Below, in pieces: positions 1 to 35,073 of a stretch of 35,073 nucleotides of DNA. This stretch comes from Eisenbergiella porci (GTDB lineage Bacteria; Bacillota; Clostridia; Lachnospirales; Lachnospiraceae): assembly GCF_009696275.1 (NCBI RefSeq), contig NZ_VUMI01000059.1, positions 1 to 35,073 of the forward strand, written 5' to 3'. Made by a program: the position numbers and the translations under genes. Below the pieces are notes generated by a model. It saw nothing but the letters and a program-made list of their open reading frames with translations, was not told the origin of the DNA and made no database searches. The first letter of the stretch is position 1, and every line of letters begins with the position of its first letter.

Positions 1-132
1 TGTCCTATAACTTCTGATGGAGGGGGAACTCCTCCTTCCGTTATATCTATATAGATTTATTAGATTGGACTTTGTAACTGTTAACCAGTAGTCGTTCTTG
101 ACTACACCATTATTATACTAGGAGGAAGGGTT
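1..132. other. Leader region with two small inverted repeats upstream of the starch operon
   Basis: No gene is visible here. A GGAGG/CCTCC stem (19-23 with 31-35) sits inside a looser ATAAC/GTTAT pairing (7-11 with 40-44); it could be the end of an upstream unit, but it has no T-tract. A second perfect 6-bp hairpin, GTAGTC/GACTAC (88-93 with 100-105), lies just before the ribosome binding site AGGAGGAAGG of the first gene. It could be a regulator site or a leader hairpin. I could not place a convincing -35/-10 pair. Confidence 0.35.
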
Positions 133-1392
133 ATGTCAAACAAACGGAACAAGGTAAGACAATTTTTATGTGGGCACAGAATACTGCGCGACGTAAGGCA
201 GGCGCTGCTTATCCTGCTGCTTGCCGTCTTTGCGGTGCCGATTACTGCACTGGCGGAAAATGAAGAGGAAAGGGCCGCAATTTACGTACAGGTACCGGAA
301 GACTGGGAAAATCCCTGTATCTGGGCATGGGATGAGGCCGGAAACAACGCATTTGCAGCCTGGCCCGGCGGAAAACTGGATACAGACACCAACAATGCCG
401 GCTGGTATTATACATGGATTCCGGCCTGGGCGGATCATGTGATTATAAACGCTAAAGAAGGAAGTGTTCAGACAGATGAGCTTGTCCTGGACGGAAAAAA
501 CACATGGGTTACCGTGGAAGATGCTGAGAAGGTGCAGATTACAACGGAGAAACAGACAAAAGGGGATATCCCGGAATATGTGGAGAAATTTACAGTCCAT
601 GTAAAAACGGATAAAAGCTGGGAAAATCCTTGTCTGTGGGCCTGGTCTGCACCGGATGGGAAGAATGTTTTTGACGCCTGGCCCGGCGAAGCGCTTACCC
701 CTGCGGAAAATGGCTGGTATGAAGCTGAGGTACCGGTTTGGATAAATTCCCTCATTGTAAATGCAAAGGACGGGGAGATCCAAACCGAAGATATCTCTAT
801 AGATCCTGCGGAAATATGGGTAACCGTGGAAGCGGACGGCAGCTATGACTTCAGTTATGATGATCCGGATGCGGAGGAGGTCCCCGATATCACTGTCTGG
901 GTAAAAACGCCTGAAAATTGGGATGCTCCCTGTCTGTGGGCATGGTCTGCGCCTGACGGAACGAATGCTTTTGCAGCCTGGCCCGGCGAAGCACTGGAGG
1001 AGGATGCTTCCGGCTGGCTGAAAAAGCAGGTGCCCGGCTGGATTAATTCCGTGATTGTTAACAGTTCGGAAGGAAGTATACAAACTGCGGATCTTTCCGT
1101 GGAACCGGGAAAGGATGTATGGGTGGTTGTGAACAGTCCTGAGGATGCTGTGATTTCCTATGAAGCACCGGAAAAAGAGGGGAATGAGGAAGCAGTTTCG
1201 AAAGGCGGATCGGAGACCGTGCAGGAACCAGCGGCGGAATCTTCTGAGGGCGCATCGGCGGCGGATACCGAAGATACCCGCCCGGCTGAAATACAGAAAA
1301 GCAGCGGTGTCCCTGTCATAATTGCGGTAATCATCATAGTGGCTGCAGCGGTGACGGCAGGAGTTATTATCATCCGGAAAAAGAAGCAATAG
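133..1392 (+). CDS. Membrane-anchored starch-binding protein with three tandem CBM26-like modules
   Basis: The 419-aa protein has an N-terminal signal segment (hydrophobic about 24-41), three repeats at about 49-129, 153-233 and 251-335, an acidic Ser/Glu/Ala linker (about 345-390), a membrane helix (about 392-414) and a basic tail RKKKQ. Each repeat carries WENPC or WDAPC, then LWAW or IWAW, then AWPG, then a QT-x-(D/E) step near its end; this is the layout of CBM26-type starch-binding modules. No catalytic domain is visible and there is no LPXTG sorting signal, so it should sit on the outer face of the membrane held by its C-terminal helix. It heads an operon with a sugar ABC importer and a GH13 enzyme, so the inferred job is to hold starch or maltodextrin near the importer. 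The start follows AGGAGGAAGG with good spacing. The family call is by eye; ligand specificity is inferred. Confidence 0.85.
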   Translation: MSNKRNKVRQFLCGHRILRDVRQALLILLLAVFAVPITALAENEEERAAIYVQVPEDWENPCIWAWDEAGNNAFAAWPGGKLDTDTNNAGWYYTWIPAWADHVIINAKEGSVQTDELVLDGKNTWVTVEDAEKVQITTEKQTKGDIPEYVEKFTVHVKTDKSWENPCLWAWSAPDGKNVFDAWPGEALTPAENGWYEAEVPVWINSLIVNAKDGEIQTEDISIDPAEIWVTVEADGSYDFSYDDPDAEEVPDITVWVKTPENWDAPCLWAWSAPDGTNAFAAWPGEALEEDASGWLKKQVPGWINSVIVNSSEGSIQTADLSVEPGKDVWVVVNSPEDAVISYEAPEKEGNEEAVSKGGSETVQEPAAESSEGASAADTEDTRPAEIQKSSGVPVIIAVIIIVAAAVTAGVIIIRKKKQ

Positions 1393-1411
1393 CCGGAGAA
1401 CAGGAGACGGA

Positions 1412-2626
1412 ATGAGAAAGAAAATACTATGTACGGTACTTGCCATGGTAACAGCCGCCGCAGCCCTGGGCGGCTGCGGCCGGAGCAAAGCAGTGGGGAC
1501 AGATGCGTCAGCGATTACAATCTGGCACGATAAGGAGGATGCGGTAGCCCAGGTATTGCAGAAGCAGCTGGATCAATTGGCGCCGGAGATTACGGTAAAG
1601 CTGGAACGAAAAAGTGATTTGACCGAAGCCCTGAAAATGGTAGGCAATGATCCAACGGCGGCGCCGGATATGTATTTTTTTGCCCATGATAAGATTGGTG
1701 TATACGCAGAAATGGGGATTCTGTCGCCCATTACTGATTTCATTCCCAGGAAGGAGTTGGATCAGTATATGGATATGACTCTTCAGGCCGCTACATATCA
1801 GGAGCAGATTTACCAGCTTCCTGTGTATTATGAAACACTTTTATTTATGTACAACAAGCGTTATATGAAGGAAACGGAGGTGCCGGCAACAACGGAGGAG
1901 CTGTATGCCTATATGCAGGAAAATACCAGAGGAGGCCATTATGGCTTCGTGGAACAGCACAGCACGGCCTATTACAGTGCCGGCTGGATTCACGGCTTCG
2001 GCGGATATATTATGAATTCCCTGGGAGAACCGGGATTGGATCTGCCCCAGACCGAGGAGGCATTGGAATATCATAAAAAATTTGTGGAGCTGATGCCTGG
2101 AGAAAGCGAATATTCTACGGTAAACACCTTGTTTAATGAGGGAAAGGCCCATGCTACGATTGCGGGGCCATGGCTGGTACCTGCTGTGCATCAGACGGGA
2201 ATGGATCTGGGAATTGCGCCTATGCCGGTCGTGGATGAGACAGGTATGCCTCTGGCTCCTTACAGTGGTGTTCAGGGAATCCAGGTGCTGAAAATCGCAG
2301 GAGAGAACAAGAAGGAAGCGGTGGAAAAGGTGCTGCGCCTGCTGATGGATCCCGGCCTGCAGGTAACGCTTGCCAAGGCCAGCGGCTGCGCACCTGCCAT
2401 TGAGGCCTGTTATGAAATGGACGAAATTCTTTCCGATGATGTGGTAATGGCTATGAAGCAGACTGCGGAAAATGCGGTGCCCATGCCAAATCGTCCGGAA
2501 ATGGACGTTATGTGGACCGTGGCCGGAAATCTTCTTGTAGATATCAACATGAGCGGAAAGGATACGGCGGAAAGCTGTGCGTCCGCACAGAAGGAAGCGC
2601 TCCGACTGATCGAGCAGATGAAGTAG
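1412..2626 (+). CDS. Maltose/maltodextrin-type ABC transporter solute-binding lipoprotein
   Basis: This 404-aa protein is a family 1 extracellular solute-binding protein (MalE-like). It begins with a lipoprotein signal peptide ending in ALGGC, giving a lipidated Cys at residue 22, so it is tethered outside the membrane. The body has the family features ITIWHDKEDA near the N-terminus and a GKAHATIAGPWLVPAV segment in the middle. It lies 19 bp after the CBM26 protein and just before two permease genes, so it should deliver maltodextrin to them. The exact ligand cannot be read from sequence; the adjacent amylase and starch-binding protein point to alpha-glucans. Confidence 0.92.
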   Translation: MRKKILCTVLAMVTAAAALGGCGRSKAVGTDASAITIWHDKEDAVAQVLQKQLDQLAPEITVKLERKSDLTEALKMVGNDPTAAPDMYFFAHDKIGVYAEMGILSPITDFIPRKELDQYMDMTLQAATYQEQIYQLPVYYETLLFMYNKRYMKETEVPATTEELYAYMQENTRGGHYGFVEQHSTAYYSAGWIHGFGGYIMNSLGEPGLDLPQTEEALEYHKKFVELMPGESEYSTVNTLFNEGKAHATIAGPWLVPAVHQTGMDLGIAPMPVVDETGMPLAPYSGVQGIQVLKIAGENKKEAVEKVLRLLMDPGLQVTLAKASGCAPAIEACYEMDEILSDDVVMAMKQTAENAVPMPNRPEMDVMWTVAGNLLVDINMSGKDTAESCASAQKEALRLIEQMK

Positions 2627-2657
2627 AAAAAAACGCAGGGGAAAGGAGCGTAAGCGG

Positions 2658-3581
2658 GTGAAGCAAATGGAAAACAGGAGGGGGAAAAGGACGGATAAGA
2701 GGAAGGAAATATTTATGGCATACCTGTGGTCGGCGCCTTCACTGATTCTGATTCTGCTGATCGTAATCTTTCCAATCATTTATACGGGCTACATATCTCT
2801 GACTAATATGAATGTGTATCACTGGTTTGATTATGAAATTATCGGCTTGAAGAACTACAGGGACGCATTGCTGGTATTTGATAATGGTTTTCTTCGGGCG
2901 CTGCTTCTTACAGTGGTCTGGACCTTGGTAAATATGGTTCTGCAGCTGGTGATAGCCTACGTGCTTGCCAGCCTGCTGAATTTGCGTGGACTGCGGCTGC
3001 GCAGTCTGTATAAGACACTGTTGATTTTTCCATGGGCCATGCCGGGCTATGTTTCCATCCTGCTGTGGAAGACAGGGATGTTCAACTCCCAGTTCGGGCT
3101 TTTGAATCAATGGCTTTCCCGTCTGGGACTGGAACCGGCGCGGTGGCTTTCCGGCGATGGAATCGCGTTCCTGTGCTGCACGGTGGTGAATCTGTGGCTG
3201 GCGCTGCCTTTTATGATCACAATCATAGACGGCGCTCTGCAAAGCGTGGAAAAAAGCTTCTACGAAAGCGCGCTGCTGGACGGAGCCGGATGGCTGGAAC
3301 GCACCAGATATATAACGATTCCCATGATACGCCCGATTATTGCACCCTCGGTCATCATCACCACTTTTACGACCTTTAAGCAATTTGACGTGATCTATCT
3401 GATGACGCAGCAGGCAGGCGGGAAAACCGGGGCCAACATTCATACGATTCTGACCTATGCTTATGAAAATGCTTTTATTACGAACAACTATGGCTACAGC
3501 TCGGCGGTATCCATTTTGATTTTTATCATGCTGATACTGTTTTCCTGCCTGACAGGCAAAAAGACAAAGGAGGACATGTGA
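2658..3581 (+). CDS. Maltodextrin ABC transporter permease, MalF-like
   Basis: A 307-aa inner-membrane permease with about six predicted membrane helices and a short basic N-terminal tail. The EAA loop that docks the ATPase is at about residues 203-225 (ESALLDGAGWLERTRYITIP). The likely start is GTG at 2658, with GGAG nine bases upstream; the ATG at 2667 would be too far from that site. It lies between the binding protein and the second permease in one operon and its stop overlaps the next start. It lacks the large periplasmic loop of enteric MalF, as is usual in Gram-positive homologues. Confidence 0.92.
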   Translation: MKQMENRRGKRTDKRKEIFMAYLWSAPSLILILLIVIFPIIYTGYISLTNMNVYHWFDYEIIGLKNYRDALLVFDNGFLRALLLTVVWTLVNMVLQLVIAYVLASLLNLRGLRLRSLYKTLLIFPWAMPGYVSILLWKTGMFNSQFGLLNQWLSRLGLEPARWLSGDGIAFLCCTVVNLWLALPFMITIIDGALQSVEKSFYESALLDGAGWLERTRYITIPMIRPIIAPSVIITTFTTFKQFDVIYLMTQQAGGKTGANIHTILTYAYENAFITNNYGYSSAVSILIFIMLILFSCLTGKKTKEDM

Positions 3582-4435
3582 TGACACGCAAATCCGGCAA
3601 AAAAATCAGAGAAGCAGCAATGCTGCTCCTGGTGAATCTCTTTTTTATCGTGCTTTGTTTTCTGGTGCTGGTTCCCGTGCTGTACGCGTTTTCCGTTTCC
3701 CTGAATGCAAATAACAGCCTGTTAAGCTCGGAATTTTCCTTTTTACCCAAACAGCTGACGCTGCGCAATTACCGGGCCGTATTTGTGGAAGAACCCATTG
3801 TGAGATGGTTTGGAAACAGTATGCTTATGGCAGCCGCTGCGGTAGGAATTTCGCTGGGAACAGGAATTCCGGCGGCTTATGTATTTTCCAGGAAACGGTT
3901 TCCGGGCAGGAGGGTGATCCTGCGTCTTCTGATATTGCTCTATGCCTTTCCCGCGCTGCTGTCCATGACGGCGCTGTATAAGCTTTTAAGCCCCCTGGGG
4001 CTGATCAACAGCAGGCTTGGGCTGGTGATTGTGTATACGGGAACGATGGCTGTATTTGCATTGTGGAATATGAAGGGATATTTCGACACCATACCCCTGG
4101 AAATTGAAGAGGCGGCCATGATTGACGGCGCCGGCCCGGTAAAGCTTGTGACCCGGATCGTACTGCCGCTGGCCAGGCCAACGATCGTTGTCACCGGCAT
4201 GATGGTACTCATTTATGTGTGGAATGAATATATTTTTGCGATTAATTTTATGACAGGAGAAGGAACCTTTACACTGGCTGCCGGCCTGTATTCCCTGCAG
4301 GCAACGGAAATGAGCGGCAGCTGGCCGGTATTTGCGGCAGCGTCCATTGTGGTTTCCATTCCCATTCTTATTATTTTCTTTGCGTTGCAGAAAAATATGA
4401 CGACAGGGCTGACTTCTGGCGGAGTGAAGGGGTGA
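3581..4435 (+). CDS. Maltodextrin ABC transporter permease, MalG-like
   Basis: A 284-aa permease of the carbohydrate uptake type, with about six membrane helices and the EAA motif EEAAMIDGAGPVKLVTRIVL. It pairs with the preceding MalF-like permease to form the channel. I chose the ATG at 3581, which overlaps the upstream stop as TGATG and lies seven bases after AAAGGAGG; a GTG at 3578 is possible but closer to the ribosome binding site. No ATPase gene follows, so the transporter probably borrows a shared MsmK/MalK-type ATPase encoded elsewhere (inference from how these importers work in other Firmicutes). Confidence 0.92.
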   Translation: MTRKSGKKIREAAMLLLVNLFFIVLCFLVLVPVLYAFSVSLNANNSLLSSEFSFLPKQLTLRNYRAVFVEEPIVRWFGNSMLMAAAAVGISLGTGIPAAYVFSRKRFPGRRVILRLLILLYAFPALLSMTALYKLLSPLGLINSRLGLVIVYTGTMAVFALWNMKGYFDTIPLEIEEAAMIDGAGPVKLVTRIVLPLARPTIVVTGMMVLIYVWNEYIFAINFMTGEGTFTLAAGLYSLQATEMSGSWPVFAAASIVVSIPILIIFFALQKNMTTGLTSGGVKG

Positions 4436-4446
4436 GAGGATGAATT

Positions 4447-6222
4447 ATGAATAAAGACGCAGTTTTACATATCCCAATGTCGCAATACGCGTATGCGTTG
4501 GATGGGGAGCGGATGGTTTTCAGGCTTCGCGCCGGGCGGGGAGATCTGGATGCCTGTTATCTGCACTACGGTGACCGGGCCTGTAGGCAGACGCCGGTGG
4601 TGTTTCACTCCCTTTCCATGAGGGTGGCGGCACAGGATGAAAGGTTTGATTACTATGAGGTGGCCTTTAGCAGTCCATACCGCCGTCTCTGCTATTATTT
4701 TGAACTGCGCTGCGGTGAAGAAAGACTGCTCTATTACGGGGATTTTTTTTCAGAAGCCTGTGTTGATGACCGTTCAGAATATTATCAGTATCCCTATATG
4801 CACAGGGCGGATCTGGTCTGTCCTCCGTCCTGGGCAGCGGATGCGGTGGTTTATCAGATTTTCCCTGACAGCTTTGCCACGGGAAAGAGGTGGATCAGCG
4901 GCAGGGAAAGCTGTTTTTACTATCAGGGAAAGACGGTCCGGGGAAAACGGGGAGGCACTCTGCTCGGTATAGCGGAAAATGCGGATTATCTGGAGGAAAT
5001 GGGATTTAATGCCGTTTATATTAATCCGATATTTGCAGCGGGAGAATATCATAAGTATGATATTATAGATTATTATCATGTGGATCCCTGCTTTGGAACC
5101 GATGAGGATTTCAGAGAGCTTGTGAAAACTCTTCACAATCATGGGATACGCGTTATTATAGACGGTGTGTTCAATCACTGCGGATGGCATTTTGATGCCT
5201 TTGAGGAGGTAGTGCAAAAGGGCAGGGAAGCTTCCTTCTGTGACTGGTTCTACCGCCTTGCCTTTCCTGTAATACGTCAGGAGGACCCGGAGGCTGTTCC
5301 TGATTATGAGTGCTTTGGCTATGAACGCATGATGCCGAAGCTTGCCACGGATCAGGAAGCGGCGGCGGAGTATTTCTGTAATGTGGGCGCTTATTGGCTG
5401 CGTGAATTCGCAATTGACGGCTGGCGGCTGGATGTGGCCAGTGAGGTGAACGACGGATTCTGGAGGCGTTTTTTTAAGACCGTCAGGGAGGTAAATCCCC
5501 AGGCCATACTCATTGGTGAGGTGTGGGAGAGCGCAGGGCACTGGCTGGATGGAACGATGTTTGATTCCACTATGAACTATGACTTCCGGAAGCACTGCCG
5601 ACGCTTTTTTGCGGAAAAAACAATAGATGCAGCAGCCTTTGACGGCAGGGTAACCCATATGCGTATGCGTTACCGGGAACAGAGTGTTTTTGCACAGATG
5701 AACCTTCTGGACAGCCATGATGTGAGCCGCTTTTCCTCTCTTTGCGGCGGAGACGAGGAGGCCTATGAGCTTGCCGTGCTTTTTCTGATGACCTTTCCGG
5801 GAATGCCGTCTGTTTTTTATGGGGATGAGCTGGGGGTTACGGGCCTGTGCGAGGATGACTACAGACAGGCCATGCCCTGGGAAAGGGCGGCAGTGTCAAA
5901 AGCTGCGGACACAGGATACAGCAGGCAGCAGCTTTTTTATAAAAAAGCGATACGTCTGCGGCGGCAGGAGGAGGCATTGCGGCGCGGCGGTTATGGGGCA
6001 GTCAGTGCGGCGTCCGGCAGCAGGCTGTATGTCTACCGGCGTTTTCTGGAGGCTGAGGAGATTTTAATCGCTTTAAATATGGAAGACAGTACGATGACGC
6101 TTAACCAGGAGTGGCTGGAGGGAAAGCTTCTGTGGCAGAGGAGGCTTGAAGGGTATAAGCTGGAAAGCAGAGGCTTTGTGATAGTAAAAAGCGGGAAAAC
6201 GGGGGAAAAAATATGTCGGTGA
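4447..6222 (+). CDS. GH13 alpha-amylase family enzyme, neopullulanase/cyclomaltodextrinase-like
   Basis: This 591-aa protein has an N-terminal beta-sandwich domain (about 1-120) typical of neopullulanase and maltogenic amylase types, then the GH13 barrel. Conserved regions are visible: DGVFNH (239-244), GWRLDVA with the nucleophile Asp329, IGEVWE with the acid/base Glu358, and LLDSHD with the third Asp at 425. All three catalytic residues are present. There is no signal peptide, so it acts in the cytoplasm on imported maltodextrins or cyclodextrins. AGAGGA lies six bases before the ATG. The gene overlaps the start of the LacI regulator by 10 bp, indicating co-translation. The exact substrate preference is not readable. 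Confidence 0.92.
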   Translation: MNKDAVLHIPMSQYAYALDGERMVFRLRAGRGDLDACYLHYGDRACRQTPVVFHSLSMRVAAQDERFDYYEVAFSSPYRRLCYYFELRCGEERLLYYGDFFSEACVDDRSEYYQYPYMHRADLVCPPSWAADAVVYQIFPDSFATGKRWISGRESCFYYQGKTVRGKRGGTLLGIAENADYLEEMGFNAVYINPIFAAGEYHKYDIIDYYHVDPCFGTDEDFRELVKTLHNHGIRVIIDGVFNHCGWHFDAFEEVVQKGREASFCDWFYRLAFPVIRQEDPEAVPDYECFGYERMMPKLATDQEAAAEYFCNVGAYWLREFAIDGWRLDVASEVNDGFWRRFFKTVREVNPQAILIGEVWESAGHWLDGTMFDSTMNYDFRKHCRRFFAEKTIDAAAFDGRVTHMRMRYREQSVFAQMNLLDSHDVSRFSSLCGGDEEAYELAVLFLMTFPGMPSVFYGDELGVTGLCEDDYRQAMPWERAAVSKAADTGYSRQQLFYKKAIRLRRQEEALRRGGYGAVSAASGSRLYVYRRFLEAEEILIALNMEDSTMTLNQEWLEGKLLWQRRLEGYKLESRGFVIVKSGKTGEKICR

Positions 6223-7232
6223 CGATCAGGGATGTTGCAGCGGCCGCGCATACATCTGCAGCTACGGTTTCCAAGGTGATGAATGGCTCCGGTTCCATTT
6301 CACAGGCCACTATTGACCGGGTGGAGCAGGTGATGCGTGAGCTGGGATACCATCCCAATGCACGCGCACGTAATTTTGCGAGGCAGTCTACAAGAACGAT
6401 TTTGTTTTTGACGATGCTGGGAAAAAACGCCGGGTTCCATAATCCTCATATGTTCGAAATCATGTCCGGTATGGAAGAGGCGGTAGCAAAGAAGGGCTAT
6501 CTGCTCTGTGTCAAAAGCATATCGGCGGAGCAGGCCTGCGAGTTTGTGGAAAAAATATTTGACTCCAAGGAAGCGGACGGCCTGGTGCTGCATGCCTCCG
6601 TGGTATCACCGGCGCTGGACGAACTGGTGACGGTGAAGGCAATTCCCCATATTGTAATAGGAAACCCGGATTTTCCCAGCCATTTCAGCTGGATAGATAT
6701 TGATAACCGTCTGGGCGGAGAACTGGCAGCGAAGCATCTTTTAAAATGCGGCTACCGTTCCCTGGCCTTTTTGGGAGGCCGGTCGGAGGACCGCATTAGC
6801 GGCCACCGTCTGGAGGGCGTGCTTTCCGTATTGAATGAGCATGATGTGCTGATTCCAAAAGGTAATCTGCGTCAGGGGGATTCTGACTGTGACAGCGGCT
6901 ATGCCAGAACGGAGGAACTTTTAAAGCAGAGGGAGCTGCCGGACGCCGTCATATGCGCCAATAATTATATTGCCTATGGCTGTGTTATGGCGCTGAGAGA
7001 GCATCAGATAAGGATTCCGGAGGAAATGGGCGTGATTACCTTCGATGAATACCCTCTTTCCCGGATACTCAAGCCGATGCTGACCGTTGTTGACATTGAT
7101 GTGTTCGATATGGGGTACCAGACGGGAAAATGTATTTTGTCTAAAATAAGGAAACCGAATCTTACCGTCCGTTATTACAGTACCCTGCCGTCGGTGCTGG
7201 AGCGGGAGTCAACCAGGAAGATTGTTCAGTGA
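6213..7232 (+). CDS. LacI/GalR family transcriptional regulator of the starch/maltodextrin operon
   Basis: A 339-aa regulator. Residues 2-50 form the LacI helix-turn-helix (VTIRDVAAAAHTSAATVSKV, then the hinge helix with HPNARARNF), followed by a periplasmic-binding-protein-like effector domain containing SWIDIDNRLGGELAAKHLL and GVITFDEYPLSRILKP. It is the last gene of the starch operon and overlaps the amylase gene, so it is probably an autoregulated local sensor of a maltodextrin or a related sugar. A CcpA-like global role is less likely given its place in the operon. Confidence 0.9.
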   Translation: MSVTIRDVAAAAHTSAATVSKVMNGSGSISQATIDRVEQVMRELGYHPNARARNFARQSTRTILFLTMLGKNAGFHNPHMFEIMSGMEEAVAKKGYLLCVKSISAEQACEFVEKIFDSKEADGLVLHASVVSPALDELVTVKAIPHIVIGNPDFPSHFSWIDIDNRLGGELAAKHLLKCGYRSLAFLGGRSEDRISGHRLEGVLSVLNEHDVLIPKGNLRQGDSDCDSGYARTEELLKQRELPDAVICANNYIAYGCVMALREHQIRIPEEMGVITFDEYPLSRILKPMLTVVDIDVFDMGYQTGKCILSKIRKPNLTVRYYSTLPSVLERESTRKIVQ

Positions 7233-7278
7233 TAAGGTGCCGTCTATTTGTGAATTTAAAAAGGATGACAGAAGAAGG

Positions 7279-7310
7279 GAAGCCGGACCGTTGAGGGACG
7301 GCTTCTCTTT
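7279..7310 (+). terminator. Rho-independent terminator of the starch operon
   Basis: GAAGCCG (7279-7285) pairs perfectly with CGGCTTC (7299-7305), with a 13-nt loop that can pair further, and CTCTTT follows. It lies 47 bp after the LacI stop. The T-tract is weak. Confidence 0.65.
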
Positions 7311-7555
7311 ATCTGACGGTATAATGCCGGCTGGATTAAGTGGATTTCTTCTGTCGGGATAACTGAAGAAAACAATTTTCCGGCGCCCTCTGCGAAAATT
7401 TACAGACTTTTCATAGTTTATCTATGGATTTTTTTTGAAAAAAGTCATATAACATAAATGATGTAATTCCGGCGTCTGGAAAAGGCCGGAAAACCGGAAC
7501 TTTTACGCTGACCCATAAATATACGGCTAAGGTTTTCCCCGAAAGCAGATAAAAG
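7311..7555. other. Intergenic stretch between the starch operon and secA
   Basis: I see no gene here. The stretch is moderately AT-rich with several short GCCGG/CCGGAA repeats (around 7468-7500) but no clear regulator site. The secA promoter follows directly. Confidence 0.4.
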
Positions 7556-7584
7556 TTGAACAAATGCCGCTTTTCTGCTATTAT
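7556..7584 (+). promoter_or_regulatory. Likely secA promoter (sigma-A type)
   Basis: TTGAAC (7556-7561) is followed by a 17-nt spacer and TATTAT (7579-7584). It gives an untranslated leader of about 90 nt before the preferred secA start. Confidence 0.7.
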
Positions 7585-7679
7585 AAGGGGTAGTGCATGT
7601 CCGGCTTTTGCCGTAAAGGGCAGAGAAATGGGCCGTGACGGGTTATTTTAGCGGACAAAACGATTGGAGCAAATACAAA

Positions 7680-10247
7680 ATGAATGTAATTCAAAAAGTT
7701 TTCGGCACGCACAGCGACAGGGAATTGAAGCGCGTTATCCCCATTGTGGACAAGATCGAGTCTTTAAGGCCCGCGATGATGGAGCTTTCCGATGAACAGC
7801 TGAAGGATAAGACGAAGGAATTCAGGAAGCGTCTCTCCGAAGGGGAAACACTGGATGACCTGCTTCCGGAGGCTTATGCCACGGTGCGTGAGGCTGCCAG
7901 AAGAGTCCTGAACATGGAGCCCTTCCGCGTACAGCTGATGGGCGGTATCATCCTGCATCAGGGACGAATCGCTGAAATGAAAACCGGTGAAGGTAAGACC
8001 ATGGTTTCCACGCTTCCGGCGTATCTGAATGCCCTGGAAGGAAAGGGTGTCCATGTGGTTACGGTCAACGATTACCTGGCTGCCAGGGACTCCGCCTGGA
8101 TGGGCGCGGTTCATGAATTTCTGGGCCTGGAGGTAGGCGTGGTATTAAACAGCATGAAGCCGGAGGAAAGACGCGCCGCTTATGCCAAGGATATTACCTA
8201 TGTGACCAATAATGAATTGGGCTTTGACTACCTGAGAGACAACATGGTCATTTATAAGGAACAGCTGGTGCTGCGTGACCTGCATTATGCCATCATCGAT
8301 GAGGTGGACTCCATTTTAATCGATGAGGCCAGAACCCCTCTGATCATTTCCGGCCAGAGCGGGAAATCCACCAAGCTGTACGAAGCCTGCGATATCCTGG
8401 CAAAACAGATGGAGCGCGGCGCGGACATGGAGGATCTGTCCAAGTTGGACGCCATCATGGGCGTGGAACAGGAGGAATCGGGAGACTTCGTTGTCAATGA
8501 AAAGGATAAAGTGGTCAACCTGACGGAGCAGGGCGTTGCCAAAGTGGAAAGATTTTTTCAGATTGAGAACCTTGCGGATCCGGAGAATCTGGAAATCCAG
8601 CATAATATCATCCTGGCCCTGCGTGCAAATAACCTTATGTTCCGCGATAAGGACTATGTGGTAAAGGACGACCAGGTTCTGATTGTCGATGAATTTACCG
8701 GACGTATCATGCCGGGCCGCCGTTATTCCGACGGACTCCATCAGGCGATTGAAGCGAAGGAGCACGTACAGGTCAAGAGAGAAAGCAAGACGCTGGCGAC
8801 CATTACCTTCCAGAACTTCTTTAATAAATTTGAGAAAAAAGCAGGTATGACAGGTACCGCACTCACTGAGGAAAAGGAATTCCGCGATATTTACGGCATG
8901 GACGTTATCGAGATTCCCACCAACAGGCCGATTCAGAGAATTGACCATCAGGATGCGGTTTACAAGACCAGAAAAGAAAAGCTGCATGCGATTGTGGAGG
9001 CTGTGGAGGAGTCCCATGCCAAGGGACAGCCTGTCCTGGTTGGTACGATTACCATTGAGGCTTCCGAGGAGCTGAGCGGCCTTCTGAAGAGAAAAGGAAT
9101 CCCGCATAAGGTGCTGAATGCCAAGTTCCATGAGCTGGAAGCGGAAATCGTTGCGGATGCAGGTATTCATGGCGCCGTTACCATCGCCACCAATATGGCC
9201 GGACGTGGTACGGATATTAAGCTGGATGATAATGCCAAGGCGGCGGGCGGTTTGAAGATTATCGGTACGGAGCGGCATGAGTCCAGGCGTATTGATAATC
9301 AGCTGCGCGGCCGTTCCGGACGACAGGGAGATCCCGGTGAATCCAAGTTCTACATTTCGCTGGAAGATGATTTGATGAGGCTGTTCGGATCCGAGCGTCT
9401 GATCAATATGTTCAACACCATGGGTGTTCCGGAAAATCAGGAAATTGAGCACAAGATGCTCAGCAACGCCATTGAAACGGCGCAGAAGAAAATAGAGAGC
9501 AATAACTTCGGTATCAGAAAGAACCTGCTGGAATACGATCAGGTCATGAACGAGCAGCGTGAGATTATTTACGCGGAAAGACGCCGTGTCCTGGACGGGG
9601 AAAGCATGCGCGATGTTATTTACAAAATGATTACGGATATTGTGGATAATACCGTGGACATGGTAATCGGTGAAGACGCGGATGTGGAGGATTGGAATTT
9701 CAAGGAGCTCAATTCCCTGCTTCTGCCAATTATTCCGCTGGTTCCTGTTACAAAAGAGCGGGTGAACAAGCCAAAGAGAAACAGCCTGAAGCAGCAGCTG
9801 AAGGAAGAGGCTGTGAAGCTGTATGAGAGCAAGGAGGCGGAATTCCCGGAGCCGGAAGCTATCCGTGAACTGGAGCGGGTGATTCTGCTGAAGGTGATTG
9901 ATAATAAGTGGATGGCTCATATCGATGATATGGATCAGCTGCGTCAGGGAATTGGTTTGCAGGCTTATGCCCAGAGGGATCCTCTGGTTGAGTATAAGAT
10001 GAGCGGTTATGAGATGTTTGACAGCATGACCGACAGTATCAGGGAGGATACCATCCGGCTGCTCTTCCACGTGAGAGTGGAGCAGAAGGTGGAAAGGGAG
10101 CAGGTTGCCAAGGTGACCGGCACCAATAAGGATGATTCCGGCCCGAAGGCTCCGATGAAACGGAGCGAGAAGAAGGTATATCCGAATGATCCCTGTCCTT
10201 GCGGCAGTGGGAAGAAGTATAAGAACTGCTGTGGGAAGAACAAGTAA
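7680..10247 (+). CDS. secA: Preprotein translocase ATPase SecA
   Basis: SecA drives export of unfolded proteins through SecYEG. From ATG 7680 the protein is 855 aa, close to the usual length. I chose this start because it gives the typical N-terminus ([18 protein letters not shown]) and has GGAG 10 bases upstream; a GTG at 7635 would add 15 residues without a good site. Visible motifs are KTGEGKTM (Walker A), [21 protein letters not shown] (DEAD-like box), [36 protein letters not shown], and the C-terminal zinc motif [15 protein letters not shown]. All core parts are intact. It is followed by a structured intergenic element and prfB, a common secA-prfB order in Firmicutes. Confidence 0.97.
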
Positions 10248-10340
10248 GGGATGGTTTTGGGATAAGGAATTAGAGGGGGATGGAGGATTCGGAAGGGATT
10301 CCGGACCTCCGCGTTTAAAGGAATGGTAACCCGGTAATCC

Positions 10341-10496
10341 GCCGGGCAGGCTCAAGGGCCTTCGGCCCTTTCGCTTTGCGGCTGTCGCCGCATGCCGGAG
10401 AGGAAACAGAAAGCTTTCGGGAAGCAGGCGTCCGGGCATAGGGCGGCCCGGGCATCTGTTTCCCGGAAGCTTTCTGTTTCCTCTTCAGCGCCCGGC
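10341..10496 (+). repeat. Large structured intergenic element: branched RNA fold or MITE/REP-like repeat
   Basis: A closing stem GCCGGGC/GCCCGGC (10341-10347 with 10490-10496) encloses three hairpins. They are AAGGGCC-TTC-GGCCCTT (10354-10370), GCGGC-TGTC-GCCGC (10378-10391), and a very long one with 39-nt arms (10399-10437 with 10446-10484) and an 8-nt loop. The long arms are identical at 34 of 39 positions as inverted repeats. Four of the five differences become G-U pairs if the plus strand is transcribed, leaving one C-A mismatch. It has no open reading frame of note and no T-tract. It could be a structured RNA, a processing or stabilising element between secA and prfB, or a small non-autonomous mobile repeat. 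Confidence 0.75.
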
Positions 10497-10530
10497 TCGT
10501 AGATAGTAAAAGTAAAGGTGGTGATCGTTA

Positions 10531-11656
10531 GTGGTTTTGTTGGATCAGATGAAACAGGAATTACAGGCTTATAAAACTCCATTGGCGGAAGTGAGGGATT
10601 CACTTTAACTTAGCTGAAAAGTCTAAGCGAATCGAAGAATTGGAGCGCGAGATGGAGGCTCCGGGATTTTGGGATAATCCTGAATATTCCAATAAGAAAA
10701 TGAAAGAACTTAAGAATCTGAAGGATACCGTGGAGCAGATTGAGAATCTGTTCACCCAGTATGACGATATCGAGACGCTCATTGAAATGGGAAATGAGGA
10801 AAACGATGAGTCTATGGCGGAGGAAATCCGTTTCGAGTTGGATTCCTTCACGGAAGAACTGGAAACGCTGCGCATCAGCACGCTTCTTACCGGCGAGTAT
10901 GATAAGAACGGCGCCATACTGAAGCTTAATGCAGGCGCAGGCGGTACCGAAAGCTGCGACTGGTGCAGCATGCTTTACAGAATGTATACCAGATGGGCGG
11001 AACGAAAAGGCTTTACTGTGGAAGTCCTGGATTTCCTGGACGGCGACGAAGCCGGCATTAAATCCGTTACCTTCCAGGTAAACGGAGAAAACGCATACGG
11101 CTATCTGAAATCAGAAAAAGGAGTGCACCGTCTGGTGCGGATCTCCCCATTCAACGCACAGGGCAAACGCCAGACTTCCTTTGTATCCCTGGATGTCATG
11201 CCCGATATTGAAGAAGACCTGGATATCGAAATCAATGAGGAAGACCTCAGAATCGATACCTACCGAAGCAGCGGCGCAGGCGGCCAGCATATTAACAAGA
11301 CCTCCTCAGCCATCCGCATCACCCATCTTCCCACCGGAATTGTGGTACAGTGCCAGAACGAGCGCTCCCAGTTCCAGAACAAAGATAAGGCCATGCAGAT
11401 GCTGAAAGCCAAGCTGTATATGCTCAGACAGGAAGAAAACGCCCAGAAGCTTTCCGGAATCCGCGGTGAAGTCAAAGAAATCGGCTGGGGCAATCAAATC
11501 CGCTCCTACGTTTTCCAGCCCTACACCATGGTCAAAGACCACAGAACCAACCACGAAACCGGAAACGTAGACGCCGTTATGGACGGAGCATTAGACTCCT
11601 TCATCAACGCCTATCTTAAATGGATAAGCACCGGCAAAGCCGATGGCGAAGAATAA
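10531..11656 (+). CDS. prfB: Peptide chain release factor 2, with +1 programmed frameshift at a UAA codon
   Basis: RF2 releases finished proteins at UGA and UAA. The gene is split into two frames: 10531-10605 (25 codons from GTG), then a skip of T10606, then 10607-11656. The joined product is about 374 aa, normal for RF2. The zero frame reads AGG-GAT-TCA-CTT-TAA, so CTT slides +1 to read AAC. An internal Shine-Dalgarno (AGGGA, 10594-10598) lies at the same distance as in the classic site. The usual site is CTT-TGA; here the stop is TAA. Other RF2 marks are SPF (VRISPFNAQG), the recognition tripeptide, and GGQ (GAGGQHINKT), the catalytic motif. The GTG start follows AAAGGTGGTGA. It lies downstream of secA and the structured element and ends at a strong terminator. 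Confidence 0.93.
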
Positions 11657-11698
11657 CCTGGAAACACCATTGAACAGTTATATAATATTAAGACCTAT

Positions 11699-11745
11699 AA
11701 AGAGCGCCTGCCTCAATTTGAAGCAGACGCTCTTTGGTGTTTTTT
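11699..11745 (+). terminator. Rho-independent terminator of prfB
   Basis: AAAGAGCGCCTGC (11699-11711) pairs with GCAGACGCTCTTT (11723-11735) with one mismatch, followed by GGTG and a run of six T. It lies 42 bp after the prfB stop. Confidence 0.9.
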
Positions 11746-11755
11746 GAATTTCCAG

Positions 11756-11784
11756 TTGTATTATTCGACTTTTTTGCATATAAT
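11756..11784 (+). promoter_or_regulatory. Promoter of the antitoxin-toxin remnant
   Basis: TTGTAT (11756-11761), a 17-nt spacer, and a perfect TATAAT (11779-11784). Confidence 0.75.
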
Positions 11785-11785
11785 A

Positions 11786-11807
11786 AAAGTAGGGAAAACC
11801 CTACTTT
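11786..11807. promoter_or_regulatory. Perfect palindromic operator at the antitoxin promoter
   Basis: AAAGTAGGG (11786-11794), AAAA, CCCTACTTT (11799-11807): perfect 9-bp arms just after the -10 box, over the expected transcription start. Antitoxins of this type commonly repress their own promoter, so this is the likely autoregulatory site (inference). Confidence 0.7.
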
Positions 11808-11830
11808 ACCTATTCTAGGAGGTGTAAAAT

Positions 11831-12106
11831 ATGTTAGCTAAAACATTTGTGGATAATGCCAAAATAATGGCAAAAGGACAGGTTACAATTCCGAAAGATA
11901 TTCGGGAGGTACTTGGTGTGTCAAGCGGTGATCGCATTAGCTTCATTGTAGAAGGTAACACCGTCCGCATTGTTAATTCTGCTGTTTATGCCATGCAGAT
12001 GCTTCAGAGAGAAATGGCTGGAGAGGCTGATCGTACAGGATTGAATTCAGATGAAGATGTGTTGGCACTTGTAAAAGAACTGCGAAATGAGGATGAAAAA
12101 GTATGA
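11831..12106 (+). CDS. SpoVT-AbrB-fold antitoxin (VapB/MazE-like)
   Basis: A 91-aa protein with a swapped-hairpin AbrB DNA-binding domain at about residues 9-52 (AKIMAKGQVTIPKDIREVLG, then GDRISFIVEGNTVRIVN), followed by a helical acidic C-terminus that would bind and neutralise a toxin. AGGAGGT lies just upstream of the ATG. Its TGA overlaps the start of the PIN gene as ATGA, the standard antitoxin-toxin coupling. The local base composition is more AT-rich than the flanking genes, suggesting separate acquisition. The antitoxin is intact while the toxin is truncated. Confidence 0.88.
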   Translation: MLAKTFVDNAKIMAKGQVTIPKDIREVLGVSSGDRISFIVEGNTVRIVNSAVYAMQMLQREMAGEADRTGLNSDEDVLALVKELRNEDEKV

Positions 12107-12279
12107 GAGTTCTAATTGATACAAATGTTCTTATATCTGCCGCCTTAAGCGCCGGGGGAACGCCCTTCCAAGCTTACGTGAAGGCCGCATCCTTTCCTAA
12201 CAGCGTAATGCCCGGTCTAATCAGGACCGCACAAATCCCCCTCCCCCTTCTCCCCAGCCCGCCCCTGCCGCATACGTAA
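12103..12279 (+). pseudogene. Truncated PIN-domain toxin (VapC-like), about 58 codons
   Basis: The reading frame starts with ATG overlapping the antitoxin stop. It gives MRVLIDTNVLISAALSAGGT, the N-terminus of a PIN ribonuclease with the first catalytic Asp (residue 6). After about residue 30 the PIN similarity stops, and the remaining residues are Pro/Leu-rich with a stop at 12277. A normal PIN toxin is about 130 aa with three or four acidic catalytic residues; only the first survives. The break lies near 12180-12195, where composition turns C-rich. The toxin should be inactive. Confidence 0.8.
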
Positions 12280-12306
12280 GCAAATGCCGTGCCTTCCGGG
12301 CTTGTA

Positions 12307-13257
12307 CTATATCTGGAAAATGTGGCGGGTACGGTGGTCATCATAAGAGCGCACCTCATGGGGCGTCGCATCGGTCAGATACTCCTTTTTCCACTCCGAA
12401 GGCGACATATGCATATACTGCTGGAACTGCCGGTTAAAGCTGGAAAGGCTGCTGTACCCCACCTGCTGCGCAATGACGCTGACAGGCATCTGGTTTAAAT
12501 GAATCAGGTGGCAGGCCTGCTGGATGCGGTAATGCTGCAGATACTCCAAAGGACTGATCCCTACCATATTTTTAAACAGCCTGCGCAGATGGCTTTCGCT
12601 GATGCAGCAGTGCTCCGCAAGGCCGCTGACGGAAAACGGTTCATTATAATGTGCATACAGATAACTGAGCGCGCTGCGGATATAAGAATAGCTGTCCCCG
12701 GATTCCGACATGACCGAGTCTGCAGCCGACATGGTAATGCGGTTGATTTCTGAAAAAAGGGAAAACAACAGCCCATGGACAGCCTGCTGATAAAGCGGTT
12801 CTTTTTCCTGGAATTCCCGGAAAATACGGGACAGATAGTGGTAAAGCAGAGGAAAAGAAGCTGCCGTCACAATCACGGGAACCTCCTGAAGCATATAAAA
12901 AATCTGCCAGATATCTGAACCACAGTCCGATGCGGATTCCAGGAAATGCTTTGGATCAATATAAATATATTCCCAGCGGCTTTCCTGCAAGCCGCGTACC
13001 GCCAAATGGGGTACCTGCGGAAAAAGGATGCTGAAGGCTTCCGCTTCATAGGGTACAGGAGCCTGGCCGGCCAGAAACAGCTGTCCGTTTCCGCTGATAC
13101 AGTGTCCGATTTCCAGCCCATTATGAAAATGAAGATACTCCGGTGAATTCACGGAAATGGTCCAGTTATCCCCGAGAAAAGCAAGCACCGGGAACCGGGA
13201 TGGGAAATCATAGGGCCTGTATCTAATGGGAAATCGTTGGAATGATTGTTTCTGCAT
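12307..13257 (-). CDS. AraC family transcriptional regulator
   Basis: A 316-aa protein with an N-terminal cupin-like sensor domain (HFHNGLEIGHCISGNGQLFL; FPQVPHLAV) and a C-terminal double helix-turn-helix of the AraC type (about 215-310: FSVSGLAEHCCISESHLRRL and VSVIAQQVGYSSLSSFNRQF). AAGGAG precedes the ATG. It lies 38 bp downstream of a second, frameshifted AraC gene on the same strand and is clearly related to it. Such regulators usually respond to a sugar or another small metabolite, but no target operon is next to it, so the ligand is unknown. Confidence 0.9.
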   Translation of the reverse strand: MQKQSFQRFPIRYRPYDFPSRFPVLAFLGDNWTISVNSPEYLHFHNGLEIGHCISGNGQLFLAGQAPVPYEAEAFSILFPQVPHLAVRGLQESRWEYIYIDPKHFLESASDCGSDIWQIFYMLQEVPVIVTAASFPLLYHYLSRIFREFQEKEPLYQQAVHGLLFSLFSEINRITMSAADSVMSESGDSYSYIRSALSYLYAHYNEPFSVSGLAEHCCISESHLRRLFKNMVGISPLEYLQHYRIQQACHLIHLNQMPVSVIAQQVGYSSLSSFNRQFQQYMHMSPSEWKKEYLTDATPHEVRSYDDHRTRHIFQI

Positions 13258-13295
13258 AGTTTTTAACTCCTTAATGATAGGGAACGCCGCACAGC

Positions 13296-14209
13296 CTACG
13301 TGGCACGATAGGGAGCATACCTGGGATCCTTTTTTACAATGGCGCGTCTGTCATTCCGAAAGGCCTGGGGAGAGCTCCCTACAATTTTATGAAAATACCG
13401 GTTAAAGCTGGACAGCGAGTGAAAGCCCGTTTGCAGAGCGATATCCAGAATGCCCGTTTCGCTGCTTGTCAGCATCCTGCACGCCTTTTGAATCCGTACG
13501 GTCCTCAGATACTGCAGCGGCGTCTGCTGAAAGCTCTCCTGGAAACGCTGCATAAACTGCCGTGAAGACAGCCTGCACAGATAGGCCAGATGCGCCGTAT
13601 CCAGCTCGGCCGCATATTCCGAATCCAGATAGGATATGGCGGGAAACAGCTGCGGCAGAGACGAACCGCTCCCACCAAAAACGGAACAGCCCTGATGTTT
13701 GCGGTACAGCAAGACCAGAAGCGTCTCTACCATTCCCCGGACAGCCGTCCTGTAATGTCCCTCTCTGTCCGTCAATTCCCCGATTATCATCCGGATAAGC
13801 TCCACCTCCTCACAAAACTGCTCCCCTGACAGAAGCTTGGAAAAATCCGTGTACTGATACCAGGTAAATTCACTGGGAAGCCCGTTGGGATAAAAAGGAG
13901 CCAGAAGCTGTTCCGGATTAAAAAAAAGATAACTGCACGAAACCTCACCCTCCTGCGGCGAAAAAAAGAACCATGCGTAAAGAAGGGAGGAAGAAAACAG
14001 ATATTCCCCGGTGAAAGGGAAGATACCTGATTCTCCAGATTCCAGGTCATGGTTCCGCTCTGACAGAACGCGATTTCAATGCAGTTATGAAAATGAATAA
14101 AATCTATCTGCGGCGTCGTGGATTTAACCTCCATCAAAAGGATTGGAAAATCCGCGGCGAATTTGTACTCTCTGTAAGTGACAGGAAGGTTCCTGCTGCA
14201 GGAAGTCAT
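13296..14209 (-). pseudogene. AraC family regulator broken by a single-base frameshift
   Basis: Two overlapping frames encode one protein of about 304 aa. Frame 1 starts at 14209 (ATG after AAGGGGG) and gives the cupin sensor (FIHFHNCIEIAFCQSGTMTW, SLSPGNICFLPPFFTHGSFF). Frame 2 begins right after a run of seven T on the coding strand (forward A7 at 13961-13967) and continues SPQEGEVSCSYLFFNPEQLL through to the AraC helix-turn-helix (ILDIALQTGFHSLSSFNRYF) and the stop at 13296. One extra T would restore the frame. It is a close relative of the next gene downstream. It could be a real pseudogene, a slippage-prone switch or a sequencing error. Confidence 0.85.
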
Positions 14210-14251
14210 AGGAAATCCCCCTTAAAACAATTACGCCCCCAAAAGCGTGTT

Positions 14252-14986
14252 TTACTGATTATGCCTGTTCCGATAGCTCATCAGCTCCAGATAAAAATTA
14301 GCGGATGCAGTATTCGCATATGGAATCACAAACAGCAGACCGATCCCGCAGGTAAGCAGCCCCAGCAGATAAAGCGGGATAAAGCTTACAGCCAGATAAA
14401 AACGCCGCCCCTTGCTTCCCTTCATAATCTTCCGGCTGTACCGCAGGCACTCAATTGCCGAAAACTCCGGAAAATCCAGGCAAACATAAAAACTCTGGGA
14501 ATACTGCAGGCTGATAATAGTTCCACCCACCAGCCCGATCACAAATGTAATGGAAAACACCAGTATCATTACGGACACCGAAACATCAACAAAACTGAAA
14601 ATAGCCATACAGATAAAAAGCGGGACAAAGAAAACCAGACAAAGCAGCAGCTGAAAAAGCTGGATCAGAATCGCCTTATCCGGATGGTTCCCAAATCCAT
14701 AAAAAACATCGCTGATCTTGATATTCCCCCCGCAGCACACATTCAGATACATGTAAGTCTGCCCCGCAAGGAAAATACCCATCAGCAGCTGCAGCAGACA
14801 CTCAATCACGAACTGCACCGTCAGCCCCGTCATAGTCCTCGTATTCAGTGAAAACGTCGCCATGAAATTAATCATCGTCATAATCACTTCCACCACAAGA
14901 AACGCCGGAACCAAGGTCCCGTATTTCCCCAGCATCTGCCCCTTTGCCTTAGCCTTCAGCTCCGCTGAAGATGCATGTCTGTCCAT
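14252..14986 (-). CDS. DUF975 family integral membrane protein
   Basis: A protein of about 244 aa with roughly six hydrophobic segments. It has the DUF975 layout: a short N-terminal RHASSAELKAKAKGQM segment, long paired helices, and a C-terminal FAIECLRYSRKIM-like step (here FSAIECLRYSRKIMKGSKGR) before the last helices. I chose ATG 14986 because AGGAG lies eight bases upstream; an in-frame ATG at 15010 has no such site. The function of the family is not known. It is on the same strand as the AraC genes and the DUF4190-like gene. Confidence 0.82.
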   Translation of the reverse strand: MDRHASSAELKAKAKGQMLGKYGTLVPAFLVVEVIMTMINFMATFSLNTRTMTGLTVQFVIECLLQLLMGIFLAGQTYMYLNVCCGGNIKISDVFYGFGNHPDKAILIQLFQLLLCLVFFVPLFICMAIFSFVDVSVSVMILVFSITFVIGLVGGTIISLQYSQSFYVCLDFPEFSAIECLRYSRKIMKGSKGRRFYLAVSFIPLYLLGLLTCGIGLLFVIPYANTASANFYLELMSYRNRHNQ

Positions 14987-15159
14987 ATGCAAATCTCCTT
15001 CTGCATTCAAAAATCAAAAATACCCATAGTAGCCCAGCTGCCTGAACCATAACTGATAACAAACCCGTTCCCGCACAGTTACTGTAAAACACCGCCGGCC
15101 CACGTACCCTTCATCCCCGCATAAAAGCCCGAATGAATAAAGCAGCGCCTGCAACCGCT

Positions 15160-15603
15160 CTAATGATACCCTGCATCCTCCTGAATCTGCTCCCACATAT
15201 CATCAAAGCTTTCGCCATAAAAATACTCCGAATACTGATTCAGCTGATCATGAAACTCCTGCTTATAAGAAGGATTCGTAAACAGCATCACGAAAAAACT
15301 TCCAACCACAACCACATTCACAACCATCCCCAGAATCCCCGTCAGCAGCCCGACTTTGGCATTCGGAAGCATAGCCTTATCATTCCCCTTGGAAAGCAGG
15401 CTTAAAATAATCGAAAGCCCCCCACAGATAATCGGCGGATACACCGTTGCAAAAAAAGCGCTGATAACGGCAATAATCCCCAGCACCATGGAAGCCGTAG
15501 CAAAGCTGCTCCCCGGATGCCGCGTAGGCGGCGTATAATACGGAGGATACCCCGACCCATTATTCTGATAAGGCGGCACAGGCCCATTATTATAGCTATC
15601 CAT
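15160..15603 (-). CDS. DUF4190-like small membrane protein with a Pro/Tyr-rich N-terminus
   Basis: A 147-aa protein. Residues 1-33 are rich in Pro, Tyr, Asn and Gly; then come two hydrophobic helices flanking KGNDKAMLPNAKVGLLTGI (about 37-100), the usual DUF4190 arrangement, and a polar acidic tail. AAGGAG lies six bases before ATG 15603; a TTG further upstream is less likely. Its role is unknown. It may be co-transcribed with the DUF975 gene 174 bp downstream. Confidence 0.78.
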   Translation of the reverse strand: MDSYNNGPVPPYQNNGSGYPPYYTPPTRHPGSSFATASMVLGIIAVISAFFATVYPPIICGGLSIILSLLSKGNDKAMLPNAKVGLLTGILGMVVNVVVVGSFFVMLFTNPSYKQEFHDQLNQYSEYFYGESFDDMWEQIQEDAGYH

Positions 15604-15860
15604 AAAATTCTCCTTTATCAACTCATACCATATATTATAAGCTGTTTCTATTTAACCTTTAAACCCTACGGATGCTATTGTAGCACGTTTCCCCCACCAG
15701 CACAAATGAAAAAACTATGAAATCCCCACACATAATCCCCACTTCCTCATTCTGCCCCATACCCTCAAACACCCCTGCCCGCCGCCCCGATGACGCAGTC
15801 TGCAGGAACACAGCCAGGACGCGGCAAAGCAGGACATGGAGGGGAAGTTTCCATTCCCCC

Positions 15861-15890
15861 TTGAAATCGGGGGGACATTTCCACTATAAT
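15861..15890 (+). promoter_or_regulatory. tex: Likely tex promoter
   Basis: TTGAAA (15861-15866), an 18-nt spacer and TATAAT (15885-15890). It would give a leader of about 130 nt. The rest of 15604-15860 shows no gene. Confidence 0.65.
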
Positions 15891-15925
15891 AAAAAACAGG
15901 CACTGCAACGCAGTAAAAGTAGTTT

Positions 15926-15960
15926 GTAACTGTAAGGGCGTGAAAAAGCTATTCAGTTAC
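15926..15960 (+). repeat. Inverted repeat in the tex leader
   Basis: GTAACTG (15926-15932) and CAGTTAC (15954-15960) are perfect 7-bp inverted repeats with a 21-nt gap, lying inside the tex 5' leader. The 11-mer TTTGTAACTGT at its left edge also occurs at 71-81, ahead of the starch operon. It may be part of a dispersed repeat or a regulator site. Confidence 0.45.
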
Positions 15961-16025
15961 GGTAGTTCAAAGAAAGGAAAACCCCCGGCCTCCCACAGGC
16001 GCCAGGGGAAAACAGAAAAATAACC

Positions 16026-18446
16026 ATGGATATTACAGGCAAACTGACAGAAGAACTCAAGGTAGAGCGCTGGCAGGTGGAAGCCGCCGTCAAGCTTATT
16101 GATGAAGGCAACACCATCCCCTTCATTTCCCGTTACCGCAAGGAGGTTACAGGCTCCCTCAACGACGAACAGCTCCGTGATCTCTACGAACGGCTGAATT
16201 ACCTGCGCAATCTGGAGGAAAAGAAGGAACAGGTTCTTGCCAGCATTGAAGAACAGGGAAAACTGGACGAAGAGCTTAAGGCCAGGATCCTGGCGGCCGA
16301 AACTCTGGTAGTGGTGGAGGATCTTTACCGCCCTTACCGCCCCAAACGCAAGACAAGGGCCAGCGTGGCCAAGGAAAAGGGCCTGGACGGCCTGGCACAG
16401 TTCATTCTCGCCCAGGAAACCGACCGCTCCCTGGAGGAAGAAGCAGCCAGATACATCAGTGAGGAAAAGGGTGTGGAAAGCGCCGCGGACGCTCTGCAGG
16501 GTGCAAAAGATATCATCGCAGAGGCAGTTTCCGATGAAGCCGACTACCGAATCTATATCCGCAGCATCACCTTTGAGGAGGGAAAAATCACCAGCACGGC
16601 CAAGGATGAAAAAGCCGCCAGCGTTTATGAAATGTATTACGCTTACGAGGAGCCGCTGAAAAAGGCCGCAGGCCACCGCATCCTCGCCCTCAACCGCGGA
16701 GAGAAGGAAAAATTCCTCACCGTAAAAATCGAAGCCCCGGAAGAGAGGATTCTCCGCTATCTGGAAAAAAAGGTAATTACGAAAGAGAACCCTGTCACCG
16801 GCCCTGTTCTCCGGGAAGTGATTGCAGACAGCTATAACCGCCTGATCGCTCCGGCCATCGAAAGGGAAATCCGCAGCGACCTTACGGAAAAAGCAGAGGA
16901 CGGCGCCATTTCCGTTTTCGGAAAGAACCTGGAACAGCTCCTCATGCAGCCTCCCATCGCCGGCAAGGTGGTGCTGGGCTGGGACCCCGCCTTCCGTACC
17001 GGCTGCAAGCTGGCGGTGGTGGACGCTACCGGAAAGGTGCTTGACACGAAGGTGATCTACCCCACCGCCCCTCAGAACAAGGTGACGGAAGCCAAAGCGG
17101 AGCTGAAAAGACTGATTAAAAAATACAATGTATCCCTGATTTCCGTAGGGAATGGAACGGCCTCCCGTGAGTCTGAGCAGGTAATCGTAGACCTGATTAA
17201 AGAGCTGGACACCCCGGTCCAGTACATTATAGTCAACGAAGCCGGCGCGTCCGTTTATTCCGCAAGCAAGCTGGCCACCGAGGAATTCCCCAACTTTGAT
17301 GTGGGACAAAGAAGCGCCGCTTCCATTGCAAGACGCCTCCAGGATCCCCTTGCGGAGCTGGTAAAAATCGACCCCAAATCCATCGGCGTCGGCCAGTACC
17401 AGCATGATATGAACCAGAAAAAGCTGGGAGAAGCCCTCAGCGGCGTGGTGGAAGACTGCGTAAACCGCGTGGGCGTGGATCTGAACACCGCCTCCGCCTC
17501 CCTGCTGGAATACATTTCCGGCATCTCCAAGACAATAGCCAAAAATATTGTGGAATACCGTGAGACAAACGGCCGCTTTACCAACAGAAAGCAGCTGCTT
17601 AAGGTAGCCAAGCTGGGTCCTAAGGCGTTTGAACAGTGCGCCGGTTTCATGCGCATTCAGGACGGTGATAACCCGCTGGATGCCACCAGCGTCCATCCGG
17701 AATCCTATGAAGCGACCATGAAGCTTTTAGACAGGCTGGATCTGACCATGGAGGATGTGAAAAAGCTGCAGGCGGAGGCAAAATCCGCGAAAGCCGCTCT
17801 CCGCCAGCAGCCCGCCTCCCCTCAGGGCCGCGGCCAGAAGCAGATGCCGCAGAACCAGAAAAATATCGTCATCCGCAACACCAATACCGCCATGGGAAAA
17901 GCCCTGGCTGCGGCCATGGGCGGCGCGGTGCTTCAGGAAGAGCCGGCCGGCAAAAAAGCAGCTTCCGTTCCCACAGGCAGAATCGATACTGGAGCCGCCG
18001 CCTCTGCGGGAACAGCCCCCGCAAGCCTGGAACGCCGTGTCCGTGACAAGAAGAAAATGGCGGAAGAGCTGGGAATCGGTGAAATCACCCTTACCGACAT
18101 CCTTAAGGAACTGGAAAAACCGGCCAGAGACCCCAGAGAAGACATGCCTGCCCCCATCCTGCGCAGCGACGTGCTGGACATGAAGGATCTGAAGCCCGGC
18201 ATGATTCTCAAGGGAACCGTGCGAAATGTGATTGACTTCGGTGTTTTTGTGGATATCGGCGTCCACCAGGACGGCCTTGTGCATATCTCCCAGATTACCG
18301 ACCGCTTTATCAAGCATCCTCTGGAAGCAGTGAGCGTAGGCGATATTGTGGATGTGAAGGTTCTGGACGTGGATCTTGCCAAGAAGAGGATTTCCCTCAC
18401 CATGCGTCTTGATCAGGAAACTCAGAAAAACAATAAAAACAAATAA
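16026..18446 (+). CDS. tex: Tex-family S1 RNA-binding transcription accessory protein
   Basis: An 806-aa protein with the Tex layout: an N-terminal helical region (TEELKVERWQVEAAVKLIDE; TIPFISRYRKEVTGSLND), a YqgF/RuvC-like domain (LGWDPAFRTGCKLAVVD), a helix-hairpin-helix region (LNTASASLLEYISGISKTIA) and a C-terminal S1 domain (about 718-792: GTVRNVIDFGVFVDIGVHQD). Tex binds nucleic acid and is linked to transcription and RNA handling. Between the HhH and S1 parts there is a long low-complexity stretch rich in Gln, Ala and Pro (about 579-665), which makes the protein longer than the common length of about 720-770 aa. It ends at a bidirectional terminator. Confidence 0.93.
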   Translation: MDITGKLTEELKVERWQVEAAVKLIDEGNTIPFISRYRKEVTGSLNDEQLRDLYERLNYLRNLEEKKEQVLASIEEQGKLDEELKARILAAETLVVVEDLYRPYRPKRKTRASVAKEKGLDGLAQFILAQETDRSLEEEAARYISEEKGVESAADALQGAKDIIAEAVSDEADYRIYIRSITFEEGKITSTAKDEKAASVYEMYYAYEEPLKKAAGHRILALNRGEKEKFLTVKIEAPEERILRYLEKKVITKENPVTGPVLREVIADSYNRLIAPAIEREIRSDLTEKAEDGAISVFGKNLEQLLMQPPIAGKVVLGWDPAFRTGCKLAVVDATGKVLDTKVIYPTAPQNKVTEAKAELKRLIKKYNVSLISVGNGTASRESEQVIVDLIKELDTPVQYIIVNEAGASVYSASKLATEEFPNFDVGQRSAASIARRLQDPLAELVKIDPKSIGVGQYQHDMNQKKLGEALSGVVEDCVNRVGVDLNTASASLLEYISGISKTIAKNIVEYRETNGRFTNRKQLLKVAKLGPKAFEQCAGFMRIQDGDNPLDATSVHPESYEATMKLLDRLDLTMEDVKKLQAEAKSAKAALRQQPASPQGRGQKQMPQNQKNIVIRNTNTAMGKALAAAMGGAVLQEEPAGKKAASVPTGRIDTGAAASAGTAPASLERRVRDKKKMAEELGIGEITLTDILKELEKPARDPREDMPAPILRSDVLDMKDLKPGMILKGTVRNVIDFGVFVDIGVHQDGLVHISQITDRFIKHPLEAVSVGDIVDVKVLDVDLAKKRISLTMRLDQETQKNNKNK

Positions 18447-18454
18447 AGACATAT

Positions 18455-18497
18455 AAAAATGCTGCAGCCAAGGATACCGGGACTGCAGCATTTTTTC
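18455..18497. terminator. Bidirectional Rho-independent terminator between tex and the alpha/beta hydrolase
   Basis: AAAAATGCTGCAG (18455-18467) and CTGCAGCATTTTT (18483-18495) are perfect 13-bp arms. The flanking A and T runs serve both the plus-strand tex gene and the minus-strand hydrolase gene. Confidence 0.92.
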
Positions 18498-18523
18498 ATG
18501 CTACGGACATAATACGGACAGTT

Positions 18524-19231
18524 TTAATTCTGCGGCTGGATTCTGTTTTCCGTTTCCAGCAAAAAAACATCCACGCTTTTATTGAAGGCCTCCCACTTCC
18601 TGGAGGCAATAAAATGATCCCCCTCCAGGATGACCAGCTTGCTTCCGGGTATGGATCTTGCTATCAGCTGTGTATGGCTCAGCCGGATCATATCCCTTGT
18701 TCCGGCAATCACGAGAACCGGCATCTGCAAAGAGAGAAGCTCCTCCGGATCAATATGCGGCTGCGTCACCATCAGCCCCAGCATTTCCTTATTGAGCACC
18801 GCCTTTTTAGAAAACAACGCTATCAGGGAAAACATCAGATACCCCATAACAATGGGAAGCTGAACGGAATTTTTAACGCCTTTGGGAAACAAATTGGCCC
18901 CGTTTAAAATCAGCCTGCCAACCCGTCGGGGATGCCGCAGCGCGAAGAGCAGGGCGATGTTGGCCCCATCGGAGAAACCCAGGATATCAGCCTGCTCCAG
19001 TCCTTTTTCATCCATAAAGGCTTCCAAATCCAAGGCAAACTGTTCCAGCGTGAAAGGCGCTTCACCTCTGGGCGACTTCCCATGCCCCCTGGTGTCCAGG
19101 GCATATACATGATATTTTTCAGAAAAGAAAGAAATCTGATGCTCAAAATATTCTGCGCTTTCACCGTTTCCATGAAGGAGCAGAAGCGGCGTCCCCTTCC
19201 CCTTTTCCAGATAATGCAGCCTGATGTCCAT
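18524..19231 (-). CDS. Alpha/beta hydrolase
   Basis: A 235-aa single-domain hydrolase. It has LLLHGNGE at the oxyanion region (17-24), DTRGHGKS, the nucleophile elbow GFSDG with Ser87, Asp180 (IAGTRDM) and His206 (EGDHF), so the catalytic triad is complete. I chose ATG 19231 because GGAGG lies just before it; longer in-frame starts run into the M15 peptidase gene. There is no signal peptide, so it is cytoplasmic. Its substrate is unknown. It lies 53 bp after the M15 peptidase on the same strand and may share its transcript. Confidence 0.88.
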   Translation of the reverse strand: MDIRLHYLEKGKGTPLLLLHGNGESAEYFEHQISFFSEKYHVYALDTRGHGKSPRGEAPFTLEQFALDLEAFMDEKGLEQADILGFSDGANIALLFALRHPRRVGRLILNGANLFPKGVKNSVQLPIVMGYLMFSLIALFSKKAVLNKEMLGLMVTQPHIDPEELLSLQMPVLVIAGTRDMIRLSHTQLIARSIPGSKLVILEGDHFIASRKWEAFNKSVDVFLLETENRIQPQN

Positions 19232-19284
19232 AAACACCTCCACTTTTATAACAATTAAAATAGCTGAACCGTTTCCCGCTTCCC

Positions 19285-20070
19285 CTACTTCTGCGGCAGG
19301 GCCTTCTGGAAATGCTGGTAATCCTTCATGGTTTTCCAGTTTCCGCCCCAGGTGAAGCCATGCTCCGTAAATAGCTGGTAACACAGATCATTTTTATCTA
19401 TTTTGGCCGGAAAATCCAGGCTCCTGTCCGCATATATTTCACTGGCGGTCGGAGAGACCCTTCTTTTGCCGTTGGGATAGGTTACATAGGGGTTATACAG
19501 CGGATTTATATCAACGGCCAGCCCGTAGGCATGCCTGGAAAGGCTGGAGGTGCCGTCCACCACCCGGTAATTAAAGCAGGAGGTATTATTTGCCTCCATG
19601 GAAAGCGTATCGTCACCGCCGTATTCATCGATCAGCCGTATCCGTTCTATCGGATATGACGCCTGATAAAGCTCATAGAAAATTTCAACCAAATCCTGGG
19701 CAATCGCCTGGTTGCATATGATTTCCCCCACCTGCGGCTGTCCCTCAAAGTCCATATACAGCACCTGCAGATATGTAAGCTCCTCATAGGGAACAATACA
19801 CCCCTCCCCATAAGAAATTCCGGTAATCTTTTCCTTCACCGCATCACTTAAGGATTCATAAAAGAAACCCTCCTGATAAGTCACCCGGTCGGCCTGAGGC
19901 ACAGCAGACTGCGCTGCAGCACCTTCCTCTTGATTCCCACTCACGTTTTCCCCTTCGGACGCTAACGTCCCCGCCGCACATAAGGGCAGCGGAACCGCCA
20001 TGCAAAAAAGAAGACATAGAAGAAAAACAACAGCGCCGCCTGATAAAATGTTCTTATTTTTGGTTATCAT
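19285..20070 (-). CDS. Exported M15-family (VanY-like) peptidoglycan carboxypeptidase
   Basis: A 261-aa protein with an N-terminal signal or anchor segment (about 9-33), a low-complexity linker (about 35-60) and a C-terminal M15 peptidase domain. Zinc ligands are visible as SRHAYGLAVDIN (His180, Asp187) and DYQHF (His253), preceded by WGGNWK. The family cuts peptide cross-bridges or stem peptides in the cell wall, and the protein should act outside the membrane. No resistance genes such as vanA or vanX are nearby, so a housekeeping wall role is more likely than glycopeptide resistance. Confidence 0.87.
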   Translation of the reverse strand: MITKNKNILSGGAVVFLLCLLFCMAVPLPLCAAGTLASEGENVSGNQEEGAAAQSAVPQADRVTYQEGFFYESLSDAVKEKITGISYGEGCIVPYEELTYLQVLYMDFEGQPQVGEIICNQAIAQDLVEIFYELYQASYPIERIRLIDEYGGDDTLSMEANNTSCFNYRVVDGTSSLSRHAYGLAVDINPLYNPYVTYPNGKRRVSPTASEIYADRSLDFPAKIDKNDLCYQLFTEHGFTWGGNWKTMKDYQHFQKALPQK

Positions 20071-20238
20071 AAATCAGCAAACCCTCCCTATAGAAACCTG
20101 TTATGCCTATTATTATAATCTATGCAGCCGATCCTGGCAAAAAGAATCTGAAAAAGCGAAAATCCGCCGTCCGGCATTGCGCTGTTCGTCCCGGCATTCT
20201 GTATACTTTTCAGAAAAAGTTTTGTAAAACACTCCATC

Positions 20239-20267
20239 ATGACAACTCCCGGAGGAACCGATATAAT
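20239..20267 (+). promoter_or_regulatory. Promoter of the nucleoside hydrolase-kinase pair
   Basis: ATGACA (20239-20244), a 17-nt spacer and a perfect TATAAT (20262-20267), with a leader of about 145 nt. Nothing else is seen between the M15 gene (starting at 20070 on the minus strand) and the hydrolase start at 20421. Confidence 0.7.
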
Positions 20268-20420
20268 GAAAGAACATGATACAAAAGTATAGTGGACCGG
20301 AAAACTGCGGATGCCTGTAACAGCCCGATTATCCATGCTGCCGCACCAAATGCAGTAAAGCTTCTGTTCACAGTAATTATTTGGTCAGCGCAGGCGGCGC
20401 CTGTGCCAAGGGAGGGGAAA

Positions 20421-21335
20421 ATGAATCAGGATATCTCTTACTTACAGCGCCTGAACCGGCCCGAAGGACCGGTCGATGTGGTTCTGGACACGGACACCTA
20501 TAATGAAATCGACGACCAGTACGCCCTGGCCTATCTCATCAAATCGGAGGAAAAGCTGCATCTGAAGGCTGTTTATGCAGCGCCCTTCCATAATGAGAAA
20601 TCCAGCGGACCAGAAGACGGTATGGAAAAAAGCTATCAGGAAATCCACCATATCCTGGACTTGATGGAAAAGCAGGAACTGAAGGAACACGTATACCGCG
20701 GCTCATCCCAATACCTTCCGGACGAAGAGACACCCGTTGCATCCGATGCCGCAGCGCATCTGGCCGCGCTGGCGCTTGGCTATACGCCGGAAAAGCCTCT
20801 GTACGTCATTGCCATCGGAGCCATTACCAATGTGGCCTCAGCCCTGCTCATGAAGCCGGAAATCAAAGACCGCATAGTTCTCATCTGGCTTGGCGGCAAT
20901 GCCCATGAATGGCCGGATAATAAGGAATTCAATCTTTTCCAGGATGTGGCTGCGGCGAGAGTGGTATTCGGCTGCGGCGCAGCTTTGGTGCAGCTTCCCT
21001 GCATGGGCGTGGTATCCTCTTTCACCACCGGCCCCGGCGAACTGGAGACTTTTCTCCGCGGCAAAAACAAACTGTGCGATTATCTGACAGACTACACGGA
21101 AAAGGAAGGCGCAGCCGGAAGCAAAAACAGCTGCTGGACAAGGGTGATCTGGGATGTCACCGCGGTGGCCTGGCTGCTGGACGGTGATTTCATGCGTGAC
21201 AGACTGGTGCCCAGCCCGATTCCGCAGTATGATCATCATTACAGCTTTGACCCCGGAAGGCATTTTATCAGATATGTTTACCATATTAACAGGGACAATC
21301 TGTTTGAGGATTTATTCAGAAAGCTTGCACAGTAA
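20421..21335 (+). CDS. Inosine-uridine-type nucleoside hydrolase
   Basis: A 304-aa member of the inosine/uridine-preferring nucleoside hydrolase family, which splits ribonucleosides into base and ribose. The N-terminal Asp-rich calcium and ribose site is DTDTYNEIDDQYAL (23-36), a variant of the classic DTDxGxDD; also seen are IAIGAITNVA and a WLGGNAHEW segment. The C-terminal RVIWDVTAVAW supplies the last conserved Asp. I chose ATG 20421, directly after GGGAGGGGAAA; a longer frame from 20292 is not supported. The next gene is a ribokinase-like kinase 62 bp on, so the pair likely runs nucleoside salvage. Confidence 0.88.
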   Translation: MNQDISYLQRLNRPEGPVDVVLDTDTYNEIDDQYALAYLIKSEEKLHLKAVYAAPFHNEKSSGPEDGMEKSYQEIHHILDLMEKQELKEHVYRGSSQYLPDEETPVASDAAAHLAALALGYTPEKPLYVIAIGAITNVASALLMKPEIKDRIVLIWLGGNAHEWPDNKEFNLFQDVAAARVVFGCGAALVQLPCMGVVSSFTTGPGELETFLRGKNKLCDYLTDYTEKEGAAGSKNSCWTRVIWDVTAVAWLLDGDFMRDRLVPSPIPQYDHHYSFDPGRHFIRYVYHINRDNLFEDLFRKLAQ

Positions 21336-21397
21336 ATATACAGTCCTGATGGACGTTTACGGCACATGACAGGATATAAGACAGATGGGAGCAAAAC

Positions 21398-22300
21398 ATG
21401 AAGATTTTAAATTTCGGTTCACTGAATATTGATAAGGTATATAAAGTGAAGCATTTTGTAAGGCCGGGAGAGACGATTTTTTCAGAAGAATATCAATGCT
21501 TTCCCGGTGGCAAGGGGCTGAACCAGTCCATTGCGGCAGCACGTGCCGGGGTTCCGATTTATCATGCCGGGACCATAGGCCCGGACGGCCGCTTCCTGGC
21601 GGAGCTGCTTAAGGAAAGCGGCGTGGATACCCGGTATCTGCGTGAGAACGGAAGCATTACAGGACATGCGCTGATTCAGGTTTCCGAAGAAGGGGAAAAC
21701 TGCATCATCCTTTTTAACGGCAGCAATTATGAGAACGGCAGAGAATTCATCAACCAGGTGCTGGAAGATTTCGGTGAAGGAGATATTCTGGTTCTGCAAA
21801 ACGAAATCAGCAACCTTCCCTATCTTCTTGAAAAAGGCGCCGCTATGGGAATGCGGATTCTGTTTAACCCTTCGCCGATGAATGAGAGCCTGAAAAAGAC
21901 GGATCTTTCCGGCGTCACCTGGCTGATGCTGAATGAAACGGAAGGAAATGACATTACAGGTGCCTCCGATCCCGACCGTATCACGGAGGTTCTTCTGGAG
22001 AAATATCCTCAAATGAAGGTAATCCTTACATTGGGCCGGAAGGGCGCTGTTTACAAAAGCGCGGAGGAATGTGTATATCAGCCCTGTTTTCCAGTGAATG
22101 CTGTGGATACTACAGCAGCAGGAGATACCTTCACCGGATATTTTATCGCGGCTATAGTGGAAGGGAAGACCATGCAGGAGGCGCTGCGTCTTGCCGCCTG
22201 CGCTTCTTCCATTACCGTATCCCGGGAAGGCGCAGCCGTTTCCATCCCTGAAAGAACCCTGGTTGACGAACGCCTGCGACAGCCTGTCAGCCCGCCATGA
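21398..22300 (+). CDS. PfkB family carbohydrate kinase, ribokinase-like
   Basis: A 300-aa sugar kinase. It has the PfkB signatures: CFPGGKGLNQSIAAARAG near the N-terminus and VDTTAAGDTFTGYF near the C-terminus, whose GD Asp is the catalytic base, plus NETEG and LTLGRKGAV. The NPSPMN and NETE segments fit ribokinase. Being next to a nucleoside hydrolase, it probably phosphorylates the released ribose to ribose 5-phosphate (inference). GGGAG precedes the ATG. Directly after its stop lies a decayed acetyltransferase fragment. Confidence 0.87.
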   Translation: MKILNFGSLNIDKVYKVKHFVRPGETIFSEEYQCFPGGKGLNQSIAAARAGVPIYHAGTIGPDGRFLAELLKESGVDTRYLRENGSITGHALIQVSEEGENCIILFNGSNYENGREFINQVLEDFGEGDILVLQNEISNLPYLLEKGAAMGMRILFNPSPMNESLKKTDLSGVTWLMLNETEGNDITGASDPDRITEVLLEKYPQMKVILTLGRKGAVYKSAEECVYQPCFPVNAVDTTAAGDTFTGYFIAAIVEGKTMQEALRLAACASSITVSREGAAVSIPERTLVDERLRQPVSPP

Positions 22301-22844
22301 TGAGGCGGATGACCATAATACAAAAAGGTATAAATACCAGCGGAAGGGTATTGGCACAGCGCTTGTAATGAATGGTATGAAGCTTGCGGCGGCATTGGGC
22401 TACACCGCCTGTATGGTATGCGGGAATCCCAGTGTCTACCGGGAAAAAATCAGCACAAACGGTTTGCCCTGCCTTCGTTTCTCGTTGATGTAGCCGTCCT
22501 GATACCTCTTCCTTTTCCGGATAAAAGCAGCACATGACAAAATCCATCAGATAGGGATTGCGCGACATGATGGCGGCCTTTTTCTGCGCAGAATAGGCCA
22601 GCAGCTCAAAAAAGTCAGTGATCTCTTTAAAATGGGCATCAACGACCTGAGCCGTCACAATTTGCTTTGTATAATCATAAATATACAGATATAAACTCTT
22701 TTTATTATGGAAATAGTAGAAAAGCAGCCCTTTGGATATCCCTGCCTTTGCGGCGATATCATCCGTGAATGCCCGCTTATATTCATGCGTGGCAAATACA
22801 TCCAGGGACGCATTGATTATTGCCTGCTGTTTTTCTTCGGGCAA
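22287..22844 (-). pseudogene. TetR family regulator with a replaced C-terminus
   Basis: The first 115-125 residues are a good TetR regulator: IINASLDVFATHEYKRAFTD, then the helix-turn-helix IAAKAGISKGLLFYYFHNKK (31-50), then the start of the ligand domain (ITDFFELLAYSAQKKAAIMS). From about 22485-22455 onward the frame runs antisense through the GNAT fragment, so the C-terminal ligand and dimer half is missing and replaced by unrelated residues. The start appears to be TTG at 22844 with no clear ribosome binding site. It is divergent from the riboswitch promoter. The DNA-binding domain could still be made, but a working regulator is unlikely. Confidence 0.75.
22335..22451 (+). pseudogene. GNAT acetyltransferase fragment
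   Basis: The plus frame reads YQRKGIGTALVMNGMKLA and then LGYTACMVCGNPSVYRE. This is the acetyl-CoA-binding motif A and the following strand of a GNAT N-acetyltransferase (Q-x-x-G-x-G/A). There is no plausible start or N-terminal half before it, and similarity ends after about 39 residues. It is only a remnant of a gene of about 150-170 codons, and it overlaps antisense the tail of the TetR frame. Confidence 0.75.
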
Positions 22845-22904
22845 ATGAACGTGCGAAGAAACGTATGCGGAGAAAAATATGCAGACAAACGGACAATCCG
22901 CGCC

Positions 22905-22932
22905 TTGACATTTAATAAAATCCTGCTATGAT
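22905..22932 (+). promoter_or_regulatory. Promoter of the FMN riboswitch-ribU unit
   Basis: A perfect TTGACA (22905-22910), a 16-nt spacer and TATGAT (22927-22932). Transcription would start about 20 nt before the riboswitch core. Confidence 0.85.
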
Positions 22933-22960
22933 AATAGAGTAACAATTTAATAAAGGTAAA

Positions 22961-23107
22961 GTTCTTCAGGGTTGGGTGTAATTCCCTACCGGCGGTGACG
23001 CTGCAGTTGATCCACTACAGGTGCAGACAAGTCCGCGACCCGCGTCATGCGGCTGATCCGGTACGAATCCGGAACCGACAGTAAAGTCTGGATGAAAGAA
23101 GAAAATC
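22961..23107 (+). ncRNA. FMN riboswitch (RFN element)
   Basis: The hallmark segments are in order: AGGGTTGGGTGTAATTCCC, CTACCGGCGGTGA, ACAAGTCCGCGACCCGCG, GATCCGGTACGAATCCGGA and ACCGACAGTAAAGTCTGGAT. It binds flavin mononucleotide and, with the terminator at 23179-23208, should switch off ribU when FMN is plentiful. Confidence 0.96.
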
Positions 23108-23178
23108 ATGCATGGATACCTGTTTTTACGCCGTTTGGTTTACAGAGGCAGCAGGTGTTTTCCAGGGATTGGATATCT

Positions 23179-23208
23179 GCCCGGAGAATCATTTCTCCGG
23201 GCTTTTTT
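23179..23208 (+). terminator. Riboswitch expression-platform terminator
   Basis: GCCCGGAGAA (23179-23188) and TTCTCCGGGC (23193-23202) are perfect 10-bp arms with loop TCAT and six T. It lies between the aptamer and ribU, as needed for transcription control. Confidence 0.92.
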
Positions 23209-23299
23209 GATACCTTCCTTTCATGAAGCATCAGAAGAATTTTCCTTGTCTTACGCAATAACTCCGGCTGGCCGGAGAAAGAAAAGGAGAGTATACATA

Positions 23300-24025
23300 A
23301 TGAATGATTTAGCAGCGTCCTTCGCGGAAAACCTTATTTTTGTCCTGGAGTTTCTGGGGCTTGTGGCCGCCATGGTAATCATCGCCTACGTGGTGGAAAA
23401 ATGGGAACGAAAGAAAAACGGAAACAGGGAACGTACCCTCACCACCAGAAAAATAGCCATGATAGGCGTATTTTCGGCGATAGCGGTCATCCTGCACATG
23501 CTGGATTTCCCCATCCCCTTTGCCCCGGAATTCTATAAAATGGATTTCAGCGAGCTTCCTGCCCTGATCGGCGCATTTGCCTTTGGCCCGGTGGCGGCGG
23601 TCATGATTGAGTTCTGCAAAATTATCCTGAAGCTTCTGTTTAAAGGAACCTCCACCGCATTTGTAGGAGATCTGGCCAATTTTATCATTGGCTGCAGCTT
23701 CCTGCTTCCTGCCTCTATCATATACCTGTTCCGCAAGAACAAGAAAAATGCCATAATCGGCTGTGTTGTGGGAACACTTGTAATGACGGTTTTCGGAACT
23801 GCCTTCAACGCGGTGTACCTGCTCCCCAAATTTGCAGAGCTGTACGGAATGCCGTTAGATTCCATTGTCGGCCTGGGCCACGCCATCAATCCCTCCATCA
23901 ACAGCGTGACTACGCTTGCATTATTTGCCGTAGCGCCCATGAACCTGATGAAAGGCGGCATCGTTTCCATAGTAACCATGCTGATTTATAAAAAACTCAG
24001 CCCCATCCTGCACAGCAAAAAATAA
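23300..24025 (+). CDS. ribU: ECF transporter substrate-binding component RibU (riboflavin)
   Basis: A 241-aa membrane protein with about six helices. An N-terminal extra helix (about 8-32) comes before the S-component core (TTRKIAMIGVFSAIAVILHM; FYKMDFSELPALIGAFAFGP; LKLLFKGTSTAFVGDLANFI). The DFSELP and KGTSTAFVGDLAN patterns are typical of RibU. It captures riboflavin and works with a shared EcfT-EcfA module encoded elsewhere. I chose ATG 23300, after AAAAGGAGAG; a longer frame from 23108 runs back through the terminator. The FMN riboswitch in its leader supports riboflavin as the ligand. Confidence 0.94.
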   Translation: MNDLAASFAENLIFVLEFLGLVAAMVIIAYVVEKWERKKNGNRERTLTTRKIAMIGVFSAIAVILHMLDFPIPFAPEFYKMDFSELPALIGAFAFGPVAAVMIEFCKIILKLLFKGTSTAFVGDLANFIIGCSFLLPASIIYLFRKNKKNAIIGCVVGTLVMTVFGTAFNAVYLLPKFAELYGMPLDSIVGLGHAINPSINSVTTLALFAVAPMNLMKGGIVSIVTMLIYKKLSPILHSKK

Positions 24026-24032
24026 TAAAAAA

Positions 24033-24063
24033 GGCAGGCTATTGCGGCCTGCCGGGTTTTTTT
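24033..24063 (+). terminator. Rho-independent terminator of ribU
   Basis: GGCAGGC (24033-24039) pairs with GCCTGCC (24047-24053) and is followed by GGG and seven T. Confidence 0.88.
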
Positions 24064-24071
24064 GAGGGAGG

Positions 24072-24096
24072 GCCGGCATCTTTTCCGGATGCCGGC
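24072..24096. repeat. Second perfect hairpin after ribU
   Basis: GCCGGCATC (24072-24080) and GATGCCGGC (24088-24096), a perfect 9-bp stem with a 7-nt loop and no T-tract on either strand. It sits downstream of both ribU and the convergent 69-aa gene, so it may protect 3' ends. Confidence 0.6.
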
Positions 24097-24229
24097 AAGT
24101 TATGAAAAAGAAATCTATCTAAAATTTTCTTATTGGCTTTGTATAGGTATAAGATAACATTTAAGTGTGTAGGAATCGTGATGGAATTTTGAAGAAACTG
24201 TGAAGCTTTTGGGACTAAAAAATGAATCC

Positions 24230-24439
24230 TCAGCTCAGTTTTTCCGAAAAACCTGATTCGCCGGAAAGCCCGTTCACCAGATTTTCCATTTCCTGTTTTG
24301 ACTGCACATGCCTTGAACGGTCAATCACATCCTGCCTTGCACTTTCGCTCATGGAAGAAAAAGTCCGCATGGCATCCATATTCTGCGCCAGGGCCATTCC
24401 CAGCCCCAAAGGTATCCCGTCATCGTTTAAAAGACTCAT
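24230..24439 (-). CDS. Small conserved protein of unknown function, 69 aa
   Basis: The protein begins MSLLNDDGIPLGLGMALAQN and continues with SMSESARQDVIDRSRHVQSK and a Gly/Ser C-terminus. It is polar and helical with no signal peptide or membrane segment. I recognise the GLGMALAQN...AM...F..(M/L)S pattern as common in small clostridial proteins with no known role. GAAGGAG is well placed before ATG 24439. It stands alone, convergent with ribU and divergent from the efflux operon. Confidence 0.75.
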   Translation of the reverse strand: MSLLNDDGIPLGLGMALAQNMDAMRTFSSMSESARQDVIDRSRHVQSKQEMENLVNGLSGESGFSEKLS

Positions 24440-24682
24440 GTTTTTCTCCTTCGTTTTTTCTTTTATTATGTCATAATACATAAAAATTATACAGAAACTT
24501 ACGTTATTTAGAAAAAATTAAGAAATATTTAAAAGAACTGCATAGATTTTTAGAAGGCAACTATAGTATGATAATCGGAGTAATTCCAGTGAGGTATTAT
24601 TTATAAGGAAGGCTGAACGGGGCAGGCTGCCGGAATAAGGCCAAAATGGAATTGTCTGCATCAACTGGAAGAAAAATACCTG

Positions 24683-24711
24683 TTGACAAAAAACAGAATC
24701 AGTATTACTGT
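24683..24711 (+). promoter_or_regulatory. Promoter of the MacB-like efflux operon
   Basis: A perfect TTGACA (24683-24688), a 17-nt spacer and TACTGT (24706-24711). The -10 box overlaps the palindrome at 24708-24729. The remaining 24440-24680 stretch is AT-rich and shows no gene. Confidence 0.75.
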
Positions 24712-24729
24712 ATTAATTACATAATACAG
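24708..24729. promoter_or_regulatory. Palindromic operator over the efflux promoter
   Basis: CTGTATTA (24708-24715), ATTACA, TAATACAG (24722-24729): perfect 8-bp arms overlapping the -10 box and start site. It looks like a repressor site, for example for a GntR/YtrA-, PadR- or MarR-type regulator. No such gene is next to it. Confidence 0.7.
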
Positions 24730-24809
24730 GAGATATATCATGTAGTTTTCCAGGTGAGGCCGCCTGTATTTCAGGTCATGGACATATGGAAAACAAAGGG
24801 AGAGAATTT

Positions 24810-25514
24810 ATGAGCGCGCTGGTTGAAGTAAAGGACATGTGTAAGGTATATAACCCGGGTGAAAATGAGGTGCGGGCGCTTGATCATGTCAATGTAACTA
24901 TTAATGAGAATGAATTTGTAGCAATTATCGGCCATTCTGGTTCCGGAAAGTCTACGCTGATGAACATGCTGGGGTGCCTGGATGTACCCACAAGCGGAAC
25001 ATATCTTCTGCATGACCAGGATGTTTCAAGAATGAGCGATGATGAACTTTCGGATATCAGGAACAGGGAAATCGGCTTTATTTTTCAGGGCTTTAACCTG
25101 ATTCAGAATCTGACGGCCTTGGAAAATGTGGAGCTGCCCCTGATTTACCGCGGCGTGGGGAAAAGGGAGCGGACAGAGCTTTCCAGGAATGCCCTCACGA
25201 GAGTGGGGCTTGAGAAAAGAATGAGCCATAAGCCCTCTGAGATGTCCGGCGGGCAGCAGCAGAGAGTTGCCATCGCAAGAGCGATTGCCCAGGCACCTCC
25301 GGTAATCCTTGCGGATGAGCCTACCGGTAACCTGGATTCCGGTTCTACGAAGGAAATTATGGGGATTCTGAAGGATTTACATAAGGAAGGCAGAACGGTA
25401 ATCATTATCACCCATGATAATGACATTGCGGCTCAGGCAGAACGTGTTATCAGGATTAAGGACGGCCAGATTGAAGCGGATTATGTTCAGGATACGGAAA
25501 TTTATGAAGAATAA
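24810..25514 (+). CDS. ABC transporter ATP-binding protein, MacB/LolD type
   Basis: A 234-aa ATPase with Walker [11 protein letters not shown]-loop [20 protein letters not shown], signature [14 protein letters not shown], Walker [14 protein letters not shown] and the H-loop IITHD. The ENVELPL and NLDSGST elements mark the MacB/LolD/FtsE subfamily. I chose ATG 24810 after GGGAGAG; the ATG at 24786 lacks a good site. It is the first gene of a three-gene operon with a membrane-fusion protein and a MacB-type permease. Confidence 0.94.
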
Positions 25515-25640
25515 CTGCTAAAGCAGGCTTTCAGACAGTTATTAGAAGCAGTGTGGGAAGCGGCGCAGGACAAGCCGCAGGCCGGCTCTGTTTTTATGAA
25601 TAAAGGCAACTACCCGATGGGACTGAATGGAGGATACAAG

Positions 25641-27458
25641 ATGAGTGAGTTAGAAAACAAGGGCGCCGAAAACCTGACGGAGGTCCAGGAGACGGCAAAG
25701 GAAAAGAAGAAAAGAGAAAAAGCCGAAGCTAAGGAAAAGAAAGCGCAGCAGAAGAGAGAGGCCATTATGGCCGGCGGCACACAGAAGAAGAAAAAGAAGA
25801 AAATAGGCTGGATTATTGCACTGGTTCTCGTGGTAGTCATTGTGGGTTATTCCGTAGTGACCAGCGTAATTGCCAAGAATACGCCCATGCAGGTGAATAC
25901 CATTGAAGTGGCGGTGGGAAGCATTGAAGAGACCATGTCCACCAGCGGTACGGTGAGCAGTGAACAGAGCAGGACGTACTATGCGCCGGTAGGCGCCACT
26001 ATCTCTGAGATGAAAATCGCTCTGGGCGACGAGGTGGCTCAAGGACAGCAGCTGGTAGCTTTCGATACCACCGAACTGGAAAACAGAAAAGCAAAAGCGG
26101 CGCTGGAAGCTTCCGCAACGGCGAACAGCTACAGAAGCTCCCAGTATCAGAGCAACAAGAATGAATCAAAGTATAATGAAGCAACCATCGGCCTGGACGA
26201 GCTGAAGATCCTTGCCGAGCAGCAGGAGCAGTATGTACAGGGACTGAAATATCAGCTGGAGGATGAAACCCAGCGTGAAAGAGAAAAGCTTCAGGATTGG
26301 CTGGGCAAGCTGAACCAGGAACTGGAGACACAGAATAATAAGCTGGCGGAGCAGAGTGATTCGGATGCCAGAAAAGGAATTCAGGAAATCATCCAGAACC
26401 TGAATAACAGTATCCGGGAAACAAGCAACCAGCTCAGCGATCTGAGCATGTCCGAGGATCTGAGAGAAACCCAGCGTATTATTGACGCGGAGCAGAAGAA
26501 GCTGGAGGATATGAAAGAAGAGATCAGCAAGAGGGAAGGAAAGGAATCTTCCTCCGAAGCAGGAATTGCAGATCCTTATTCCAAGCAGCAGCTGGCTGAT
26601 ACCGTACAGAGCGCACAGATTACCGCAAATGAAGCAGCGGCAGAGCTGGAGAAGGCACAGGCGGGTGTTGTTGCGGAATTCCCCGGCATCGTAACCAAGA
26701 TTGCCACCGTATCCACATCCAAGGATGCAACCAAGGGCGGCGGCCTTCTGGAAGGGGCTACCGTAGCGGAAGGAACCGAGCTTTTTACCATAGAAAGCAA
26801 CAAGCAGGTAAAGGTCGGAATCGAAGTCACTAAATATGATCTGCCTAAAATCGAAATTGGCCAGAAGGTGGATATTACCATTGCAGGAAAAGAATATGAA
26901 GGCGAGGTTTCCAAAATAAATAAAGTGGCCGCTGCCAATTCCCAGGGAACGCCTGTGGTTGGAGCAGAGGTACATATCAAGAACCCGGACGAGGATATTT
27001 TCCTGGGCGTGGAGGCCAAGCTTGTTATCCATACCGCATCTGCGGAAAATGTTCTTACAGTACCTGTTGAAATCGTAAATGCGGATAAGCAGGGTGAGTT
27101 CTGCTACGTTGTGGAAAACGGCGTGGTAACCATGAGAAGAATCACCACAGGAATTTCCTCCGATAGCATGGTTGAGGTAAAGGAAGGCCTGAAGAAAGGC
27201 GATCAGATATTATATGATGTGACAGGTATGGTGACAGAGGGCATGAAGGTCATGGCGGTTCCTATGGGAAGCGCCATGGCGGGTGCGGCAATGACTGACG
27301 CAGCGGCTTCCGAGACCGGCGCAGCCGTGGAAACAGCGTCGGAAGCATCCACTGAAAACGTATCAGAAGAAGGCTCCTCCGAAGCGGCAGGCCAGGAGAC
27401 GGAGACCGCTGGAACACAGACACAGACGGACGGTGCGGCGGATTCCGGAAACAAGTAA
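25641..27458 (+). CDS. Membrane-fusion protein (HlyD/MacA-like) of an ABC efflux system
   Basis: A 605-aa protein. The cytoplasmic N-terminus (1-52) is very Lys/Glu-rich, a single membrane helix follows (about 55-77), then a split biotinyl-lipoyl domain (APVGATISEMKIALGDEVAQ), a long coiled coil (about 150-300), the second lipoyl half (AEFPGIVTKIATV), a beta-barrel and a C-terminal domain (VPVEIVNADKQGEFCYVVEN). It ends in a low-complexity Ala/Ser/Glu/Thr tail of about 65 residues. ATG 25641 follows GGAGGA. It should bridge the MacB-like permease to the wall space. As this is a one-membrane cell, there is no TolC partner to reach; it may hand substrate to the outside or help shape the pump. 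Confidence 0.91.
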   Translation: MSELENKGAENLTEVQETAKEKKKREKAEAKEKKAQQKREAIMAGGTQKKKKKKIGWIIALVLVVVIVGYSVVTSVIAKNTPMQVNTIEVAVGSIEETMSTSGTVSSEQSRTYYAPVGATISEMKIALGDEVAQGQQLVAFDTTELENRKAKAALEASATANSYRSSQYQSNKNESKYNEATIGLDELKILAEQQEQYVQGLKYQLEDETQREREKLQDWLGKLNQELETQNNKLAEQSDSDARKGIQEIIQNLNNSIRETSNQLSDLSMSEDLRETQRIIDAEQKKLEDMKEEISKREGKESSSEAGIADPYSKQQLADTVQSAQITANEAAAELEKAQAGVVAEFPGIVTKIATVSTSKDATKGGGLLEGATVAEGTELFTIESNKQVKVGIEVTKYDLPKIEIGQKVDITIAGKEYEGEVSKINKVAAANSQGTPVVGAEVHIKNPDEDIFLGVEAKLVIHTASAENVLTVPVEIVNADKQGEFCYVVENGVVTMRRITTGISSDSMVEVKEGLKKGDQILYDVTGMVTEGMKVMAVPMGSAMAGAAMTDAAASETGAAVETASEASTENVSEEGSSEAAGQETETAGTQTQTDGAADSGNK

Positions 27459-27500
27459 TCCGGGCCTGCTCACAGCGGTCTATATAAGGAGGATGCAATA

Positions 27501-28712
27501 GTGGCACAGGCATGGGAATATATAAAAATTGCCCTGATGAATATCAAAAGCAATAAAGGCCGGTCCATTCTGACAATGCTTGGTATTATTATCGGCATTA
27601 CATCCGTTATCATGATTATTTCCATTGGTGACGGAGTAAAGGGACAGGTAAACGACGAACTGAATGCCATGGCCGGAGGGCTGATTGGTATTTATGTAAA
27701 TAATGAACACAGTGAAGATGAGGTTTATTTCTCCACGGACGATTTTGAAGCAATTCAGGAAAAGGTGGCGGGTGTTAAAGGCGTTACGCCGGTGTATACC
27801 CTTTACGGGAGCGTAATCGGTAAAAAAGGCGAGTTTACCGCATATGCCTCCGGTGGAACGGAGAGCATGGAGTTCTATCAGAGTGAACCGATAATTGCGG
27901 GCCGTTATTTTACCGCCAACGATTACTACTCCGGCAATAAGGTATGCGTGGTGCCGGAGCAGGCGGCCAAGAAGCTGTTCGGCACTACGGATGTTATCGG
28001 TCTTACTATTGAAGTGACCCTGTACGGAACCACACAGGATCTGAGAATCGTAGGCATACGTAAGGACAGCGCTTCAGCCATGTTCAGTATGTACGGAGAC
28101 ATGATTAACATTGAGCTGCCGCTCAGCGTACTGAGCGCTTCCTATGGGTTATATTTCGGTGATTTTACGGACTTTTATGTTATCTGTGACTCTCCGGCGG
28201 AATCCATGCAGGTGGCGCAGAGCACGATCAACCTCATGGAAGGAAGGCATAATGTGAGAGGGAAAGGGTTGCTTCAGGTGCAGAACATGCAGGATCAGAT
28301 TTCCCAAATCAACTCCGTGCTGGGCAGTATCTCTATCTTTGTAGTTATTGTGGCAGCGATTTCCCTGCTGGTCGGCGGTATCGGCGTAATGAATATCATG
28401 CTGGTATCCGTAACGGAACGTACCAGGGAAATCGGTATCCGTAAATCCCTGGGAGCCAGGACCGGATCCATCCTGCTGCAGTTCTTGTCCGAATCCGCCA
28501 TTATTACCCTTATGGGAGGGATTATCGGCATTATTCTGGGAATTACAGGCGCCATACTGATAGGCGGCGTGATTGGCTTTGCTGCAAGAGTTAAGGTAGG
28601 CACCGTGCTGATTGCATCCCTGTTCTCGGCAGGCGTAGGTATTTTCTTCGGTATCTATCCTGCAAGAAAGGCTGCAAAGCTCAGCCCTATTGAAGCGCTG
28701 CGCCATGAATAA
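27501..28712 (+). CDS. MacB-like ABC transporter permease (FtsX fold)
   Basis: A 403-aa permease. The N-terminal segment ALMNIKSNKGRSILTMLGII runs into helix 1 (about 21-42), a large external MacB periplasmic-core-like domain (about 45-270) follows, then three C-terminal helices (about 275-300, 325-355 and 365-390) with VGGIGVMNIMLVSVTERTRE and the end GIYPARKAAKLSPIEALRHE. These are signature segments of MacB permeases. The start is GTG 27501 after AAGGAGG. With the preceding ATPase and fusion protein it forms an exporter for a peptide, antibiotic or lipid-like substrate that cannot be named from sequence. Confidence 0.93.
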   Translation: MAQAWEYIKIALMNIKSNKGRSILTMLGIIIGITSVIMIISIGDGVKGQVNDELNAMAGGLIGIYVNNEHSEDEVYFSTDDFEAIQEKVAGVKGVTPVYTLYGSVIGKKGEFTAYASGGTESMEFYQSEPIIAGRYFTANDYYSGNKVCVVPEQAAKKLFGTTDVIGLTIEVTLYGTTQDLRIVGIRKDSASAMFSMYGDMINIELPLSVLSASYGLYFGDFTDFYVICDSPAESMQVAQSTINLMEGRHNVRGKGLLQVQNMQDQISQINSVLGSISIFVVIVAAISLLVGGIGVMNIMLVSVTERTREIGIRKSLGARTGSILLQFLSESAIITLMGGIIGIILGITGAILIGGVIGFAARVKVGTVLIASLFSAGVGIFFGIYPARKAAKLSPIEALRHE

Positions 28713-28748
28713 TCCTGAAAACCGGGACGGCTCCCGGTAGAAAATAAC

Positions 28749-28776
28749 TTGCGTTATAGCGGATTATCAGTATAAT
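28749..28776 (+). promoter_or_regulatory. Promoter-like site after the efflux operon
   Basis: TTGCGT (28749-28754), a 16-nt spacer and a perfect TATAAT (28771-28776). It lies just before a terminator, so a transcript from it would be about 38 nt unless it reads through into the YcxB-like gene. Confidence 0.55.
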
Positions 28777-28792
28777 ATAATGTTAAGTAGAC

Positions 28793-28821
28793 AAAAGCAC
28801 CTACGATGTAGGTGCTTTTTC
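28793..28821 (+). terminator. Rho-independent terminator of the efflux operon
   Basis: AAAAGCACCTAC (28793-28804) and GTAGGTGCTTTT (28808-28819) are perfect 12-bp arms with loop GAT, followed by T and C. Confidence 0.9.
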
Positions 28822-28867
28822 GGGTCTGAGATAAACAACAAAATAAATATCAGGAGTATATACTTAA

Positions 28868-29347
28868 ATGGAAGTGGAATTTGATGTCAAAATAGATTCA
28901 GGAGTACTGTATGACTACATGCTTCACCATACCTACACCAGCTTTGCCGGAGTGGTGGGAACCACGGTGGGCGCACTGATGCTGGTGGCATTCGGCATGA
29001 CCGGCCATATAATCTATCTCATTGCCGGCTTGGTGATACTGCTGTACCAGCCGGGCAGCCTGTTTCTTAAGGCCAAGCAGCAGGCTCTTACCAATCCCGC
29101 CTTCAAGCAGCCCCTCCATTACAAAATGACGGAAGAAGGGGTGGAGGTATCCCAGGGAGAAGCAACGGAATTCCAGAAATGGGAGGATATGGTGAAAGCG
29201 GTGTCCACAGCCCGCAGTATCGTACTTTATACCACAAGAATCAATGCCAGCATTTTTCCCCGCAGAGATCTGAAGGATAATCTTTCCAAGGCAGTGGAGA
29301 TGATTTCCACACACATGCCTCCGAAAAAGGTAAACATCCGGATGTGA
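28868..29347 (+). CDS. YcxB-like membrane protein
   Basis: A 159-aa protein with two adjacent hydrophobic helices (about 26-66) and a soluble C-terminal domain with LHYKMTEEGVEVSQGEATEF and FQKWEDMVKAVSTARSIVLY, which matches the YcxB-like family (a conserved helix pair followed by a small beta domain). The function of the family is unknown. AGGAG lies about 12 bases before the ATG. It is 51 bp upstream of tsaE on the same strand and may be co-transcribed. Confidence 0.8.
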   Translation: MEVEFDVKIDSGVLYDYMLHHTYTSFAGVVGTTVGALMLVAFGMTGHIIYLIAGLVILLYQPGSLFLKAKQQALTNPAFKQPLHYKMTEEGVEVSQGEATEFQKWEDMVKAVSTARSIVLYTTRINASIFPRRDLKDNLSKAVEMISTHMPPKKVNIRM

Positions 29348-29398
29348 AGCCGGACGGCGGTATAGCAGCCCGTGCCGGGATAACAGGAGAATTGGAAT

Positions 29399-29854
29399 AT
29401 GAATCAGCAAACAGAAGTAATTGAAAGCTTCAGCGCAGAGGAAACCTATGCGCTGGGAGAAAAAATAGGACAGGAAGCGAAGCCCGGCCAGGTTTATACC
29501 CTGATCGGAGATCTGGGCGTGGGCAAAACCGTTTTTACCCAGGGAGTCGCAGCGGGGCTTGGCATAACTGAGCCGGTCAGCAGCCCTACGTTTACCATCG
29601 TGCAGATCTATGAGGAAGGCCGTATGCCTTTTTACCATTTTGACGTATACCGGATTGGTGATCCGGAGGAAATGGAGGAGGTGGGCTTTGAGGACTGCAT
29701 TTACGGAGAAGGGCTGTGCCTGATAGAATGGGCCAACCTCATTGAGGAAATTCTTCCCCCTGCATATACACAGGTGCGGATTGAAAAAGATTTAAGCCGG
29801 GGCTTTGATTACCGCAAAATTACCCTGACAAGGATAGGAGAAGCGCAGGAATGA
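29399..29854 (+). CDS. tsaE: tRNA t6A biosynthesis ATPase TsaE
   Basis: A 151-aa ATPase that supports TsaB-TsaD in making N6-threonylcarbamoyl-adenosine at position 37 of ANN-decoding tRNAs. Walker A is GDLGVGKT (37-44), followed by SSPTFTIV and LIEWANLI, all typical of the family. Its stop overlaps the tsaB start as ATGA, so the two are co-translated. Confidence 0.95.
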   Translation: MNQQTEVIESFSAEETYALGEKIGQEAKPGQVYTLIGDLGVGKTVFTQGVAAGLGITEPVSSPTFTIVQIYEEGRMPFYHFDVYRIGDPEEMEEVGFEDCIYGEGLCLIEWANLIEEILPPAYTQVRIEKDLSRGFDYRKITLTRIGEAQE

Positions 29855-30687
29855 AAATATTAGCCATAGACAGTTCAGGGCTGGTAGCCAGTGTGGCGGT
29901 GACGGAGGATGACAGCCTTATAGCCGAATACACAACAAATTATAAGAAAACACACTCTCAGACCCTGCTCCCCATGCTGGATGAAGTGAAAAAAATGATT
30001 GAACTGGATCTGTCCTGTGTTGATGCCATCGCAGTATCCGCAGGGCCTGGTTCCTTTACGGGACTCAGGATCGGCTCTGCCACAGCCAAGGGGCTGGGGC
30101 TTGCATTGGATAAACCGATTATCAGCGTCCCTACGGTGGATGCGCTTGCCATGAATGTATACGGAACCGATCATATCGTATGCCCCCTCATGGATGCAAG
30201 AAGAAGCCAGGTCTATACCGGCATTTACCGTTTCCTTCCGGAGGAGACGGCGCAGGAAACCTCCTCATTAGAGGTGAATTTTAAACTGGATATTCTGGAA
30301 CCCCAGTGCGTGGTTCCCATTGAAACCATAGCGAAGAAGCTGAATGCGCTTCCCGGAGAAAACTGCGTGGTATTTTTAGGAGACGGCGTTCCTGTATTTC
30401 GGGAAAAACTGGCGGCTCTCATGCACCGTCCCTATACCTTTGCCCCTGCACTCTGCAACAGGCAGCGTGCCTCGGCGGTAGCCGTCCTTGCACAGACCTA
30501 CGCCCGTTTGGGCAAAATGGAATCCGCAGCCGCCCATGTGCCGGAATACCTGCGCCCCTCCCAGGCGGAACGGGAACGCAGCGAGGCTCAGAAAACAGCA
30601 GGCGATCAGGCCGGGGATGCCATGATGAGAAAAGGGACCTATTCCAGGCAGCAGAAGCTTAAGAATCGTGAAAGCGGTGAAACGTAA
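29851..30687 (+). CDS. tsaB: tRNA t6A biosynthesis protein TsaB
   Basis: A 278-aa ASKHA-fold scaffold protein that dimerises with TsaD. It begins MKILAIDSSGLVASVAVTED and has THSQTLLPMLDEV, SAGPGSFTGLRIGSATAKGL and PLMDARRSQVYTGIY. The core ends near residue 235; a polar tail of about 40 residues rich in Arg, Glu, Lys and Gln follows, longer than in common homologues. It is coupled to tsaE by overlap and its stop shares one base with the rimI start. Confidence 0.94.
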   Translation: MKILAIDSSGLVASVAVTEDDSLIAEYTTNYKKTHSQTLLPMLDEVKKMIELDLSCVDAIAVSAGPGSFTGLRIGSATAKGLGLALDKPIISVPTVDALAMNVYGTDHIVCPLMDARRSQVYTGIYRFLPEETAQETSSLEVNFKLDILEPQCVVPIETIAKKLNALPGENCVVFLGDGVPVFREKLAALMHRPYTFAPALCNRQRASAVAVLAQTYARLGKMESAAAHVPEYLRPSQAERERSEAQKTAGDQAGDAMMRKGTYSRQQKLKNRESGET

Positions 30688-31121
30688 TGGAAATCCGTAC
30701 AATGCTTCCGGAGGATTTATCTCAGGCAGCCGCGCTGGAAGCCGCCTGCTTCGGTTCGGACGCCTGGTCGGAGCAGGCCCTGGAGCAGGCGCTTTCCGAT
30801 AAAAATGCACTCTACCTGTCCTGCGTGGAGGAGGGCAGGCTGATCGCCTGCTGTGGAATCTGGCAGTCCTTTGAAGACGGGGATATTACCAATGTAGCGG
30901 TGGAGGAGGGCAGCAGAAGAAAAGGCTGTGCCCGCAGACTGCTGCTGGAACTGATGCGCCGGGCGAAGCTTTGCGGCGTGGAAAATTTTACGCTGGAGGT
31001 CAGGGAAAGCAATCTCCCTGCGGTTCGGCTCTATGAATTCCTGGGCTTTACTGTAGAAGGGATCCGGAAAAATTTTTACCGGGATCCGGCTGAAAACGCT
31101 CTTATTATGTGGAAGAGATAG
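30687..31121 (+). CDS. rimI: Ribosomal protein bS18 alanine N-acetyltransferase RimI-like
   Basis: A 144-aa GNAT enzyme. It has the start MEIRTMLPEDLSQAAALEAA, the acetyl-CoA site VAVEEGSRRKGCARRLLLEL and the C-terminal ESNLPAVRLYEFLGFTVEGI, ending with YRDPAENALIMWKR. In many Firmicutes rimI lies between tsaB and tsaD, as here, which supports the name. The exact substrate in this organism is inferred. Confidence 0.9.
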   Translation: MEIRTMLPEDLSQAAALEAACFGSDAWSEQALEQALSDKNALYLSCVEEGRLIACCGIWQSFEDGDITNVAVEEGSRRKGCARRLLLELMRRAKLCGVENFTLEVRESNLPAVRLYEFLGFTVEGIRKNFYRDPAENALIMWKR

Positions 31122-31213
31122 GCAGCGCATGGAATAATTACCGCTGTTTTTTGACAAAAAATTACGTTATAATGATTAAAACAATAAGCGTAAAAACGCG
31201 GATAGGAGTGGCC

Positions 31214-31462
31214 ATGCGAGTTTATCTTGATAATAACAATACGGAGCTTATATCGGTGATATGCAACCGATGCGGCAAAGAAATGAAGTTGGAAAATGGA
31301 ATACTGAAGGAAGGATGCTTCGAAGTAAAGCATGCCTTCGGGTATTTCAGTAGCAAGGACGGACAGGTATACCATTTTGACCTGTGCGAACAATGTTTTG
31401 ATAAAATGCTTGCAGAGTTCCGCGTGCCTGCCGAAGTAAAGGAGGCCAGGGAGCTTCTGTAG
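31214..31462 (+). CDS. Small zinc-ribbon-like protein of unknown function
   Basis: An 82-aa protein with two CxxC pairs, CNRCGKEM (17-24) and CEQCFDKM (about 58-65), able to bind zinc. Between them is FEVKHAFGYFSSKDGQVYHF. I chose ATG 31214, five bases after AGGAG; a longer frame from 31109 overlaps rimI and has no site. It lies inside the tRNA-maturation operon between rimI and rnz, so a role in RNA or ribosome matters is possible but not shown. Confidence 0.8.
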   Translation: MRVYLDNNNTELISVICNRCGKEMKLENGILKEGCFEVKHAFGYFSSKDGQVYHFDLCEQCFDKMLAEFRVPAEVKEARELL

Positions 31463-31484
31463 CGGAATGGAGTAATACGACAGA

Positions 31485-32402
31485 ATGCTGGATGTATGTT
31501 TACTGGGTACCGGAGGAATGATGCCGCTGCCGTATCGCTGGCTCACATCCCTCATGGCCCGTTATAATGGAAAAAGTATCATGATTGACTGCGGCGAGGG
31601 AACGCAGATTGCGATGAAGGAGAAGGGCTGGAGTCCGAAGCCGGTGGATATTATATGTTTCACCCATTATCATGCCGACCATATCAGCGGCCTTCCCGGC
31701 ATGCTTCTCACCATGGGGAATGCGGAACGCACCGAACCGCTTCTGCTCATTGGGCCCAAAGGCCTTACCAGGGTGGTGAATGCCCTGCGCGTCATCGCGC
31801 CGGAGCTTCCGTTTGCCATTGAGTGCATGGAGCTTACGGAAAACGAGCAGTCCATCCCCTTAGACGGCTTCCGTATTGAGGCGTTCCGCGTCAACCATAA
31901 CGTGATCTGCTACGGCTATAATATTGTAATAGAACGCGGCGGCCGTTTCCTTTTGGAGAAGGCGCAAAGCCTGGGAATACCCAAACAGTACTGGAACCGC
32001 CTGCAGAAGGGGGAGACAATTGAGACGCCGGAAGGCCTCCTGACTCCCGATATGGTTCTCGGCCCTCCCCGGAAGGGAATCAAGCTTACCTATTGTACGG
32101 ATACAAGGCCCACCGAGGGAATTGTAAAAAATGCCGCCGGAGCGGATCTTTTTATCTGCGAAGGAATGTATGGCGAGCCGGAGAAAAAGGAAAAGGCAAA
32201 GGAGTATAAGCACATGACCTTCCTGGAAGCTGCGGACATGGCTAAGCGCGCCCAGGTAAAACAGATGTGGCTTACTCATTACAGCCCCTCCCTCATCAGG
32301 CCGGAAGACTACATGGATGGCGTGCGTAAAATATTCCCCCAGGCGGCAGTCGGGAAAGATGGAAAAAGTATCGATCTCCTTTTTGAGGAGGAACAGCAGT
32401 AG
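31485..32402 (+). CDS. rnz: Ribonuclease Z (tRNA 3' processing)
   Basis: A 305-aa metallo-beta-lactamase-fold endonuclease that cuts tRNA precursors just after the discriminator base. The zinc motif HYHADH (61-66) is intact, and [16 protein letters not shown] and the late [19 protein letters not shown] supply further ligands. Its length fits the short bacterial RNase Z type. It lies between the zinc-ribbon gene and tsaD. RNase Z acts mainly on tRNAs without an encoded CCA; both tRNA-Ser genes in this window are of that kind. Confidence 0.93.
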
Positions 32403-32455
32403 CAGCCAGGAACTGTCTGGCTGTTATAATCAGCAGTATAAAAGGTGAAAGCATT

Positions 32456-33487
32456 ATGGAAAAAGAAGATATATATATTCTTGCTGTGGAAAGCTCCTGC
32501 GATGAAACCGCAGCCTCCGTTGTCCGCAATGGCAGAGAAGTACTTTCCAATGTGATATATTCCCAGATCGACCTGCACACCCTCTACGGCGGCGTGGTCC
32601 CTGAAATAGCATCCAGAAAGCATATTGAAAAAATCAACCAGGTAATCGAAAAGGCTCTTTCCGACGCAGGAATTACCTTGCAGCAGGCGACAGCCATGGC
32701 GGTCACCTATGGTCCGGGCCTGGTGGGAGCTCTTCTGGTGGGAGTTTCTGCGGCAAAGGCCATCGCCTTCGCTGCCGGCAAACCGTTGGTGGGAGTCCAT
32801 CATATCGAAGGCCATATCAGCGCTAATTATATAGAAAACAAAGATCTGGAGCCTCCCTTTATCTGTCTTGTGGTATCGGGCGGCCATTCCCATCTGGTTG
32901 TGGTGAAGGATTACGGTGAATATGAAATCATCGGAAGAACCAGGGACGATGCGGCGGGAGAAGCATTTGACAAGGTAGCCAGGGCCATAGGCCTGGGATA
33001 TCCCGGAGGCCCCAAGATCGACAGGGTATCCAGGGAAGGAAATCCGGACGCTGTTGTATTCCCCAGGGCCAAAGTGGATGGAAGCACCTATGATTTCAGC
33101 TTCAGCGGCCTGAAATCCGCAGTGCTCAACTACCTCAATTCCTGTGAGATGAAAGGGATTGAGATCTGCCAGGCTGATGTGGCGGCATCCTTCCAGAAAG
33201 CGGTGATCGACGTCCTGGTAGGCCATTCCATGGAAGCCGTATCCCAATATCATTTAAAAAAGTTCGCCATAGCCGGCGGCGTCGCTTCCAATTCTGCGCT
33301 GCGGGCGGCCTTTGAAGAAGCCTGCCGGAAAAACGGGCTGGAATTTTACCATCCCTCCCCCATTTACTGTACGGACAATGCGGCCATGATAGGTGTGGCG
33401 GGATACTATGAATACATAAAAGGCACCAGACATGGCTGGGATCTCAATGCAGTTCCCAACCTGAAGCTGGGAGAAAGAATCAGTTAA
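32456..33487 (+). CDS. tsaD: tRNA N6-adenosine threonylcarbamoyltransferase TsaD
   Basis: A 343-aa catalytic subunit of t6A synthesis. The features are [16 protein letters not shown] at the start, the metal-binding HHIEGH (His116 and His120), [23 protein letters not shown] and [15 protein letters not shown]. Together with TsaB and TsaE from this operon and a TsaC/TsaC2 encoded elsewhere it would complete the pathway. It lies 53 bp after rnz. Confidence 0.96.
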
Positions 33488-33501
33488 GGCAGGATAATGC
33501 T

Positions 33502-34227
33502 ATGGAAAACGCGCGGGAAAAAACAGCGGCGGTAGTTCTGGCTGCCGGAAAAGGAAAACGTATGAACAGTGATATCCCGAAGCAGTATATGATGCTCCGG
33601 GAAAAGCCGGTTATTTATTATGCCTTGAAAGCTTTTGAAGACAGCTTTATTGATGAAATCATACTGGTGACCGAACAGGGAGAAGAGGCTTACTGCCGCG
33701 AAGAGATCGTGGAGCGCTATCATTTTACGAAAGTAAGAAAGATAGTGCCCGGCGGAGCGGAGCGGTATTTCAGCGTGGCGAACGGGCTGGAAGCCGTTTC
33801 GGAGGACTGTGCCTATATATTTATCCATGACGGGGCCAGGCCCTTTGTCACAGAGGAGATTCTTCAGACTGCGCTTGAAACCGTAAGGGTACGCCATGCC
33901 TGTGTGGCGGCAATGCCGGTGAAGGATACCATAAAAATCGCGGATGAGAATGACTTTGCCGTATCCACGCCAAGGCGTGATCGTGTCTGGATGATGCAGA
34001 CCCCCCAGGTATTTAGTGCCGATTTGATTAAAGATGCATACCGCATGCTTCTGGAAAAGGAAGAGGAGCTTCGTGAAAGCGGGGTTCAGATCACGGATGA
34101 CGCCATGGTGGTGGAAACACTCCTTGCCCATCCGGTAAAGCTGTTCCGAGCTTCCTATGAGAATATTAAGCTGACGACCCCGGAGGATTTACTTTTAGCA
34201 GACGGTATTTTAGAGAAAAGAGTCTGA
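33502..34227 (+). CDS. ispD: 2-C-methyl-D-erythritol 4-phosphate cytidylyltransferase
   Basis: A 241-aa nucleotidyltransferase of the non-mevalonate isoprenoid pathway. Seen are VVLAAGKGKRMNSDIPKQYM (the CTP-binding loop), VPGGAERYFSVANGLEAV, FIHDGARPFV, KDTIKI and QTPQVF, which are typical IspD segments. A related ribitol-5-phosphate cytidylyltransferase (TarI) is possible, but there is no TarJ-like reductase next to it. It lies 14 bp after tsaD and is the last protein gene of the operon. Confidence 0.88.
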   Translation: MENAREKTAAVVLAAGKGKRMNSDIPKQYMMLREKPVIYYALKAFEDSFIDEIILVTEQGEEAYCREEIVERYHFTKVRKIVPGGAERYFSVANGLEAVSEDCAYIFIHDGARPFVTEEILQTALETVRVRHACVAAMPVKDTIKIADENDFAVSTPRRDRVWMMQTPQVFSADLIKDAYRMLLEKEEELRESGVQITDDAMVVETLLAHPVKLFRASYENIKLTTPEDLLLADGILEKRV

Positions 34228-34325
34228 ATTTACAAAAAAAACGACAATGCATACCCTATATATGCAGTAAATACAAGGAAAATTACACTTCTGAAAAAAT
34301 AATTTGAAATTTCTGAAAAAATGTG

Positions 34326-34354
34326 TTGACACTGAGGGGCTTTTTAGCTATAAT
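34326..34354 (+). promoter_or_regulatory. Strong promoter of the tRNA-Ser pair
   Basis: A perfect TTGACA (34326-34331), a 17-nt spacer and a perfect TATAAT (34349-34354). It is about 130 nt ahead of the first tRNA. Between ispD and this site there is only AT-rich sequence with a short TGCATA/TATGCA inverted repeat. Confidence 0.92.
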
Positions 34355-34484
34355 AACTTTTGCACTGCTGAGGAACACAAACTTCTGAACAAACGGAAGG
34401 TTCCATGAAGGCAAAGCATTAGTACTTTCTTCTATATAAAGAAGGAAGAGATTCGGAACGACCCATCGTTTTAAACAAAAACAT

Positions 34485-34570
34485 GGAGAGGTATCGAAGT
34501 GGTCATAACGAGGCGGTCTTGAAAACCGTTTGTCCGCAAGGGCGCGTGGGTTCGAATCCCACCCTCTCCG
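34485..34570 (+). tRNA. tRNA-Ser (anticodon TGA)
   Basis: The 86-nt gene has a 7-bp acceptor stem (GGAGAGG with CCTCTCC), anticodon loop CTTGAAA with TGA at 34520-34522, a long variable arm (TTTGTCCGCAAGGGCGCG region) and the T-loop TTCGAAT. CCA is not encoded after the discriminator G. Confidence 0.96.
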
Positions 34571-34657
34571 TTAGCGATTGTTTCGCTACGGAAATCAGAC
34601 TGAATGATTTTCGGGATGCCATACAAATAAATACAAGTTGATTGAGTCAGCTTACTT

Positions 34658-34746
34658 GGAGAAGTACCCAAGAGGCCGAAGGGACACCCCTGGAAAGGGT
34701 GCAGGTCGTTAATAGCGGCGCGAGGGTTCAAATCCCTCCTTCTCCG
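34658..34746 (+). tRNA. tRNA-Ser (anticodon GGA)
   Basis: The 89-nt gene has acceptor GGAGAAG with CTTCTCC, anticodon stem CACCC/GGGTG, loop CTGGAAA with GGA at 34692-34694, a long variable arm and the T-loop TTCAAAT. CCA is not encoded. Confidence 0.96.
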
Positions 34747-34806
34747 TTCGCAGCAATCCGATAAATATACCGGAAAAGCTGCAAGAAAAGTTTTTGAAAA
34801 AAGCGC

Positions 34807-34835
34807 TTGACAGTCCAAACGACATGTGATAACAT
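34807..34835 (+). promoter_or_regulatory. rRNA operon promoter
   Basis: A perfect TTGACA (34807-34812), a 17-nt spacer and TAACAT (34830-34835), with TGTGATAAC overlapping. The leader to the 16S gene is about 200 nt and AT-rich. Confidence 0.85.
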
Positions 34836-35044
34836 ATCAACTGTTGCGACTGAGAAAGCAGCACACAGAACCTTGACAAATAAACAGTAATGCAACCCTG
34901 AAAATTCTAAAAAAGAAAATTCAGAGAACAAGTTTTAAAGCTTCGAAAGAAGACCTTTAAGACACCCAAAAACAGTAAGAAACGCTTGGAAACAAGCAAC
35001 GGTTAAACATTAGCTAGAGTTAATCTTAACTGGGTTAAACACTT

Positions 35045-35073
35045 AAACAAGAGAGTTTGATCCTGGCTCAGGA
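35045..35073 (+). rRNA. rrs: 16S ribosomal RNA, 5' end only (cut by the window edge)
   Basis: AGAGTTTGATCCTGGCTCAG, the universal 16S 5' sequence, starts at 35052; by alignment with the E. coli numbering the mature 5' end would be near 35045. The rest lies outside the window. Confidence 0.97.

Follow-up and report, generated by a model that had tools for sequence, protein, structure and literature searches.

We propose, with a probability of about two in three, that the branched element located between secA and prfB in the window (i.e., the whole stretch of 35,073 nucleotides analyzed) belongs to a family of small interspersed repeats that are non-autonomous, selected as a four-armed fold of the minus strand and probably active as RNA at the boundaries of mRNAs.

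On the minus strand, the whole repeat (10339-10502) extends 5' to 3' from CTAC (10502-10499) to the end of the closing stem P1, and cmsearch with the family models matched positions 10333-10502. The order of elements on the selected strand is 5'-NNNNGAGCC(P1)-P4-P3-P2-(P1)-3'. As found in the folds of both strands, the two halves of P1 on the minus strand are at 10490-10496 (5' strand; GCCCGGC on plus) and 10341-10347 (3' strand; GCCGGGC on plus). P4 (10394-10489, minus) is the long hairpin whose sequence differs among copies, and its plus-strand fold contains 42 pairs, including five G.U pairs, together with two A.C mismatches (10396/10487 and 10429/10454). P3 (10377-10392, minus) is a short hairpin that reads TGCGGC-TGTC-GCCGCA on plus and has the loop GACA on minus, while P2 (10348-10376, minus), recognized from the sequence and the folds of both strands, possesses an internal loop that is GA/GA on minus, a possible tandem G.A, and UC/UC on plus. 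The 5' leader CTAC (10499-10502, minus), which is followed by GAGCC, was delimited by an alignment of 137 copies, where the tetranucleotide is elsewhere CAAT, CTAT, CTAA, TGAT or others. The plus strand of 10341-10496 is predicted to fold at -120 kcal/mol, compared with -67.6 +/- 4.5 kcal/mol for 200 shuffles (z -11.6), and the minus strand forms the same arms at -107 kcal/mol (z -10.8); for 10339-10502, the respective values are -121.4 and -108.4 kcal/mol. The closing stem with two short hairpins and one long hairpin that the original prediction described is hence seen in the folds. It is not a product of chance, as other copies combine the same architecture with unrelated arm sequences.

When 98 genomes were searched by DNA, the secA-prfB copy was present in full in G000 and G001 alone, and fragments of it were matched at many further sites of the genus; the genus copies that were read share one architecture (P1, P2, P3 and P4) with unrelated arm sequences. 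A covariance model built from 24 copies (R1) matched in 31 of the 98 genomes, while a model built from 115 matches (R2), run on 299 genomes from the taxonomic family of the host, found at least one match in 185. The source search for R2 scanned 100 of 145 loci, which yielded the 115 matches; the omitted loci are duplicates, loci with secA or prfB only, and L019, L028, L047 and L127, where copies are present or possible. Later lists use 102 of the 115 matches, with 13 cut or tandem part-units dropped. The copy numbers in the 299-genome search are lower bounds, since 11 candidates were scored per genome; with fuller scoring (E<=1e-3), six genomes picked from those with matches contained 14 (the window genome), 6, 19, 15, 7 and 8. 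Most matches are 130-175 bp long. In a class-wide sample, 17 of 291 genomes matched, including 8 from the host's family, and we infer that the family of Clostridia carrying the repeat is the Lachnospiraceae. These six genomes harbor several dispersed, non-orthologous copies each, whose flanking genes differ, and the small dispersed repeat, which had been the second option of the original prediction, is upheld by these counts. Copy turnover seems to be slow; 19 matches each, several of which have equal scores, were found in two genomes of one genus, G345 and G629. Tandem P3-P2-P1' modules, often near-identical, are found beside P4 in L043, L019, L040, L179, L184, L196, L197 and L205, and whole units including P4 are repeated in L040. 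The tandem modules are possibly slippage arrays that offer alternative P1 partners.

Pairing is preserved throughout the family. In alignment A2 (114 distinct rows), which was fitted to the model and therefore leans towards pairing, 93.8% of the 3392 cells in the 32 modelled pairs are standard-paired, and 29 of the 32 pairs display two-sided changes. The cells changed on both sides number 1000, compared with 281 +/- 19 in shuffles that ignore relatedness, and none of the 500 shuffles was as high; sliding the partner by 1-3 columns, a control in which relatedness is kept, was also far lower, with at most 44.8% of cells paired and at most 299 double-changed. A MAFFT alignment of 24 copies gave two-sided changes in 21 of the 32 predicted pairs. 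P1 is 96.4% paired across the family, with two-sided changes in six of its seven modelled pairs, and two-sided changes are found in all eight modelled pairs of P2, in three of the five of P3 (97.5% of cells paired) and in all 12 modelled family pairs of P4, whose sequence changes freely while its pairing is kept. Covariation beyond the controls is what a functional RNA would show, and the covariance analysis called for by the original prediction thus agrees with its claim that selection acts on a single-strand fold instead of a mere DNA palindrome. Based on this covariation, the single-strand fold appears to be what is selected.

The mismatches of P4 and the loops of P4 and P3 bear on which strand is folded. 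P4 was scored as a palindrome with an equal penalty for each mismatch type and with one copy per sequence cluster; 192 of 194 copies entered the strand count (two part-units dropped) and 190 of 194 the loop count. In 105 clusters, the minus strand carries 93 G.T vs 51 A.C (binomial p 6e-4) and 130 G.A vs 6 C.T, and in all 192 copies it carries 187 vs 113 and 266 vs 7, respectively. Many of the G.A mismatches occupy one shared place near the tip; without the 11 tip-nearest pairs, the clusters have 71 G.T vs 25 A.C (p 3e-6) and 36 G.A vs 5 C.T on minus. By cluster, 43 lean to minus and 21 to plus. A smaller count of 59 clusters, with 39 G.T and 58 A.C on plus, has the same direction and is not strong alone. 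The P4 tip loop on minus is CTTG (CUUG) in 102 and CAAG in one of the 190 usable copies (48 and one of 103 cluster representatives), and the P3 loop on minus starts with G and ends with A in 151 of 190 copies and in 78 of 103 cluster representatives. Known RNA motifs include CUUG loops, GNRA-like loops and tandem G.A pairs. The covariance models derive from the plus strand and should, if anything, favor plus-strand G.U; copies within a genus are often orthologous, an effect that clustering by P4 sequence and neighbor protein reduces with no correction for the tree. The strand whose fold is selected is indicated to be the minus strand in the window by the types of mismatches and loops and by the position relative to promoters and stop codons. 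The mismatch pattern among dispersed copies is accordingly not symmetric, and its direction contradicts the selection on a plus-strand RNA that had been proposed: with 51 G.U vs 93 A.C on plus in the 105 clusters, the family counts speak against a plus-strand RNA.

Folded single-stranded DNA would also favor G.A, G.T and these loop types. The repeat could be a folded single-stranded DNA transposon of the IS200/IS605 or REP-like kind, where a HUH (Y1) transposase would cut the minus strand close to the 5' tetranucleotide and the strand would insert beside short words such as those at stops and promoters, a reading that we consider unlikely. It is consistent with one strand being favored. Stable DNA loops are of the types cGNNAg and gCNNGc, which would fit P3 and P4, but the preference for CTTG over CAAG (102 to 1) is not demanded by this rule.

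At the site itself, secA (7635-10247, plus; Pfam SecA domains) ends 93 nt before P1, and the main frame of prfB, encoding RF2 (Pfam PCRF and RF-1), is at 10640-11656 on plus, so the window copy is reversed relative to secA and prfB and antisense to both called neighbors. The original prediction held that four of the five departures from perfect repeats in the long stem become G-U pairs only on plus. A plus bias is indeed present in the window copy, where it is small, with 5 G.U vs 2 A.C instead of four of five departures; the G001 ortholog leans the same way (4 to 0), and the plus fold of the window copy is more stable by 13 kcal/mol. That a plus-strand RNA separates secA from prfB is nevertheless very improbable, as the family bias is opposite and the element is rarely at this site. 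The secA-prfB region is whole in G001 only among 12 other genomes of the genus, while nine (G002, G003, G004, G006, G007, G008, G010, G011 and G012) have secA and prfB-side matches between which the element is absent, five of these having been aligned (L007-L011). G005 and G009 have no prfB-side match among the matches listed by the DNA search, and the secA-prfB flanks are too diverged in the genus for a clean empty site. The search for copies in relatives thus returned many dispersed copies and a copy at the same site in G001, but none between the secA and prfB matches of nine genomes; with two members of the genus having the element at this site, a conserved role as separator is not borne out. 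No promoter-like site was found on either strand of 10200-10700, and the gap between secA and prfB contains no terminator site that convinces; the single terminator-like site in 10200-10700, where 0.5 are expected, corresponds to an internal segment of P4 on plus, and a simple terminator was rejected on this ground. A plasmid- or phage-borne repeat was also rejected, as neither the plasmid nor the phage collection contained a blastn match to the window copy at E 0.01. The window copy looks like a passenger in the other orientation; if secA and prfB share a transcript, its plus-strand fold would nonetheless give that transcript a long hairpin.

Other features of the window were also observed. 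In the prfB leader (10597-10614), CUU UAA C takes the place of CUU UGA C as the +1 frameshift site of RF2, with UAA at the 11 genus loci examined and UGA at the 10 loci examined in other genera. Because UAA is also terminated by RF1, as stated in PMC5009743, the autoregulation of prfB may differ with a UAA frameshift site. Directly 3' of prfB is a small ORF resembling a MazE-type antitoxin (11831-12106), and the window further contains an FMN riboswitch (22958-23107) upstream of the ORF at 23108-24025 and two tRNAs (34485-34570 and 34658-34746).

The neighbors of 138 copies were assigned by a home-made codon-bias gene call, which called at least one neighbor, in L204, otherwise than manual reading. 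Relative to the minus strand, the two neighbors are same/same in 59 copies, opposite/opposite in 24, same/opposite in 21 and opposite/same in 17, and for 17 copies at least one of the two neighbors was not called. Of the 138 copies, 56, representing 24 protein clusters, have their minus 5' end at -30 to +12 nt relative to a co-directional stop codon, and five have the far (minus 3') end at such a stop. Judged by inspection of their translations, the stop-abutting genes encode SpoIVB, EF-Tu, GroEL, ribosomal protein L20, V-ATPase B, rubrerythrin, SpoIVA, a glutamate-synthase-type reductase, a LacI regulator, an MBOAT protein and others. Certain sites are shared by different genera: after rubrerythrin in four, tuf in two, ntpB-ntpD in two and the spoIVB stop in five in all. 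A SpoIVB-like protein query matched in 64 of 100 genomes, and at the 30 loci examined the element is at the spoIVB stop in five (G000, G031, G058, G114 and G146), absent from it at 24 of the 29 testable ones and not judged at one more, which is at a contig edge; two spoIVB loci (L273 and L298) have copies elsewhere in the locus.

Of the 18 copies examined in G345, a complete genome, 13 begin shortly 3' of TATAAT, which precedes the minus 5' end by 17 nt in 12 copies and by 16 nt in one. By reading, TG is found one base before TATAAT in 10 of the 13, and most of the 16 printed G345 stretches have an RBS-like stretch and a start codon downstream, often reached via tandem P3-P2. For 137 copies, near-exact TATAAT peaks at offset -17 (16 copies, 12 of which are from G345) vs 1.65 per offset expected from shuffling, with smaller clusters at -15 (n=7) and -14 (n=5); without the G345 copies, TATAAT words are in small excess around the 5' end, partly owing to orthologs. 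A TAAG- or TAGG-like word (TARG) often precedes the 5' end by eye. Copies in L034, L003, L048 and L068 start, by reading, right after the T run of an apparent intrinsic terminator; some genus copies thus follow such a T run instead of a stop codon. In L139, L143 and L198, representing three genera, the copy is found by inspection beside a tyrosine recombinase-like gene of an integrative element, and repeated TACACCATTT-like words precede it.

It is quite unlikely that each copy is a domesticated cis-regulatory RNA, which controls the downstream gene as a minus-strand leader or closes the upstream gene as its 3' end. The G345 copies, situated between promoter-like sites and RBS, and the recurrent sites at rubrerythrin, ntpB-ntpD and spoIVB are consistent with such a role, but the neighboring genes have no evident common function and most testable spoIVB loci have no element at the stop. 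Moreover, a cis RNA role cannot hold for all copies, because 24 of 138 are antisense to both called neighbors.

Mobility is suggested by the crt-hbd gap, the only cleanly aligned site, where G009 was not judged. G000 and G012 have the element there, while the gap is empty (41-45 nt) in G003-G008 and has no recognizable copy in G010, G011 and G002 (61, 106 and 109 nt, respectively). A copy thus faces an empty site in relatives, as expected of an insertion, although the empty sites may represent loss instead of gain. In G001 (L227), P1 is kept and one short hairpin replaces P2, P3 and P4; elements may be remodelled by palindrome rearrangement. The flanks at crt-hbd are too diverged to show a target duplication, and the terminal repeat would be the 7-bp P1.

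With regard to the mover, the Y1 gene family is found in 175 and reverse transcriptase in 173 of the 299 genomes. G025 and G033, drafts of 94 and 92% completeness with eight element matches each, gave no match to PF01797 (Y1 transposase) or PF00078 (reverse transcriptase). They are counterexamples to either enzyme as a necessary resident partner, with a missed gene possible in drafts. For the single-stranded DNA transposon, whose target words could be the TARG seen before the 5' end, these two genomes count against it, and no copy flanking a transposase was seen in a search by PF01797 counts. A retron-like template with two short hairpins, one long hairpin and closing repeats, copied in trans by a reverse transcriptase, is scarcely credible. 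In retrons, the msr-msd order is short hairpins followed by a long hairpin, which the order on plus resembles; however, the selected strand has the reverse order, G025 and G033 again gave no match to the enzyme, and the five window proteins scanned near the element include no reverse transcriptase.

Under the preferred reading of a small interspersed repeat selected as a minus-strand fold, the minus strand would act as RNA in 5' leaders and at gene junctions, where the ends of transcripts might be protected or set by its closed and stable structure. With P1 closing it and CUUG as its cap, a fold placed at a transcript start or behind the last codon may resist exonucleases or be cut by RNase III, and the host would tolerate or use it at such boundaries. 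The minus-strand RNA would be expected to start 0-8 nt before CAATGAGCC/CTACGAGCC, and copies like that between secA and prfB would be reversed passengers. A bolder version, which we offer as a tentative conjecture, is that of a bacterial SINE-like family, in which the four-armed RNA is encoded by a mobile gene. This gene, with its own promoter in some lineages, would spread independently of resident Y1 transposases and reverse transcriptases, settle precisely at stop codons and transcription starts, be kept for genus-scale time and mark or protect mRNA ends, while its long arm drifts under pairing alone.

Given the depth of covariation and the spread over a large family, the repeat would clearly exemplify a mobile element whose single-strand fold is under selection. 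Its drifting, always-paired P4 offers numerous natural tests of the rules for strands, loops and mismatches, and its abutment to stops and promoter-like boxes makes the effect of a repeat on mRNA ends testable. It also illustrates how the strand of function can be misread from one hairpin, as the single window copy pointed to the wrong strand.

A known Rfam family is excluded by the lack of a gathering-score match over the window element, and none was found in 20 further copy-bearing loci either; a relaxed search gave sub-threshold hits only, mostly to microRNA families. In the open PubMed Central literature, we recognized no published repeat or RNA of this kind in these bacteria. The supplements of PMC8040213 contain 3161 unnamed candidate RNAs, which may include the repeat family, and the available portions of PMC5171806, where transcription starts were mapped in Clostridium phytofermentans, mention no such repeat. 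MITEs are described as having terminal inverted repeats and target duplications (PMC3049150). The repeat shares with MITE-like repeats (Correia, RUP and ERIC) that it is small, non-autonomous and folded, but its sole similarity to a terminal repeat is the 7-bp P1, and no target duplication was demonstrated. Membership in the retron ncRNAs is contradicted by the drafts G025 and G033, which gave no PF00078 match. REPs are often found at the 3' ends of genes. Like REP/BIME sequences with their GTAG or CGTC tags, the repeat is palindromic and extragenic, and the window copy ends with GTAG on plus. REPs are, however, 20-40 bp long (PMC3733652), whereas the repeat is mostly 130-175 bp long, has a variable tetranucleotide and is not always accompanied by a resident Y1 gene; its size and variable tetranucleotide place it outside the REPs. 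The nearest analogue would be BOX of Streptococcus pneumoniae (boxA-boxBn-boxC), which is described in PMC3049150 as small, folded and modular with a tandem middle, with several copies transcribed and novel insertions slow. Both are small, interspersed, folded and modular, the tandem P3-P2-P1' modules in several copies being the counterpart here, while the four-armed fold, the freely varying long arm, the abutment to stop codons and the different hosts distinguish the repeat from BOX, which was compared by description. With BOX as its nearest analogue and REPs differing in size and tag, the element is therefore regarded as a small interspersed repeat and is not assigned to the BOX (by description), REP, MITE or retron families.
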